Positions 1 to 59,917 of a stretch of DNA of 59,917 nucleotides are shown here, piece by piece. Location of the stretch: contig CADEDY010000007.1 of NCBI GenBank assembly GCA_902826215.1, forward strand, positions 87,045-146,961, written 5' to 3'. The DNA comes from an uncultured Bacteroidota bacterium (GTDB lineage: Bacteria; Bacteroidota; Bacteroidia; Flavobacteriales_F; PHOS-HE28). The translations under genes and the position numbers were made by a program. Within the stretch, counting starts at the first letter, position 1. Every line of letters begins with the position of its first letter. The notes under the pieces are model-generated. The model saw only the letters and a list, made by a program, of their open reading frames with translations. It had not been told where the DNA came from and searched no databases.

Positions 1-1
1 G

Positions 2-142
2 TATGTGATCCCGGAGGATGTGCGCGCTGTGTGCCCGGATATCCTGCGCCATCGGATCGGGCTTACCTATGAGGCCGAAGCAGAGAACATCACCGTGGAC
101 GAGATCATCAACCGCGTGTTGAACACCATTGAGGTGCCGTGA
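2..142 (+). CDS. MoxR-family AAA+ ATPase, C-terminal fragment
   Basis: The window opens inside this gene; only the last 46 codons are visible, ending in TGA at 140-142. The peptide contains the ILRHRIGLTYEAEAE stretch typical of the lid subdomain at the end of MoxR ATPases. MoxR ATPases act as chaperone-like partners of VWA proteins. The next genes are a DUF58 protein and two VWA (Bat) proteins, the usual partners, which supports the call. No Walker motifs are visible because the N-terminal part lies outside the window. Confidence 0.8.
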   Translation, partial: YVIPEDVRAVCPDILRHRIGLTYEAEAENITVDEIINRVLNTIEVP

Positions 143-222
143 TCGTGTGTTCATGCGCACTGTGACCATCTGCCCTTTGGCACAGTCATCCGTTTCGCAT
201 GCTATCACGATCGAATACCTGA

Positions 223-1107
223 ATGAACACGACCCAACATACCAAGGAACTTCTGAAGAAGGTGCGCTTGATCGAGCTGAAAACACGCGGCTTGAGCGAG
301 CACATCTTCTCCGGTGAGTACCACAGCGCATTCAAGGGCCGTGGCATGACCTTCAGTGAGGTGCGTGAATACACCCCGGGCGATGAGGTGCGGACGATCG
401 ACTGGAACGTGACCGCACGTTTCGGGCATCCGTTCGTGAAGGTGTTCGAAGAAGAACGCGAATTGACCGTGATGTTGGTCGCCGATGTGAGTGGATCCTC
501 GGAGTTCGGTACGGCAGAGCAGCTCAAGCGCGAACTCATCACCGAGGCCTGTGCCACCATCGCGTTCAGCGCCATACGGAACAACGATAAGGTAGGGCTC
601 ATCCTGTTCACCGACACGGTAGAGAAGTTCATTCCACCGAAGAAAGGGAGAAGCCACATCCTTCGCCTGATCCGGGAACTGGTCGAGTTCCGGTCGACCA
701 GCAAGGGCACGGACATCACTGCGGCACTTCGGTACCTGAACAGTGTGATCAAGAAACGAAGCATCACCTCCCTCTTGAGCGATATGATGGACGGGGGGTA
801 CGCACCCGCTTTGAAGATCGCTAACCGGCGCCATGACCTCGTTGTTCTGCGCACCACCGATCCGCGTGAGATCGAATTGCCGCGCATCGGCCTGGTGCAA
901 TTCGTGGATCCCGAAACCGGTGATACCCGATGGGTGAACACCGGCAGTCGAGCAGTGCGGAACGCCTTCCGCGCAGCGGCCTTGAAGCATCAGAACCGTA
1001 CCCGTGAGATCATGCGACGTTCGGGCGTCGACCATACGACCATCAGTACCCAAGAAGGGTACGTGCGCCCACTGATGCAATTGCTGAAACAGCGCGACGT
1101 GCGATGA
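223..1107 (+). CDS. DUF58 domain protein (Bat operon)
   Basis: This 294-residue protein has the DUF58 signature: a GEYHSAFKGRGMTFSEVREY block around residues 31-50, then YTPGDEVRTIDWNVTARFG, and a VWA-like DVSGSS motif at 88-93. DUF58 proteins have a von Willebrand factor A-like fold and are encoded next to MoxR ATPases; their biochemical role is not settled. No signal peptide or membrane segment is evident, so it is probably cytoplasmic. Its TGA overlaps the next start codon (ATGA, 1104-1107), which indicates translational coupling. The ATG at 223 begins MNTTQHTKELLKKV, a usual start for the family. Confidence 0.9.
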   Translation: MNTTQHTKELLKKVRLIELKTRGLSEHIFSGEYHSAFKGRGMTFSEVREYTPGDEVRTIDWNVTARFGHPFVKVFEEERELTVMLVADVSGSSEFGTAEQLKRELITEACATIAFSAIRNNDKVGLILFTDTVEKFIPPKKGRSHILRLIRELVEFRSTSKGTDITAALRYLNSVIKKRSITSLLSDMMDGGYAPALKIANRRHDLVVLRTTDPREIELPRIGLVQFVDPETGDTRWVNTGSRAVRNAFRAAALKHQNRTREIMRRSGVDHTTISTQEGYVRPLMQLLKQRDVR

Positions 1108-2042
1108 GGGGAGCGGTGTACATCGGCCTGTTCTTTCCATTTGCGCTTACGGCACAAGGCGTGAGCACCTCTGTTGGCGCCGACCTCGATACCGCTGTGA
1201 TCCGCATCGGCGAACAGGTCCACCTGACCTTGCAGGTAAGTGGACAAGCGAACGCATTGAAGTCGGTTGAATGGCCTACCATCGCGGATACGTTGAGCAA
1301 ACATGTCGAGGTGGTCGCGGATGGCCCTATCGATACATTACAAAGCGCAGATGCCATCGATCGGCTGGTCCGCAAGCTCACACTCACTTCCTTCGACTCA
1401 GGCTTCTGGGCAGTGCCGCCTTTTCGTTTCGTGGTGGATGGAACGACCTTGGAGACGAAGCCCTTGTTGATCGAAGTGCGCACCGTGGAACTCGACAGCG
1501 CCGGCACTCTGCGCGATATCACGAACATCCATACCCTACCCTTCAGCGCTTGGTATTGGGTGCGAGCCCATGCCCTATGGGTCGGTGGTGGTGTTGCCGC
1601 CTTGGCCCTGATCTCCGCGCTGATCTACTTCATGTTGCGCAAGCGCGAACCGCGAGCGGTCAAGGCTCCGGTCGTGGCCGCGATCCCGCTACAGCAGCGT
1701 GTGCTTCTTGCCTTGGAAGCGCTGGAAAAGGAACGGCTTTGGCAGCAGGGTGAGCACAAGGGCTATCACTCGCGAATCACCAACTTGTTGCGCGGCTACA
1801 TCGAGGAACGCTACCAGGTACCCGCCATGGAAAGTACCACGGACGAGTTGCTTCGTGAATTGCGCGTGAGCCCATTGAACAGTGATCAACGAGGGCAGCT
1901 TGAGAACATGCTCCGGTTGGCAGACATGGTGAAATTCGCCAAAACCTTACCATCGCCACAGGAGAACGAACAGATGATGGCCGGTTCCGTGCGCTTCGTC
2001 CGCTCCACCGCTTCAATTCCGACCGCCTTGAACAATGGGTAG
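1104..2042 (+). CDS. BatD-related membrane protein of the bat operon
   Basis: A 312-residue protein with a cleavable signal peptide (about residues 1-17), an exported beta-rich domain, one membrane segment near 150-177 (ALWVGGGVAALALISALIYF) and a helical cytoplasmic C-terminal half. This layout is common for the gene between the DUF58 gene and batA in Bacteroidota, and it resembles a short BatD. It overlaps the DUF58 gene by 4 nt and batA by 8 nt. I cannot assign a biochemical role. The operon context suggests an inner-membrane part of the MoxR/Bat assembly with its N-terminal domain in the periplasm. Confidence 0.75.
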   Translation: MRGAVYIGLFFPFALTAQGVSTSVGADLDTAVIRIGEQVHLTLQVSGQANALKSVEWPTIADTLSKHVEVVADGPIDTLQSADAIDRLVRKLTLTSFDSGFWAVPPFRFVVDGTTLETKPLLIEVRTVELDSAGTLRDITNIHTLPFSAWYWVRAHALWVGGGVAALALISALIYFMLRKREPRAVKAPVVAAIPLQQRVLLALEALEKERLWQQGEHKGYHSRITNLLRGYIEERYQVPAMESTTDELLRELRVSPLNSDQRGQLENMLRLADMVKFAKTLPSPQENEQMMAGSVRFVRSTASIPTALNNG

Positions 2043-3117
2043 GAACAAGGACATCGCATTGGCGATCGGGTGGTTGGCCCTTGCGGCATTGGGCATCACG
2101 GCTGCAATGTGGTACTGCCTATCCCGATTCACTGCGGCCCAACCCATTTTCTATTTGTCCGTGCTCGTCGTGCTTCCGGTGGTCGCTTTCTACCTCTTGC
2201 GCAATGTGCGTCGTCGGTCCATGGTGCGCATGAGCACGCTTTACGCTCTGGTCAATGGACCGGTCGATCTGCTCTCCTATTTCCGACACCTGCCTTTCGC
2301 AGCAGGTATACTGGGCCTAGGACTCCTGTTCATGGCCATGGCCCGCCCACAAAGCGAGGACAATTGGGAGGACAAGCACGTCGAAGGCATCGATATCGTT
2401 ATCGCGCTGGACGTCTCCACCAGCATGTTGGCCAAGGACCTCAAGCCCGATCGGTTGGAGGCCTCAAAACAAGTGGCCATGGACTTCATCGACCAACGAC
2501 CGAATGATCGTATCGGCATCGTGGTGTACGAAGGTGAGGCGTTCACGCAGTGTCCCATCACCACGGATCATCACGTTCTGAAGGAACTGTTCAGCGACGT
2601 GCGTTCCGGCTTGATCGAAGGTGGAACGGCCATCGGCACCGGACTTGCGACCGCGCTGAACCGTTTGCGAGAGAGCGAAGCCAAGAGCCGAATCGTGATC
2701 CTGCTCACCGATGGGGTCAGTAACGCTGGGATGATCCAACCGAATGATGCCGCACAGATCGCAGAGCAGCTCGGGATCCGCGTATATACCATCGGAGTTG
2801 GCACCAAAGGCATGGCGCTTTCCCCGGTTGGGCGGTACGCAACGGGTCAGTTCGACTATAAAATGGTCCAAGTGGAGATCGATGAAGCCACGCTTATCAA
2901 CATTGCGGACCGCACGGGTGGCAGGTATTTCCGTGCTACGGACGAAAAGAAATTGAAGGAGATCTACGGCGAGATCGATCGCTTGGAGAAGACACGGATC
3001 AAGGTGACCGAGCATCGGGCCAAGAACGAAGAGTACCTGCCACTTGTGATCACTGGCGCCTTGCTGCTCCTCGGCGCGTACCTGCTCGACCGCACTTTCT
3101 TGCGTTCCATGGCATGA
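2035..3117 (+). CDS. batA: BatA, VWA-domain membrane protein
   Basis: A 360-residue inner-membrane protein with hydrophobic segments near 8-26, 37-55 and 87-103, a VWA domain, and a closing helix near 335-353. The MIDAS motif D-x-S-x-S is visible as DVSTS at 126-130, followed by a conserved threonine-containing region (GGTAIGTGLATALNRL) and the LLTDGVSNAG strand. Bat proteins were linked to oxygen tolerance in Bacteroides, and their exact activity is still debated. The start overlaps the upstream gene by 8 nt; the stop overlaps batB by 4 nt. BatA and BatB here are clear paralogues. Confidence 0.92.
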   Translation: MGRNKDIALAIGWLALAALGITAAMWYCLSRFTAAQPIFYLSVLVVLPVVAFYLLRNVRRRSMVRMSTLYALVNGPVDLLSYFRHLPFAAGILGLGLLFMAMARPQSEDNWEDKHVEGIDIVIALDVSTSMLAKDLKPDRLEASKQVAMDFIDQRPNDRIGIVVYEGEAFTQCPITTDHHVLKELFSDVRSGLIEGGTAIGTGLATALNRLRESEAKSRIVILLTDGVSNAGMIQPNDAAQIAEQLGIRVYTIGVGTKGMALSPVGRYATGQFDYKMVQVEIDEATLINIADRTGGRYFRATDEKKLKEIYGEIDRLEKTRIKVTEHRAKNEEYLPLVITGALLLLGAYLLDRTFLRSMA

Positions 3118-4256
3118 AGCAAAAGACCACATATCGCCTGGGAATAGCGGCAGCGGTCGTCGTGGTGGCCGAACTGTTCGGAGCGCTCCTCGTGCTCGCG
3201 GGATGGTGGGTGCTCGGTCGGGAACGCGCGTTCCGATTCGAACATCCCGAACTGCTGTGGGCCTTGCTGATAGGGCCTTTACTGATGCTACTGTTCCTAT
3301 TGGACATGGGTTGGCGGAACCGCGCCTTGCATCGCTTCGCGCAGGATGCCACGCTGCCCCGCATGGTTCCCGGAACCTCCACGACGCGTGTTCTTCTTCG
3401 CTTCCTACTCCTCCGCTTCGGGCTGGCTTTTTTAGTGGTCGCCATGGCGGGCCCACAGTTCGGGTCCCACCCGGAAGAGGTGAAGTCGGAAGGCATCGAC
3501 CTGGTCGTCGCGATCGATGTGAGCAACAGCATGGAGTGCCAGGATCTCCGCCCGAGCCGGATGGAGGCTGCCCGACGAGTGATGGCGCAACTGATCGATC
3601 GCTTGCGCGGTGATCGATTGGGTATAGTCGTTTTTGCCGGTGATGCTTATGTGCAGTTGCCGATCACCACCGACCGTTCCGCTGCGAAGTTGTTCCTCGG
3701 TTCCGTTAATACGAATTCGGTGAGTACCCAAGGCACGGCCATCGGTGCCGCGATCGAGCTTGCCCAACGCAGCTTCGATATGGAAACGCCGGGCAGCAAG
3801 GCCATCATCGTCATCACCGATGGCGAGAACCATGAGGACGATGCGGAAGGCGCGGCACGTGATGCCGCAGCGGCCGGGATCGTTGTCCATACCGTGGGAA
3901 TGGGCACACCTGAAGGTGGACCGCTGCCGATCATCCGGAACGGACAGGTCAGTGGATTCCGCAAGGATGAACAGGGCAATACCGTCGTCAGTCGATTGAA
4001 CGAAGGCATGTTGCAACGCATCGCCGCGCAGGGAAAAGGCGACTATGTCCGCGCTGGATCCGGATCGACCGGCATTCAAGAACTGGTCGATGACCTGCGT
4101 TCCATGGATACCTCGGAAAAGGGCAGCTATGTCTACACCGCACACGAGGACCAGTTCCAGTACCCATTGGGACTTGGCATCGTCATGATCCTGCTTGCGC
4201 TTTCCTTCGGGGAACGGCGACACCGCGGACTCAATTGGTCAACGCTACGCGCATGA
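3114..4256 (+). CDS. batB: BatB, VWA-domain membrane protein
   Basis: A 380-residue paralogue of BatA. It has N-terminal membrane segments (about 10-30, 46-63, 96-111), a VWA domain with an intact MIDAS motif (DVSNS, 135-139), the STQGTAIGAAIELA block, IITDGENHEDD, and a C-terminal membrane helix. Gene order (after batA, before a TPR protein) and length identify it as BatB. The start is the ATG of an ATGA overlap with the batA stop, and its own TGA overlaps the start of the next gene. Confidence 0.92.
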   Translation: MKQKTTYRLGIAAAVVVVAELFGALLVLAGWWVLGRERAFRFEHPELLWALLIGPLLMLLFLLDMGWRNRALHRFAQDATLPRMVPGTSTTRVLLRFLLLRFGLAFLVVAMAGPQFGSHPEEVKSEGIDLVVAIDVSNSMECQDLRPSRMEAARRVMAQLIDRLRGDRLGIVVFAGDAYVQLPITTDRSAAKLFLGSVNTNSVSTQGTAIGAAIELAQRSFDMETPGSKAIIVITDGENHEDDAEGAARDAAAAGIVVHTVGMGTPEGGPLPIIRNGQVSGFRKDEQGNTVVSRLNEGMLQRIAAQGKGDYVRAGSGSTGIQELVDDLRSMDTSEKGSYVYTAHEDQFQYPLGLGIVMILLALSFGERRHRGLNWSTLRA

Positions 4257-5056
4257 AGGGGTGGTACGGCATAGCGTTGATGTTCTTGGTGGCCTGTAGC
4301 ACCCCATCAGAGCGCGCAATAGAGCATGCTTTGTACGAAGGTGCACTTCCCTACCAAGCAGGCAACTACACCGATGCCGCAGAGTTCTATGCCACGGCAT
4401 CGTTCGATCCGCGCGTTGCGCATAACCTGGGCAATACCTTGTACCGCGAAACGCTGCTCGACTCGGCGATACGTGCGTATTCCACAGCCATTGAACGTTC
4501 GAGCAACGCACAGGTACAAGCGCACGCCTACCACAACCTCGGCAACGCTTGGATAAGGATCGCCCAGCGCTCCGATACCCTCTCCCGAGCAACCAGTGAG
4601 CGATCGGATGGGATCCGGATCGAGGGCGATCATATTCAACAGAAGGTCCGACAGGTTGTGGTCCGCGATTCGCTGCGCATCCTGCACGGAGAGTTGGAAC
4701 ATGTCATCGATTCAGCGTTGAGACAGGGTGCTTCCGCCTACAAGAATGCGTTGCGCCATGACCCGAAGGCAGAAGACACACGTCATAACCTGGCCTTCGC
4801 ACAGAAGTGGATCGCATCGCGGGTAAAGGCCACCGAAGAAGAACAGAAGGAGAAGGATCAGCAGAACAAGGACAAAGGGTTGAGTGAAAAGGCGAAAAAG
4901 CTGCTCGCTCAAGCGGATGAACTGGTCGATCAATACAAGTTCCCCGAAGCGCTGAAGGTTCTTCAGGACGGCCTGCGATCGGACCCTACCTTGCAACAAC
5001 GGCAGGACTACATGAACAAATTGGACGTGGTGACACGGGCCATGAAAGCGCAATGA
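4253..5056 (+). CDS. TPR lipoprotein of the bat operon
   Basis: A 267-residue protein beginning MKGWYGIALMFLVACS, a short lipoprotein signal with the lipid-accepting cysteine at residue 15. TPR-like repeats follow (EFYATASFDPRVAHNLGNTL; AYKNALRHDPKAEDTRHNLA), then a lysine/glutamate-rich helical stretch and a last TPR pair. I chose the ATG at 4253 rather than the in-frame one at 4235, because it gives a proper lipobox and the same ATGA overlap seen at the other junctions. It occupies the BatC position of the operon and is probably a membrane-anchored scaffold for the VWA proteins. Confidence 0.82.
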   Translation: MKGWYGIALMFLVACSTPSERAIEHALYEGALPYQAGNYTDAAEFYATASFDPRVAHNLGNTLYRETLLDSAIRAYSTAIERSSNAQVQAHAYHNLGNAWIRIAQRSDTLSRATSERSDGIRIEGDHIQQKVRQVVVRDSLRILHGELEHVIDSALRQGASAYKNALRHDPKAEDTRHNLAFAQKWIASRVKATEEEQKEKDQQNKDKGLSEKAKKLLAQADELVDQYKFPEALKVLQDGLRSDPTLQQRQDYMNKLDVVTRAMKAQ

Positions 5057-5622
5057 AGCTACTTCGCATAACGATCATAAGTGCCCTGATCGGCATTTCC
5101 TTCGGAGCGGAAGCCCAAGTGACCGCCCAAGCCTATTTCGACCAAGCGGGCAAAGAGTTCGTGAAGGAGGATAAGATGCAAGCGTTGCGAACATTGGATG
5201 ATGCCCTGCGTCAATACCCCAATGACCCGAAGCTATTGAAGTTGGCCGAGGAATTGTTGAAGGAGGACGAACAGAAGGACAAGCAGAAACAGGAACAGGA
5301 GCAGAAGGAACAAGACAAGCAGGAACAGGAAAAGAAGGAACAGGAGAAGCAAGAACAGCAACAAAGCGACGATCTAAAGGAAAAGGAACAGCAGAAAGAG
5401 CAGCAAGAGAAGCAGGAACAAGAGAAGGAACAGAAGGAACAGGAACAAGCGCAGCAAGGCGATCAGGATAAGAAGGAACAGGAGCCGAAGCCGGGGACCA
5501 TCGCTCCCCAGGATGCCATGCGCATGTTGGACGCTTTGGAACGATCCGAGAAGGATGTGCAAGAGAAACTGCGTGCGCGGCGCCGACCTGCTAGATCACG
5601 TACCATTGAAAAGGACTGGTGA
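5053..5622 (+). CDS. batC: BatC-type protein with E/Q/K-rich tract
   Basis: A 189-residue exported protein: signal peptide to about residue 21 (AEA/Q), one TPR-like pair (22-70), then about 75 residues made almost only of E, Q, K and D (about 71-146), predicted as a long charged helix. The end has PGTIAPQDAMRMLDALE and closes with EKDW, the tail I associate with Bacteroidota BatC proteins. The start overlaps the preceding stop (ATGA). The low-complexity tract reads through in one frame without stops, so it looks genuine rather than a frameshift. The split between this gene and the TPR lipoprotein makes the exact batC label approximate. Confidence 0.8.
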   Translation: MKLLRITIISALIGISFGAEAQVTAQAYFDQAGKEFVKEDKMQALRTLDDALRQYPNDPKLLKLAEELLKEDEQKDKQKQEQEQKEQDKQEQEKKEQEKQEQQQSDDLKEKEQQKEQQEKQEQEKEQKEQEQAQQGDQDKKEQEPKPGTIAPQDAMRMLDALERSEKDVQEKLRARRRPARSRTIEKDW

Positions 5623-5623
5623 A

Positions 5624-7375
5624 ATGCCCCGAAGAAACCGCCTTATCACCGTCGCTCTTGGGTTGCTGTTCATGGCCCTGGGAGCAACTGCCCAGGAGAT
5701 CGGATTCACTGCTGCTGTGGATCGTAACGCCATCGCCACGGGCGAGTACGTTAAGCTCACGGTGACGCTCACCAACAGCCAGGATCGTTTCGATGCGCCG
5801 AGCTTCGGTGGACTTACCACGGTCCAAGGCCCATTCGAGAATAGCAGTTTCAACTACGTGAACGGGCGCATGAGCAGCTCCGTGGCTCGCACGTGGGTGC
5901 TTACAGCAACTGCGCCGGGCACGTACACCATCGGTCCGGCCCAGGTCCGTGTTGGCGGTGGTGTTATCCGAACAGAGCCGATCACCATCGAAGTAAGTAA
6001 AAGCGCAACCAGACCCAGTGATCCAGGTGCTTCCCAAGGCCAGAACAGGGACCCGAATCTGTTCATCACGATCGCACTCTCGAAAAACAAAGCGTATGTG
6101 GGTGAACAGATCATTGCGACCTACACACTCTACTCACGATACTCGAACATCGAACTTTCGAAGTACGAGATCTCCAAGATGGATGGATTCTGGGCTGAGG
6201 AGATCGATCTGGGAAATACGAGCTGGGAGGACAAACTACAGACCGTCAACGGCGTGCAGTATCGGGTAGCCGTTCTGAAGCGGCAAGTGCTCTTTCCGCA
6301 GAAGAGTGGCACCCTGAAGATCGCTCCGTTCGAACTGGAATGCCTCGTGAACCGCACCTTCTTCAACCGGGGCACATCGCTGAAGGCACGTAGCAATTCC
6401 GTGGAAGTGAACGCACTTGCACTTCCAGCGAACAAGCCTGAAGGATTCAACGGAGCGGTCGGAGAACTTGCCATGAGCGTAAAAGCCGATCGCACCACTG
6501 TGAAAGCCAATGAGGCCATCGAATTGACACTGACATACAGTGGGCGAGGAAATCTGAAACTGATGCAAGCACCTGAGCTCGGATTCCCGAACGACTTCGA
6601 AACCTATGATCCCAAAGTGATCGACAGGATCAATGTGAATGGAAGTGGCATGAGCGGATCACGGGCGTTCCAATACCTGGTGATCCCGCGTCACGAAGGT
6701 GATTTCCAATTGGAGCCGATCCAATTCAGCTACTTCGACCCAGCGACCGGGAACTACCGAACCGTCGATCCAGAGCAACTGACCATTTCCGTGAGCCCCG
6801 GAGACGGTGGGCCGAGCGCCTCGGTACAACGCCCCAGCAGATCCGATGTGGAGGTACTTGGCAAGGACATCCGATACATCCACACAGGTGATCTGGCACT
6901 TCGTACCAAGGGACATCATCTCTTCGGATCATTGCCATGGATCGCTGGGATCGCCACGCCACCGTTGGCTTTCGTATTGTTCTTGGGATGGCGTCGAAAA
7001 CAGGAGGCCGATGAAATGGATGTCTCTGGGACCCGTCGGAAGCGGGCGGATCGGGTGGCGCGCAAGCGTCTGAACGAAGCTGAACAGGCCCTACGCAGCA
7101 GTGACAGGAACGCCTTCTATGATGCACTCGGCAAGGCGCTTCATGGCTATCTGGGTGACAAATTCGGTCTTGGACCTGCGGAAACGACAAGCCAGAGCAT
7201 TCGACTGCATTTAGCATCATCAGATGGTGGCACAGAACTCGCGGACCGCTTCGTCGCCTTGATGGAAGCCTGCGATATGGCCCGCTACGCTCCGGTTGAA
7301 GATCGGCCAAGACAACAACTCTACGACGAAGCCGCCTCCTTGATCGGTCGTACTGAACAACTGATGCGCGCATGA
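5624..7375 (+). CDS. batD: BatD, oxygen-tolerance family membrane protein
   Basis: A 583-residue protein from the ATG at 5624, one base after the previous stop. An in-frame ATG at 5513 lies inside batC and is rejected. Residues 1-26 form a signal peptide ending ATAQ. A series of beta-sandwich domains follows (DRNAIATGEYVKLTVTL near the start; RTTVKANEAIELTLTYSGRG mid-protein), with one membrane segment near 438-459 and a cytoplasmic helical tail. This is the BatD layout. It is probably anchored in the inner membrane with most of its mass in the periplasm. It overlaps batE by 4 nt. Confidence 0.88.
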   Translation: MPRRNRLITVALGLLFMALGATAQEIGFTAAVDRNAIATGEYVKLTVTLTNSQDRFDAPSFGGLTTVQGPFENSSFNYVNGRMSSSVARTWVLTATAPGTYTIGPAQVRVGGGVIRTEPITIEVSKSATRPSDPGASQGQNRDPNLFITIALSKNKAYVGEQIIATYTLYSRYSNIELSKYEISKMDGFWAEEIDLGNTSWEDKLQTVNGVQYRVAVLKRQVLFPQKSGTLKIAPFELECLVNRTFFNRGTSLKARSNSVEVNALALPANKPEGFNGAVGELAMSVKADRTTVKANEAIELTLTYSGRGNLKLMQAPELGFPNDFETYDPKVIDRINVNGSGMSGSRAFQYLVIPRHEGDFQLEPIQFSYFDPATGNYRTVDPEQLTISVSPGDGGPSASVQRPSRSDVEVLGKDIRYIHTGDLALRTKGHHLFGSLPWIAGIATPPLAFVLFLGWRRKQEADEMDVSGTRRKRADRVARKRLNEAEQALRSSDRNAFYDALGKALHGYLGDKFGLGPAETTSQSIRLHLASSDGGTELADRFVALMEACDMARYAPVEDRPRQQLYDEAASLIGRTEQLMRA

Positions 7376-8130
7376 AGACCTGGTACCTCTCTCTGGCGAT
7401 CCTCTTGAGTGCGCACGCATACTCAATGACGCCTACCGAAGCCGACAGTCTCGTATCCCAAGCTGCACGGACCTATGCAGATGGAGATGCCTCAGCGGCT
7501 CTACTGCTCTACGATTCCTTGGCCACCACGTTCGCTTCGGCACCGCTGTTCTACAACATCGGCAATTGCCATTTCAAACTGAACGACATCCCACATGCGA
7601 TCCTATTCTACGAGCGTGCCTTGCTGCTTGCGCCAGGTGATGCCGATGTGAAGGCCAATCTGGAACTCGCCCGACAGCAGGTGGTGGATCGTGTCAACGA
7701 ACTGCCGCTCTTCACACTGGGATCGAGTTGGAGCGCGATGCGTGGTGGCCGGGATCCCGATCAGTGGGCGCGTCGTGCGTTGTGGGCCTGCCTGATCACC
7801 TTCGTGGTGCTCGCTCTCGCCTTCTTGATCCGCCAACGGATCATCCGCCGCATGCTGTTCGCGGGTTCCGCGATCTTTTTCCTTACGACATTGCTGTCGA
7901 TCGCCTTCGCAGCCTACCGCCACTCTGAGGTCGTCAACCGCAGTGCGGCCATCATCATGGCCCCCAAAGTGGACGCTCGAAGTGAGCCCAGGACGGAAGG
8001 CACCAAGCTCTTCGTCCTGCACAAAGGCACCAAGGTCAACGTGCTGAAGGAAGAGGACGGCTGGAGCGAGGTACAACTTGCCAATGGCACCGTGGGTTGG
8101 ATGCCACCAAGCACGCTGGAGCGGATCTGA
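7372..8130 (+). CDS. batE: BatE, TPR and SH3-like membrane protein
   Basis: A 252-residue protein with an N-terminal signal peptide (1-18), TPR repeats (LFYNIGNCHFKLNDIPHAIL; ALLLAPGDADVKANLELA), two membrane helices (about 137-156 and 164-183), and a C-terminal bacterial SH3-like domain (KVDARSEPRTEGTKLFVLHKGT to GTVGWMPPSTLERI). This matches BatE and closes the operon. The stop at 8128-8130 lies only 3 nt from the stop of the convergent beta-helix gene, and there is no terminator hairpin between them. Confidence 0.88.
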   Translation: MKTWYLSLAILLSAHAYSMTPTEADSLVSQAARTYADGDASAALLLYDSLATTFASAPLFYNIGNCHFKLNDIPHAILFYERALLLAPGDADVKANLELARQQVVDRVNELPLFTLGSSWSAMRGGRDPDQWARRALWACLITFVVLALAFLIRQRIIRRMLFAGSAIFFLTTLLSIAFAAYRHSEVVNRSAAIIMAPKVDARSEPRTEGTKLFVLHKGTKVNVLKEEDGWSEVQLANGTVGWMPPSTLERI

Positions 8131-8133
8131 TGT

Positions 8134-11100
8134 TCACGGCACCTGAGCGCCCCGGACGTTCGTCGGAATGACACCGCCGATCACCTCCAGGATCACATCG
8201 CGATCATTCGAACTCCCCGTATAGATCGTCACTCCGTCCAGGTTCGCATCGCTGCGCAGGTAACCGGCGACCGTATTCGTCGGGATCACGGAGCCGATGT
8301 TCAACAAGACCACATCCCGATCATTGTTCGCTCCCGTGTACACCACCGTGCCATCGGTGTTCACATCGCCAGGCCACAGCCCACGGTAGCTGCCAACGAC
8401 CTTCAGAGGAACAGAACCGTACATCGCGGTTGACGATGCCGTAAGGTCGATCACCTGACCGTTCGATGCGATCGGGGTATTAGCCATGGCGGCTAAGTGA
8501 TTCCTGTGCCTCACCACCAAACGTTTCCCAGCAGTCGCAATATTGAAGGCGATCTGCGGGTCACCGGTTGTGGATATCACCTGCCCATTGGACTGCACTA
8601 ACGCAGCCCGACGAGCAGCAACAGTATTGCCAGCATCATTGTTGCGCAACTCGAGGATCACCCAATCCACAATGGCTGTGGCTCCAGTGGCGTTCAAGAG
8701 GCTTGCATTCAGGGTAGCACCTGCATTCTCCAAGGAGAAGCCCAGCGCGGAGTAGGGCTCAGCAGAAGGGATCAGGTTGTTCTGACGCAAAGTGGTGCGC
8801 ATGAGCCCGGTGGTCCAGTCCATAGCGCCGCCGAGGAAGACCTTCGTACCCACCGTGGTCGCGGCCGGGGTATTGCACCCTGTGCCAGGAACCTTGTAGA
8901 TGATCTTCGAAGCATGTGCGGCAACGGTCTGGGGTCCGGAAAGCATGTTCCCGTTCATATCCGACCAGCATCCGGCCGGAAGGCTGAATGATTGCGATGT
9001 GGAAAGTTCGTTGGCGAGAAGCATGTGCTCATCCGTGGCGATACGTGGTTGTACGGTCACTCGGGTCAATTCCACATTGTCCAGCCAATAGGTGGGTTCG
9101 TTGATCGTATTCGAGAACATCACCACGGATTGCTCTCCCAGATCGCTTTGGAAGTAGACCTCCATGTCGCGCCGTTCAGCATCCAAAGCGAATTCACGTT
9201 GATAGATCGCATAGCCGCTCGCCAACTGGCTCACACCCTTCACCTTGGCCGCAAGCGTACCATTGACAGCACTTCCCTGAATGCTGAAACGCATTCGGTA
9301 CCACTGGCCGTTCTGCATGCTGAACTGATCCGGGTTCCAGAGGTTGAAGGTGGAACTCTGGGTGGCATTCGGGAGATACGCTTTCAGACTACCCGCATCC
9401 AACTTCGTGGCATCGCGTGTCACTTGGGCGTTGGTGGGCCATCCACCCCATCCGGTCACGTTACTGGAGAAGTTGCCGTTCAACACAAGGTTCGCGCTCA
9501 ATTCGCTGGTCGCCGTGTATTGCGCCGAACGCAAGGGGCTGCGCGTGCTTCCCGGCTCTTCATTCCGCTCGGCTTGCCAGCGCTCCAACGTGTAGCTCTT
9601 GACCGCGCTGATTCCCAGATTCCAATTCTTGATGCTGAGCTCATTGTAGGGATTGAAGATCTTGTTGTTCGAGAAAACGCCAAAGTCCACATTGCCCTGC
9701 TGGTAGCAATTCCAGATCTCCATGCAGAGCTGATCCGGAGTAAGGCTGTACAACTGATTACCGGAGTAGACCGTATTGAACGAAGCCATGTAGAACGGCG
9801 TGGTAGCACCGGGGCCGTTGTAGTTGGATCGATCCGAGATGTTGAGCTGGGTCTTGTTGTTGAACAGGATGTTGTCCTTCACTTGGTTGTTCGTGCTGAC
9901 CATGGTGTGATCCACGTGAACGCCCATGGAGCAGTTGCTCACGGTGTTGCGCTGCACGATGCAGTTCTGGATGACCGCATTGCCGAAATAGATCCCGGGC
10001 GTGATCGTTCCGTTCACCGAATAGTTCGTGGCCGCGCTTTCGATATTGCCTATCGCATCGCGCACGATGTTGTCCTGGATCACCATGCTTTGGCCGTTGT
10101 CCCAATAGATGCCACCCCCATCGTTCAAGGTGGCGCAGAAATTCGAGATCACGTTCTTCTCCACCAAGCACGTCTCGCCAACGAAAATGCCCGAGTTGCC
10201 CGTGTTGTGGACCCGGTTCGCGCGCACCGTGTTGGTGCCACCGCCGACGCGCATACCGTGGTAGCCGAAGGCCGATTCGCCCAAGCCCGGGACCAAGGCG
10301 ATATCGGTCAGCGTTGAGTTGGAAACGACACTTCCATTGTCCAACAGCACCAAGGCCGAAGCATAGGTATTCTGGAAGGTGTTGTTCGTATAGGTGTTGT
10401 TGGAGCCATAGCTGATCACCCCGCTGTTCATCTTCTCGAAGCTGCAGCCGGTAACCGTATTGTTCGATCCGGAGACCTTCACCCCGGCATCCTTTTGCCC
10501 ACGGAAAGCGATGTCCTGGACCGTGATCCGGTTGCGCTGCCATTCGATGAAAACCCCTTGATCATGGATCGACGCCTCAACTGTCAAGGAATTCGGGTTC
10601 ACACCTGTTGGTGCCCAGAGGTAGAGCACACCAGCGGTGGCATCGTGGTACCACTCCCCCGCTGCATCCAGAGCACTGAGCTTGTTGCAGAGGTAGAACC
10701 CCCAGTTGTAGCTACCCGCATTGTAGGTCAGCGCCGGAAAGTTGATCGTTGTGCCGGACTGACTGCTCACCGTCCGATTCTCGTAACACCAGTTGGTACT
10801 GCGGAGAACCAATGTTCCTCCATTCCATGTGCCATTGGATTGAGTGATGTTGGTGCTGGTGAGTTGGGTGCTCGTTGCGGTGTTCACTCGTGACCAACCC
10901 GTATTCGGTGTCCGGGCAAGGGTTTGTAAGGCTCCGTTCACGAAGACGTATTTCACCCCTTGGGCCACATTGGCCTTGTAGATGTTTCCGGAGTGTTGGG
11001 TCCATCCAGAGACCGTAGTCGCTCCGCTGATCACCGGTTTCGCCCCGGTGCCGTAAGCACCGATCACGATGTTGGACGTAGAAGTCCCCGAAGTATACCA

Positions 11101-11325
11101 GGTCAATTGGCCGACATAGGTTCCACCCCGTTGGAACAACAACTGATCGCCGGCCACCGCGGTGGAAGCCAATTGCTGCGCCCGGGCAATGGTGCGCCAA
11201 GGGGCGCTCTGACTGGTTCCGTTGTTGCTGTCGTTACCCGTTGGGGAAACGTAGTACACCGTTGCGTGCAACCCGGAGGTGAGCAACACGAGCCCGAGGG
11301 AGAGGTTTCGGAGAATTCCGGTCAT
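8134..11325 (-). CDS. Secreted right-handed beta-helix protein with dockerin-like C-terminus
   Basis: A 1063-residue protein with a signal peptide (about 1-21) followed by YYVSPTGNDSNNGTSQSAPW, the usual opening of parallel beta-helix (pectate-lyase-fold) surface proteins. N-rich short repeats (about 240-560) make up the helix. A carbohydrate-binding-like module (VLNGNFSSNVTGWGGWP) begins near 615. The last 75 residues hold two copies of a D-x-N-x-D-G...YTG..NDRDV module, which resembles calcium-binding dockerin repeats. It has no typical T9SS sorting domain. The fold suggests binding or cleaving polysaccharide, but I see no assignable catalytic residues. Confidence 0.8.
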   Translation of the reverse strand: MTGILRNLSLGLVLLTSGLHATVYYVSPTGNDSNNGTSQSAPWRTIARAQQLASTAVAGDQLLFQRGGTYVGQLTWYTSGTSTSNIVIGAYGTGAKPVISGATTVSGWTQHSGNIYKANVAQGVKYVFVNGALQTLARTPNTGWSRVNTATSTQLTSTNITQSNGTWNGGTLVLRSTNWCYENRTVSSQSGTTINFPALTYNAGSYNWGFYLCNKLSALDAAGEWYHDATAGVLYLWAPTGVNPNSLTVEASIHDQGVFIEWQRNRITVQDIAFRGQKDAGVKVSGSNNTVTGCSFEKMNSGVISYGSNNTYTNNTFQNTYASALVLLDNGSVVSNSTLTDIALVPGLGESAFGYHGMRVGGGTNTVRANRVHNTGNSGIFVGETCLVEKNVISNFCATLNDGGGIYWDNGQSMVIQDNIVRDAIGNIESAATNYSVNGTITPGIYFGNAVIQNCIVQRNTVSNCSMGVHVDHTMVSTNNQVKDNILFNNKTQLNISDRSNYNGPGATTPFYMASFNTVYSGNQLYSLTPDQLCMEIWNCYQQGNVDFGVFSNNKIFNPYNELSIKNWNLGISAVKSYTLERWQAERNEEPGSTRSPLRSAQYTATSELSANLVLNGNFSSNVTGWGGWPTNAQVTRDATKLDAGSLKAYLPNATQSSTFNLWNPDQFSMQNGQWYRMRFSIQGSAVNGTLAAKVKGVSQLASGYAIYQREFALDAERRDMEVYFQSDLGEQSVVMFSNTINEPTYWLDNVELTRVTVQPRIATDEHMLLANELSTSQSFSLPAGCWSDMNGNMLSGPQTVAAHASKIIYKVPGTGCNTPAATTVGTKVFLGGAMDWTTGLMRTTLRQNNLIPSAEPYSALGFSLENAGATLNASLLNATGATAIVDWVILELRNNDAGNTVAARRAALVQSNGQVISTTGDPQIAFNIATAGKRLVVRHRNHLAAMANTPIASNGQVIDLTASSTAMYGSVPLKVVGSYRGLWPGDVNTDGTVVYTGANNDRDVVLLNIGSVIPTNTVAGYLRSDANLDGVTIYTGSSNDRDVILEVIGGVIPTNVRGAQVP

Positions 11326-11598
11326 GGTCCTTGCAGGGATAAGCGCCGCGAAGTTGGCGTCCCCCTAAGGCTAGGCCGATGCAGTTCTCCACAAGGAATT
11401 GAACATTTCGACCAGTCGCCCCGCTGACCCGATGGGGCATCCGATCCGCCCCGCGATCGATCAGAATGACCTCGGAATGGACGGAAGTTGGACAACTCGA
11501 TCGTTGAAAAAGCTCATCGGATCGACTTTCTCGCGTTCGACCCGGCGTACTTGGAATGCCGCGCAACCAGTTGACTGTCGCAGACAATTCACGTGGTG
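11326..11598. other. Intergenic region, no gene seen
   Basis: About 270 bases between the start of the beta-helix gene and tRNA-Arg. Short frames exist but none has convincing protein character. It presumably carries the promoter of the beta-helix gene, though I found no clear TAnnTTTG element. Confidence 0.4.
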
Positions 11599-11672
<74 letters not shown>

Positions 11673-11697
11673 GATCAATGGTCACAAAGGTGCCACG

Positions 11698-11730
11698 AAA
11701 AAAGGCCAACCTGATGGCTGGCCTTTCACT
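11698..11730 (-). terminator. Terminator hairpin after tRNA-Pro
   Basis: On the minus strand, arms AAAGGCCA and TGGCCTTT flank a roughly 10-nt loop, followed by a run of T residues (the A-run at 11698-11703 on the plus strand). It lies between tRNA-Pro and tRNA-Arg, so tRNA-Arg may rely on read-through or its own promoter. Confidence 0.7.
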
Positions 11731-11733
11731 TCG

Positions 11734-11807
11734 TCGGGGCGGCCAGATTCGAACTGACGACCTCCTGCTCCCAAAGCAGGCGCGATACCGGGCTACGCTA
11801 CGCCCCG
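11734..11807 (-). tRNA. tRNA-Pro (anticodon TGG)
   Basis: Minus-strand cloverleaf: acceptor CGGGGCG/CGCCCCG, anticodon stem CCTGC/GCAGG around loop TTTGGGA (anticodon TGG), and T arm containing GTTCGAATC. The C1-G72 pair typical of bacterial tRNA-Pro is present. CCA is not encoded. Confidence 0.95.
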
Positions 11808-11967
11808 AACGGGCCGCAAAGGAACGGTAATTCTTGACATGTACGCACTTGGAGAGTAGAATCTCCTGTGAAAAGCAGTTGCAGCAAGGCCAGAACAGGG
11901 ATTGCCCGAGGACGGGCTATCCCCTTTGGGGGGAGTTGCAGAGCCAAAGCCTGCTCGCTCCGCTCGG

Positions 11968-12029
11968 GGCTTTGTTCGTTCCCAAGATCCTTGCAAGCCA
12001 GCTTGCAGATCTTGAAAACGAACAAAGCC
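11968..12029. repeat. Long inverted repeat between tRNA-Ser and tRNA-Pro
   Basis: The arm at 11968-11998 (GGCTTTGTTCGTT, then CAAGATC and GCAAGC) is matched by its reverse complement at 12001-12029 with a few mismatches. This predicts a roughly 60-nt hairpin with a 13-bp perfect base. Its outer arm (12023-12029) overlaps the terminator at 12023-12046, so the two RNA structures would exclude each other. Confidence 0.75.
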
Positions 12030-12046
12030 GCCTTTCGGCGGCTTTG
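12023..12046 (-). terminator. Rho-independent terminator after tRNA-Ser
   Basis: Minus strand: CAAAGCCGCC, tetraloop GAAA, GGCGGCTTTG, then TTCGTTTTC. This is a perfect 10-bp stem just downstream of tRNA-Ser. The structure is symmetrical, but the T-rich tail favours the minus strand. Confidence 0.8.
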
Positions 12047-12051
12047 ACTCT

Positions 12052-12141
<90 letters not shown>

Positions 12142-12171
12142 AAGCGGGTCCCACCACGGTCGGCGGGGCGG

Positions 12172-12179
12172 CAAATATA
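12172..12179 (-). promoter_or_regulatory. Promoter -7 element for tRNA-Ser
   Basis: TATATTTG on the minus strand matches the Bacteroidota -7 consensus TAnnTTTG exactly, 30 nt upstream of the tRNA 5' end. A TTG lies upstream at a shorter spacing than usual (15 nt). Confidence 0.55.
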
Positions 12180-12203
12180 GCCGATCGCTCCATTCAACGT
12201 TCT

Positions 12204-12211
12204 TACCTTTG
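12204..12211 (+). promoter_or_regulatory. Promoter -7 element for thiolase
   Basis: TACCTTTG on the plus strand matches TAnnTTTG, about 35 nt before the thiolase ATG. No good -33 TTTG is seen. It stands back to back with the tRNA-Ser element. Confidence 0.5.
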
Positions 12212-12246
12212 CGACCTTCTTAACAGAACCCCAAAAAGTGATCATC

Positions 12247-13425
12247 ATGGCCCGTGAAGTTGTCATCGTTTCCGCAGTACGAACACCCATTGGTAGCTTC
12301 GGTGGCAGTCTCGCCGAAGTCCCTGCTACAGAGCTTGGAGCTACCGCGATCAAAGCAGCTGTGGAGCGCGCTGGTATCAAGGCCGATGCCGTGCAGGAAG
12401 TCATCATGGGCAGCGTTCTTCAAGCCAATTTGGGCCAAGCACCTGCTCGCCAAGCAGCGAAAGGTGCAGGGTTGCCGGATGAAGTTGCCTGCACCACCGT
12501 GAACAAGGTCTGCGCCAGTGGCATGAAGGCGATCATGATGGCCAGTCAGGACATTCTCCTTGGCGATGCCGATGTGGTAGTGGCCGGCGGCATGGAGAGC
12601 ATGAGCCGTACTCCCTATTATCTGGAAAGCGCTCGCTACGGCTACCGATTCGGGAACGGCACCCTGATCGATGGCATCAGCAAGGATGGCCTGATGAACG
12701 TATACGACCAGAAGGCCATGGGCGTATGCGCCGACCTCTGCGCCTCGGAGAACACGATCAGTCGAGAGGAGCAGGATGCTTTCGCCATTGAGAGCTACAC
12801 TCGCAGCGCCAATGCCTGGAAGGCCGGAAAGTTCGCCGACGAGGTGGTCCCCGTGACCGTGAAGACGCGCAAAGGCGATGTAGTGGTAAGTGAGGACGAA
12901 GAGTACAAGAATGTGAACTTCGACAAGCTGAAGACACTGAAACCGGTGTTCACAAAGGAAGGCACCGTCACCGCTGGCAATGCGAGCACGATCAACGATG
13001 GTGCTGCGGCACTCGTGTTGATGAGCGCGGACAAGGCGAAGGAACTCGGTTTGAAGCCTTTGGCCAAGGTGATCGGCTACGCAGATGCGGAGCAAGCACC
13101 TGAATGGTTCACCACAACGCCAGCTAAAGCGGTTCCATTGGCCGTGAAGAAAGCCGGCTTGAAGATGAGCGACATCCAGTATGTTGAGTTGAATGAGGCC
13201 TTCTCCGTGGTCGGCATCGCGAACACGAAGATGATGGGACTCGATCCGAGCAAGGTGAACGTGAACGGCGGCGCGGTCTCCTTGGGCCACCCCTTGGGCT
13301 GCAGCGGTGCCCGTGTGGTAGTGACGTTGTTGAACGTGTTGAAACAGAACGGTGCCAAGTACGGCGCTGCTGGGATCTGCAACGGTGGTGGCGGTGCGAG
13401 TGCCATCGTGATCGAGATGATCTAA
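12247..13425 (+). CDS. Acetyl-CoA C-acyltransferase (thiolase)
   Basis: A 392-residue thiolase, normal for the family. The N-terminal [20 protein letters not shown] is typical. The catalytic triad is visible: nucleophile Cys89 in [10 protein letters not shown], the histidine of [17 protein letters not shown], and the late cysteine of [10 protein letters not shown]. It condenses two acetyl-CoA or cleaves beta-ketoacyl-CoA; sequence alone does not separate the AtoB and FadA roles. I chose the ATG at 12247 over an in-frame GTG at 12238 because it gives the standard N-terminus. The peptidase gene follows after 6 nt, probably cotranscribed. Confidence 0.93.
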
Positions 13426-13431
13426 GGTTCC

Positions 13432-14205
13432 ATGATCGCTGTTATCTGCCCCCTATCCATCGTTCCCGTCCGCAAGGAACCGAACGACCGCTCCGAAATG
13501 GTCAGCCAATGGCTCTTCGGCGAAACGGCTGAAGTGCTTGACAAGAAGGAGAACTGGAGCTTGCTCCGATTCGACCACGACGGTTATGAAGGTTGGGTGG
13601 ATAACAAGCAGTGGGAGGTCACGGCCACACCGAACGTGGATCCGGATCTACGTGTGATCGACCAGAACACCATCGCCGATCTTGGCGAACGACAAGTGCT
13701 GCTTCCTTATGGTGGCGTTGTTCCGTTCTTTCAGGAAGGATCCATTCTCTGGCAAGGTGAGCGTATTCCAGTGCAAGCGGTGACCAACCACCGGCCCGAT
13801 CTGGAGCGCGCGGATCTGATGGAGTTCTACCTCCACCCCTTCCTCGGCGCGCCCTATCTCTGGGGTGGACGCACACCCGTCGGTGTCGATTGCAGTGGCC
13901 TTACGCAAATGATCTTCATCCTCATGGGGATCTACCTTCCCCGTGATGCTTCCGAACAAGCCGAAGAAGGCGATGTCGTGGAACTCCTCGATCTCTGCGA
14001 ACCCGGTGATCTGGTCTTCTTCGACAATGTCGAGGGTAGGATCGTGCACGTCGGCATAGTCCTGACCCGGAACGATGAAGGCGATCTGCGCGTGGTCCAT
14101 GCCAGTGGTCGTGTGCGTATCGACAAGCTCGATCAGGAGGGCATCTTCAACGCAGACACGAAGACCTATTCGCACAAGCTGCGGATGGTGCGGCGGGTGC
14201 TGTGA
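13432..14205 (+). CDS. NlpC/P60 (C40) peptidase with SH3-like domain
   Basis: A 257-residue protein. The N-terminal part (1-70) is a bacterial SH3-like domain (CPLSIVPVRKEPNDRSEMVSQ); the C-terminal half is a C40 cysteine peptidase with catalytic Cys in GVDCSGLTQMIF and His in GRIVHVGIVL. Such enzymes hydrolyse the D-Glu/diamino-acid bond of peptidoglycan stem peptides or recycled muropeptides. No signal peptide is apparent, which favours a cytoplasmic recycling enzyme of the YkfC type. It ends 9 nt from the stop of the convergent receptor gene. Confidence 0.88.
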   Translation: MIAVICPLSIVPVRKEPNDRSEMVSQWLFGETAEVLDKKENWSLLRFDHDGYEGWVDNKQWEVTATPNVDPDLRVIDQNTIADLGERQVLLPYGGVVPFFQEGSILWQGERIPVQAVTNHRPDLERADLMEFYLHPFLGAPYLWGGRTPVGVDCSGLTQMIFILMGIYLPRDASEQAEEGDVVELLDLCEPGDLVFFDNVEGRIVHVGIVLTRNDEGDLRVVHASGRVRIDKLDQEGIFNADTKTYSHKLRMVRRVL

Positions 14206-14214
14206 TCGCTTCGC

Positions 14215-16566
14215 TCAGAATCGCAGCGTGTACTGCAAGACCGGTAGTATGCTGAGCTGTGATCCGCCTTCGATGGCTTGATCCTGTGAGTTGTAATACC
14301 GATAGACCACGGTCTTCGCGTTGAGGATGTTCTGCACATCGGCCTTGAACTCGTGGCTCACCTTGGGTCGACCGACGCGGTAGCTCACGACGGCATCCAC
14401 CTTGTGGACCGGGAGTCCCTTAACGCTCATCGGTGCTCCACCTTCCTTTTCCGTTCCCGTAACAATGCTTGCTTCCAGATCGATCGGGGTATACCACTGA
14501 CCACCCTGCACAGAGTACCGGAAGCCCGTCATCAAGATGCGGTCTTTGCCTGCTGGTCCAAGCTTCCACTCTCTGCCAGCGAGGGCATTGGCAACCACGC
14601 CCAAGTTGAACCTCGAGTTGTGCCAAACGCCATCCAACGGTTTGTACTTCGACTCGCTGAAAGAGCTGGTGACCATGAAGTGGTAGCCGCGCGTGAAGAA
14701 CTTCTCGACGCTCAGCTCCACGCCCGTATTGTAGCCTGTTCCCTTGTTCACCAAGGGCGTTGTGGTGAACCAACCCGACCAGTTGTTGATCGTGAACGCA
14801 CTGTTCGGATCATTCTCCACGGGCAGGTCATACAGGTACTGGTAGTAAGCCTCCGCTTTGAACTGAATGTCCTCAGCGAGTTTCTGCTCGTAGCCGAATA
14901 CAGCATGGGCTGCTCGAGTGAGTCCGAGTTCCTGGTTCGGACGGAAAGTGTGCCCTTGCTCGTCGGTGTCCTGTGCCAAGTACGTCATGAGGGCTTCGGT
15001 CTTCGAGTGCAGACCCAAAGCGAACATGAACGCGCGGTTCGGCTTGGCTTGGTAGCGCAGCGCCAAACGGGGCTCCACGCTCAAGGCGTCATTCAGGTCG
15101 TAGTAGAGCACGTGCGCACCACCGGTCAAGGTCCATGCCTCGTTCCAACGCCATTTCCAACTGCTGAACGCCTGTACCGTGTTGGCCGAACCGCTTTGAT
15201 CAAGGACGGTATTGTACACGAAGGTCTCCGTATCCCATTCCGTCGAAGCCAATCGGTAACGCTCCTTCGAGACGATCAACCCGGAACGCATCTTCAGGCG
15301 GTTGTTGATCCGCGTGTTCAACGTTGTACTTCCCCTCGCGGTCCACTTCGCCAGACCAGCGTCCGCCCGTAGTTCAAGCCCCTCCTCACCCGGCAGCGGC
15401 GATTCGCGATAGTCCGTGGAACTGCCATTTCCACTCACCGAGATCGTCGAGTAGAGAAAGCTGTTGTCGCCCAAAGTGCGCGTATGCGTAAGGCCGATGA
15501 CACCCATCCGTGAACCAAAATCAGCGCGACTGAACAGCGTGTCCCCATCGTCGCTCATATCCTCCGAAATGATGTGACTGCGACCACCAACGCCGAACAA
15601 GGAGAAAGTTCCTTTGGTCGATGTTGGCACTTTCAGCTTGAAGGCTGCATCCGTGTACTTCGGAACACCATCGTAGTCCACGATGCCAGCGCCATCCAAA
15701 AGGGCGAGCGTGCTGTAGCGATAGTTCACCAAGTAGGAACCACCGTCCACACCAGGCAATGGTCCTTCGGCGGTGAGATCCGTTCCGAGTACACCAGCTT
15801 TCAATGTGTATTCGCGTTTGCTGTCGTTGCCATCGCGAAGGCGCATGTCGAATACCGCGCTGGTGACATTGCCGTATTCTGCGGGAAAGGCCCCCGTGTA
15901 GAAATCCGAGTTGTCGATCACATCGCTGTTAAGCACGTTGATCGGACCTCCCGTGCTGCCATCGTCAGCGAAGTGGTTCGGGTTAGGGATCTCCATGCCT
16001 TCCAATCGCCACAGCACGCCCTTCGGTGAATTGCCACGAACCACAATGGTATTGTCGCCGGAAGGGTCACTGGCAACACCAGGGAAGGTGCTCACCATAC
16101 GAGCAGGATCGTTGATACCACCAGCGATACGCGACGTTTCCTCCACGCTGATGCGTCTTGCGCTGACCATGGCCATGTCGTTGCGTACTTCGCCCTTGCG
16201 ATCCGGTGCCTTCACTTCGAATTCCTTCAACTGGCTTACCGATTCCTGTAAACGCACCTCCAGCACTAATTCCTTGGCGCTGGTCAGCAGCAGGTTGCTC
16301 ATTCGTTGCTCTTCGTAGCCGAGCATCCGCACCTGCAGATCCAATCGACCGGTCGGCACTTCTGCGATCGAAAACCGGCCATCCGGATCGGCAGTAGCCC
16401 CTTTGATCGGATCCGATCCCACAACAACGACCGTTGCTCCGATCAAGGGTTGACGAGTATCCGCATCAACGACCGAGCCGCGCACGGTCTGTAAGTAGCC
16501 TTGGGCATTGCTCACACGGGTGAAGCAGATGAGACCCAGAACGAAGAGGAGAGAACGGGTGTACAT
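14215..16566 (-). CDS. TonB-dependent receptor, no STN domain
   Basis: A 783-residue outer-membrane receptor: signal peptide (about 1-18), carboxypeptidase-regulatory-like domain (about 25-105, GSVVDADTRQPLIGATVVV), plug (about 140-260, NTIVVRGNSPKGVLWRLEG and YTGAFPAEYGNVTSAVFDM), and a beta-barrel ending in aromatic LQYTLRF. The ATG at 16566 gives a clean signal peptide; the frame stays open upstream into the next gene but without protein character. The substrate is unknown. It is the last gene of the sigma/FecR locus and has its own candidate ECF promoter. It lacks the N-terminal STN signalling domain found in FecA-type transducers. Confidence 0.88.
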   Translation of the reverse strand: MYTRSLLFVLGLICFTRVSNAQGYLQTVRGSVVDADTRQPLIGATVVVVGSDPIKGATADPDGRFSIAEVPTGRLDLQVRMLGYEEQRMSNLLLTSAKELVLEVRLQESVSQLKEFEVKAPDRKGEVRNDMAMVSARRISVEETSRIAGGINDPARMVSTFPGVASDPSGDNTIVVRGNSPKGVLWRLEGMEIPNPNHFADDGSTGGPINVLNSDVIDNSDFYTGAFPAEYGNVTSAVFDMRLRDGNDSKREYTLKAGVLGTDLTAEGPLPGVDGGSYLVNYRYSTLALLDGAGIVDYDGVPKYTDAAFKLKVPTSTKGTFSLFGVGGRSHIISEDMSDDGDTLFSRADFGSRMGVIGLTHTRTLGDNSFLYSTISVSGNGSSTDYRESPLPGEEGLELRADAGLAKWTARGSTTLNTRINNRLKMRSGLIVSKERYRLASTEWDTETFVYNTVLDQSGSANTVQAFSSWKWRWNEAWTLTGGAHVLYYDLNDALSVEPRLALRYQAKPNRAFMFALGLHSKTEALMTYLAQDTDEQGHTFRPNQELGLTRAAHAVFGYEQKLAEDIQFKAEAYYQYLYDLPVENDPNSAFTINNWSGWFTTTPLVNKGTGYNTGVELSVEKFFTRGYHFMVTSSFSESKYKPLDGVWHNSRFNLGVVANALAGREWKLGPAGKDRILMTGFRYSVQGGQWYTPIDLEASIVTGTEKEGGAPMSVKGLPVHKVDAVVSYRVGRPKVSHEFKADVQNILNAKTVVYRYYNSQDQAIEGGSQLSILPVLQYTLRF

Positions 16567-16572
16567 GTCGTT

Positions 16573-16597
16573 GTTTGTTGTCCTTATGACAACCAAC
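16573..16597. promoter_or_regulatory. Dyad overlapping the receptor promoter
   Basis: Arms GTTTGTTGTC and GACAACCAAC (9 of 10 paired) flank CTTAT. The dyad covers the -10 motif and the expected start site of the receptor gene. It could be an operator or a leader hairpin. The sister promoter of fecR lacks it. Confidence 0.45.
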
Positions 16598-16613
16598 AGA
16601 TAGAACACCCCTA
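16585..16613 (-). promoter_or_regulatory. Candidate ECF-sigma promoter of the TonB receptor gene
   Basis: Minus strand: TAGGGGT, 12 nt, GGTTGTCATA, ending 18 nt before the start codon. The same two words at identical spacing precede fecR. From GGGGT to GTC the gap is 16 nt, usual for ECF promoters with a GTC-containing -10 element. Confidence 0.65.
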
Positions 16614-16676
16614 CTCCAACCAAAAAGAAATTGAACTCGGCCTTGGCGTTCCGTGGAGTCCCGGATAAGCGTGCAG

Positions 16677-18773
16677 CTAGAACTGTAGACCCAAGGAAGC
16701 CTTCCAACCGAACCAAGCGGAAAGCTGGGTGGTACCTGACATGGATCGCATAACAGGGGCCGACGGTGGCAGTTCGCTCAGGTAAGCACCAGTATCCGGA
16801 TCTCGCCAGTCCGAAGCCAACAGGTTGAACAGAGGCCCAGCGGAGATCACGAGAGCATCGGTCAGGCGTATGCCATAGCTCACGCTGAAGCGTCCGAGGA
16901 TATTCACCGCATCGATCCATTCGCGCTGCTCCACGATCTGCTCGCCCGTGAGGTCGATGTTCAAGAAGCCGACCTTACCGATGCGCGGTTGCGTTCCGAA
17001 GCCATAGAGAAAGCCCCAGCGCTGATCCGGAGCAACCGAGGGTGAATAGCCCAGGATGTTGTGGAAGCCGCGCGTTCCAGTGCGGAACTGGACGGATAAC
17101 GGCATCGCGTCATTCGTACTGAGATCGAAGCGGTGATACCCTTTCAACGATAGGGTTAGCAGACCCACTGCATTGCCAATGATGGTGTCGCTGATGTTGA
17201 GGATACCGAACTGCCCTCCTTCGCATCGCCGCGCGAAATTCACCACCCCGACCTGTCCACCCTTCGCCGTTCCACTTACCGCATTCAGCCCGAAGGTGAA
17301 CTGGCCACCGGTGATGGATCCCGCGTAGTTCAAACCGAAGCCGACCTGACCACCCTCCACTGAACCGGGTACGATGTTGGCACCGAAAGAGAATTGACCG
17401 CCAGTGGATGCACCCGCGTAGTTGAGCCCGAATCCTACTTGACCGCCACTGACCTCAAGCAATGCCACATTCGCACCGAATGACACTTGGCCACCACCCA
17501 CAACGCGCGCATAATTGGCTCCGAAACCGACCTGACCACCACCAACCGAATCACGAGCGACATTGACACCGGCAGCAATCTGGGCCCCAGAGACCGATCG
17601 CGCATAGTTCGCACCACCTGCGATCTGAGCCTTGCGCACTTGCTTGGGCGTCACATTCACGCCACCTGCGATCTGGATCCCATCCACGTTCTGCGTAGCC
17701 ACATTGCACGCACCAGCGATCTGCGTTCCACGCAGACCTCCTTTCACAACGTTCGCACCGCCTGCTATCTGCACGCCGCTCAAGGTGTCCCAGACGGTGT
17801 TTCCAAGACCCGCGAGTTGCAGGCCTTCCAAGGTGCCCATCGTGTGATTGATCGCACCAGCGATCTGCACGCCGCTTGTGTTGCGCCCGACCAAGTTGGT
17901 GAAGCCCGCCACTTGCAAGCCTTCCACGTTGTGGCTCTCGATGTTGGCTATTCCGCCCAACTCGAACCCTTCGAGCCCGCGCGAATAGCCTGCCAGAAGG
18001 TTGAACGAGAAATTGTTCACCACGGCACCAGCGATGTCGCCATTGGTACTCACATTCGGGATCAGCGACAATTGCCACATGCTCCTCTCTTCAAAGTCCA
18101 AGTTCTCAGCCAGTTCCATGCGCTGGTCGGAAACGAGCAAACGCGCCACACCGAGGTCCTCCACGCCGCAACGGTCGTGCAAACATATCGGTTCCATAGG
18201 GGTCACCACACTTCGCTTCCGCAGGGCCAATCGACCGAAGTTGCCATCGCGCCCTACGTACACGATCGTGTCGTGGTACTCCTTGCGCATCACCAGGATC
18301 GCTGTGCGCTCACGCTCGCCACTAAGATCCAACGTGAACGTTCCCAACGCATCGGTGGAAGCAGCATTCTTGCCGTCGACTTCGTGCACCGTGGCCATCA
18401 CTACAGGACCTTTCGTTACGGCATCGAACACCGCTCCAGCAATACTGAATCTCTTCCGTACACCGCTCTGACCGAGGAGGATGATGTGGTTGCCGGTCTC
18501 CTTCAATTCGAATCGAGGACCTACGACGGATACCAGCGCATTCTTCACCGTTCCGTTCACAGCCACCGAAACAACACTATCTCCATTTACGGCAGCTGCG
18601 TTGTAGCTCAACTTGAAATCACCTTCGCGGGCGATCAGCGCCAACGCTTCGGATAGTCGCACGTGAGCCGCATCCACGCGAACGGGACGTTGAAGAATGG
18701 ATTGTGCCAGCCCAGCGTGTGTAAGCAACCCACAACAGGCCAGAACGAGGATACGCTCAGCACCCTTCACCAT
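16677..18773 (-). CDS. STN-domain outer-membrane repeat protein
   Basis: A 698-residue exported protein. A signal peptide (about 1-24, ending GLAQ) is followed by a secretin/TonB short N-terminal (STN) domain (about 27-95, VRLSEALALIAREGDFKLSY) and a carboxypeptidase-regulatory-like domain (about 103-185). From about 266 to 548 come some 17 tandem 13-17-residue repeats with consensus GxQ(I/V)(A/G)GxxN. The end looks like a beta-rich membrane or surface domain closing in phenylalanine. I chose the ATG at 18773, which overlaps fecR by 17 nt; upstream in-frame starts would lengthen the signal peptide oddly. The STN domain is expected to contact FecR in the periplasm, so this may be the signal transducer of the locus. 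I recognise the repeat style but no known function. Confidence 0.8.
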   Translation of the reverse strand: MVKGAERILVLACCGLLTHAGLAQSILQRPVRVDAAHVRLSEALALIAREGDFKLSYNAAAVNGDSVVSVAVNGTVKNALVSVVGPRFELKETGNHIILLGQSGVRKRFSIAGAVFDAVTKGPVVMATVHEVDGKNAASTDALGTFTLDLSGERERTAILVMRKEYHDTIVYVGRDGNFGRLALRKRSVVTPMEPICLHDRCGVEDLGVARLLVSDQRMELAENLDFEERSMWQLSLIPNVSTNGDIAGAVVNNFSFNLLAGYSRGLEGFELGGIANIESHNVEGLQVAGFTNLVGRNTSGVQIAGAINHTMGTLEGLQLAGLGNTVWDTLSGVQIAGGANVVKGGLRGTQIAGACNVATQNVDGIQIAGGVNVTPKQVRKAQIAGGANYARSVSGAQIAAGVNVARDSVGGGQVGFGANYARVVGGGQVSFGANVALLEVSGGQVGFGLNYAGASTGGQFSFGANIVPGSVEGGQVGFGLNYAGSITGGQFTFGLNAVSGTAKGGQVGVVNFARRCEGGQFGILNISDTIIGNAVGLLTLSLKGYHRFDLSTNDAMPLSVQFRTGTRGFHNILGYSPSVAPDQRWGFLYGFGTQPRIGKVGFLNIDLTGEQIVEQREWIDAVNILGRFSVSYGIRLTDALVISAGPLFNLLASDWRDPDTGAYLSELPPSAPVMRSMSGTTQLSAWFGWKASLGLQF
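17130..17975 (-). repeat. Tandem GxQ(I/V)xGxxN repeats within the STN protein
   Basis: About 17 coding repeats of 13-17 codons. Early units read GVQIAGxxN, later ones GGQVGFGxN, as if two sub-families arose by successive duplication. The regular Gly/Asn spacing suggests a beta-solenoid or beta-hairpin array. Confidence 0.85.
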
Positions 18774-19728
18774 CCAGCACATAGGTTCCGGGGGCGACTT
18801 CGGTGAGGCTAAGGCCATAGGTATCGGCGATCACACGGAGGATATAGGTGATCGGTTCATCCTCGAAGGTGGCCGTCAAACGGCAGTTCCGCAATGCATC
18901 CTTCGCCAGTTCGATGCGTACCGGGAAAAGATGCTGCAACTGAGCCACGACGTCCGTCATCGAAGCCTCCTGGAATTGAATGATGCGATCGCCGTAGACC
19001 ACTGCCGGTGGCGCAGGCATGCGTTCCAGAACGTGGGCCGTTTTGTTGTATCGTGCATATCCACCGGCATTCAGGACCACGCTGTCGCCCTCCACCTCCA
19101 CGCGCACCTTGCCATGGCGAACACGGACCAGCACGCTGGAACTGGTATCGAAGGCACTCACTTCGAATGCGGTGCCGAGCACAGTAACAGTGACATCGTC
19201 CGTTTCCACCACGAAGGGTCGCTCCACATCGCGCTGCACTTCGAAGTATGCTTCTCCAGCAAGAGCCACATGCCGGTCCTGTGTCATGCGGACATCAGCG
19301 CGTGAACCGGGTGAAAGCACGATGTGGCTGCTATCCGGCAGAATGGTGCGCACGAATTCATGACTCGCCATCAGGTGTTCGGGTTGTTGGTTGAACAAAA
19401 AGCGAACACCCATGAAGAGACCGATCAACAGCGCAGCAGCAACCGCCACACGCCGTAACACAGCTGAGTTGCGTTGCGGAACGATCCGCTTCACCCCATC
19501 GGCTGCATCGATACGCGCCTGCACAGCAACCCAAGCACGGTCCACATCCACTTCGGGTGCGGATGCACCTGCGCTCAACGCCCAGATGCCGCGCAAAGCC
19601 TCCAGTTCCTGCGCATGGGAAGGGTCGGCCGCACCCCATACCTCAATGGTCTGGCGCTCTGCAGCATCCGACTCTCCAGCCAAGTATCGGCCGAGTTGCT
19701 CGCTTGTGATATGTGGTCCTTCGTTCAC
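18757..19728 (-). CDS. fecR: FecR-family anti-sigma factor
   Basis: A 323-residue protein: cytoplasmic N-terminal region (1-88) able to bind sigma, one membrane helix near 89-110 (RRVAVAAALLIGLFMGVRFLF), a periplasmic FecR domain (about 125-225, SRADVRMTQDRHVALAGEAYFEV), and a C-terminal DUF4974/STN-like module (about 245-320). FecR proteins hold or activate their ECF sigma factor in response to an outer-membrane transducer. The start codon is GTG at 19728; an in-frame TGA lies a few codons upstream, so no longer start is possible. It follows the sigma gene and overlaps the STN-protein gene. Confidence 0.9.
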   Translation of the reverse strand: MNEGPHITSEQLGRYLAGESDAAERQTIEVWGAADPSHAQELEALRGIWALSAGASAPEVDVDRAWVAVQARIDAADGVKRIVPQRNSAVLRRVAVAAALLIGLFMGVRFLFNQQPEHLMASHEFVRTILPDSSHIVLSPGSRADVRMTQDRHVALAGEAYFEVQRDVERPFVVETDDVTVTVLGTAFEVSAFDTSSSVLVRVRHGKVRVEVEGDSVVLNAGGYARYNKTAHVLERMPAPPAVVYGDRIIQFQEASMTDVVAQLQHLFPVRIELAKDALRNCRLTATFEDEPITYILRVIADTYGLSLTEVAPGTYVLDGEGC

Positions 19729-19741
19729 GTGTATTCAATGC

Positions 19742-19770
19742 TATGACAACCCACTACCCCAATACCCCTA
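19742..19770 (-). promoter_or_regulatory. Candidate ECF-sigma promoter of fecR
   Basis: Minus strand: TAGGGGT (its TAG is the sigma gene stop codon), 12 nt, GGTTGTCATA, ending 13 nt before the GTG start. It matches the element before the receptor gene in both words and spacing. Confidence 0.65.
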
Positions 19771-20331
19771 TCCTCCTTTGTTCCACCACCACATCACCCA
19801 CGCGATCACCACCGCCGGCATCAGGTCCGACAGGTCTTGTCGCAAATACTTCAGAGCTTTTCCCATCTGGTTCTCCACGGTCTTCACCGAGATACCTAAA
19901 CGCTCCGCGATCTCGTGGTACTTCAATCCCTCGTGCCTGCTCAGTTTGAAGACCTTACGCCGCTCTTCCGGCAAAGCTTCTATCGCTGCATGCACCCGTG
20001 CAGCACGTTCCGTATGCTCGTCCTCACCGCGCTCCTCCGCTGCTGGTCGATCATCCACCTCTTCGTTCAATACGCGCATGCGACCTTCCACTTTTACTGC
20101 GTTGAGGCACCGGTTGCGCACCGAAGTGAAGAGGTACGACTTCAACGAAGTGCTCACCTTCGTCTTCTCACGATCCTGCCATAGGCGCACGAAAAGGTCC
20201 TGCACCAGATCCTCTGCGTTGTCGCCGTCCTTGACATACTGCCTCGCAAAGGCACACAACGGCCCATAGTGCACCCGGAACAAGGCTTCAAAAGCATTGC
20301 GATCTCCAGCTGCTATGGGAGCGAAATCCAA
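19768..20331 (-). CDS. ECF RNA polymerase sigma-70 factor
   Basis: A 187-residue sigma factor with only regions 2 and 4. Region 2 (about 10-80) holds YGPLCAFARQYVKDGDNAEDLVQDLFVRLW; region 4 (about 120-175) holds ALPEERRKVFKLSRHEGLKYHEIAERLGISVKTVENQ, the DNA-binding helix-turn-helix. The order sigma, FecR, transducer, receptor is that of FecI-type cell-surface signalling. The stop codon TAG is shared with the -35 word of the fecR promoter. No copy of the ECF motif is seen upstream of this gene, so it may be expressed from another promoter. Confidence 0.93.
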   Translation of the reverse strand: MDFAPIAAGDRNAFEALFRVHYGPLCAFARQYVKDGDNAEDLVQDLFVRLWQDREKTKVSTSLKSYLFTSVRNRCLNAVKVEGRMRVLNEEVDDRPAAEERGEDEHTERAARVHAAIEALPEERRKVFKLSRHEGLKYHEIAERLGISVKTVENQMGKALKYLRQDLSDLMPAVVIAWVMWWWNKGG

Positions 20332-20450
20332 GGGAACGTGATGAAGGGCCGAAAGTAGAACTCCTTGATCTCCTTTCCTGGCTTCCGTGAGTCGTCGGCA
20401 ATGACAAGAGCGCCGGCATCAGGGCCACGGTGAAGAGCGCGAGTTCATGC

Positions 20451-23400
20451 TCACCGCAGGATATGCAAGTATCCCTTCTGCATTTCGGGTGCGTTGGTGC
20501 CGCGATCCAACTGCAACACGAAATAATAGACACCGGTAGCGAGCGGCTCACCCGTGCTTCCGTGGTTGCCGGCAAAGGCCTTGCGCTTGGGGTCAGCTGA
20601 CCAGACAACCGCACCGTACCGGTTGAATACCTCCAACGATGCACTGATGAAATCACCTGAGATCACTTGCCAGACATCGTTCACGCCATCGCCGTTGGGA
20701 GTAATGATGTTCGGCGGCACCACGTCGCAGTGTCTTAGGGTAAGACCGATCTGCGCGCTGGTGTTGCAACCGTTCGCGTCCAACACCTGCAGGGTGTAAA
20801 CGCCTTCCTCTTGGACAAGGATCGAATCGGAGCTGGATCCCGTGCTCCAAAGCGGATCGGTGTAGCCCTCCGGCATCACCAGCAAGAACGTCGCCCCGAT
20901 GCAGAATGTCGTATCAGGTCCCAAAGTGAATTGGATCGGACCGTTGACGATCAAAGAGTGCGACAGACCCATGGAACTGCACATTCCGTTGGTTGCGACC
21001 ACGCTATACACACCCGCATCGTTCATTTCCGTGGGATCCAGAACGATGGTGGTTCCGCTCTGCACGCCACTCGGGGTGGTCCAAGTAAATGTTGTCCCCG
21101 CTTCATCCATGACCGATAGGGTCACCGTTTCTCCTACACATGTACTGTCCGGAGCAGCGATCACGGGCACCACCGGAAGTGCATTAACCTGGCCGAAGAC
21201 GGGCTGCGGATCACCCAGGCAAGCGCCATCCACTTGCTGGACATAGACCACGTGTGGCCCGACCAATGCAGTGCCAAGGGATAGGCTCGTCCCCATCCCC
21301 AGTTCTTGGGTGGTGTTCGCATCGGAATACCATGTGATGGTTCCCGATCCTGTTGCCGCGAAGATCAACTCCTCACCAGCGCATACAGCAGGTCCGTTGG
21401 TGACGAGCGGCTGTTCCACGGGTATCAAACCTACTTGAACGGCGAGTGTATCGGTACAGCCGAAGAAGTCGCTGGCCAAAAGCGTGTACGTACCTGGAGC
21501 GCTCACGGTGAGTACAGGCCCTACTACCTGTTCGGGTTCCCACAAGTAGAACGCTTGGCCGCCTGTGGCTTGCAGGAGAAGGGAAGAACCTTCGCAGAAA
21601 TCGTACGGCCCGGGATCGAGTAAACTCGCGCTGGCCGTGCTTCCATAGATGATCGTGGACACCGTGGTGACGATGTTGCACGCGGTGACCGAACAGGAAT
21701 AGGCACCCGGCTGATCCACCACCTGAACGATGGAATTGCCACTGAGCGGGGCCGCCCAGACCAAACTGGCAGAGCCGGTGGTGACCACTTGCAATCCGGC
21801 GGTCTCGTTGGGTTCGCACAGCACGCCATCGGGCAGCACGTTCAAATAGGGTGTCGCATAATCGGTGATCAGGATCGGATCCGAGACCACGCCGCATCCA
21901 AGCAGGTCCACCATCTCGAGGTAGTACTCGCCCGGCTGTGTGGTGAAAATGCTGTCGTTCTGTTCGGGGATCGGCCCCAATGGACCGTACCACTGATAGG
22001 ATTGACCGGGTGTATCGGAATACACGATCGCTGTCGAGTTCGGGCAGATGATAGCATCCTCGGGGAAATTGCCGAGGGTGGGACGCGGGTAGGTGCCTAT
22101 GGTGTGTGTGGCAGTGGCGATCGCGAAGCATCCGTCACTCTCAGCGTATCCATGGAAATAGGAGGTCCCAGGACCTGTGACCAAAGCTCCGGTCGGCAAC
22201 AATGAGACCAGTCCGCTGTAGTAGGTCGCTGTTGAATCACAGCCCACACACGTCGCTACCAATACAGCTGTATCGCTCGGACAAAGAATCGTTGGTCCCG
22301 TAAGTGAAACAATGGGCGGTTGCACAGTGATCGGTATCACATAGATGCTATCCGTTCGAGTGAAGAAAAGGCTATCGGTCCCGCAGGGTGCATTCGTCAA
22401 AAGAACATCCACGGTAACATAGCGCCAACCGGGACCGTTACCTCCGGGAACAGTGCAATACACCTCCCCGGTCGTATAGGCCCAACTGCCAGTGCATCGC
22501 TGGAACATGCGAATTCCGTAGGGTAGACCAACAACATTTCCATCCAGCAGCAAGGAAACCATGCCATTCACGGAAATACTCTGGTACGGACAAACGGTCA
22601 CCGTGTCATTCAGGTCAGAATCCTGAGGGAACTCCAGCTCATATAGTGCTTCGAGCGGTGGCAGCGGTCCGTTGGGCTGAAGGATGACATGAACCGTATT
22701 GCTTCGAGCACAACCTTCGGGGGTGAGCACTGTGGCCGTGTAATAGCCCGAGGTCAAGGCTTGTACAGAATCGTTCGGGACCGTGTCCGCATAGTTCCAG
22801 AACACTTGGTTCGCAGGGTCCACCCCTGTTGCCCAAAGCCATGGTTGGATCGGCAAGCAGCGAACGATGGTGCTGGTATTAAGGGCTTCCACATTCACCC
22901 CTTGGTCATCACTGATCAGCGGTGGGGCAGGAAATGGGTTCACAATGACATACAGGGAATCGGCGCTGTTCCAACAGCCAGCTTGAGAAGTCAACTGCGC
23001 CGAATACCAACCCGTGTTCTGAACGAGCAAGTTGCTTGTGGTGCTGCCATCCTGCCACACGTAATTCATGATGGGACCAGCAGTTCTCGACGAGTTGGAG
23101 CCGGACCACGTCGAACCATGCGTATTCACCACAAGGTTCACTTCATCACATACCACCAATGTGTCCAAGCCATGAACACCTTGGAAGTAATCGTTGACAC
23201 TGTAGGCCGTAATTGCAACTTCGAGTGTCGAGCGATCACATGGTCCATCTTCCCGGATGAAGAAGTCATACGGTTGCCGACCTGCGACATATCCTTTCGA
23301 GAGGAAGGCATCCTTCAACCCTCGTTCTTCCAACGCGACCTGAACACCATACTCCGTATCACCACAATAGTATCCCGGTCCGTAGGCTGGAAAGAAACTA

Positions 23401-24776
23401 CCCACCTCGGGTTCAGCGATCATCTCCCAGTCGCTCGGAAAGACCAAGATCTCACTGAAAGAACCATTGAACAGCAACTCGCCATCGGGCAAGTACTGCA
23501 AACCTCCGGTGGTCTTCGCTCCTGCCCCACCGAATTGCTGTGCTTCCTTGTACGCGAAATTGTTCAGATGAAGGCGCGCGATGTAGAGATCGTGCTGACC
23601 CGTGGCTAGGAATGTGCCCGTGCCGTACAACGCACTGAGATCAGTGAGTTGACAAGCGAACCGACCGTACACGGCCACCTCATCGTTGGAAACAGCCACC
23701 GCACGCGTAGTGATCTCATTCGCCGACCCCCACGTGTGGTATTGGGTCAATTCGCCATCCAAGGTCACATCCAAGAGAAAAGACGATCGCGGGGCGGTGG
23801 CCGAGAAGATATCCGGTTGACTGTCCTGGAAGATCACCGTCCCTTGGAGGTCGCCAACAAGGAAGAGCCTGTTGCCTTCAACGAGCAGTAGATCGAAGAC
23901 CTGATTGTAGGTCCCCCCGCCGAAGACCCGGAACCACTCCTCCGTGCCACTCGAGCTGTAGCGCATCAGGAATGCCGCGCTGTACATCGCATTGGTGTAC
24001 GTCAGATCGAAGGTGATGGTATCCGAGAACTGACCCGTGAGGTAGATGTTACCTGCCTCGTCGTGTTCCACATCCATGGCCCGATCGGCGAACTCCGCAG
24101 CACCATGCTTGAGCCATCCCGGAGTGCCATCACCAGCGTATGTCTGCAGAAAGATGTCGACACTGGGTTCATCCGTGTCAGGATCGATCACACTTGTCAG
24201 CGTTCCGCCATCGAATGTGGCCGTTCCCCTGAATTCACCGGCCACCGCTATGCTCCCATCCGATCCGACGGACACCCCGTTCGGTTGATCCACACCCTCT
24301 CCACCACCGCCCTGCCTGACCCAGTTGACGGCGCCAGTCAAGGCTTCCATGGACACCACGAAGACATCTTGTGTGTTGTTCTGCGAGGTGATCATCGTGC
24401 CACCGAAGTTGGCCGTGCTCATGAACTGGCCGACGACGACCAACGCGCCGTTCGGTCCCAATTCCAATGCAATGCCGCGATCCAGTCCCGGTCCACCGAA
24501 GTGTGTTGACCAGATAAGTCCGCCGGATGGATCGAACTTCGCCACAACAGCATCCAAGCTGCCATACGTGGTCATGGTGGAGGTTGCCCCGAAGGTGATC
24601 ACCCCTCCGAACTCACCGGTCACATAGGAGTTACCAAGCGCATCGACGACCAGATCAGTGAAGGAATCATTACTGGGACCGCCCACACCTTTTGCCCAGT
24701 ACTGTGCTTCACCCGCGAAAGGCAGGAGGATGGACAATAAGACACCTAACACTCCGCTGAAACGCAGCACCCTCAT
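20451..24776 (-). CDS. T9SS type B surface protein with propeller repeats and Ig-like domains
   Basis: A 1441-residue exported protein. A signal peptide (1-25, AGEAQ) is followed by SBBP-type beta-propeller repeats (about 27-460, D-x-x-GNSYVTGEFGG, FGGPGLDRGIALELGPNG). A long series of Ig/PKD-like domains (about 530-1340, C-x-G motifs such as FCEGSSLLLQATGG) leads to a C-terminal gliding-motility type sorting domain (NIITPNGDGVNDVWQVIS to GVYYFVLQL). The ATG at 24776 is preferred over an in-frame TTG 9 nt upstream. It is probably secreted by T9SS and attached to the cell surface, as an adhesin-like or structural protein. No catalytic domain is visible. Confidence 0.87.
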   Translation of the reverse strand: MRVLRFSGVLGVLLSILLPFAGEAQYWAKGVGGPSNDSFTDLVVDALGNSYVTGEFGGVITFGATSTMTTYGSLDAVVAKFDPSGGLIWSTHFGGPGLDRGIALELGPNGALVVVGQFMSTANFGGTMITSQNNTQDVFVVSMEALTGAVNWVRQGGGGEGVDQPNGVSVGSDGSIAVAGEFRGTATFDGGTLTSVIDPDTDEPSVDIFLQTYAGDGTPGWLKHGAAEFADRAMDVEHDEAGNIYLTGQFSDTITFDLTYTNAMYSAAFLMRYSSSGTEEWFRVFGGGTYNQVFDLLLVEGNRLFLVGDLQGTVIFQDSQPDIFSATAPRSSFLLDVTLDGELTQYHTWGSANEITTRAVAVSNDEVAVYGRFACQLTDLSALYGTGTFLATGQHDLYIARLHLNNFAYKEAQQFGGAGAKTTGGLQYLPDGELLFNGSFSEILVFPSDWEMIAEPEVGSFFPAYGPGYYCGDTEYGVQVALEERGLKDAFLSKGYVAGRQPYDFFIREDGPCDRSTLEVAITAYSVNDYFQGVHGLDTLVVCDEVNLVVNTHGSTWSGSNSSRTAGPIMNYVWQDGSTTSNLLVQNTGWYSAQLTSQAGCWNSADSLYVIVNPFPAPPLISDDQGVNVEALNTSTIVRCLPIQPWLWATGVDPANQVFWNYADTVPNDSVQALTSGYYTATVLTPEGCARSNTVHVILQPNGPLPPLEALYELEFPQDSDLNDTVTVCPYQSISVNGMVSLLLDGNVVGLPYGIRMFQRCTGSWAYTTGEVYCTVPGGNGPGWRYVTVDVLLTNAPCGTDSLFFTRTDSIYVIPITVQPPIVSLTGPTILCPSDTAVLVATCVGCDSTATYYSGLVSLLPTGALVTGPGTSYFHGYAESDGCFAIATATHTIGTYPRPTLGNFPEDAIICPNSTAIVYSDTPGQSYQWYGPLGPIPEQNDSIFTTQPGEYYLEMVDLLGCGVVSDPILITDYATPYLNVLPDGVLCEPNETAGLQVVTTGSASLVWAAPLSGNSIVQVVDQPGAYSCSVTACNIVTTVSTIIYGSTASASLLDPGPYDFCEGSSLLLQATGGQAFYLWEPEQVVGPVLTVSAPGTYTLLASDFFGCTDTLAVQVGLIPVEQPLVTNGPAVCAGEELIFAATGSGTITWYSDANTTQELGMGTSLSLGTALVGPHVVYVQQVDGACLGDPQPVFGQVNALPVVPVIAAPDSTCVGETVTLSVMDEAGTTFTWTTPSGVQSGTTIVLDPTEMNDAGVYSVVATNGMCSSMGLSHSLIVNGPIQFTLGPDTTFCIGATFLLVMPEGYTDPLWSTGSSSDSILVQEEGVYTLQVLDANGCNTSAQIGLTLRHCDVVPPNIITPNGDGVNDVWQVISGDFISASLEVFNRYGAVVWSADPKRKAFAGNHGSTGEPLATGVYYFVLQLDRGTNAPEMQKGYLHILR

Positions 24777-24898
24777 CACTACCAAGATAGGTTGTGTTCG
24801 TCAAACGCTGCCTGAATGACGAACTATTGCATGATCCACCATCCACAACCCATATCTGAGATCATGGAGCGTGGGAATGTCCTAGCCAGAAGAACGGG

Positions 24899-25063
24899 TC
24901 ACCCGATCGTGAATTCGTACACTACGGCCACGATCAAACCGACCGCCGCCAATAGCGCGATCACCACGAACATATTCCTCGTGGCCGGAAGATCATTCGG
25001 CTTGTCATCCTCCATTTGATCCGGGAGCACGCCCTTCTCGTTAAAGTGCTTATCTGTTGCCAT
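24899..25063 (-). CDS. Small single-pass membrane protein
   Basis: A 54-residue frame starting MATDKHFNEKGVLPDQMEDD with a charged N-terminal half, then one hydrophobic helix (about 31-49, MFVVIALLAAVGLIVAVVYE) and FTIG at the end. The clean split between an acidic head and a membrane helix, and the ATG start, argue for a real gene. Topology is probably N-in, single pass. Function unknown. It is divergent from clpB. Confidence 0.6.
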   Translation of the reverse strand: MATDKHFNEKGVLPDQMEDDKPNDLPATRNMFVVIALLAAVGLIVAVVYEFTIG

Positions 25064-25071
25064 GATCGTAC

Positions 25072-25383
25072 GTGTTCATCTTTCGCGCCGATCCTTGCAA
25101 TTTCCCGGATACCCGCCGACCACGGCGAAGGATCATCCTACCAGCCCTTACACTTGCGCAGGACAAACTGAGGAACACGGTTCCCGATCGAGGCACCCTT
25201 TACACGATCACGGTTGCCGATCAGAACGGAGCTACACGTGGAACCTGCCACCGATCCCGGCCACATCGTCCGAAAAGCCTTGTGATCACAGGACGTTTTG
25301 GCTTCCCGGAACATATCCAACTGCCACTTCTTCCGTTCTACCTTCACGGTGCGGTGCTTGTTGAACCGGCGTCGCATGGTTGA
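25072..25383 (+). CDS. Possible small protein upstream of clpB
   Basis: A 103-residue frame in the 370-nt space between the small membrane protein and clpB. The middle (about 30-55, DKLRNTVPDRGTLYTITVADQ) reads like protein, but the composition is arginine/proline-rich and I recognise no family. It may be only clpB leader sequence. Nothing else is seen in 25064-25433. Confidence 0.25.
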   Translation: MFIFRADPCNFPDTRRPRRRIILPALTLAQDKLRNTVPDRGTLYTITVADQNGATRGTCHRSRPHRPKSLVITGRFGFPEHIQLPLLPFYLHGAVLVEPASHG

Positions 25384-25433
25384 AGGACGATTCGTCAACC
25401 ATACCTCGACCTACAACGCACAACATTCTGGAC

Positions 25434-28085
25434 ATGGACCTGAACAAATTCACCATACGCTCGCAGCAAGCCATTCAGCAAGCGCAGACCATCGCCACCG
25501 GCCTTGGTCAACAACAAGTGGAGAATGGTCACCTGCTCAAGGGCATATTGGAAGTGGATCCGGATGTTACCCCCTTCCTGTTGAAGAAGATGAACGTGAA
25601 CCTGCCGGTGTTGCAGCAAGCGCTCGATCGCATCGTGAACGGCTATCCGAAAGTGCAAGGCGGCTCGCTCTCCTTATCACGGAACGCAGGCACCGCGTTG
25701 AACAAAGCGTTGGCTGCGCTGAAGGAATTCGATGACGAATACGCCAGCCTCGAGCACATCCTCATCGGCATACTGGAAACCGGCGATACGGTATCGCAAT
25801 TGCTGAAGGACAGCGGCGTGACCAAGCAGGATCTCGTTGCCGCCATCAAGGAATTGCGCAAGGGCCAGCGCGTGACGAGCCAGAGCCAAGAAGAGACCTA
25901 CAATGCACTGAACAAGTACGCAAAGAACCTCAACCAGCTCGCCAAGGACAACAAGCTCGACCCCGTGATCGGGCGCGACGAGGAGATCCGGCGTGTGCTG
26001 CAGATCCTATCGCGTCGCACCAAGAACAACCCGATCCTGATCGGTGAACCCGGTGTCGGCAAGACAGCCATCGCCGAAGGCATCGCCCAACGCATCGTCA
26101 GCGGCGACATCCCAGAAGACCTTGCTAACAAGCAGGTCTACAGCCTCGACATGGGAGCCTTGATCGCCGGCGCGAAATACAAGGGCGAGTTCGAAGAGCG
26201 CTTGAAAGCAGTAGTGAAAGAGGTGATCAGCGCCGAGGGAAACATCATCCTCTTCATCGATGAGATCCACACGCTCGTTGGCGCAGGAGGTGGAGACGGT
26301 GCCATGGATGCCGCGAACATCCTGAAGCCCGCCCTTGCCCGTGGTGAATTGCGGGCCATCGGTGCCACCACATTGAACGAGTACCAGAAGTACTTCGAGA
26401 AGGACAAAGCACTCGAGCGTCGCTTTCAAAAAGTGATGGTCGACGAACCTTCGCGGGAAGACGCGATCTCCATCCTCCGTGGATTGAAGGAGAAATATGA
26501 GAGCCACCACAAGGTGCTGATCAAGGATGCCGCGATCATTGCTGCGGTGGAACTGAGCACCCGGTACATCGCCGATCGTTTCCTACCGGACAAGGCCATC
26601 GACCTGATCGACGAGGCCGCGAGCAAATTGCGCATGGAGATCAACTCCAAGCCCGAGGAACTGGATGAGATCGATCGTCGTGTGATGCAATTGGAGATCG
26701 AGCGCGAGGCGATCAAGCGCGAGAACGATCCGGTGAAGTTGGAGGACCTCAACAAGGAACTCGCCGAACTGAGCGAGAAGCGTGATGGCCTGAAGGCACG
26801 CTGGGAAAGCGAACGTTCGTTGGTGGAGCGCATCAACAGCGCCAAGGACCTGATCGAGGACCTGAAGCACCAAGCCGCTCAAGCCGAGCGCGAAGGAGAC
26901 TTCGGGAAGGTCGCCGAGATCCGCTATGGACGCATCCAGGAAACGGAGAAGGAACTCGAAGCTGCCAAGCAGGACCTGATCGCCCTGCAGAGCGAAAGCA
27001 AAATGATCAAGGAGGAGGTGGACGTGGAAGAGATCGCGGCCGTGGTGAGCCGCTGGACCGGTGTGCCCGTGACGCGGATGTTGGAGGCCGAGCGCGCCAA
27101 ACTGCTCAACTTGGAGGATGAGTTGCACAAGCGTGTGATCGGTCAGGACGAGGCCGTCCATGCCGTGGCGGATGCCGTACGCCGAAGCCGCGCAGGTATG
27201 GGCGATGAGCGCCGTCCGATCGGCAGTTTCATCTTCCTGGGCACCACAGGTGTCGGAAAGACCGAATTGGCTAAAGCCCTCAGCGAGATACTCTTCAACG
27301 ACGAGCATGCGATGACGCGGATCGACATGAGTGAGTACCAGGAGCGTCACAGTGTGAGCCGCTTGGTGGGCGCGCCCCCGGGATATGTGGGCTATGATGA
27401 AGGTGGACAGTTGACCGAAGCCGTGCGCCGCAAACCGTACAGTGTGGTACTGCTCGATGAGATCGAAAAGGCGCACCCGGACGTGTGGAACATTCTCTTA
27501 CAAGTGTTGGATGACGGCCGCCTTACCGACAACAAGGGCCGCGTGGTGAACTTCAAGAACACCATCATCATCATGACGAGCAACATCGGCTCGCACATCA
27601 TCCAGGAGAATTTCGAGAACCTGAAGGACAAGGACCTCGAAACCGTGGTCGAAAAGACCAACCGCGAAGTGATGGAGCTGCTCCGCAAGACCGTGCGCCC
27701 CGAGTTCCTCAACCGCGTGGACGAGGTCATCATGTTCCGCCCGCTGAGCCAAGCCGATGTGCGCGAGATCGTGAAGGTGCAATTGCACATGCTACTCCAG
27801 AAGTTGGAGGAGAAGGACATCCACCTGTTGCCGAGCGAAGAGCTGATCGACCACATCAGCAACACCGGCTTCGACCCGCAATTCGGCGCACGGCCGATCA
27901 AGCGCATGATCCAGAAGGAACTGCTCAACGAACTGAGCCGCCAGATCATCGCAGGCACGTTGGAGACCGGCGTTCCGCAAGTGATCGACGTGTTCGATGG
28001 CCGGATCGTACTTCGGAAGCCGATCGACGAGAAAGAGAAGAACGGGAAGGGAAAGAAAGAGCGAACCTTACCCGCCGCCCACTGA
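25434..28085 (+). CDS. clpB: ClpB disaggregase
   Basis: An 883-residue Hsp100 chaperone that threads aggregated proteins with DnaK. The start [20 protein letters not shown] is the standard ClpB N-terminus, so the ATG at 25434 is used rather than an in-frame ATG at 25380. Visible parts are the N domain (1-150), NBD1 with Walker [11 protein letters not shown] and Walker [11 protein letters not shown], the coiled-coil M domain (about 415-530), NBD2 with Walker [11 protein letters not shown] and [12 protein letters not shown], and the C-terminal D2 small domain. The coiled-coil middle domain separates ClpB from ClpA and ClpC. A strong terminator follows. Confidence 0.97.
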
Positions 28086-28106
28086 CCAACCGATCGTGGA
28101 TAATTC

Positions 28107-28140
28107 GAGGGCCAGCACAAGTTGCTGGCCCTCTGCTTTT
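28107..28140 (+). terminator. Terminator after clpB
   Basis: GAGGGCCAGCA, loop CAAGT, TGCTGGCCCTC, then CTGCTTTT. A perfect 11-bp stem 21 nt after the clpB stop. Confidence 0.85.
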
Positions 28141-28245
28141 CACGGTCGATCGTTGATCGGATCGTGCATAACCCATCCGGAAATCCCCTTGTCGGGAGGT
28201 TCGCTTCAAGTAGTTTGCCCTTCGTAATCGAACCCACAACGCGAT

Positions 28246-28686
28246 ATGACATTCGCTTCCCAACTGGATCAACTGCAGATCGGCATTCGTCAAACACGTG
28301 CTCGACTGCTTGCTCCGCTCGACTTCCGTCAGCATCAATTACCGGACGACCCGGAGATCTTCGTGGAGGATGTGCTCCACTACGTCATGGACGAATGTGC
28401 GAAGGACCTGCGGGAGATCGGGCATGTGCTCGAACACGATACGTCGTGGAAGGATCCGGAGAACCAATATCCGCTTTACCTGCTTCGTATTGCTGGCGGC
28501 GAGGTCCTGAACCTGCACTTCACCGGTGATTATCCGCAAACGCTATTCCTAACGATCAGCAAAGGTCATCGCCGTGCCGAGCAGTTCAGCGATGCGCGCA
28601 TGGCACACGTCACTCTGGCCGTGAGCATGGATCCCAACCGTTTGCTACTGGCGATCCTCGACGGACTCAACCGCTTCGGTCACTAG
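28246..28686 (+). CDS. Conserved-looking protein of unknown function
   Basis: A 146-residue soluble protein starting MTFASQLDQLQIGIRQTRAR. It has an acidic helical N-terminal half (DDPEIFVEDVLHYVMDECAKDL) and a beta-containing C-terminal half (YPLYLLRIAGGEVLNLHFTG). There is no signal peptide or membrane segment. I do not recognise the family. It is followed 18 nt later by the SixA-like phosphatase gene, so the two may be cotranscribed. Confidence 0.7.
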   Translation: MTFASQLDQLQIGIRQTRARLLAPLDFRQHQLPDDPEIFVEDVLHYVMDECAKDLREIGHVLEHDTSWKDPENQYPLYLLRIAGGEVLNLHFTGDYPQTLFLTISKGHRRAEQFSDARMAHVTLAVSMDPNRLLLAILDGLNRFGH

Positions 28687-28704
28687 CGTATTACGGACAC
28701 GCAC

Positions 28705-29208
28705 ATGAAAGTCCTTTACCTCTGTCGGCATGCCAAGAGCAGTTGGGCCGATGGAGGTATGGACGACTTCGACCGTCCACTGAACGAGCGCGGACTTCGG
28801 AATGCACCGCACATGGCGGAGGCGTTCAAAGGACGAGGCGAACCGTTGGATCTCATCGTCAGCTCACCCGCCATGCGCGCAAAAATCACCGCAGGGTTCT
28901 TCAAGGCAGCCATGTCGATCCGTGATCAAGCTTACCGCGAGGACCGCTCGATCTACCATGCCGATCGGTCCACTTTGCAACGCATTGTTAACGACCTTCC
29001 GAATGGTGCGGATCGCGTGATGCTATTCGGTCATATGCCCGGCTTCGGCCAGTTGGTGGATCACCTTACCGATTCAGGGATCAGTGCCTTGCCGACCTGT
29101 GGTCTGGTGCGGATCGACCTGACGGTTGACGATTGGTCCTTGGTGACCAAGGCAAGTGGCACCTTGGTCTGGTTCGACTACCCGAAACGATATCCCGGTC
29201 AGGACTGA
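28705..29208 (+). CDS. SixA-like histidine phosphatase
   Basis: A 167-residue member of the histidine phosphatase superfamily. The catalytic RHA motif is at 8-10 (YLCRHAKSSWADG), followed by DFDRPLNERGLRNAPHMA and a later FGHMPGFGQLVDHL with the second catalytic histidine. Length and motifs fit SixA, which removes phosphate from histidine-containing phosphotransfer proteins; small-molecule phosphatases of the same fold cannot be excluded. It converges on a secreted-protein gene 8 nt away. Confidence 0.85.
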   Translation: MKVLYLCRHAKSSWADGGMDDFDRPLNERGLRNAPHMAEAFKGRGEPLDLIVSSPAMRAKITAGFFKAAMSIRDQAYREDRSIYHADRSTLQRIVNDLPNGADRVMLFGHMPGFGQLVDHLTDSGISALPTCGLVRIDLTVDDWSLVTKASGTLVWFDYPKRYPGQD

Positions 29209-29216
29209 CCTTCGCT

Positions 29217-30554
29217 TCAATTTATCCGCTGGCGATAGAGCGTGCGGTGTTGCAGTGAACCATAAGGTCGGTAGATGTAATAGGCATGCCCGCCATGCAA
29301 CTGAACATCCTCCGGAAACGGATGATCCAGCATTCGTATCGGACCTTGCTGTCCAGTGGTCGGATCGATGGAGCGCACCCATGTGTGCAGATTCTTCGAG
29401 TGGAAAGCATACACCGTCCCGTCCGTAGGATCCTGGATCAGGCGTGTGCGCCAGGTCCGTTCCCGTTGGTGGGTGATCGGAATTTCGTCCACGGCTGTGC
29501 GGTCGGGTAGAAACCGTCGGATGCGTTCGCGGTAGTGATCGAACACGCATAGTGTATCGCGCACCACGAAAAGGGGCGCATAGGGCGGATCGAAGTACGG
29601 GTCGTTGTAGAAGGCCGTCATATACCCCGCAATGATCTCGGGGTCGATCCCCGTTTCCAGGCCGAGATCCATGGCAATGACCTTGTCCGCACCGCTCATG
29701 TACTTGTATTGGCTGCGGAACAGTTCCATCAATCGCTCATCCTCCACGGCACAGATAGCGTGGGTGGTGTTGTCGGACGGATCGAAAGCAAAGTGATCGA
29801 AGGCCGGATAGGTCACACTGAAATTGCTTCCCAGCAGCGTTCCGTTGATGCTATCCGTCCACGGCAACACACGATCATTCAGCGTGGGGAGGTCCATGGC
29901 TTGCAGCGCCAGTTCATCCTTCTGGACCTGCACATACCAAGCCTTTCCGACGCCCTCCACAATGGTCCGTTGGGCGTGGTCATGGCGCAAACGGACCACT
30001 TCCGTCGGCAATCGGATCGAACAACGTTCCACGAAGAGCGTGTCCAGAAGATGCAACCGGGCATCACGATACACCTGTCGGCCGGCCTCTCCTTCAGGGT
30101 GCCACAGACGGGGCTTTTCATAGGTGAGTACCCATACCCCTTCGTCGTTGATGAAGTGGTCGCCCACGTGCAGATCCGTGCGTTGGTACACGACCTCGGG
30201 CGCCGGCCGCGCTATGTCGACCTCGGGTAGTTCGATGGCTTGACGGGTCAGCAAGAACACGATCGGTTCGGAACGTGGTCCGCCGGAATCAGGTATGGTT
30301 CTGTTCAGCGGGGCATAACCGACCAGTGTGACCAGGAGTTCGAAAGGGCGCCCAGTTGGAACATCCAATTGAAAGGAACCATCCTTCTTGGAAACGGCTC
30401 CTGATGAGGTCTCCACCAAGCTGATGTGCACATCGGGCAACGGCTTTCCAGTGACGGCATCGCGCACGACCCCCTGAAACGCGCGCGACGGCTGAGCCAA
30501 GACCGCAAGGCCAAGGCACACGAATGTGATGAGATGGACGATACGGAAAGTCAT
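29217..30554 (-). CDS. Exported carboxypeptidase-regulatory-like domain protein
   Basis: A 445-residue protein with a signal peptide (about 1-25, ending PSRA). It carries one carboxypeptidase-regulatory-like (beta-sandwich) domain (about 26-105, FQGVVRDAVTGKPLPDVHIS), then about 330 residues of a beta-rich region I cannot name (LHVGDHFINDEGVWVLTYEK; YVQVQKDELALQAMD). No TonB plug or T9SS sorting domain is present. It is probably periplasmic or lodged in the outer membrane. Function unknown. Confidence 0.75.
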   Translation of the reverse strand: MTFRIVHLITFVCLGLAVLAQPSRAFQGVVRDAVTGKPLPDVHISLVETSSGAVSKKDGSFQLDVPTGRPFELLVTLVGYAPLNRTIPDSGGPRSEPIVFLLTRQAIELPEVDIARPAPEVVYQRTDLHVGDHFINDEGVWVLTYEKPRLWHPEGEAGRQVYRDARLHLLDTLFVERCSIRLPTEVVRLRHDHAQRTIVEGVGKAWYVQVQKDELALQAMDLPTLNDRVLPWTDSINGTLLGSNFSVTYPAFDHFAFDPSDNTTHAICAVEDERLMELFRSQYKYMSGADKVIAMDLGLETGIDPEIIAGYMTAFYNDPYFDPPYAPLFVVRDTLCVFDHYRERIRRFLPDRTAVDEIPITHQRERTWRTRLIQDPTDGTVYAFHSKNLHTWVRSIDPTTGQQGPIRMLDHPFPEDVQLHGGHAYYIYRPYGSLQHRTLYRQRIN

Positions 30555-30640
30555 ACTTGCACCGTTTCTACGAGTAAGATACGATCATCGGCCCGATCGC
30601 ATAACTTCACTTCGCGCAACGGTCGAAACCACGCCAGCAC

Positions 30641-31120
30641 GTGATGCAAGGATCTCTTCGCTATGATCATTACAGGGTACTCGGTGTACCGCGCGATGCC
30701 ACGGCGAAGGAGATCAAGCGAGCGTATCGGGAGCGCGTTAAGTACTGTCACCCGGATCGCAATCCCAGCCCACAGGCCGCCACCTTGTTCCATGCCGTGC
30801 ATCAGGCCTACGAAGAGTTGCATGATCCCGAACGACGGCGTGGATATGACGAACGCCTATTGCACTACAGATCAGCATCGGCGCAACGACCGCAGCCCCA
30901 AGCCGATCGTAAGCGATACACCACCCGCGATCAGGATCTACCTGTTAACCGTTTCGCATTCGTCGGCCTTCATATAACCGGTCTATGCTTCGGCGTTGTC
31001 CTTGTGATGGGGATCCTTATCGGCATCACTTTCCTTTCGTGGCCGACATATACCGTGGTCCTCTGCCTACCGGGCCTCGCCGTTATCCCTGACAGCATCG
31101 CCGGCATCCGTGTTAAATGA
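30641..31120 (+). CDS. J-domain membrane protein
   Basis: A 159-residue DnaJ-like protein. The J domain (about 8-72) has YDHYRVLGVPRDATAKEIKR and the essential HPD at 37-39. The C-terminal half holds two hydrophobic helices (about 105-126 and 130-147). It lacks the Gly/Phe and zinc-finger regions of true DnaJ. It probably recruits DnaK to the inner membrane. The start could be either of two adjacent ATGs (30641 or 30644). Confidence 0.83.
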   Translation: MMQGSLRYDHYRVLGVPRDATAKEIKRAYRERVKYCHPDRNPSPQAATLFHAVHQAYEELHDPERRRGYDERLLHYRSASAQRPQPQADRKRYTTRDQDLPVNRFAFVGLHITGLCFGVVLVMGILIGITFLSWPTYTVVLCLPGLAVIPDSIAGIRVK

Positions 31121-31124
31121 AGAA

Positions 31125-31140
31125 GCCCCGTTCCCGGGGC
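31125..31140. terminator. Hairpin between convergent genes
   Basis: GCCCCG, loop TTCC, CGGGGC, lying between the stops of the J-domain gene (+) and the aminotransferase (-). T-rich tails are present on both sides, so it may end both transcripts. Confidence 0.6.
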
Positions 31141-31162
31141 CCCTTTCAGATCAAATTCTGGT

Positions 31163-32233
31163 TCAAACAACAGGCACCATCCAGCCGTACGGATCGGCGA
31201 TCCGCCCTCTCCGTATGTCGTCCAGCTTGCCGCCGACCAAGTTGGCGATCTTACGATCCTCCACGTTCGGCAGGGAGAACACTTCATCGCCGAATGCGAT
31301 GCTCGCGATGTGCGCGATGGTTGCAGCGGTTCCTGCGCCGTACGCCGCACGCAGCCGACCGTTACGGGCAGCGATGAGGATCTCTTCCACACTCACTTGA
31401 CGCTCCTCCACTTTCACCCCTTCGTCACGTGCGATCCGGATGATGCTGTCACGGGTGACACCCCGCAGTATCGTACCATCCAAAGCTGGCGTGATCAACG
31501 TTCCATCGATATTGAAGAAGATGTTCATGGTACCACTCTCTTCAATGTACTTGTGCGAGAGGCCGTCGGTCCACACCAATTGATGATACCCTTGCTGCGC
31601 ACCTTTCATGGCTGGGTACAATCCACCAGCGTAGTTACCACCGCACTTGGCTTCGCCTGTCCCACCGGGGAATGCTCGGCTGTACTCGGTCTCCACCTTC
31701 ACACGCACCGCATCATTATAGTATGCTCGTACAGGACAGGTGAAAATGATGAATCGGTAGCCATCGCTTGGCCGCACACCGATGTACTCGTCACTGGCGA
31801 ACATGAAAGGGCGGATGTACAAGGCGGCATCCTCTCCTTTGGGGATCCACTCCTTGTCGAGCTTCACCAGTTCGATCAATGCCTCCAAGAAGAGATCCTC
31901 CGGAATGTTCGGCATGCACATGCGGTCGGCACTGCGGTTCATTCGTTGGATATTCGCTTGCGGGCGGAAAAGGTTCACCCGACCGTCCTCGGACCGGTAG
32001 GCCTTCAATCCTTCGAAGATCGTCTGGCTATAATGCAGCACCAAGGCTGCAGGACTCATGCGCATGTCCGCGAAGGGCACGATGCTCGGCGTTCTCCATT
32101 CACCATCGGCATATTCCATCAGGAACATATGGTCACTGAAGACCCGTCCGAATTTGATGTTGTCCAGATCCGTATCCGCTAGCCGGGACCGCTCTGTTCG
32201 TTGTGTCGCTATCTTTTGCCCGGTAGTGATCAT
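31163..32233 (-). CDS. ilvE: Branched-chain amino acid aminotransferase
   Basis: A 356-residue fold-type IV PLP enzyme of the longer (type II, about 350 residues) BCAT group. It moves the amino group between Val, Leu or Ile and 2-oxoglutarate. Visible are LHYSQTIFEGLKAYR, the PLP-lysine region GEAKCGGNYAGGLYPAMKG, the conserved ESGTMNIFF, and the phosphate-binding GTILRGVTRDSI. A TACATTTG promoter element lies 26 nt upstream. Confidence 0.92.
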   Translation of the reverse strand: MITTGQKIATQRTERSRLADTDLDNIKFGRVFSDHMFLMEYADGEWRTPSIVPFADMRMSPAALVLHYSQTIFEGLKAYRSEDGRVNLFRPQANIQRMNRSADRMCMPNIPEDLFLEALIELVKLDKEWIPKGEDAALYIRPFMFASDEYIGVRPSDGYRFIIFTCPVRAYYNDAVRVKVETEYSRAFPGGTGEAKCGGNYAGGLYPAMKGAQQGYHQLVWTDGLSHKYIEESGTMNIFFNIDGTLITPALDGTILRGVTRDSIIRIARDEGVKVEERQVSVEEILIAARNGRLRAAYGAGTAATIAHIASIAFGDEVFSLPNVEDRKIANLVGGKLDDIRRGRIADPYGWMVPVV

Positions 32234-32258
32234 CGAGCCTCTGTTTAAGGGGTTGGAA

Positions 32259-32266
32259 CAAATGTA
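32259..32266 (-). promoter_or_regulatory. Promoter -7 element for ilvE
   Basis: TACATTTG on the minus strand fits TAnnTTTG exactly, 26 nt before the ATG. No clear TTTG at -33. Confidence 0.5.
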
Positions 32267-32307
32267 ACCACTTGATCAAGTAGGCGGGGTCACTCCCTCA
32301 AGTCGCT

Positions 32308-34149
32308 ATGTCGCACGCTTCATCGGTCCCCGATACTGCTGAACCCATCCACGAGGTGTTGGAGCGGGTGTGGGGTTACACGCAGTTCAGGCCCAAGCAG
32401 GAAGAGATCATCCGGTCCGTTCTGGAAGGGAACGATACCCTGGCATTGTTGCCTACCGGAGGTGGCAAAAGCCTTTGTTTCCAAGTTCCGGCATTGGCCA
32501 TGGGGAAGCTGTGCTTGGTGGTTTCGCCGCTCATCGCGCTGATGCGGGACCAAGTCGGTCGGTTGCGCAAGCAGGGCATCGCGGCAAGAGCCATCGTCTC
32601 CACCATGAAACCAGCGGAGATCGACAATGCCCTGGAAAGCGCGGCCTTGGGGAAGTATGCCTTTCTCTATGTCTCACCCGAACGATTGACCTCGGACCTC
32701 TTTCTCGCTCGTCTCCCACGACTGCCCCTTGGGTTGATCGCCGTGGACGAAGCACATTGCATTTCGCAATGGGGCTATGACTTCCGTCCAGCCTACCTGA
32801 ATATCGGTGAGATACGGAAGGTCCGTCCCGAAGTACCGGTTATCGCGCTAACGGCGTCGGCAACGCCGATCGTAGCCAACGACATCATGGAACGCCTTGC
32901 CTTCCAGCGACCACACATCGTTCGCGGTTCATTCGTCCGACCGGAACTGGGCTTGTGGATGAGCAAAGGTGAGGACAAACAAGGTCGTCTACTTCGCATC
33001 ATGCAACACGTACCTGGCACATCCATTGTCTATGTACGCGACCGTCGAAGCACCGTTCGTTTGGCATCGGTGTTAGCGAGCAAAGGCATTTCCACCGCAG
33101 CCTATCATGCAGGTATGCCATCCGAGGACCGCGACAAGATCCAACAAGGATGGACCGATGGAACGATACGGTGCATCGTTGCCACCAACGCCTTCGGCAT
33201 GGGGATCGACAAAGCCGATGTCCGTTGCGTGGTGCACATGGAGCCACCACCGGATCCAGAGAGCTACTACCAGGAGGCCGGTCGTGCCGGTCGCGATGGG
33301 AAACCGTCCTTCGCCTTTCTGCTGAACGCGCCCGGCGACGTGGAGAAGATGGGGGAACGGCTGAAGGCTTCATTCCCTCCTCTCACCGATGTACGCAAGG
33401 TGTATCAGGCATTTGCCGACATCAATGGCATTGCGATGGGTTCTGGTCTGTTGGAGAATTATCCGGTCGACCTGCGCGAGCTCGCCGCCCGGACCACTCT
33501 TCCATTGGTCACGGTTTCGCATGCGTTGAAAGCGTTGGAACTCGATGGGAGGATCGCTCAGTCCGATGGGTTGAAGAGCCCGTCGCGTGTGCTTATCATC
33601 GCCGACCAACGGTTGATCTATGGAATGCGGGTGAACGATACGCGCCATGGTCCATTGATCGAATCCTTGCTCCGGATGTATGGTGGCCTGTACGAGGAAC
33701 CTGTCCTTATCGATGAATTGCGGATCGCACGTCACCTGAAGTGGCAAGCCTCAACGGTGATCGACCGCCTCAATGAGTTGGATCAACAACGGGTGCTCTC
33801 CTACCGCCAACGCAGCGACAAACCTTCGATCACCCTGCTCCAGCCTCGCAGCGACGCAGCCCGATTGATCTTGGAACCCAGTGCCCTTGCGTTGCGGAAA
33901 CAACGAGCCACCGATCGCATGAAGGCCATGATCGACCTGATGGAGGAGACCGATGAATGCCGGGCGAAACGATTGGTCCGCTACTTCGGGGAAGAACAAC
34001 CAACCGAATGTGGGACGTGCGATGTGTGCCGCGCTCGTCTCACCTATGAGCGTTCAACGGGATCCGTAAGTACGGCATCCGAACCTCGACCGGACACCGC
34101 CCTGAGTGCAGCCGATGAGCGATGGACGCTCGATGGTTCCGAAGAGTGA
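32308..34149 (+). CDS. recQ: RecQ-type ATP-dependent DNA helicase
   Basis: A 613-residue superfamily 2 helicase with 3'-5' polarity expected. Walker A LLPTGGGKSLCFQVPAL, the DEAH box followed by the aromatic-rich loop (DEAHCISQWGYDFRPAY), motif VI QEAGRAGRDG, and a RecQ zinc-binding region near 545-580 (CRAKRLVRYF and CGTCDVC). It is shorter than E. coli RecQ in the wing region and lacks an HRDC domain. The end of the gene (34106-34149) runs just ahead of the glycosylase gene, with a 13-nt gap. Confidence 0.93.
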   Translation: MSHASSVPDTAEPIHEVLERVWGYTQFRPKQEEIIRSVLEGNDTLALLPTGGGKSLCFQVPALAMGKLCLVVSPLIALMRDQVGRLRKQGIAARAIVSTMKPAEIDNALESAALGKYAFLYVSPERLTSDLFLARLPRLPLGLIAVDEAHCISQWGYDFRPAYLNIGEIRKVRPEVPVIALTASATPIVANDIMERLAFQRPHIVRGSFVRPELGLWMSKGEDKQGRLLRIMQHVPGTSIVYVRDRRSTVRLASVLASKGISTAAYHAGMPSEDRDKIQQGWTDGTIRCIVATNAFGMGIDKADVRCVVHMEPPPDPESYYQEAGRAGRDGKPSFAFLLNAPGDVEKMGERLKASFPPLTDVRKVYQAFADINGIAMGSGLLENYPVDLRELAARTTLPLVTVSHALKALELDGRIAQSDGLKSPSRVLIIADQRLIYGMRVNDTRHGPLIESLLRMYGGLYEEPVLIDELRIARHLKWQASTVIDRLNELDQQRVLSYRQRSDKPSITLLQPRSDAARLILEPSALALRKQRATDRMKAMIDLMEETDECRAKRLVRYFGEEQPTECGTCDVCRARLTYERSTGSVSTASEPRPDTALSAADERWTLDGSEE

Positions 34150-34162
34150 AGACAGTCGAAGT

Positions 34163-34747
34163 ATGAAACTACCGCGCGAGTTCTACGTGGAAAATGATGC
34201 CCTCACCGGAGCGCAAGCTTTGATCGGCAAACTGCTGGTCACGGAATTCGACGGCATTCGGACCACCGGACTGATCAACGAAGCGGAAGCGTACATGGGC
34301 AAGACGGATCGCGCTTCGCATGCTTTCAATGGTCGACGTACCAAGCGCAACGGTTCGATGTACGCCATCGGTGGTACGACCTATGTCTACTTGTGCTACG
34401 GCATCCATCATCTCTTCAACGTGGTGTTCAACGAGGTAGACATTCCGCACGCGGTTCTCATCCGCAGCATACGGCCGGTTGAAGGGATCGAACGCATGGA
34501 GCAGCGTCGACCCACCGCACGAACAAGTACGGCAGGGCCGGGAACACTGACGCAAGCATTGGGCATACGCACCGACCATGACGCCGAAGACCTTACCGGT
34601 CAACGGATCTGGATCGAAGACCTCGGTCTGATCGTTCCGGACCGGGAGGTACAGGTCGGGCCACGTATCGGAGTCGACTATGCTGGCGACGATGCACGCC
34701 TACCCTATCGCTTCTTGTTCTCACCTTCGCGGCCCGAACGACCATGA
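34163..34747 (+). CDS. DNA-3-methyladenine glycosylase (AAG/MPG family)
   Basis: A 194-residue glycosylase that removes alkylated purines in base-excision repair. The family block INEAEAYMGKTDRASHA contains the catalytic glutamate region, with GGTTYVYLCYGIHHLFNVV and a late GPGTLTQALGI. The ATG at 34163 (MKLPREFY) gives the usual length; an in-frame ATG at 34106 lies within recQ. It overlaps fmt by 4 nt, so recQ, this gene and fmt look like one unit. Confidence 0.92.
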   Translation: MKLPREFYVENDALTGAQALIGKLLVTEFDGIRTTGLINEAEAYMGKTDRASHAFNGRRTKRNGSMYAIGGTTYVYLCYGIHHLFNVVFNEVDIPHAVLIRSIRPVEGIERMEQRRPTARTSTAGPGTLTQALGIRTDHDAEDLTGQRIWIEDLGLIVPDREVQVGPRIGVDYAGDDARLPYRFLFSPSRPERP

Positions 34748-35700
34748 GCAACGAACGCATCCTCTTCATGGGCACACCCGATTTTGCGGTAGCCACTTTG
34801 AATGCACTGGTCGCCGACGGGTTCGATGTGTGTGCCGTCGTCACCGCACCGGATCGTCCCGCAGGTCGGGGTCGGCAATTGCGGGCTAGCGCCGTGAAGG
34901 AGCGTGCGTTGGAATTAGGCCTGCCTGTTCTGCAACCGGAGAAGCTGAAGGACCCGGCCTTCCTTTCTCAACTGGATGCGCTCGATGCATCCTTATATAT
35001 AGTGGTCGCGTTCCGCATGTTACCCGAGGTGGTCTGGTCGAAGCCGAAGTTCGGAACGGTGAACCTGCACGGTTCGTTGCTACCTGCATTCCGAGGTGCA
35101 GCGCCGATCAACTGGGCGGTGATCAATGGTGAACAACTCACCGGCGTCACGACCTTCCGGATCCAACACGCCATCGATACCGGTGACCTTCTATTGCAAG
35201 AGGACACGCCGATCGGTCCAGAAGAAACGGCCGGCGACATCCATGACCGTTTGATGCACATCGGCGCAGCGTTGATGGTGCGCACCGTTCATGGACTCTT
35301 TGATGGATCATTGATCGCTTCACCCCAAGTGATCGACACGAACGCTCCTCCACCAGAAGCGCCGAAGATCGATCCATCGTCCACACGATTGAGTTTCGAT
35401 AAGCCCGCTCAACGCGTTCACAACCTCGTTCGCGGAATGAGTCCGTACCCCGGCGCCTGGTGCAATTGGACGAACAGCAGTGGCACTGTTGCACACTGCA
35501 AGATCCTACGCACCCGCTTGACGACCGCACCCACCAAGGGTTCCATGGGTTCGATCGAACAACTGAGCGAACGACTCTTGGTCAGTTGCAGCGATCACCA
35601 ACTGGAGATCCTCGAGTTGCAATTGGAAGGACGGCGCCGCATGTCCGCTGCCGAACTCATCCGCGGATCACGTGATCTTGCTGGCAGCAAATTGTCCTGA
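34744..35700 (+). CDS. fmt: Methionyl-tRNA formyltransferase
   Basis: A 318-residue enzyme that formylates the initiator Met-tRNA. The start RILFMGTPDFAVATLNAL, the signature NLHGSLLPAFRGAAPINWA (with catalytic Asn, His), and IDTGDLLLQE are all intact, followed by the C-terminal tRNA-binding domain. The start is in an ATGA overlap with the glycosylase gene. Confidence 0.95.
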   Translation: MSNERILFMGTPDFAVATLNALVADGFDVCAVVTAPDRPAGRGRQLRASAVKERALELGLPVLQPEKLKDPAFLSQLDALDASLYIVVAFRMLPEVVWSKPKFGTVNLHGSLLPAFRGAAPINWAVINGEQLTGVTTFRIQHAIDTGDLLLQEDTPIGPEETAGDIHDRLMHIGAALMVRTVHGLFDGSLIASPQVIDTNAPPPEAPKIDPSSTRLSFDKPAQRVHNLVRGMSPYPGAWCNWTNSSGTVAHCKILRTRLTTAPTKGSMGSIEQLSERLLVSCSDHQLEILELQLEGRRRMSAAELIRGSRDLAGSKLS

Positions 35701-35880
35701 TCGGGTTCTTTCCGAGTTCATTTCCCGACCGAAAAAGGACCTTCCGGATCCCGTTGATTCAACGTCTCTGAAGTTGCGTAACAGCATTTTCTGAAACCCT
35801 TACTGGGGGCGGGATACAGCGGCACTTATCAACAAACCCCCTTGTTTATCAACATTCTCCGACCATACCGCCGGAAACCC

Positions 35881-35910
35881 TTGACAGACGTGGTTCCTAG
35901 GATACATTTG
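35881..35910 (+). promoter_or_regulatory. Promoter of the HU gene
   Basis: TTGAC, then TACATTTG with 19 nt between TTG and TA: a near-ideal Bacteroidota sigma-ABfr-type promoter. The start site would be near 35917, about 37 nt before the ATG. Confidence 0.75.
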
Positions 35911-35953
35911 TCTCCGAGTTCACTAAAACAAACCAACTCAAACACACAACACC

Positions 35954-36232
35954 ATGGGCTTGAACAAAGCAGAATTGATCGAATCGATCGCAGCTGACGC
36001 AAAGATCTCCAAGGCTGACGCAAAGCGTGCATTGGACGCTTTCGTGACCAGCACCACCAAGGCGCTGAAGAAAGGCGAGCGCGTTGCTCTCGTTGGCTTC
36101 GGCACCTTCTCCATCACCAAGCGTGCAGCTCGCAAAGGCCGCAACCCACAAACGGGTAAGGAGATCAAGATCGCTGCCAAGAAGGTAGTGAAGTTCAAGG
36201 CTGGCGCTGACCTCTCCGCTAAGGTGAAGTAA
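35954..36232 (+). CDS. HU-family DNA-binding protein
   Basis: A 92-residue nucleoid protein. It starts [20 protein letters not shown] and carries the family signature [21 protein letters not shown], whose arm inserts into the DNA minor groove. It has a strong consensus promoter and a strong terminator, so it is monocistronic and probably highly expressed. Confidence 0.95.
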
Positions 36233-36252
36233 GCGACATCCATCGATCTTGG

Positions 36253-36285
36253 AAAGTCCCCTGCGAAAGCGGGGGACTTTCTTTT
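36253..36285 (+). terminator. Terminator after HU gene
   Basis: AAAGTCCCC, loop TGCGAAAGC, GGGGGACTTT, then CTTTT. Confidence 0.85.
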
Positions 36286-36314
36286 GCTTGCACCCGCTAG
36301 CAGCAACCTGCCCC

Positions 36315-37004
36315 ATGACGGATCACGAACTCTACGATCAACTCTCTGGATTCATCTCGCCCAACAAGCGCGAATTGTTCGATCGCTTGGCACCCTTGCG
36401 CACGCGACACGTGACCGTCGTGCTGGAGGACATCTATCAATCACAGAACGCCAGTGCCGTAGTGCGCACCAGTGATCTGGTCGGTATCCAGGACATCCAC
36501 GTGATCGAGAATCGCAACGCGTATCAGCTCAATCCGGATGTCACACTCGGTTCATCCAAGTGGGTCGATATCCATCGCTACCGCGCGCACGACGACAACA
36601 CCATGGCTTGTGTGGAAGCGCTTCGGAAGAAAGGATACAGCATCGTTGCCACATCACCACGCAGCGAACACATCACACCGGAGAGCATCGATCTGGATCG
36701 ACCACTCGCCTTCTGCTTCGGTACCGAGCTCACCGGACTGAGTCCTTCTTTGTTGGATGCAGCTGATCAACACCTGCGCATTCCGATGCACGGCTTCACC
36801 GAGAGCTACAACATCTCCGCATCGGCGGCCATCGTGCTCTACACAGTGATGCAACGATTGCGCGCAAGCAGCGTCAACTGGGCCATCGACGAGCAAGCAC
36901 TGATCGAATTGAAACTGGCTTGGGCAAGGAAGATGGTGCACAGTGCAGCGCATCTGGAAGAGCGCATACGTCGCGATGCCGAAGGTCGCGGAACAGTGAA
37001 TTGA
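36315..37004 (+). CDS. SpoU-family tRNA/rRNA 2'-O-methyltransferase (TrmH-like)
   Basis: A 229-residue SPOUT enzyme. Motif 1 is QSQNASAVVRTSDLVGIQDI, motif 2 is LAFCFGTELTGLSPSLL, and motif 3 is HGFTESYNISASAAIVLY, which form the knotted SAM site. Length and a C-terminal helical extension resemble TrmH (tRNA Gm18). The ATG at 36315 is chosen because the in-frame ATG at 36249 would sit within the preceding terminator. Confidence 0.87.
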   Translation: MTDHELYDQLSGFISPNKRELFDRLAPLRTRHVTVVLEDIYQSQNASAVVRTSDLVGIQDIHVIENRNAYQLNPDVTLGSSKWVDIHRYRAHDDNTMACVEALRKKGYSIVATSPRSEHITPESIDLDRPLAFCFGTELTGLSPSLLDAADQHLRIPMHGFTESYNISASAAIVLYTVMQRLRASSVNWAIDEQALIELKLAWARKMVHSAAHLEERIRRDAEGRGTVN

Positions 37005-37155
37005 TCGCGCAACAAAAGTGTTGCGTGATCCACATTCGTATTCGCTGTTGATCGATCACTTGGTGTGATCGCTTCGCGAACGTCATCATCGTTATTGACA
37101 AATAGAGGTTGAGAAATGGAACATCCGTATCGTATTCCGCGTACACCCCTCCCGA

Positions 37156-37163
37156 TACATTTG
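37156..37163 (+). promoter_or_regulatory. Promoter -7 element for THX/H1-like gene
   Basis: GATACATTTG, identical to the HU element over 10 bases, 23 nt before the ATG. The -33 region is weak. Confidence 0.6.
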
Positions 37164-37186
37164 ACCAAACCCTAACACTCCATACA

Positions 37187-37432
37187 ATGGGAAAAGGTGA
37201 CAAGAAGACGAAGAAAGGAAAGCGTACTGCAGGTAGCACCGGCAAGAGCCGTCCAGCGAAGCGCAAGACGCGCGTAGCTGCTGCCAAGAAAGCAGGCGCA
37301 AAGAAGGCAGCTCCTAAAAAGGCAGCAGCTAAGAAAGCAGCTCCTAAAAAGGCAGCAGCTAAGAAAGCAGCTCCTAAGAAGGCAGCAGCTAAGAAGGCTG
37401 CAGCTCCAAAGAAGGCTGCGAAGAAGAAGTAG
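37187..37432 (+). CDS. THX-type small ribosomal protein with histone H1-like tail
   Basis: An 81-residue, extremely basic protein. The first 28 residues (MGKGDKKTKKGKRTAGSTGK then SRPAKRKT) match the 30S ribosomal protein THX pattern. The rest is an Ala/Lys/Pro tail with three 10-residue units AAPKKAAAKK, like bacterial histone H1-type proteins (Hc1, AlgP tails). The ATG at 37187 follows the promoter; an in-frame ATG at 37109 precedes the promoter and is rejected. It could bind ribosomal RNA, DNA or both. Strong promoter and terminator suggest high expression. Confidence 0.8.
   Translation: MGKGDKKTKKGKRTAGSTGKSRPAKRKTRVAAAKKAGAKKAAPKKAAAKKAAPKKAAAKKAAPKKAAAKKAAAPKKAAKKK
37301..37390 (+). 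repeat. Three 30-bp tandem coding repeats
   Basis: Units at 37301-37330, 37331-37360 and 37361-37390 differ at only two or so positions each (AAGAA(A/G)GCAG...). A degenerate fourth follows. The copy number could change by slippage without shifting the frame. Confidence 0.9.
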
Positions 37433-37452
37433 TCTTCACCACGACAGATGCA

Positions 37453-37485
37453 AAGACCTCGGCGCAAGCCGAGGTCTTCTGCTTT
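37453..37485 (+). terminator. Terminator after THX/H1-like gene
   Basis: AAGACCTCGGC, loop GCAA, GCCGAGGTCTT, then CTGCTTT. It may also serve pdxH on the other strand. Confidence 0.85.
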
Positions 37486-37512
37486 ATACCGCTCTCTTTC
37501 GTTGTGATCAAG

Positions 37513-38151
37513 TCAAGGCTGCAAGCGCACACGCGCCCACGTTCCATCGTTGAAGTGTTCGAAGGCGATGCGATCATGCAACCGACTTGCGCGCCCTTGC
37601 CAGAACTCCATGCGTTGGATCCGCACACGGTAACCACCCCAATGCAGGGGACGAGGCACCGCTCCTTCGGCGAAGCGCTCCTTCCATCGATCGTACCGCT
37701 GTTCCACTTGCGACCGATCCTCGGCCGCACGGCTCTGATCGCTTGACCAAGCCGCAATGCGACTTTCAACTGGTCGCGATGCGAAGTAGGCATCCGACTC
37801 CTCCGCACTCACCACTTCCACTTTACCCTCTACGCGCACTTGCCGTTCCATCTGCGGCCAGAAGAAATTCAATGCAGCGCGTGGATCACGTTCCAGGTCC
37901 ATCGCCTTGCGGCTGTTGTAGTTCGTGTAGAACACGAACCCATCGGCATCGAACGAGCGCATCAGCACCACGCGGTTGCTGATCGTGAGGCTGCCCACTG
38001 TCGCAAGCGTCATCGCGTGCGGTTCAAGAACTCCTGCATCCTGTGCTTCGGCGAACCATTTCGCGAACAACACGATCGGATCCGTACCAGCCTCCGACTC
38101 CATCAAGGTCATCTTCGTGTAATCGATACGGTCGTGCTTCGGCTGATCCAT
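37513..38151 (-). CDS. pdxH: Pyridoxamine 5'-phosphate oxidase
   Basis: A 212-residue FMN enzyme that makes pyridoxal 5'-phosphate. Signatures: NRVVLMRSFDADGFVFYTNYNSRKAMDL (FMN binding), FFWPQMERQVRVEG, and the C-terminal W-x-G-x-x-x-RLHDR (EFWQGRASRLHDR). Length is normal. It is divergent from yqgE. Confidence 0.95.
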   Translation of the reverse strand: MDQPKHDRIDYTKMTLMESEAGTDPIVLFAKWFAEAQDAGVLEPHAMTLATVGSLTISNRVVLMRSFDADGFVFYTNYNSRKAMDLERDPRAALNFFWPQMERQVRVEGKVEVVSAEESDAYFASRPVESRIAAWSSDQSRAAEDRSQVEQRYDRWKERFAEGAVPRPLHWGGYRVRIQRMEFWQGRASRLHDRIAFEHFNDGTWARVRLQP

Positions 38152-38256
38152 CGTTCGGGTTTCGTTGTGGGCGAAGTTATCCGTTCGCCACTTTGCACAA
38201 GCCTTTCATCGCATTGCGTTTGCTTCGTTCGTCGCAGGGATCTACTTTTCAGATCA

Positions 38257-38844
38257 ATGCCACGCCATTTCCTCGATCTCGATCCGGAGAACAACCTCCA
38301 GCCCGCAAGGGGAACGCTCTTGGTGAGCGAGCCCTACTTGCCCGACCCGTACTTCCGCCGCACCGTGGTGTTGCTCTGCGATCACAATGACGAGGGTTCA
38401 TTCGGCTTCGTGCTGAACCGGCACACGGACATGGCGGTGAACGACCTGATGGAGAACATGCCGCCCATCGGCTCACAGGTGGGTATCGGTGGGCCGGTGC
38501 AAAGCAGCAACCTCTATTACCTGCACACCCTCGGCAAACGCATCATCGGCAGTGAGGAGATCATCGATGGGGTGTTCATGGGTGGCGACTACGACCAGCT
38601 CCGCGGTGTGTTGAAAGCGGACGAGAAGCTCACCAAGCATGTCCGCTTCTTCGTCGGTTACTCCGGTTGGGACAAGGATCAACTCGACAAGGAACTGAGC
38701 GAGAAGTCGTGGTTGGTCGCCCCAGGCAACAAGAAACGGATCATGGATGTGCGCACCACCGACCTCTGGGGTGCGACGCTGCGTGCCATGGGAAAGAGCT
38801 TCGCGCCACTGGCGAATTTCCCCGAGGACCCTTCGCTCAATTGA
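38257..38844 (+). CDS. YqgE/AlgH family protein
   Basis: A 195-residue protein of the UPF0301 family. Typical blocks are GTLLVSEPYLPDPYFRRTVV, GSFGFVLNRHTD, IGGPVQSSNLYYLHT and the late GYSGWDKDQLDKEL. The molecular role of the family is not established. The ATG at 38257 gives the standard length. It ends in the palindrome TCAATTGA shared with the stop of the convergent gene. Confidence 0.9.
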   Translation: MPRHFLDLDPENNLQPARGTLLVSEPYLPDPYFRRTVVLLCDHNDEGSFGFVLNRHTDMAVNDLMENMPPIGSQVGIGGPVQSSNLYYLHTLGKRIIGSEEIIDGVFMGGDYDQLRGVLKADEKLTKHVRFFVGYSGWDKDQLDKELSEKSWLVAPGNKKRIMDVRTTDLWGATLRAMGKSFAPLANFPEDPSLN

Positions 38845-39682
38845 CGGCCGTTGCGGTCAACAAGAGGTCGGTGATGGTGCCCGCTAACCGATGCGCATAG
38901 CGCTTGGTGCGATATGTACCGACCCACTGCAACCCGAGCACCGCATTGGTGAAGAAGAGCTCATCCGCCGCCAACAGGTTCTGTGGATTCAGTGAACACT
39001 CATACACCTTGATGCCGTTCGCGATCGCGAGGTTGATCACCTGCGCACGCATCACACCACCCACACAGCCATCGGCCAGTGAGGGTGTATAGAGCACCCC
39101 GTTGCTCACGATGAAGAGGTTGCCAGAACTGCTCTCGATGATGTTGCCGCGTTCGTTCTGCAACATGCAATCATCCAAGCCACGCTGCTGGCTCCACAAC
39201 GAGGCCATCACATAATACTGGCAGTTCAAGGTCTTGTGGCGCGCCAGGTCATTGATCGGCTTTCGCATCTCGGGCCAGATGTCCACCATCAACCCGTGTT
39301 CGTTCAAGGCATACGAAGGCTCCGTGATCGGCTTCAGTTCAATGGTGAATCCTCCCTTATTGCTTACCGGACGGTAGTTCCCATCACCGGTGCGGAACAA
39401 GGTGAAGCGACAACGACCGCTCACATGTCCGGTACGTTGCACCAGTTCGACGATGTATCGCTCGAAACTGGTGCGATCCAAATTCGGTGGTAGCTCGATC
39501 CGCAGCAATGCGGCACCGGTGGTCATGCGCACCCAGTGTGCATCCACGTTCCGCGGTTTACCATCCACCACACGCAGGCTCTCGAAGAGGCCATCGCCGA
39601 AATGGAACGCTCGGTTGTCCAAGGTGATCACCGGTCTGTCGCCGTGCACCACTTCACCATTCAGGTTCACCAGGTCCTTCAT
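38837..39682 (-). CDS. Class IV aminotransferase
   Basis: A 281-residue PLP enzyme with fold type IV. It has RAFHFGDGLFESLRV at the start, the lysine region ARHKTLNCQYYVMA, ERGNIIESSSGNLF, and the phosphate loop GCVGGVMRAQVI. D-amino-acid transaminase, aminodeoxychorismate lyase and short branched-chain aminotransferase share these motifs, so the substrate is open; a full-length ilvE lies elsewhere in the window. Its start overlaps the gmhB-like gene by 4 nt. Confidence 0.87.
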   Translation of the reverse strand: MKDLVNLNGEVVHGDRPVITLDNRAFHFGDGLFESLRVVDGKPRNVDAHWVRMTTGAALLRIELPPNLDRTSFERYIVELVQRTGHVSGRCRFTLFRTGDGNYRPVSNKGGFTIELKPITEPSYALNEHGLMVDIWPEMRKPINDLARHKTLNCQYYVMASLWSQQRGLDDCMLQNERGNIIESSSGNLFIVSNGVLYTPSLADGCVGGVMRAQVINLAIANGIKVYECSLNPQNLLAADELFFTNAVLGLQWVGTYRTKRYAHRLAGTITDLLLTATAVN

Positions 39683-40170
39683 GCGATCATTCGATGGGTT
39701 CGCAGGATCTCCAACAACGAGGTATTCGGTTCCACAAGGATACCACGAACGCCGACCGCCGAAGCTGCTAGGACGTCACGTTCACGATCGCCGATCATCA
39801 CCGAAGCCGAGAGGTCTATCTCATGCCGGGCCGCTGCACGTTCCAAAAGCAACGAACCCGGCTTTCGGCAAAGGCACTTTCCCTTCGAGGGGTGATGTGG
39901 GCAGTAGAGGATCTCCGTCATGGCGGTGCCCCGTTCGGCGAGCACGTCGTGAAGGTAACCATGCATGCGCTCCATTTCCTTACCGTCGTACAATCCGAGA
40001 TCGATACCACTTTGGTTGGTGATCCCGATCACGACCCAACCCGCATCCACGGCTTCCTTGATCGCTTGCGGAACATCGGGTAGGATCTCGAAGTCGGCAA
40101 GCCGCACGGTATGCGCACCGCGCTCGGTGTTGATCACTCCATCCCGATCCAAGAACAACCCTTTTCTCAT
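39679..40170 (-). CDS. HAD-IIIA phosphatase, GmhB-like
   Basis: A 163-residue HAD enzyme. DRDGVINTE holds the catalytic aspartates, ITNQSGI is motif II, a zinc loop CPHHPSKGKCLCRKP and MIGDRERDVLAA follow. These mark D-glycero-D-manno-heptose 1,7-bisphosphate 7-phosphatase or histidinol-phosphatase-type enzymes. The ATG at 40170 overlaps the rhomboid stop (ATGA); a GTG at 40176 is less likely. No other heptose gene is nearby, so the substrate is inferred from family. Confidence 0.85.
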   Translation of the reverse strand: MRKGLFLDRDGVINTERGAHTVRLADFEILPDVPQAIKEAVDAGWVVIGITNQSGIDLGLYDGKEMERMHGYLHDVLAERGTAMTEILYCPHHPSKGKCLCRKPGSLLLERAAARHEIDLSASVMIGDRERDVLAASAVGVRGILVEPNTSLLEILRTHRMIA

Positions 40171-40796
40171 GCCCACGCGAATACCGAACGGATCAATTCA
40201 ACGATGTTCGACAAGGCCTTCGGATACAACGCCGCTGAAAAAAGCAGCCCGAACACCGCACCGTAGAAGTGTGCATCGTGCGCCACGTTGTCCCGTCCTC
40301 GCTTGTCCATCGCATAGGAATAGACCAGGTACAGTATCCCGAACACCCACGCCGGAATGTCCTCCACGAAGAGCATATCGATCCCTTCTAAAGGCAACAA
40401 CATGATCTGCGCGAAGAGCACGGCAGAAACCGCCCCGCTCGCCCCGACCGAACGATACCCCGAGTTGTCCCGCTGCTTCGCCATACCAGGCAGTGTCGCG
40501 AAGAGAATACCCCCAACGTACAGCACCGGGTAGGTAACCACCACCGGAAGGTCCGAGACCACGGAATAGAGGTACTCCACATTGCCCCCGAACATGAACA
40601 ACACGAACATGTTCACGATCAAATGGCCCCAGTCCGCGTGGATGAAAGCGTGCGTGAAAAGTCGGTACCACTCCCCCCGGTGCTGCACCGCGTAAGGGCG
40701 GAAGAGCAGTTCCTCGAACACCTGATAGCGTTGAAAGGCCATGAGGGAGATCAAGGTCGTGATGGCCACAAGGACCACCGTGATCGGGGCTTCCAA
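40167..40796 (-). CDS. Rhomboid intramembrane serine protease
   Basis: A 209-residue protein with about six membrane helices. The catalytic serine is in SVGASGAVSAVL and the histidine in NVAHDAHFYGAVFG; the HADWGHLIVNMFVLFMFGG block in helix 2 is conserved. It cleaves transmembrane segments; the substrate is unknown. Gene order rhomboid, gmhB-like and aminotransferase with ATGA overlaps suggests one operon. Confidence 0.92.
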   Translation of the reverse strand: MEAPITVVLVAITTLISLMAFQRYQVFEELLFRPYAVQHRGEWYRLFTHAFIHADWGHLIVNMFVLFMFGGNVEYLYSVVSDLPVVVTYPVLYVGGILFATLPGMAKQRDNSGYRSVGASGAVSAVLFAQIMLLPLEGIDMLFVEDIPAWVFGILYLVYSYAMDKRGRDNVAHDAHFYGAVFGLLFSAALYPKALSNIVELIRSVFAWA

Positions 40797-40829
40797 CAGG
40801 GTTTCGATCGGCCGAAGATATCCGCGGCC

Positions 40830-41282
40830 TCAATAGGTATGGTCGCGAATGATGCGCCAACCTTCATCCTCCCTCTGCCAAAGCAGTGAAAAGCCGCCCC
40901 CCAAGGTATCCTGCGTGCGCACCAACTCCCAGGTGCCTGTCACCCATGCGTGGGCATCACCGGCCATCACCACCTCTTGGATCCCGAAGGTGAGGTCGCC
41001 CATGGCCTCCGGATCGGGGTAGCTGCGCAGGTAGTTCGCCGTCACGTCGGCCTTTCCACAGGTCATCCCGCGTTTGCTGGTGAAACAGACCGAGTCCGCA
41101 TAGCCCTCCATGAAACCGGGGATGTCCCCACGGTCCCATGCCGCCTCCTGCTCCGCCATCACGCTCCGGATCTCCGCGCTCGCATCCGCGGGTTCAACGC
41201 CGCAGGATGTCCACAACAAAGCAGCAACCGCAATAAGCAGCGCACTTCTGAACCCCGAACTCGTGGACTTCAATTCTTGCAC
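40830..41282 (-). CDS. NTF2-like (DUF4440-type) lipoprotein
   Basis: A roughly 150-residue protein with a lipoprotein signal (ALLIAVAALLWTSCG) and an NTF2-like domain (EIRSVMAEQEAAWDRGDIPGF to WRIIRDHTY). Such domains bind small molecules or are structural; no catalytic role can be read here. The start is uncertain: GTG at 41282 or TTG at 41273 fits a normal signal length, while an ATG at 41348 would overlap the upstream frame by 79 nt. Confidence 0.75.
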   Translation of the reverse strand: MQELKSTSSGFRSALLIAVAALLWTSCGVEPADASAEIRSVMAEQEAAWDRGDIPGFMEGYADSVCFTSKRGMTCGKADVTANYLRSYPDPEAMGDLTFGIQEVVMAGDAHAWVTGTWELVRTQDTLGGGFSLLWQREDEGWRIIRDHTY

Positions 41283-41470
41283 AGGTAGGGCCAGCTCTGC
41301 GCTGGGCTCAACACTTCGTAATGCAACTCCCCTGCCCCATCGTGCCACTGGAATGCCACGGTCGTCGGTTTGCGGCTACCGTTCGTTGGTGTGGAAACAA
41401 CGAGTTCATCCTCCGTTGCTCGCACCCGCGACCGTTCCCGCTTCTTTTCGATATGGACCTTGCTGGTCAT
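41270..41470 (-). CDS. Small hypothetical protein upstream of NTF2-like lipoprotein
   Basis: A 66-residue basic frame (MTSKVHIEKKRERSRVRATE to SPAQSWPYLCKN), ending where the lipoprotein gene begins. The tight overlap suggests coupling. No family recognised. 41471-41742 beyond it holds no convincing gene. Confidence 0.45.
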   Translation of the reverse strand: MTSKVHIEKKRERSRVRATEDELVVSTPTNGSRKPTTVAFQWHDGAGELHYEVLSPAQSWPYLCKN

Positions 41471-41742
41471 GCTCCGAATGTACGGATCGCGTGACCACTT
41501 CCAACACCACTTGGAGCCATTCTAGTGAACCTACCCCTGTGCATTCCTGCTCGCCGATCAACCCCAGCCTCTAGCCGGAACTCGCCTCGTGGCTGATGCA
41601 ATTTGTAGACTTCTGAACGCCGGACCATAGGCCGAGTATCGCGCCGCTCCTTGCCTCGTATCCACCTTCCTTTGGCCACGAAAACCGCAATTCCTGTGCC
41701 CTTAACGTCGTGGTTCTGCCAAGAAACACGACCTTTACGGCC

Positions 41743-42075
41743 ATGTCCCTCACCACGGCCGAGATCCAGCAAGCGTTACGCATCAGCAAAGCCATCCAAG
41801 AGCACTTGGAAGCCACCCGTATGGTCAACTTGCGGAGTGAGGACCTCTACGGCACCCTCGCCGACCAGAAGTTGGTGGAGCGCGACCTCGAAAAAGGCCA
41901 TCATTTCCGGTTGTTCCTGCGGAAACTGGTGAAGGCGAACATGCTGAACCTCATCCCGCAATGCCACGCCATGCCTCGCAGCGGTGGCAAGTACGATTGG
42001 ACCTTCAACAGTGCTGCGGATCGCATGCCTGTTCGGAAGGCGGCCGCGCCGACGGAGGTGGTGGAGCCTTCCTAG
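41743..42075 (+). CDS. Small protein of unknown function
   Basis: A 110-residue helical soluble protein (MSLTTAEIQQALRISKAIQE, then LEKGHHFRLFLRKLVKANML). No signal peptide or membrane helix. I chose the ATG at 41743 over 41710 for its cleaner N-terminus. Composition and length resemble DNA- or phage-related accessory proteins, but I see no diagnostic motif. Confidence 0.65.
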   Translation: MSLTTAEIQQALRISKAIQEHLEATRMVNLRSEDLYGTLADQKLVERDLEKGHHFRLFLRKLVKANMLNLIPQCHAMPRSGGKYDWTFNSAADRMPVRKAAAPTEVVEPS

Positions 42076-42154
42076 GATCAGGCACCTGGTGGTCCCTTTG
42101 GCCTGTTCAAGGACATTTTCGGCCTTCATTCTGAATGGCCTTTGATACGATACC

Positions 42155-42658
42155 ATGAGTCGCGGTTTCGTCCGAGAAGATGATCAGGAGGAAGCCCCCT
42201 TCATCCCGCCCCGTGCTGCCCTGCCCGATGGCGTGCCCAACCACGTAACGCCGCGTGGATTGCAACTACTCCTCGATGAACGGACGACCCTGCTCGAAGA
42301 GCGCGCAGCGATCCAAGGCAGCGATGAGGAGCGCCGCCGACGCCATGCCGAATTCGATGGCCGCTTGGCCCTGCTCAGCGAACGCATCGTCACCGCCCAC
42401 GTTGTGGAACCGGCACCCGACAAAGCGGATGAAGTGCGCTTCGGAAGCACCGTCACCTACCTCCACGCCGATGGACCACAGCGTGGCATCGAACGCACCT
42501 TCACCATTGTCGGGGTCGATGAAGCATCGGTGAAAGAATTGCGCATCGCCTTCACCGCCCCCATCGCCAGGGTGCTCATCGGCACGCACGTTGGCGACCG
42601 TGTTCCCTTTCAACTCGGCGCTACCACACAACACCTGCAGATCCTGAAGATCCAATGA
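42155..42658 (+). CDS. GreA/GreB-family protein
   Basis: A 167-residue protein. The N-terminal part (NHVTPRGLQLLLDERTTLLEE, then helical EERRRRHAEFD) is the coiled coil that enters the RNA polymerase secondary channel in Gre factors. The C-terminal domain (VRFGSTVTYLHADGPQRGIE to TFTIVGVDEA and PIARVLIGTHVGD) is the FKBP-like half. The hairpin tip seems short of the usual two acidic residues, so full transcript-cleavage activity is not certain. It overlaps the S4 gene by 4 nt. Confidence 0.85.
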   Translation: MSRGFVREDDQEEAPFIPPRAALPDGVPNHVTPRGLQLLLDERTTLLEERAAIQGSDEERRRRHAEFDGRLALLSERIVTAHVVEPAPDKADEVRFGSTVTYLHADGPQRGIERTFTIVGVDEASVKELRIAFTAPIARVLIGTHVGDRVPFQLGATTQHLQILKIQ

Positions 42659-42903
42659 CCAACAAGCCCAACGCCGAGCCGATCACCTTCGAGGTATCCG
42701 GCGAGTACGTCGAGTTGAACCAACTGCTCAAGCTCGTCGGCCTCTGCGACTCCGGCGGACAAGGCAAACAGATCGTGGCAGAAGGTCTCGTGCGCGTCGA
42801 TGGTGCCACCGAACTCCGCAAGACCTGCAAGATCCGCCCCGGCCAACGCGTGGAATTCAACGGCCGCCTCATCCACGTAGTGCCTTCGTCGGAAGAAGAA
42901 TAG
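42655..42903 (+). CDS. S4-domain RNA-binding protein (YbcJ-like)
   Basis: An 82-residue protein consisting of one S4 domain (YVELNQLLKLVGLCDSGGQG, VRVDGATELRKTCKIRPGQR). YbcJ-type proteins bind structured RNA, possibly linked to ribosome assembly. The start overlaps the Gre-family gene (ATGA), and its stop is 1 nt from the convergent beta-helix gene. Confidence 0.88.
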   Translation: MTNKPNAEPITFEVSGEYVELNQLLKLVGLCDSGGQGKQIVAEGLVRVDGATELRKTCKIRPGQRVEFNGRLIHVVPSSEEE

Positions 42904-42904
42904 G

Positions 42905-44011
42905 TCACATCGCCCGCCGCGTGATCCGCACATACGTCGGATCCAGCACACGCTGGTTCGGCAACGGATCCACCAGCTCCAGCGCACCGGCCCGCTTGCC
43001 GCTTTCATCGGCTGCATCCGGGATCACAAGCGCCTTGTGGCACGCATCGAAATTCATGTGCGGTTTCGCCACCCGCGAATGGATCCGGAAATCAGGATTC
43101 CACCAGCCTATCTCGCTCACGTTCAACTGGCCGCTCACATACAGGATCACAGGCGCGCCGATGGGGCTGTTCCAATAGATATTGCGCAGGTTCACCGTCG
43201 TCTTCGGCGGCATGTTCACATAAATGCTCGCCTTCCGCAAGCGGTGCTCCACATGGAAGTTCTCCAGCATGAAGGACTTCACCACCGCGTTGTTCGCCCC
43301 GCGCTCTTCATCACCCGTCGTGCTCGCCGAAAGGAAAAGATCATAGTCCGCGATCGCCCCTTCGCTGATGCAATCCATCAGGTGCACACCGCCGCTGTTC
43401 AACACGGTGAACGCCTCTGTGGTCGTGGCACTGCAATACACCCGGCACTGGTCCAGCACCGCGTGGTTGCTCTGGCTATTGCTCGTCGTTGCACCCGGCC
43501 AATCCCCGCAGCGCAGCACGATGCCCCTCTTCCCCGGATTCGTCACCAGCACATTCTGCACCCGCGCCATCAGGCAGAAGCGCAGATCGATCCCAGCTAC
43601 GGTCTGACCGGTCATCCGGCAATTCACGATGGTGCTGTTCAACGTCGCCTTCAGATCGATCGCCTTCTTTCCACCTTCGATCGACGCGAAATCACGGATC
43701 GTGTACCGACTCGCCGTGCGACGCATCGCTGCCTGCTGGTCCGGCACCTCCATCGTGAAGCCTCGTGACTTTGGTCCCAAGGTGAGCTTGCACCCGCGAC
43801 CGTCGATCACCAAATACTGCTTCGCGGGCAGCACGATGTCGCCCTCGCAGTGATAGGTCGCCGCCGCCGAGAAAGAAACGTAGGTCGCATCCTTCGGCAG
43901 GTTCGCGAAGAAACCCGCCACATCATTCGCCGGCACCACGTAGTCCACGGCCGCACAGCGCAACGCACCCAATATCAACAACGGGACAAGAACGAACGAT
44001 CGGATCCTCAT
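42905..44011 (-). CDS. Exported beta-helix (pectate-lyase-fold) protein
   Basis: A 368-residue protein with signal peptide (about 1-22) and a right-handed beta-helix (GGKKAIDLKATLNSTIVNCR; VAGIDLRFCLMARVQNVLVT; NSGGVHLMDCISEGAI). It lacks obvious catalytic clusters of polysaccharide lyases and has no T9SS sorting domain. The ATG at 44011 gives the signal peptide; the frame stays open into the next gene without protein character. Confidence 0.75.
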   Translation of the reverse strand: MRIRSFVLVPLLILGALRCAAVDYVVPANDVAGFFANLPKDATYVSFSAAATYHCEGDIVLPAKQYLVIDGRGCKLTLGPKSRGFTMEVPDQQAAMRRTASRYTIRDFASIEGGKKAIDLKATLNSTIVNCRMTGQTVAGIDLRFCLMARVQNVLVTNPGKRGIVLRCGDWPGATTSNSQSNHAVLDQCRVYCSATTTEAFTVLNSGGVHLMDCISEGAIADYDLFLSASTTGDEERGANNAVVKSFMLENFHVEHRLRKASIYVNMPPKTTVNLRNIYWNSPIGAPVILYVSGQLNVSEIGWWNPDFRIHSRVAKPHMNFDACHKALVIPDAADESGKRAGALELVDPLPNQRVLDPTYVRITRRAM

Positions 44012-44040
44012 GCGTGCAAAGATCGCCTTCCGCAGTTCGA

Positions 44041-44982
44041 TCAACCTTCCTCGGCAACACCACCAGCCTCGGTCAGTGATCGCCGGTACCCTCCGTCGAA
44101 CGCGATCAATACCGAACCCAAGATCCCGATGGCCACGAAACCGCCCACACCCACAGGCGATCCGAAGAGCACATGGCCATCCCAAGCGAACAAAGCGAAC
44201 GCACCGGCACTCCCATTGATCAAGCCATGCAGGATACACGGCCCCCAAACGCTCCGCACCCGTGTGCGGCTCCAATCGAACAGCAGGGCAAGCAACAGGC
44301 AGAAGACGATCATCATCGGAATGCCCAGCAGCGGATAGCCCGGATAGTTGTGGCCCAACATGATCAGCGGCGCATGCCACAGGCCCCAGAAGAAACCCGT
44401 GAAAACAATGCGCTTCCCACCGCTCCAGTGCGCCGTCGCCCGGTACAAGTAGCCGCGCCAGCCCAACTCTTCACCCAGCATGAAGGGCAGGTTGAATGTG
44501 AAGGCCATGAACAGGGCCGATACAAGGATCACGACCAGAACAACACCGCCCGGCAAACGGGTCAAGAATTCCGTCGAACTTGAGGGCGTCTTGCCTCCCA
44601 TCTGCTCCAACATCTCCTTTACCGCTGTCCCGAAACGCTCACCCGTCACCGCCACATGCCCGAAACGGGCAATACCCAACTGATCACCGAACAGCCAGAT
44701 CACCAGCAGACAAAGCGGCACGATGCTCATCCCCATCACCGCCGTGCGAATGATCCCCGGCCAATGGATCGCCCTTGGGTGCAAGCCCAACGCCGACCAC
44801 GGCGCCTTGTCGAGCAACCGCACCTGCACCACCGCCGCGAACGCCGGACCGAACATGCACAAAGCCGCCATCGCCATGTACGGCAGCTGCTTGGTCGTAT
44901 CCACACCCAACGCCGCCCCGATGCCCGCTATCGCCCATGTAAAACCGAAAGCCAAGAGAAGGAAGGACCAGACGCGTTTCAT
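44041..44982 (-). CDS. CPBP intramembrane metalloprotease
   Basis: A 313-residue protein with about eight membrane helices. CPBP motifs are present: GEELGWRGYLY (glutamates of motif 1), the FFWGLWHAPLI histidine, and HGLINGSAGA. The family includes Rce1-type prenyl proteases and bacteriocin-immunity proteins; substrate unknown. The ATG at 44982 overlaps the stop of a small Cys-containing frame. Confidence 0.88.
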   Translation of the reverse strand: MKRVWSFLLLAFGFTWAIAGIGAALGVDTTKQLPYMAMAALCMFGPAFAAVVQVRLLDKAPWSALGLHPRAIHWPGIIRTAVMGMSIVPLCLLVIWLFGDQLGIARFGHVAVTGERFGTAVKEMLEQMGGKTPSSSTEFLTRLPGGVVLVVILVSALFMAFTFNLPFMLGEELGWRGYLYRATAHWSGGKRIVFTGFFWGLWHAPLIMLGHNYPGYPLLGIPMMIVFCLLLALLFDWSRTRVRSVWGPCILHGLINGSAGAFALFAWDGHVLFGSPVGVGGFVAIGILGSVLIAFDGGYRRSLTEAGGVAEEG

Positions 44983-45143
44983 GGTTCGGACGAATAGGTG
45001 GTGGCAAATGCCAAAGGATACCGGCACGGAAAGTACACACTGCACTTCACCGTCAACTTTCGAGGCGGTGAGTCGTCCCGCTCCGGCTCCTCGTCACAAC
45101 AGGACTGGACGTAGTGGTATTCTGGCATGTTCGATCCGTTCAT
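44979..45143 (-). CDS. Small cysteine-containing protein coupled to CPBP protease
   Basis: A 54-residue frame (MNGSNMPEYHYVQSCCDEEP to CSVYFPCRYPLAFATTYSSE) whose TGA overlaps the CPBP start as ATGA. Four cysteines are arranged as CC and C-x5-C. An alternative start is 45128. No family recognised; the ATGA junction is the main support. Confidence 0.45.
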   Translation of the reverse strand: MNGSNMPEYHYVQSCCDEEPERDDSPPRKLTVKCSVYFPCRYPLAFATTYSSEP

Positions 45144-45230
45144 AAGAATGGCTCTTCGTGGTTCCAGTGGAACCTCATCCCATAGCCAGACGGTTCTGCC
45201 TTGGACCACCTGTGTACTTATCATTGCCCC

Positions 45231-45992
45231 ATGCACGATCCCGCGGCACCCACACTCCTCCTCATCCACGGCTTCCCGCTCGACCACACCGTGTGGAACA
45301 GCAACGTCGAAGCATTGCGTGAAGTAGCTCCCGTCATCGCACCCGACCTACGTGGCTTCGGCACCGGTCCATCAACGGCCACAGCACCGAGCATGGTGCA
45401 CTACGCCGAAGATCTCCATCACTTGATCACTGCACGCGGCATCGGCTCGGTGGTCCTTTGCGGCCTCTCCATGGGCGGCTACATCGCGCTTGCTTTTCTG
45501 GAACGCTGGCCGCAGGTGGTACGCGGCATCATCCTCTGCAACACGCGCAGCACGGCTGATACCGACGAAGGCAAACAAGGGCGCGAGGCCACCGCCATCG
45601 ATGCACTCACCAAAGGCAGTGCGGTCATTGCCCGCGCCATGGCCCCCAAGGTCCTCTCCCAACACACCCGCACCACCGATCCCGAGCTGGCCAAGACCAT
45701 CGAAGCCATGATGGCGCGCCAACAGCCCGAAGCGATCGCAGCAGCTTCGCGCGCCATGGCCCAACGTCCCGATCGCACACACGTTCTGCGCAACGCGAAC
45801 AAGCCCACCCTCGTCATCACCGGCGAACACGACACGCTCATGCCCCTGCCTACCAGCGAAGCCATGGCCGCAGCAGCACAACGGTCAACCCTCGTGGTCC
45901 TCCCCCATGCCGGCCACTTGAGCAACGTCGAAGCTCCCGCCCCCTTCAACAAAGCCGTCATCGACTTTCTTCGCACCCTCCCCGATGCTTGA
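45231..45992 (+). CDS. Alpha/beta hydrolase
   Basis: A 253-residue hydrolase. Oxyanion region LLIHGFPLDHTVWN, nucleophile elbow GLSMGG, acid GEHDTLMP and histidine HAGHLSNVEAP form a full triad. Family members include lactonases, esterases and haloperoxidase-like enzymes; substrate unknown. The ATG at 45231 gives MHDPAAPTLLLIHGF. It overlaps the acetyltransferase gene by 8 nt. Confidence 0.9.
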   Translation: MHDPAAPTLLLIHGFPLDHTVWNSNVEALREVAPVIAPDLRGFGTGPSTATAPSMVHYAEDLHHLITARGIGSVVLCGLSMGGYIALAFLERWPQVVRGIILCNTRSTADTDEGKQGREATAIDALTKGSAVIARAMAPKVLSQHTRTTDPELAKTIEAMMARQQPEAIAAASRAMAQRPDRTHVLRNANKPTLVITGEHDTLMPLPTSEAMAAAAQRSTLVVLPHAGHLSNVEAPAPFNKAVIDFLRTLPDA

Positions 45993-46560
45993 CTTCATCA
46001 CCGACCCGTTCCCGGTCCTCACCACCGAACGCTTGGTGCTGCGTTGTGTAAGGCTGGCCGATGCCCCAGCGATCTTCCGCATCCGGTCCGACGAGAAGGT
46101 GATGAAGCACATCGGCCGTCCAAGAGCCGAGGCGATCGAAGATGCTGTTGCCCTCATCGAACGCAACCTCACCGACCAACGCGAGAACAACGGCATCAAC
46201 TGGGCCATCACCTTCCACAACGATGACGCCGTGATCGGCACCATCGGCTTCTACCGCTTGAAGAAGGAACACTTCCGCGGCGAGGTCGGCTATGCACTGC
46301 ACAGCGACCACTGGCGCAAAGGCATCATGCGCGAAGCCCTGAAAGCCGTGGAACAATGCGGCTTCGAACACTTCGGTTTCCACAGCATCGAAGCCTGCAC
46401 CGATCCGCTCAACGAAGCCTCGAACGCGCTCCTCCGCAGCAGTGGCTACGTGCGCGAAGGGCTCTTCAAGGAGAACTACTTCTGGAATGGCCGCTTCCTC
46501 GATAGCGCCGTCTATTCCAAGCTCGCCCCGCCCGGTGCTGCAGTCATCCAACCCCGCTAG
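45985..46560 (+). CDS. GNAT acetyltransferase, RimJ/RimL type
   Basis: A 191-residue GNAT enzyme: TTERLVLRCVRLADAPAIF, the acetyl-CoA loop GYALHSDHWRKGIMREAL, and the C-terminal NALLRSSGYVREG. RimL-type members acetylate N-terminal amino groups of ribosomal proteins or small molecules; the target cannot be read here. Overlap with the hydrolase gene indicates cotranscription. Confidence 0.9.
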   Translation: MLDFITDPFPVLTTERLVLRCVRLADAPAIFRIRSDEKVMKHIGRPRAEAIEDAVALIERNLTDQRENNGINWAITFHNDDAVIGTIGFYRLKKEHFRGEVGYALHSDHWRKGIMREALKAVEQCGFEHFGFHSIEACTDPLNEASNALLRSSGYVREGLFKENYFWNGRFLDSAVYSKLAPPGAAVIQPR

Positions 46561-46683
46561 CCGTCCCTCGGTAGCCATCCACGTTCCGCTGGTCGATCCG
46601 CCCCGGCAAACTGCCCAACGACCTGTAGCTTCACCACCTCTACCCTGCTTGGGCTGCATACACCCGAACCTTCATTCGCATTC

Positions 46684-48735
46684 ATGAAAGCAACACTCCC
46701 CTTTCTGCTCCTCGCCGCACTTCCCTGTTCCACCGCCTTCGCCCAATGTCCCGTTGGCGAACTGGAAGTCACCATCGTGGTGAATACCGACGACTATGGC
46801 AACGAGACCATGTGGCAACTCGTCGAGAGCGGCAACGGGTGCGATGGCTCCCCCATCTTCACTGCCGGTAACCCAGCGATCAATTGCGCCGATGCAGGCG
46901 GTCAAACCTCGCCTCCCGGCGGCTACGCCAGCAACACCACCTTCAACGAGGGGCCGTTCTGCTTGACCGAAGGCGCACAATACGACATCATCTCGGTCGA
47001 TGCCTGGGGCGATGGTCAAGCCTCCTACACCGTTCTGATCGAAGGGGGCTATGCCGGTTACTTCGAAGGTCTCGGCGGCCTCCTCGTCCACCCCTTCACC
47101 GTAGCCACACCGGTGGATCGCGACATGAGCTTGACGCGCACCACCACCAGCATCTATTGCGAGGTCGGCCTTCCGGTCATCATCGCTGGCGCCGCGCAGA
47201 ACGTCGGTGGTCAGCCCGTCACCTCCTTCGATGTCGCCTACAGCATCGATGGCGCTCCTGAAGTCACCGCCACCATCAACGAAGCCCTCGACCCCGGCGA
47301 CCAGGTCACCTTCGAACTCGAAACACCGTGGATCCCTACCGACGAACTCACGGGCATCCTCACCATCCGCATCGCCGGTGTCAATGGCGACAGCGATGAG
47401 AACGCCACGAACGACGAACGCACATCTCCCGTTGTGGTGAATGCCGCTGTTCCGGACATCATGGACAGCTATCTCTCCGAACCACCCACAGTGGTCAACG
47501 TAGCGAATGGTGATCAGGACATCCTTGTGCCGCGCGATCTCGACTTCCATCCCGACCGCACCCGTAACGAATTGTGGGTCATCAACAAGGATGTCTTCAA
47601 CACCGGTGGCAGCACCGTGCGGTTCTTCAACCCCGGCGAAGCGGACATGACCTTCCTCTACCAACGCGACCCGGCCGCTCGTCACTTCCTCAGCCTACCC
47701 ACCGGCATCGCCATGGCAGACAATGGCAACTTCTCCACCTGCCCGGGCGTGTACGACGCCAACGGCAACCAAGGCACCTCCACCCCTTTCACCGGCCCCA
47801 CGCTTTGGAGCGCCGATCCCGACATCTACGCGCAGAACCAGTTCGGTCCACTGGGCAGCCACTTGGATATGCTCCACGTCACACCCCGCAGCCAAGGCAT
47901 CGCGCACGAACGCTGGAACAAGTTCTGGATCGTCGATGGCACCAACCAGGATGTGGTGATGCACGACTTCCGCGCTGACCACGGACCAGGCAATGATTTC
48001 CACGGCGACGCGATCATCCACCGCTACCCCGAAGTGAGCATCACACGCGACCCCAACGATCACATCGTCAGCCATTGCGTGGTGGACAAACACACGGGTT
48101 GGTTGTACGTCGTGGATCACGGCGGCCAGCGTGTGCTCCGCTTGGATACCCGCAGCGGCACACCCGATGGCGCGCCCAGCTTCGGTCCCTTCGAAGGCTA
48201 CGTCGAATACCTGAAGATGACCAATGCCACATGGGAGGTCGTGATCTCCGGGGGCTTGCAGGAGCCTGCTGGCATCGAGGTCGTCGGCACACACCTGCTC
48301 GTGAGTGATCACGCTACCGGCGAGATCATCATCTACGACATGGCGAACGACTTCTCCGAGGAAGGACGCCTCCAAGTAGGTGCCGGGGTCATGGGCATCA
48401 AAGTTGCACCCAATGGTCGCATCTGGTGCGTGAATGCGACCCAGAGCCTGCTCATCCGCGTCGAACCAAGCCTCAATGTCGGCATGGCCGATCAGCGCGC
48501 GGCGAACACCTGGTCCATGTTCCCGAACCCTTCTAAGGATCAGGTCTACTTCGCCCTGCCCAGCAGCATCGCAGCCAACACCGTCGTCAACGTCCTCGAC
48601 GCTTCCGGTCGCCTCTGCACCACCAGCAACGTGAATGCCTTGACGCACGGTCTCGATGTGCACGGTCTGGCCGAAGGCGTCTACACAGTATCGATCACCG
48701 GACAGGGAACAGCCCGGTTGGTGATCGCGCGCTGA
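46684..48735 (+). CDS. T9SS type A surface protein with NHL-like propeller
   Basis: A 683-residue exported protein: signal peptide (about 1-20), a Cys-containing N-terminal domain (CPVGELEVTIVVNTDDYGNE), a CARDB-like beta domain (about 150-250), a six-bladed propeller region with NHL-type blades (about 270-590, WNKFWIVDGTNQDVVMHDF; HTGWLYVVDHGGQRVLRLDT), and a type A sorting domain (WSMFPNPSKDQVYFALP to GVYTVSITGQGTARLVIAR). Probably surface-exposed. No enzyme active site is identified. Confidence 0.85.
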   Translation: MKATLPFLLLAALPCSTAFAQCPVGELEVTIVVNTDDYGNETMWQLVESGNGCDGSPIFTAGNPAINCADAGGQTSPPGGYASNTTFNEGPFCLTEGAQYDIISVDAWGDGQASYTVLIEGGYAGYFEGLGGLLVHPFTVATPVDRDMSLTRTTTSIYCEVGLPVIIAGAAQNVGGQPVTSFDVAYSIDGAPEVTATINEALDPGDQVTFELETPWIPTDELTGILTIRIAGVNGDSDENATNDERTSPVVVNAAVPDIMDSYLSEPPTVVNVANGDQDILVPRDLDFHPDRTRNELWVINKDVFNTGGSTVRFFNPGEADMTFLYQRDPAARHFLSLPTGIAMADNGNFSTCPGVYDANGNQGTSTPFTGPTLWSADPDIYAQNQFGPLGSHLDMLHVTPRSQGIAHERWNKFWIVDGTNQDVVMHDFRADHGPGNDFHGDAIIHRYPEVSITRDPNDHIVSHCVVDKHTGWLYVVDHGGQRVLRLDTRSGTPDGAPSFGPFEGYVEYLKMTNATWEVVISGGLQEPAGIEVVGTHLLVSDHATGEIIIYDMANDFSEEGRLQVGAGVMGIKVAPNGRIWCVNATQSLLIRVEPSLNVGMADQRAANTWSMFPNPSKDQVYFALPSSIAANTVVNVLDASGRLCTTSNVNALTHGLDVHGLAEGVYTVSITGQGTARLVIAR

Positions 48736-48750
48736 GCAACAGAGGGCGCC

Positions 48751-49188
48751 CTAGTCGAAGTGTACCTGGATCACGTTGAACGTGCACACCGTGCGGTCCT
48801 TGATGCGGCCGGGGCTCCATGTGGGCATGTCGCGCACGGCGGCCAAGGCCAAGGAGTCCATCTCCGGATGAGCAGGGACCTTCACTGCGATGTCAATTAG
48901 CGTTCCCACACACGTCACGTTGAACTGGATCAGCGGTCCGTCCTTCACGTCGTCCGTTCCGTCCGGTCGAATGAGCCGATTGCCCAACCAGGCCACCATC
49001 GCCGCATCGCCACCGGGGAACTGGGGGGCCTTGGTGAGTTCCGGCACTTCGTAGATGGTACCCTTCGTGCAGCACTCCGGATCGGGACCATTCGCCACAG
49101 GTCCACTGGCCGAACACGCGGTCAAAGCCAAAGCGCACACCAACGCATGCGATACCATGGATCGAAGAGGAAGCAGCGTGCAGGGCAT
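48751..49188 (-). CDS. Lipoprotein with TonB C-terminal domain
   Basis: A 145-residue lipoprotein: signal with lipobox LTACS, then a TonB C-terminal-like domain (PQFPGGDAAMVAWLGNRLIR, IQFNVTCVGTLIDIAVK, RDMPTWSPGRIKDR). A lipid anchor replaces the usual membrane helix of TonB, so it is more likely a partner-binding module than an energy transducer. A start at 49158 is also possible. A TAGATTTG promoter element lies 21 nt upstream. Confidence 0.75.
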   Translation of the reverse strand: MPCTLLPLRSMVSHALVCALALTACSASGPVANGPDPECCTKGTIYEVPELTKAPQFPGGDAAMVAWLGNRLIRPDGTDDVKDGPLIQFNVTCVGTLIDIAVKVPAHPEMDSLALAAVRDMPTWSPGRIKDRTVCTFNVIQVHFD

Positions 49189-49209
49189 GTCGAACAGGTT
49201 GAATATGCC

Positions 49210-49217
49210 CAAATCTA
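49210..49217 (-). promoter_or_regulatory. Promoter -7 element for TonB-domain lipoprotein
   Basis: TAGATTTG on the minus strand fits TAnnTTTG; TTCG stands 20 nt upstream. Confidence 0.5.
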
Positions 49218-49289
49218 TCCATCGTCGCCTTCCCCATCGAACTTCCGGCACATTCGTTGCGTCTTACCAGCAAATCCTAAATTCGGACC

Positions 49290-49712
49290 ATGAAGAAGAC
49301 CATCATCACCACGGTTCTGTTGGCCACGCTGACAGCCGTTAGTGCCCAGGACGCAACTTCTCCCAAAATGGAGAAAGCCCAAGACGCCAATAAAGCGGAA
49401 GTGCAAGTCGGCGATAAGGTTGATCAACGCACCGAGGTCATGACCAAGGAGCTCGGCCTCACTGCAGACCAATCAGCCAAAGTGCAGGTAGCCAACGAAC
49501 GCTTCGCGAAGAACATGGCCGAATTGAAGCAGGCCATCCCGGACGCGGAGGCTCGCCAAGCCCGTGCAAATGTTCTCCGCACCAGCCATGACCGTGAGCT
49601 TCAGCAGATCCTCACGGCCGAGCAGTACGAAAAGATGCTGGCCATGCGGAATACGCGCGCTAATGCTCCTGCCGAAAAGGAAATGAAGACCAAGATGCCG
49701 CACAACGAGTGA
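49290..49712 (+). CDS. Exported helical protein, Spy/LTxxQ-like
   Basis: A 140-residue protein with a signal peptide (1-19, ending VSAQ) and a helical body (QRTEVMTKELGLTADQSAKV, LQQILTAEQYEKMLAMRN). The LTADQ and LTAEQ words at the helix starts are typical of periplasmic Spy/CpxP-like and Bacteroidota DUF-family stress proteins. A strong terminator follows. Confidence 0.75.
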   Translation: MKKTIITTVLLATLTAVSAQDATSPKMEKAQDANKAEVQVGDKVDQRTEVMTKELGLTADQSAKVQVANERFAKNMAELKQAIPDAEARQARANVLRTSHDRELQQILTAEQYEKMLAMRNTRANAPAEKEMKTKMPHNE

Positions 49713-49728
49713 CATCGCTCCGAATGCT

Positions 49729-49766
49729 GAACGCCCATCCGGTTCATCCGGATGGGCGTTCTTGTT
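49729..49766 (+). terminator. Terminator after Spy-like gene
   Basis: GAACGCCCATCCGG, loop TTCAT, CCGGATGGGCGTTC, then TTGTTC: a perfect 14-bp stem that can also stop the convergent BlaR1-type gene. Confidence 0.85.
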
Positions 49767-49806
49767 CACGGTCCGGCCTGGACCGGTCCATGGGATCGAA
49801 CCGTGC

Positions 49807-50943
49807 CTACTTCGTTGAGTCCAGTTGGAACTTCACAGGCAGGGTCATCTTCACATTGGCCGGCTTGCCTTCCTTGCTGCCGGGTGTCCACCGCGGCATT
49901 GCCTTCACCACACGCACTGCCTCAGCATCCAACTCAGCGCTCACACCACGAGCCACCGTGACATCACTGACGCTTCCGTCCGCCTTCACCATATAGGCCA
50001 CGTACACCGTGCCCTCTTCCCCGTTCGCTGCGGCCGCCTTCGGATACTTCAAGTTCGCGCCCATGTACTTCATCAAGGCCTCCATGCCACCGGGGAACTC
50101 CGGTTGTTGCTCAGGCTCGTGAATCGCATTTCGATCCATACGTACCGGCGTCGCCGAGCGACCATCGGAGGTGACGAATGCCATGGAAAGAACAAAGGGC
50201 GCAGCCAACAGATACTTGACCAACGCTGTTTTCGAGGAAGGAGATCGCTTCAACATCTGTGTTCGGGTTTTAAGGTTCGACGAATGGAAGGAATGCACCA
50301 AGGAGGCCATCGGGACACCCAGTGCTTGAGAGAGCAGTATGGTCGCGTACTCGGCAGATCGCTTGCTGGCTATGGCATCGGCGGCATACTCATGCACTGC
50401 CCGCAATTCGTGTAATGCCCAGGTCCATGTACGTGCGGGCCAGCTGATCGCTTGCAGCACACGGAACAGGATCACATCCAAGCTGTGCCATTGGTCCACG
50501 TGCACTTGCTCGTGTCGGTGGATCGCATTCCGTTCCTCCTCTGTGAGCCCTGCAGGCAGAACGATGGTACCGAGGAAGGACCACGCACCTGTCCCTTGCT
50601 TGCTCCGCGCAGCACGCATCACCTTGAGCACATCCACGAGCAATTTCAGCAGGAAGACGGCCAGCACGGTGAAGTACACCGGAACCAGCAACGACCAGGA
50701 CCAACCACTGTCCGGTGCTGCTGCGGAAGACGAAGGTGCGATCACCGGAAGTTCGATCACACCACCGATCACAGGCACGGTGAGCGAAGGCAATAGCGGA
50801 ACGACGAAGGACATGAAGGCCGCGCCCAGGAGCCATGCTCGGTTCAGGTTGAAGAAGGTCTCCTTCCGCATCCACAGCCCATAAGGGATCAGGGCCAGCG
50901 CGAAGGCCACATTCACTTTGAGGAGGTAGTTCAACGTTTCCAT
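49807..50943 (-). CDS. BlaR1/M56-type metallopeptidase fused to a TonB C-terminal domain
   Basis: A 378-residue protein with three clear N-terminal helices (about 8-24, 36-56, 84-105), a cytoplasmic zinc peptidase with HEQVH at 144-148 and a downstream glutamate region (HELRAVHEYAAD), a helix near 240-258, and a TonB C-terminal domain (about 290-375, QPEFPGGMEALMKYMGANLK to PRWTPGSKEGKPANVKMTLP). The beta-lactam-binding sensor of BlaR1 is absent; the TonB domain takes its place. It follows blaI after 3 nt. The trigger is unknown. Confidence 0.87.
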   Translation of the reverse strand: METLNYLLKVNVAFALALIPYGLWMRKETFFNLNRAWLLGAAFMSFVVPLLPSLTVPVIGGVIELPVIAPSSSAAAPDSGWSWSLLVPVYFTVLAVFLLKLLVDVLKVMRAARSKQGTGAWSFLGTIVLPAGLTEEERNAIHRHEQVHVDQWHSLDVILFRVLQAISWPARTWTWALHELRAVHEYAADAIASKRSAEYATILLSQALGVPMASLVHSFHSSNLKTRTQMLKRSPSSKTALVKYLLAAPFVLSMAFVTSDGRSATPVRMDRNAIHEPEQQPEFPGGMEALMKYMGANLKYPKAAAANGEEGTVYVAYMVKADGSVSDVTVARGVSAELDAEAVRVVKAMPRWTPGSKEGKPANVKMTLPVKFQLDSTK

Positions 50944-50946
50944 GCT

Positions 50947-51327
50947 TCAACTCTTCTTTCGTTCGCGGATCAATTTCAACAGCCCATCCAGTTCTTCGAC
51001 GCTCAGGTCCTCCTTCTCGATGAAGTGCGACAACAGCCCGGTGGTGGATCCTCCGAAGTAGTCCTTCACCAGCCGACCCAACGAGCGCGACCGGTACGCT
51101 TCGCGCGTCACCAACGGATGGTATCGATGCGCACGACCGAAGGCCTCATAGCCCACGAAGCCTTTCTGCTCGAGGATCCGGATGATGGTGCTCACTGTTG
51201 TATACGCAGGGACGGATGCGCCTCGCTTCGGTTTCGGCAAGGCCTCCAGCACATCCTTCACGAAGCCCTGTCCAATGGACCAAAGGGCCTGCATCACTTG
51301 TTCTTCTGCTCGCGTCAGCGGTTCCAT
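50947..51327 (-). CDS. BlaI/MecI-family repressor
   Basis: A 126-residue winged-helix repressor: MEPLTRAEEQVMQALWSIGQ, YTTVSTIIRILEQKGFVGYE (recognition helix) and the dimerising C-terminal helix. In such systems the BlaR1 peptidase cleaves the repressor on signal. Its promoter holds a dyad between the -33 and -7 elements, suggesting autoregulation. Confidence 0.92.
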   Translation of the reverse strand: MEPLTRAEEQVMQALWSIGQGFVKDVLEALPKPKRGASVPAYTTVSTIIRILEQKGFVGYEAFGRAHRYHPLVTREAYRSRSLGRLVKDYFGGSTTGLLSHFIEKEDLSVEELDGLLKLIRERKKS

Positions 51328-51331
51328 GACG

Positions 51332-51377
51332 CAAGTATAACTAACTTCTTAGTCCTTCAACGATACATTTAGTTGAA
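51332..51377 (-). promoter_or_regulatory. blaI-type promoter with two dyads
   Basis: Minus strand: TTG, 18 nt, TATACTTG (51332-51339). The spacer contains a perfect ACTAA-N4-TTAGT dyad (51340-51353), resembling BlaI/MecI operators. A second dyad, TTCAAC-N10-GTTGAA (51356-51377), covers the -33 side. Confidence 0.6.
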
Positions 51378-51433
51378 AGTGACCAGTGGAACGAGGAACG
51401 GCAGCAAAATGCAGGATCAACGGTGGAAGGCGG

Positions 51434-51922
51434 TCATCGCAGATCGTACTTCACCGACGTGTGCATGCGAACGCGCACGGGCACCCCGTTCAAAAGTCCA
51501 GGCTTCCACGGACTGAGCCCACGCACTGCACAGAGCACAAAGGGTTGCATTATCGGGCAACCTTCCTTGGAGAACTCCACATCGCTCACGGAGCCGTCAG
51601 TATTCACGACGAAATCGAAGCTCATGCGCGAGGAGCCGAAGCAGTGCTCCATGTCCGGCAGCGCACCGCATGCAGCAGGTACAAGCAGGTGATCGAGCAA
51701 CGCGGCATCACCATCCGGGTACGACGGGCGCTCGTCGACATCCTTGAGCTTGTGGATCCGTCCAGTCTGTGTGGAAGGAGCACCTGCACTTCGCTGATCG
51801 AAGACACGTTGACCAGCATCCGATGCATTCATCAATCCGTCCACGCTGCTTTGCGCAACCGAAAGCGAACAGATGGCAAAGGCGAGCGCGATCAAAAGGG
51901 GACGAAGTAGGATCCGGAACAT
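51434..51922 (-). CDS. Exported protein with TonB C-terminal domain
   Basis: A 162-residue protein with a signal peptide (about 1-23, SLSVAQ) and a TonB C-terminal-like domain (RPSYPDGDAALLDHLLVPAA, SFDFVVNTDGSVSDVEFSK, RGLSPWKPGLLNGVPVRVR). It is upstream of the BlaI gene on the same strand with a 106-nt gap holding the promoter. It has no membrane anchor, so it is presumably periplasmic. Third TonB-domain protein of this neighbourhood. Confidence 0.75.
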   Translation of the reverse strand: MFRILLRPLLIALAFAICSLSVAQSSVDGLMNASDAGQRVFDQRSAGAPSTQTGRIHKLKDVDERPSYPDGDAALLDHLLVPAACGALPDMEHCFGSSRMSFDFVVNTDGSVSDVEFSKEGCPIMQPFVLCAVRGLSPWKPGLLNGVPVRVRMHTSVKYDLR

Positions 51923-51999
51923 GGGAAGGGAATGCGTTCCGCGAAAGTACCAAAGACCGGGCCGCTGATCCCGATCAGTTCCGGCTAAGCGCGTCCGGC

Positions 52000-52007
52000 T
52001 ACATTTG
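52000..52007 (+). promoter_or_regulatory. Promoter -7 element for tryptophan dioxygenase gene
   Basis: TACATTTG, exact TAnnTTTG match, about 40 nt before the ATG at 52048; TTCC stands 17 nt upstream as a weak -33. Confidence 0.55.
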
Positions 52008-52047
52008 GCCCAGCCCTTCGATCACGATACCAAGGGCCCAACGGAAC

Positions 52048-53052
52048 ATGTCCTCGGTCTATTACCCCGACTACCTGCAGCTCGACAAGATCCTCGGCGC
52101 GCAAGCTCCCGAAAGTGACAAGCACGGCGTGGAAGCTCACGATGAGATGCTGTTCATCATCATCCACCAAGCCTATGAGCTCTGGTTCAAGCAGGTGCTG
52201 CACGAGGTGGGTAGTGTGATCACCATGTTCGCCGACCACCACGTGGACGACAACGGTGGCGAGCTCAACATCGCCGTCCACCGCCTGCAACGGGTGAAGA
52301 CGATCCTCGGTGTGCTCGTGCATCAGATGGACATCATGGAGACCATGACGCCCTTGGACTTCTTGGACTTCCGCGACCTGCTTCGCCCGGCCAGCGGGTT
52401 CCAGAGCATGCAGTTCAAGATCCTCGAGGCACGCTTGGGCCTGCGTATGGAAGCGCGTTTCGGCAAACAGTACTACACCAGTCAACTGCGCCCGGATCAC
52501 AAGGCGGAGATCGAAGCGCTGGAGAACCTTCCCACCCTGCATGAACTCGTGAACGCTTGGCTGGAACGGATGCCCTTTCTACAGGACAAATATTGGCCCA
52601 AGGGCGAGGCGAACTTCTTCGACCGTTTGGAACTGCTTTACACCAGTGGATTGGTAAAGGGGGAAGAAGGCAATGCCGCTCTTTGGCGCTCCATTTTCAA
52701 GGATGGAAGTGCAGACCGTCGTCTCTCTCCCGCTGCTTGCCAGAGCGCACTCTTCATCATGCTCTACCGCGATGAGCCGATCTTCCAACAGGCATTCCGC
52801 TTTCTGGAAGCCTTGCTCGACATCGATGAAGGAATGGCCGCCTGGCGGTCCAGGCACATCAACATGGTACACCGCATGATCGGCCTGCGCGTCGGCACAG
52901 GTGGAAGCACCGGTAAAGCCTACTTGAAAGGGGCGATGGACAGCCACTACATCTTCAGCGAGATCGCCGACCTGAGCAGTTTCTTGTTCGAACGCAGGAA
53001 ACTTCCTGCACTACCGGATGAGCTTCGCCGAGCCCTGGGCTTCGGCAGCTGA
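52048..53052 (+). CDS. kynA: Tryptophan 2,3-dioxygenase
   Basis: A 334-residue haem enzyme that opens the indole ring of tryptophan to N-formylkynurenine, first step of the kynurenine pathway. Visible are FIIIHQAYELWFKQVLHEVG (substrate-pocket His and aromatic residues), LLRPASGFQSMQFKILEARLG, and the haem-ligand region RHINMVHRMIGLRVGTGGSTG. The ATG at 52048 follows the promoter; the frame is open upstream but without protein character. No other kynurenine gene is in the window. Confidence 0.93.
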   Translation: MSSVYYPDYLQLDKILGAQAPESDKHGVEAHDEMLFIIIHQAYELWFKQVLHEVGSVITMFADHHVDDNGGELNIAVHRLQRVKTILGVLVHQMDIMETMTPLDFLDFRDLLRPASGFQSMQFKILEARLGLRMEARFGKQYYTSQLRPDHKAEIEALENLPTLHELVNAWLERMPFLQDKYWPKGEANFFDRLELLYTSGLVKGEEGNAALWRSIFKDGSADRRLSPAACQSALFIMLYRDEPIFQQAFRFLEALLDIDEGMAAWRSRHINMVHRMIGLRVGTGGSTGKAYLKGAMDSHYIFSEIADLSSFLFERRKLPALPDELRRALGFGS

Positions 53053-53057
53053 GCAGT

Positions 53058-54488
53058 TCAGATCTCGAAGCGTTGTCCGCGAACAGGCGCCTCGATGTGC
53101 TTGTAGCCCTTGCTCTGCAGAAGTCCGCGCAGTCCTTCGATGCTCTTCTCCACGCCGTGGACGAGGAAGGTACGTTTCACCTTCTTGGGGTCCTGACAAC
53201 CTAGGTAGCGCACTAATTCCATGCGATCCGCATGCGCGCTGTAAAACTCCATGCGCAGGATCCGTGCGTTCACCGGCACCACCTCCCCGAAGATGTTCAC
53301 CTCTTTCGCGCCCTCCAACAACTTCGCACCCAACGTACCCGGCGCGCAGAAACCGACCGCAAGCACTGCGTTCGCCCCATCCGCCAACTCGTTACGCAGG
53401 TGGTGACGGATGCGTCCGGCTTCCATCATCCCACTTGCTGCGATGATGATGCAAGGCCCCTCGACGCCGTTGAGCTGCTTGCTCCGGTCCGCGCTCCGCA
53501 CATACTCTACACCCAAAAAGGTGAAGAGGTCGGGATCCTTCGCCAGTTCGGCGCGCACCTCCTCGCGGAACAACGCGCTATTGGCCCGCGAGATCATCGT
53601 AGCACTGATCGCCAACGGACTGTCCACATACACCGGGATGCGCGGCAGCCGTCCTTCGTTGCTCAAGGTGTTCAAGGTGTAGAGGATCTCCTGCGTCTTA
53701 CCGATGCTGAATGCCGGGATCAACAGCTTGCCCTTGTTCTTCACGCAAACATCAGTCACATGACGCAGTAGTTCATCCTCGGCCTCTTTCACGGGTTCGT
53801 GATCACGGTCTCCGTAGGTGCTTTCGCAAACGATCACGTCGGCTTGACGGAACGGGACGGGTTCCGGCAACAAGCGATCCACATAGCGACCAACGTCGCC
53901 GGAGAAACTGAAACGCAAGGTCCGGTCCCCATCGACGATATCGAGATGCACCGCCGCACTGCCGAGGATATGCCCCGCATCGGTAAAGGTGAGCGTGATT
54001 CCGGGAAGGATCTCCTTCGTTGTTGCGTACTCGAGCGTTTGAAAAAGCTCCAAGGCAGGCTGCACATCGTCCTTGGTGTACAGCGGGCCATCCTCCTCCG
54101 GTTTCTGTCCTTTCCTCTGGGCACGCTTCACATCGTAGTTGTAGTCATACTCCTGGATGTGCGCGCTATCTGCCAGCATGATGGTGCATAGGTCCTCCGT
54201 TGCCGGGGTACACCAGATCGGTCCGTCGAATCCTTCGGCTACCAAGCGCGGCACCAAGCCGCTGTGATCGATGTGCGCGTGGCTCAGCACCAATACATCA
54301 ATGGTTGCAGGGTCGAAGCCGAAGGTCCGGTTGGGGTCATGCTTCGCGTCGTAGACGGCCTCGCCTTGGAACATGCCGCAGTCCAGCAATACCCTGTACC
54401 GGGTACCATCGTTGCGATCGATCTCCAATAGGTGCTTGCTTCCTGTTACCGTGCCGGCGGCACCGTGGCTGGTGAAGAAAATGGACAT
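53058..54488 (-). CDS. MBL-fold beta-CASP metallo-hydrolase with RNA specificity domain
   Basis: A 476-residue protein of the CPSF/RNase J superfamily. HxHxDH (SHAHIDHSG), GHILGSAA, beta-CASP motifs (CESTYGDRDH; PAFSIGKTQEILYTL; IIAASGMMEAGRIRHHL) and the C-terminal RMMBL domain (EFYSAHADRMELVRYL) are all intact. It is probably a ribonuclease. It converges on the tryptophan dioxygenase gene 5 nt away. Confidence 0.93.
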   Translation of the reverse strand: MSIFFTSHGAAGTVTGSKHLLEIDRNDGTRYRVLLDCGMFQGEAVYDAKHDPNRTFGFDPATIDVLVLSHAHIDHSGLVPRLVAEGFDGPIWCTPATEDLCTIMLADSAHIQEYDYNYDVKRAQRKGQKPEEDGPLYTKDDVQPALELFQTLEYATTKEILPGITLTFTDAGHILGSAAVHLDIVDGDRTLRFSFSGDVGRYVDRLLPEPVPFRQADVIVCESTYGDRDHEPVKEAEDELLRHVTDVCVKNKGKLLIPAFSIGKTQEILYTLNTLSNEGRLPRIPVYVDSPLAISATMISRANSALFREEVRAELAKDPDLFTFLGVEYVRSADRSKQLNGVEGPCIIIAASGMMEAGRIRHHLRNELADGANAVLAVGFCAPGTLGAKLLEGAKEVNIFGEVVPVNARILRMEFYSAHADRMELVRYLGCQDPKKVKRTFLVHGVEKSIEGLRGLLQSKGYKHIEAPVRGQRFEI

Positions 54489-54595
54489 GGTGTAAAGGTC
54501 GTACCGAACGACCGACCTTCAAAATCAGCGAATGCCGATGGCCCTTGAGTGCTCTTCACGGTCAATTGTTAACAGTGAACCCGGACTGAACGATC

Positions 54596-54624
54596 TTGGT
54601 AGATCCTTGTTCCCACTATATTTA
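54596..54624 (+). promoter_or_regulatory. Candidate promoter of second TonB receptor gene
   Basis: TTG, 18 nt, TATATTTA: one mismatch from TAnnTTTG. The start site would be near 54631, about 40 nt before the ATG. Confidence 0.5.
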
Positions 54625-54671
54625 TCTCGCACCCTCACCTAGAGGGTTTTCCCTATAAACGCTGCACCTGA

Positions 54672-57521
54672 ATGCATCCACCGCGGAAGCTCTTATTCGC
54701 ACTGTACCGCTTGCTGCTACCAGCCTGTTGTTGCTGTGCCAGTGTATGCGCTACAGCCCAACAGTACAAGTTGCGAGGGGTAGTCAGTGATAGCGGAAGC
54801 GGCGAGACCCTGATCGGCGCCAGCGTAGTGATCAAGGGCACCACCACCGGAGCGACCACGGACATCGACGGCCGGTTCGAGATCCTGACCAACGAGCTTC
54901 CTCCGTACACGCTCGTTATCAGCTTCATCGGCTATGCGCAGCAGGAGGTCGAGGTGAAGAGCTTGGACCAAGAACTGAAATTCAAGTTGAGCACGGATCA
55001 GGTGCTTTTGAAGGAAGCGGAAGTGATAGGTAGTCGCATCAGCGAGAAGCAGAAACAGGCCCCACTGACAGTGGAGAGCATGGATCTACTCGCGATCAAA
55101 GAGGCACCTAGCGGCGATTTCTATGAAGGCCTCGGCACGTTGAAGGGTGTGGACATGACAGCGGCGAGCATGGGTTTCAAAGTGATCAATACACGTGGGT
55201 TCAACAGTACCAGCCCCGTACGATCGCTCCAACTCATCGATGGCGTGGACAACCAAAGTCCAGGATTGAACTTCTCACTGGGCAACTTCCTTGGTGCCAG
55301 TGAACTGGATGTCATGAAGGTGGACCTGATCGTGGGAGCAAGCTCGGCATACTACGGCCCCAATGCATTCAACGGGGTCATCAGCATGACCACGAAGGAC
55401 CCCTTCCAATTCCGTGGACTTTCTGTCTTCGCGAAGACCGGTGAGCGCAACCTCGTCGAAAGCGGCATTCGCTACGCGCACGTTTTCAAAGCGAAGGAGG
55501 GCAAGGAACGGCTGGCTTTCAAATTCAACTTCTACTACTTCCAAGCCAAGGACTGGAAGGCGGACAACTTGAATGCGACGGAGGATAGCGATACGGACAT
55601 GAACAATCCAGGAGGGTATGACGCTGTGAATCGATACGGCGATGAGGCTTCATCGGTGAACAGCATATCGACATGGGGGCTCGGCACCATTCATCGGGAT
55701 GGATACCGCGAAGTTGACCTTGTGAATTACGATACGCGCAATATCAAATCGTCCTTGGCCTTCCACTACAAGTTGAGCGACAGTCTTCAGGTCATTGCTG
55801 CCTCGAGTTTCGGAACTGGTACCACCGTGTACCAAGGGGACAACAGGTATCGTCTTCAGGACATTCTCTTCTTCCAGAACCGCTTGGAGTTGAACGCCGG
55901 TGATCGCGGATTCCTGCGCGCCTACTTCACCAACGAGGATGCGGGTAAGAGCTACGATGCGGTTTTCACCGCCTTCAGACTTCAGGACTACGCGAAACCG
56001 GACTCGCGTTGGTTCCAGGACTATCGAAATCGATGGGAAAGTGGAGGCTATGCCAATCAGGTCCGAAATGCGCCAGGATTTCCGCAACCCGTCTTCGACC
56101 CTGGTCCACCCGCAACGTTCATCATCGACCAAGAGGCGATCGCTCAGTGGGGCATTGCGAACCAAGACCTTCTTCAAGGCCTGCATGATGAAGTGCGAGC
56201 ATACGCCAACTCCAGTGCAACCAGCGCCGGAACCCAGAACACATTCAACGCTCGTTTGGAACCCGGCACAGCGGCGTTCGATGCGGCCTTCAAGGACATC
56301 ACGAGCCGGCTCTTCAGTGAGGGTGGTACCCGATTCTATGATCGTTCCTCCTTGGCCCATGTGCAAGGCGAACGACGATTCAAGGTGAAAGCCTACACCC
56401 TGACTGGAGGTGCGAGCTACCGCTATTACCTGCCCGATTCGCGCGGCAACATTTTCTCCGATACCAGTGGAACCAAGATCACGAACAGCCAATACGGGGT
56501 CTATGCTGGAGTTGAGCGCCGCGTCCTTGCCAGTCAGAAGTTGAAGCTCACAGCCACCGTCCGCATGGATAAGAACGTGAACTTCGACTATCTCTTCTCC
56601 CCGGCAGCGTCCGCCGTCTATAGCTTCAACCCTGAGAACATCCTGCGTTTCTCTTTCTCGTCTGCGATACGGAACCCGACCCTTCAGGATCAGTATCTCT
56701 ATTACAACGTTGGCCGTGCGATCCTCTTGGGCAATCTCAATGGCGTGAACGATCTGGTGACCGTGCCTTCCCTCTTGGCCTCGTTCAGCAGTAGTGCAAG
56801 CGTATTGGAGTACTTCAGTGTTGCTCCCGTTGTGCCGGAGAAGGTGAAGAGCTTTGAGGTCGGCTATCGCAACACCCTGTGGAAGAACCTCTTCGTGGAC
56901 GCTTCCTATTACTACAGCTTCTACAAGGACTTCCTCGGGTTCCAACTCGGTGCGGATGTGAACATCAACCAGATCAACCAAGTGGATCTAGGCACCGTGC
57001 AGGTATATCGGGTAGCTGCCAACTCGTCCAAGCAGGTCACGACGCAGGGCTTTTCTTTCGGCGCCAACTATTTCTTCCGCAAATTCTTCGCGATCAACGG
57101 CAATTACTCGTGGAACAAGTTGAACACCGTGGCGGACGACCCTATCATTCCAGCATTCAACACACCGCAGCATAAATTCAATCTGGGCGTCAGTGGCCGG
57201 GAGATCAGCAAGGTGATCCTGGGTATCCCGATACAGAATTGGGGCTTCAACTTCAACTACCGCTGGGTGCAGAGCTTCTTGTTCGAGGGCAGCCCTCAAT
57301 TCACCGGCACGATCCCTAGCTACGGACTACTCGACGGCCAGGTGAGCAAATACGTACCGGGCATAAACTGCACCTTCAAAGCCGGCGCTTCAAACCTCCT
57401 GAACAATGAGGTGTACATGGTCTATGGCGGACCTTTGGTGGGTCGCCTGGCATTCATATCGGTACTTTTTGAACCCCAATGGCATAAAAAGAAAGACCTG
57501 CCGAAGAACGGGTCGAACTGA
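54672..57521 (+). CDS. TonB-dependent receptor with carboxypeptidase-regulatory domain
   Basis: A 949-residue outer-membrane receptor: signal peptide (about 1-29, CATAQ), carboxypeptidase-regulatory-like domain (about 33-110, GVVSDSGSGETLIGASVVIK), plug (about 130-245, GVDMTAASMGFKVINTRGFN; VDLIVGASSAYYGPNAFNGV), and barrel strands to the end. It lacks SusD and STN partners, so it is not of the SusC/D type. The substrate is unknown. The T9SS esterase-fold protein follows 49 nt later, and murQ after that. Confidence 0.9.
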   Translation: MHPPRKLLFALYRLLLPACCCCASVCATAQQYKLRGVVSDSGSGETLIGASVVIKGTTTGATTDIDGRFEILTNELPPYTLVISFIGYAQQEVEVKSLDQELKFKLSTDQVLLKEAEVIGSRISEKQKQAPLTVESMDLLAIKEAPSGDFYEGLGTLKGVDMTAASMGFKVINTRGFNSTSPVRSLQLIDGVDNQSPGLNFSLGNFLGASELDVMKVDLIVGASSAYYGPNAFNGVISMTTKDPFQFRGLSVFAKTGERNLVESGIRYAHVFKAKEGKERLAFKFNFYYFQAKDWKADNLNATEDSDTDMNNPGGYDAVNRYGDEASSVNSISTWGLGTIHRDGYREVDLVNYDTRNIKSSLAFHYKLSDSLQVIAASSFGTGTTVYQGDNRYRLQDILFFQNRLELNAGDRGFLRAYFTNEDAGKSYDAVFTAFRLQDYAKPDSRWFQDYRNRWESGGYANQVRNAPGFPQPVFDPGPPATFIIDQEAIAQWGIANQDLLQGLHDEVRAYANSSATSAGTQNTFNARLEPGTAAFDAAFKDITSRLFSEGGTRFYDRSSLAHVQGERRFKVKAYTLTGGASYRYYLPDSRGNIFSDTSGTKITNSQYGVYAGVERRVLASQKLKLTATVRMDKNVNFDYLFSPAASAVYSFNPENILRFSFSSAIRNPTLQDQYLYYNVGRAILLGNLNGVNDLVTVPSLLASFSSSASVLEYFSVAPVVPEKVKSFEVGYRNTLWKNLFVDASYYYSFYKDFLGFQLGADVNINQINQVDLGTVQVYRVAANSSKQVTTQGFSFGANYFFRKFFAINGNYSWNKLNTVADDPIIPAFNTPQHKFNLGVSGREISKVILGIPIQNWGFNFNYRWVQSFLFEGSPQFTGTIPSYGLLDGQVSKYVPGINCTFKAGASNLLNNEVYMVYGGPLVGRLAFISVLFEPQWHKKKDLPKNGSN

Positions 57522-57570
57522 TCGACTTACGAATTACCTTGGCTACGAAATCAACCTGCAACCAAGCAAC

Positions 57571-59094
57571 ATGAAACGAACACTCCGCAATTTGGCCGTC
57601 ATCGGCGTCCTTGCTGCCGCACCGGTTTCGGCGCAACGCTACCTCACTGAAGTCTTCAACTCGGTGGATGTAGAATCCAACATCACCTATGGGTCCAACT
57701 ACTCTGTGCTGACCGGCGCCCCGGTTCTGCAGCCCCTGCTGATGGACGTTTACAAACCGACTGGTGATACCGAGACCGATCGCCCCGTGATCGTTTATAT
57801 CCACACCGGCTCTTTGCTTCCTCGCTACATCAACCAACTTCCAACAGGCTCCAAGAACGACAGCGCCACCGTGGAGATGTGCAAGCGCTTCGCCAAGAAG
57901 GGCTATGTCGTAGCCGCGATCACCTATCGAACAGGGTGGAATCCGGCTTCACTCAGTGAGCAGGTGCGGAAGCAAACGATCATCCAAGCTGTCTATCGGG
58001 CACTCCAAGACACCAAGACCGCGGTGCGCTTTCTGCGGAAGTCCATCGCCGAGGGCGGGAACCCTTACGGCATCAGCGGGGATAAGGTCGTTATCGGTGG
58101 ACAGGGCACCGGTGGGTACTCTGCACTGGCCTACGCCACCTTGCAGGATGTTGCTGAGATCCAACTCGAGAAGTTCTTCAACACGGATGACAATGTCTTC
58201 ATGGTCGACCCTTTGATCCTCGGTGATTTCGAAGGATTGGGAGGGAACCCGGCTCTGAACCAGGACAACCACCCCGGCTATGCCACCGACATCAACATGA
58301 TATTCAACATCGGCGGAGCGCTTGGTGATAGCTCTTGGCTCGAGCAAGGAGAAGTGCCTATGTGCTGCATCCATGGTGTATTCGACCCCTTCGCGCCATA
58401 CGCCAATGGCACCGTATTCGTACCAGGTACCAGCTTCGCTGTAGTGAACGTGGATGGCAGTGCACGGGTGACGGAAATGGCCAACGCCTTCGGTAACAAC
58501 GATATCTGGTTGACACCTCCCTTCACGGATGACCTGACCAACTATGCTCAAAGCGTTTTGACCGGTACGATCAATGAGGGTAATGAAGGCCTCCTCCCCT
58601 TCACGCAGCCGCAGAATAGCAGCGGACCGTGGGAGTGGTGGGATGAAGCTACTGTGACCGCAGGCGCAACCGCGGTGGGCGCCGATCCAGTTGTCGTGCT
58701 TGCAAATGGTTACGCCTCGAACCCTGTGTATCAGGCGCTAGGCCCTGTTGCCGGTCGTGCACGTGCATTGGCGTACATCGATACGCTCCAGAACTTCATC
58801 ACCCCTCGCATGTATCGCGCCTTGGCGTTGAACGTGGGTATCGATGAGAACTCGGCTCTGGCAGCTGGGGTGGAGGTCTATCCGAACCCGGTTGCGGCGA
58901 CTACGGTGATCACCAGCTCCAAGTCGACGATCAAGAACTATGTGGTCTACGATAACCAAGGCCGTATCATTCGGAACGGAACCGTGAACGCTAACCGTTT
59001 CACTTTCGACCGCGCTGACCTCGCTTCAGGATCGTACTATATGGAACTCTTCTTCAAGGAGGGGAGCTTGACCCGCAAGCTCATCTTGGACTAA
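57571..59094 (+). CDS. T9SS esterase-fold surface protein, nucleophile serine replaced
   Basis: A 507-residue exported protein: signal peptide (1-21, PVSAQ), an alpha/beta-hydrolase domain of the carboxylesterase type (LLMDVYKPTGDTETDRPVIV, IHTGSLLPRY), and a type A sorting domain (VEVYPNPVAATTVITSSKST to SLTRKLILD). The elbow reads GGQGTGGYSALAY, where active relatives have GxSxG, so the nucleophile is glycine. It may bind rather than cleave its ligand. The ATG at 57571 gives the signal peptide. Confidence 0.83.
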   Translation: MKRTLRNLAVIGVLAAAPVSAQRYLTEVFNSVDVESNITYGSNYSVLTGAPVLQPLLMDVYKPTGDTETDRPVIVYIHTGSLLPRYINQLPTGSKNDSATVEMCKRFAKKGYVVAAITYRTGWNPASLSEQVRKQTIIQAVYRALQDTKTAVRFLRKSIAEGGNPYGISGDKVVIGGQGTGGYSALAYATLQDVAEIQLEKFFNTDDNVFMVDPLILGDFEGLGGNPALNQDNHPGYATDINMIFNIGGALGDSSWLEQGEVPMCCIHGVFDPFAPYANGTVFVPGTSFAVVNVDGSARVTEMANAFGNNDIWLTPPFTDDLTNYAQSVLTGTINEGNEGLLPFTQPQNSSGPWEWWDEATVTAGATAVGADPVVVLANGYASNPVYQALGPVAGRARALAYIDTLQNFITPRMYRALALNVGIDENSALAAGVEVYPNPVAATTVITSSKSTIKNYVVYDNQGRIIRNGTVNANRFTFDRADLASGSYYMELFFKEGSLTRKLILD

Positions 59095-59112
59095 GACCCT
59101 CGAACTTCTGCG

Positions 59113-59149
59113 AAGGCCATCCACCTCCCGGTGGGTGGCCTTCTTCTTT
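59113..59149 (+). terminator. Terminator after T9SS esterase-fold gene
   Basis: AAGGCCATCCACC, loop TCCC, GGTGGGTGGCCTT with one mismatch, then CTTCTTT. It separates the receptor unit from murQ. Confidence 0.8.
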
Positions 59150-59167
59150 GTGTCAACTTTGCATCGC

Positions 59168-59917
59168 ATGCAGAAGATCACCGAAAGCACCTCGTATTAC
59201 AACGACCTGGAGCAGATGTCCACTTCGGAACTGCTCCTGAACATGAACATCGAGGACCGCAGCGTGCCTGTGGCCGTCGGCGAAGTGCTGCCTGCGATCG
59301 GACAACTCGTGGATGCCATTGTGGAACGCATGGGGCGTGGTGGTAGGCTCTTCTATTTGGGTGCGGGAACGAGCGGACGGTTGGGTATCGTGGATGCGAG
59401 CGAATGCCCACCAACATTCGGCGTCCCACAAGGCTTGGTGATCGGTCTGATCGCTGGAGGTGATGCAGCGATACGCAAGGCGGTGGAATTCGCGGAGGAC
59501 GATCGTGAGCAGGGTTGGATGGATCTGCAGGAACACACCATCGGGGTTGATGATGTGGTGATCGGGATCGCAGCCAGCGGAGGAACACCGTACGTTATCG
59601 GTGCTCTAGAAACGTGCAACGAAAAGGGCATCCTCACCGGAGGGATCACCTGCAATCCGGGCAGCGCACTGACGACCGTGGCGAAGCACCCCATCGCAAT
59701 CGTCGTTGGGCCCGAGTTCGTCACAGGCAGCACACGTATGAAGAGCGGCACCGCACAGAAGTTGGTCCTGAACATGATCAGCACCAGTGTGATGATCAAG
59801 CTCGGCCGGGTGAAGGGCAACCGCATGGTGGACATGCAACTGAGCAACAACAAGCTCATCGACCGAGGCACGCGCATGGTGATGGATGCCTTGGCCGTGG
59901 ACCATGACACCGCCAAC
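59168..59917 (+). CDS. murQ: N-acetylmuramic acid 6-phosphate etherase, cut by window end
   Basis: The first 250 codons of MurQ, which removes D-lactate from MurNAc-6-phosphate during peptidoglycan recycling. SIS-domain signatures are clear: RLFYLGAGTSGRLGIVDASE, VVIGIAASGGTPYVIGALE and FVTGSTRMKSGTAQKLVLN. The frame is open at the last base of the window, so about 20 C-terminal residues are missing. It starts 18 nt after the terminator. Confidence 0.93.
   Translation, partial: MQKITESTSYYNDLEQMSTSELLLNMNIEDRSVPVAVGEVLPAIGQLVDAIVERMGRGGRLFYLGAGTSGRLGIVDASECPPTFGVPQGLVIGLIAGGDAAIRKAVEFAEDDREQGWMDLQEHTIGVDDVVIGIAASGGTPYVIGALETCNEKGILTGGITCNPGSALTTVAKHPIAIVVGPEFVTGSTRMKSGTAQKLVLNMISTSVMIKLGRVKGNRMVDMQLSNNKLIDRGTRMVMDALAVDHDTAN

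Follow-up and report, generated by a model that had tools for sequence, protein, structure and literature searches.

The window, by which we mean the whole stretch of 59,917 nucleotides analysed here, comes from an uncultured Bacteroidota bacterium (PHOS-HE28; assembly GCA_902826215.1, contig CADEDY010000007.1). According to the list of open reading frames (ORFs), its minus strand carries, in this order, an ECF sigma factor gene, fecR, a gene for a 698-residue protein (hereafter the rod protein) and the gene of a TonB-dependent receptor devoid of an STN domain (Table 1). The end of fecR overlaps the start of the rod gene by 17 bases and a gap of 39 bases separates the sigma gene from fecR, so these genes likely form an operon. 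The sigma factor belongs to a Bacteroidota-type family (TIGR02985, 167.9 bits; cut-off 126.4), and Pfam matches both of its sigma-70 domains. In the FecR protein, the FecR (52.2 bits) and FecR_C (41.1 bits) domains score above the Pfam cut-offs, and a DUF4880 part scores below (17.8 vs 25). An ECF sigma gene adjoining a FecR-type anti-sigma gene, and an anti-sigma factor combining a FecR domain with an STN-like C-terminal domain, characterize the locus as one of FecR-type cell-surface signalling. In the window, as in several relatives, a CHU_C protein is encoded directly 5′ of the sigma gene; it was considered as a member of the locus and dropped, because the genome is full of CHU_C matches (55, 54 of them above cut-off).

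Table 1. Features of the sigma-fecR-rod-receptor locus; positions refer to the window.
Feature	Position	Strand	Basis
ECF sigma factor gene, 187 aa	19768..20331	-	TIGR02985; Sigma70_r2 + r4_2
Promoter-like motif AGGGGTAT-N13-TGTC 5′ of fecR; overlaps the stop codon of the sigma gene	19745..19769	-	Exact match
fecR, anti-sigma factor with FecR + STN-like FecR_C domains	18757..19728	-	Domain matches
STN-NTE-solenoid-barrel protein, 698 aa (rod protein)	16677..18773	-	AlphaFold2 model + relatives
STN domain, rod protein residues 26-101	18471..18698	-	Fold matches PupB, PupR complex, FecA; PF07660 in relatives
CarboxypepD_reg / SusC NTE-type domain, rod protein residues 107-190	18204..18455	-	
Beta-solenoid rod, ~18 coils, residues 256-543	17145..18008	-	Predicted
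8-stranded outer-membrane barrel, C-terminal Phe, residues 545-698	16680..17141	-	Predicted
Promoter-like motif AGGGGTGT-N13-TGTC 5′ of the receptor gene	16588..16612	-	Exact match
TonB-dependent receptor, NTE + Plug, no STN; likely regulated output	14215..16566	-	Domain matches

Architecture of the STN-bearing protein

The AlphaFold2 model of the rod protein (mean pLDDT 91) comprises an STN domain, a SusC-type NTE, a beta-solenoid and an OmpA-like barrel; its pTM is only 0.61, so the mutual placing of these domains is unsure. A fold of the same kind is predicted for a distant member of the family. Taken alone, the STN domain and the repeats of the rod protein stay under the cut-offs of Pfam and NCBIfam, and relatives and folds were needed to recognize them. 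PF07660 (STN) is matched in 17 of 24 relatives, and the fold matches of the STN domain were obtained from comparisons that included the distant member, there being no STN structure among the 50 matches listed for the whole model. Pfam finds no Plug in the rod protein; hence, the STN-bearing protein is not a TonB-dependent receptor with plug and large barrel. Tandem Repeats Finder detected no DNA-level repeat array in the gene, which suggests that the coils are old or diverged.

In classical FecA systems, the receptor itself bears the N-terminal STN domain that touches FecR. The initial annotation had proposed that the receptor of this locus lacks such a domain, and one that might have been overlooked was searched for with a profile built from 35 aligned STN-NTE heads, run against the whole genome. 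A single full match was obtained, the rod protein; the other 22 matches (to E 0.44), the window receptor included, begin at position 72 of the profile, which corresponds to the NTE half. A second weak genomic match to STN (14.8 bits) was taken as chance, because it lies within a frame that by inspection resembles an iron-type ABC permease. In the receptor, Pfam identifies a CarboxypepD_reg domain from residue 27, after a signal-peptide-like stretch, and neither Pfam nor the profile finds an STN domain, hidden or overt; the proposal thus holds. The genome (completeness given as 100%) contains 20 plug matches, this one STN-NTE head and a single FecR match, which is the fecR of the window. As the only STN-NTE head obtained genome-wide is that of the rod protein, whole-genome STN-NTE, FecR and plug searches found no FecA-type partner for this FecR. 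The named near relatives of the rod protein come from Flavobacteriales MAGs.

The solenoid is predicted to be a periplasmic rod and not a surface repeat. The barrel of the rod protein begins where that of OmpA does, and the N-terminus of OmpA is periplasmic, which would place the solenoid on that side. Rod length could be measured in 333 of 350 all-domain sequences (protein-search matches plus locus ORFs, partly redundant) and ranges from 150 to 352 residues. Among the 120 relatives listed, 118 of them measurable with the window protein included, the rod equals that of the window in 52 (the window itself counted), is shorter by 31 residues in 21 and by 62 in 31, and is longer by 30 or 31 residues in 7 and by 62 in another 7. 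Steps of about 31 residues indicate that the unit of change is two coils. The idea of a ruler of a single fixed length is weakened by the overall spread and disfavoured because the rods vary by whole two-coil units.

The closest models for the repeats are the LA_2272 surface-repeat proteins (NF047436), whose repeat model was tried on five rod relatives. Two of them exceed its cut-off of 25 (34.0 and 44.1 bits), and three narrowly miss it (21.4, 24.7 and 23.8 bits). The window protein scores 18.5 bits and falls short of membership; the STN head and the link to fecR, moreover, lie outside that model. The rod protein looks like a SusC-type head joined to an LA_2272-like rod and barrel.

Linkage of the STN-bearing form to fecR

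The rod protein was found in 23 of 35 genomes of the genus. FecR was searched separately in 45 genus genomes that include those 35; among the 35 common to both searches, it was found in every one of the 23 genomes that encode the rod protein and in 0 of the 12 others. Five of these 12 are less than 90% complete and, since genomes of one genus are related, the joint losses of fecR and rod gene represent few independent events. The 30 FecR-positive genomes among the 45 have one match each. The STN-solenoid genes of the genus have fecR within 300 bp in 29 of 30 cases and a sigma gene in 28 of 30, the loci missing one or the other (L039, L218) lying at contig ends.

Looking for the same gene order elsewhere in Bacteroidota, as the initial annotation had advised, we scanned named genomes and kept the best 80 of 146 relatives. 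The patterns used lie in the barrel and not in the STN domain, and sorting the relatives by full-length score gives an advantage to forms with an STN domain. These relatives belong mostly to Cytophagales (Chryseolinea, Ohtaekwangia, Algoriphagus), with a few others such as a Fluviicola MAG. A countable ORF was available in 78 of the 80 loci; the exceptions are L116, with a split ORF, and L130, which is truncated. Among these best-ranking loci, fecR lies directly upstream (at most 300 bp) in 78/78, and a sigma gene is found in 77/78. The expected order is therefore recovered, and together with the genus data these counts bear out the original view that the STN domain sits on a separate protein beside FecR.

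A sample of the phylum was analysed as well. Some match at E ≤ 1e-10 is present in 173 of 395 genomes, many of these matches being STN-NTE heads of frames of about 1,100 residues. We read the neighbourhoods of 40 of the best other places, about 6 kb on each side and less at contig ends. Where the protein bears an STN domain, fecR adjoins it in 15 of 16 places and a sigma gene in 14 of 16, four of the 16 stretches also belonging to the named set; the exceptions are L183, without adjoining fecR, and L184, with fecR and no sigma gene in the stretch. Where a solenoid-barrel protein lacks the STN domain, fecR is found in 0/24 within the stretch of about 6 kb on each side; at one of these places (L192) the opposite strand carries a sigma gene. 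Proximity to fecR thus goes with the presence of the STN domain. The concern that homologues of the repeat protein might occur mostly without FecR and sigma genes is justified for the STN-less form and dispelled for the STN-bearing one. The arrangement is not peculiar to the window, and recurs across Cytophagales and other Bacteroidota.

A shared promoter-like motif

The regions upstream of the receptor genes in the genus genomes have the sequence GGGGTA-N14-TGTC in common. In 0.50 Mb of genus loci, 55 matches were obtained (A or G allowed at the sixth base), compared with 2.4 in mononucleotide shuffles. Three kinds of gene account for 54 of them: fecR, the receptor gene and a small barrel gene, whose product is a predicted barrel of about 225 residues. 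One of the 54 is a second match 49 bases from another; the odd one falls inside a CHU_C gene. Counted by gene, the motif precedes fecR in 23/29 cases, the small barrel gene in 12/13 and the receptor gene in 17/26, and is absent before the sigma gene (0/28) and the rod gene (0/30). A spacing of 14 is found at 52 sites, any other spacing between 8 and 20 at no more than one. In seven of the nine receptor misses, the locus contains a small barrel gene with the motif (one of these loci, L229, also has a receptor site), and four of the six fecR misses carry a one-base variant.

Across the genome of the window (4.16 Mb) there are four exact matches, at fecR, at the receptor gene, at a gene elsewhere in the genome for a homologue of the small barrel (304 bits) and at a gene of the DUF6134 family (43.3 bits against a cut-off of 27.9); when one mismatch is allowed, no excess is seen in this genome (12 matches vs 10 for the reversed pattern). 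Ten genus genomes yield 13 exact matches, compared with one for the reversed control, and 11 of the 13 are located in the sigma-fecR-rod locus. The two FecR-less genomes among the ten have no exact match, and two genomes with the locus (G002 and G010) have only variant sites in it. In G010 the stray exact site coincides with the start of what, by inspection, resembles a fatty-acid hydroxylase gene; the other stray site, in G457, is on the opposite strand inside a large Ig-like gene. A scan for sigma-70 promoters and terminators gave fewer sites than shuffled sequences and was not used. From its position and joint occurrence with these genes, GGGGTA-N14-TGTC is likely the promoter recognized by the sigma factor of the window, which in turn likely drives the receptor gene. 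The proposal that the receptor is a regulated output gains support from the promoter-like motif that its gene shares with fecR.

For other Bacteroidota, the pattern GGGGT-N15-TGTC was used. Among the named loci (best 80 of 146), it precedes the sigma gene in 63/79, the receptor gene in 16/37, fecR in 0/78 and the rod gene in 0/79; the corresponding values in the phylum sample are 10/16, 4/8, 1/17 and 2/18. Both sets of loci together contain 157 matches, against 8.0 in shuffles: 73 before sigma genes, 23 before receptor genes, 19 before STN-less rod paralogues, 3 before rod genes or fecR and 39 elsewhere. Of the last, 22 precede a DUF2807-like protein, and Pfam confirmed the three that were tested. 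Pair counting 5′ of fecR in these other Bacteroidota revealed no motif of this kind; the top pairs were taken as the fecR start and the sigma coding end. In the genus of the window, the operon site seems to have moved from before the sigma gene to before fecR, a change that would bring the anti-sigma factor and its partner into a feedback loop.

Proposed mechanism, alternatives and known systems

The locus probably encodes a sigma/FecR switch that is run by an STN-tipped periplasmic rod on a small barrel, with an output including fecR, the rod gene and the STN-less receptor. By analogy with PupB/PupR and FoxA/FoxR, the predicted STN tip would dock on the STN-like end of FecR, and an altered contact between the two could expose FecR to proteolysis and free the sigma factor. 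The freed sigma would then transcribe fecR, the rod gene and the receptor gene from GGGGTA-N14-TGTC sites. Loops of the barrel, or the mechanics of the envelope, might pass the input on to the rod. The initial annotation had regarded the repeat protein as the sensor: its pairing of the STN protein with FecR stands, and the idea of the repeats as sensor changes, as they are a predicted periplasmic rod, so that outside sensing would fall to the barrel or to something touching the rod. The absence of a plug domain from the STN protein leads us to infer that signalling here is independent of TonB. A broader version, which we find rather doubtful, is that TonB-independent signalling of this type operates across much of Bacteroidota, an outer-membrane-anchored rod of a length adjustable in two-coil steps holding its STN tip on the anti-sigma factor, reading the state or spacing of both membranes and remaking envelope proteins.

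Less probable still is that the TonB-dependent receptor is the true sensor and touches the rod protein in the outer membrane, the rod STN relaying a TonB-driven signal to FecR. The genus data would agree with such a pairing. By script, 24 of the 30 genus loci have a receptor gene within 6 kb 3′ of the rod gene; of the other six, four are near contig ends and the window is counted there for a technical reason only, the ORF call having extended the receptor start. Similarly, 29 of the 30 FecR-positive genus genomes have a receptor orthologue (at least 60% identity), compared with 4 of 15 without a FecR match. Those four are assemblies of 260 to 470 contigs, and in one of them (G456) a rod gene follows, at a contig end, a cut-off fecR that the FecR search missed. 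In another (G031), the 3.6 kb 5′ of the receptor contain the motif, yet no rod gene, so the receptor may at times occur without the rest of the locus. Against a sensing receptor, the sixth locus (L046, genome G020) has its receptor about 13 kb from the rod gene and still with the motif, as expected of an output. Among the named loci (best 80 of 146), a receptor lies within 6 kb 3′ in 37/78, the stretch ends too soon in 8/78, and in 33/78 there is room and no receptor, which points to a core of three genes. In several of the receptor-less loci (L061, L069, L072) the next gene is convergent, so sigma-fecR-rod is able to stand alone. The receptor is not an obligatory partner of these three genes. 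Of the split signal path first suggested, the STN protein travelling with FecR stands, and the receptor as a regulated output gains support.

Quite improbable is a rod that acts as a structural or adhesive envelope protein and sigma target, with STN-NTE as a folding or anchoring module and FecR answering something else. Relatives that match the same solenoid and barrel profile but lack both an STN domain and a nearby fecR would fit such a role, as would an STN-less paralogue that is also present in 14 of 78 named loci (best 80 of 146) and is often preceded by the motif (the 19 sites above). However, the link to fecR follows the STN-bearing form, and the genome-wide search gave no other STN-NTE head for FecR to use. 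An autotransporter that exports the solenoid to the cell surface is the least credible reading: a beta-helix followed by a C-terminal barrel does resemble type V secretion, but classical autotransporters have a 12-stranded C-terminal barrel, as opposed to the 8 strands predicted here, and the STN domain, at the opposite end of the protein, has to face the periplasm if it is to contact FecR.

FecR signalling has been described as a property of TonB-dependent receptors. The switch favoured here shares with the FecA/FecR/FecI type (PupB/PupR, FoxA/FoxR) an ECF sigma, a FecR with an STN-like C-terminus, an outer-membrane partner with an N-terminal STN domain and a receptor gene likely driven by the sigma. 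It differs in that the STN domain is on a predicted plug-less solenoid-barrel protein and the receptor has none; a whole branch seems to have shifted STN onto a small-barrel rod, leaving the receptor as output only. The novelty lies in the rod and barrel, in how widely the form occurs and in the likely role of the receptor as an output. The regulon motif is testable, and the unit of sigma, fecR and rod gene without a nearby receptor occurs in named species, e.g., Ohtaekwangia koreensis; such species allow one to ask directly whether FecR is worked without TonB.

Binding between STN and FecR is extrapolated from transducer work in PMC7186176 and PMC11637429; the former describes the periplasmic end of PupR as a solenoid-like part plus an STN, both required to bind the PupB STN, and gives a value of 0.69 uM for PupB/PupR binding. 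The nearest precedent is VreA of Pseudomonas aeruginosa (PUMA3; VreA/VreI/VreR), where, according to PMC2729926, a non-receptor STN protein goes with an ECF sigma and an anti-sigma, which shows that STN can sit on a protein other than a receptor. VreA is described there as a mostly soluble 23-kDa protein that lacks a beta-barrel and whose C-terminal domain was modelled as TolA/TonB-like, in contrast to the predicted 8-stranded barrel of the rod protein. A literature search, with most subscription journals outside its scope, listed no publication in which FecR has an STN-solenoid protein as its partner.

Compared with SusC-type transducers, the plug and large barrel are replaced here by the solenoid and the 8-stranded barrel. 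The head order, STN then NTE, is the same in two such examples, large receptors from the phylum sample with the order STN, NTE, Plug. These two examples have STN first, against the order given for SusC proteins in PMC7782687, where NTE is said to precede STN.

Further genes preceded by the promoter-like motif

Among the sites of the motif (searched as GGGGT-N15-TGTC) that were otherwise unassigned in other Bacteroidota, 22 of 39 are located in front of genes for DUF2807-like (head GIN domain) proteins, and these proteins are therefore likely members of the same regulon as the rod locus. In 13 loci of the genus (e.g., L033, L034 and L049), a gene close to those for the rod and the receptor encodes a small protein, about 225 residues long, that is predicted to form a barrel. 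GGGGTA-N14-TGTC is present upstream of the small barrel gene in 12 of these loci, the exception being L057. In the genome under study, the small barrel gene copy is unlinked to the rod locus and also has GGGGTA-N14-TGTC in front. When two of the small barrel proteins were tested against Pfam, no match was obtained.

Rod proteins without STN or without fecR

In 14 of the 78 named loci, and likewise in L053, the STN-bearing rod protein occurs together with a paralogue that lacks STN and comprises solenoid and barrel, with a length of about 350 to 450 residues. This paralogue may represent a partner or a decoy. The only exception to the fecR link among the 16 STN-bearing proteins of the phylum sample is L183, which encodes an STN-bearing rod protein, yet includes neither fecR nor a sigma gene within the stretch read.

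Neighboring genes

Features of the window and of related loci
Feature	Location	Remark
Three consecutive tRNA genes (Arg, Pro, Ser)	11598-12141	minus strand
CHU_C (type IX secretion) protein, Ig and beta-propeller repeats	20451-24785	directly upstream of sigma
Locus L233 of the genome under study, with the unlinked small barrel gene copy	C19:26484-26508	
Motif site before DUF2807-like protein	L084, L086, L140	examples, among other named loci
STN-less rod paralogue	L053, L087, L109, L114	downstream of rod gene

In several relatives, a CHU_C protein likewise adjoins the sigma gene on its upstream side. CHU_C matches in the genome under study number 55.
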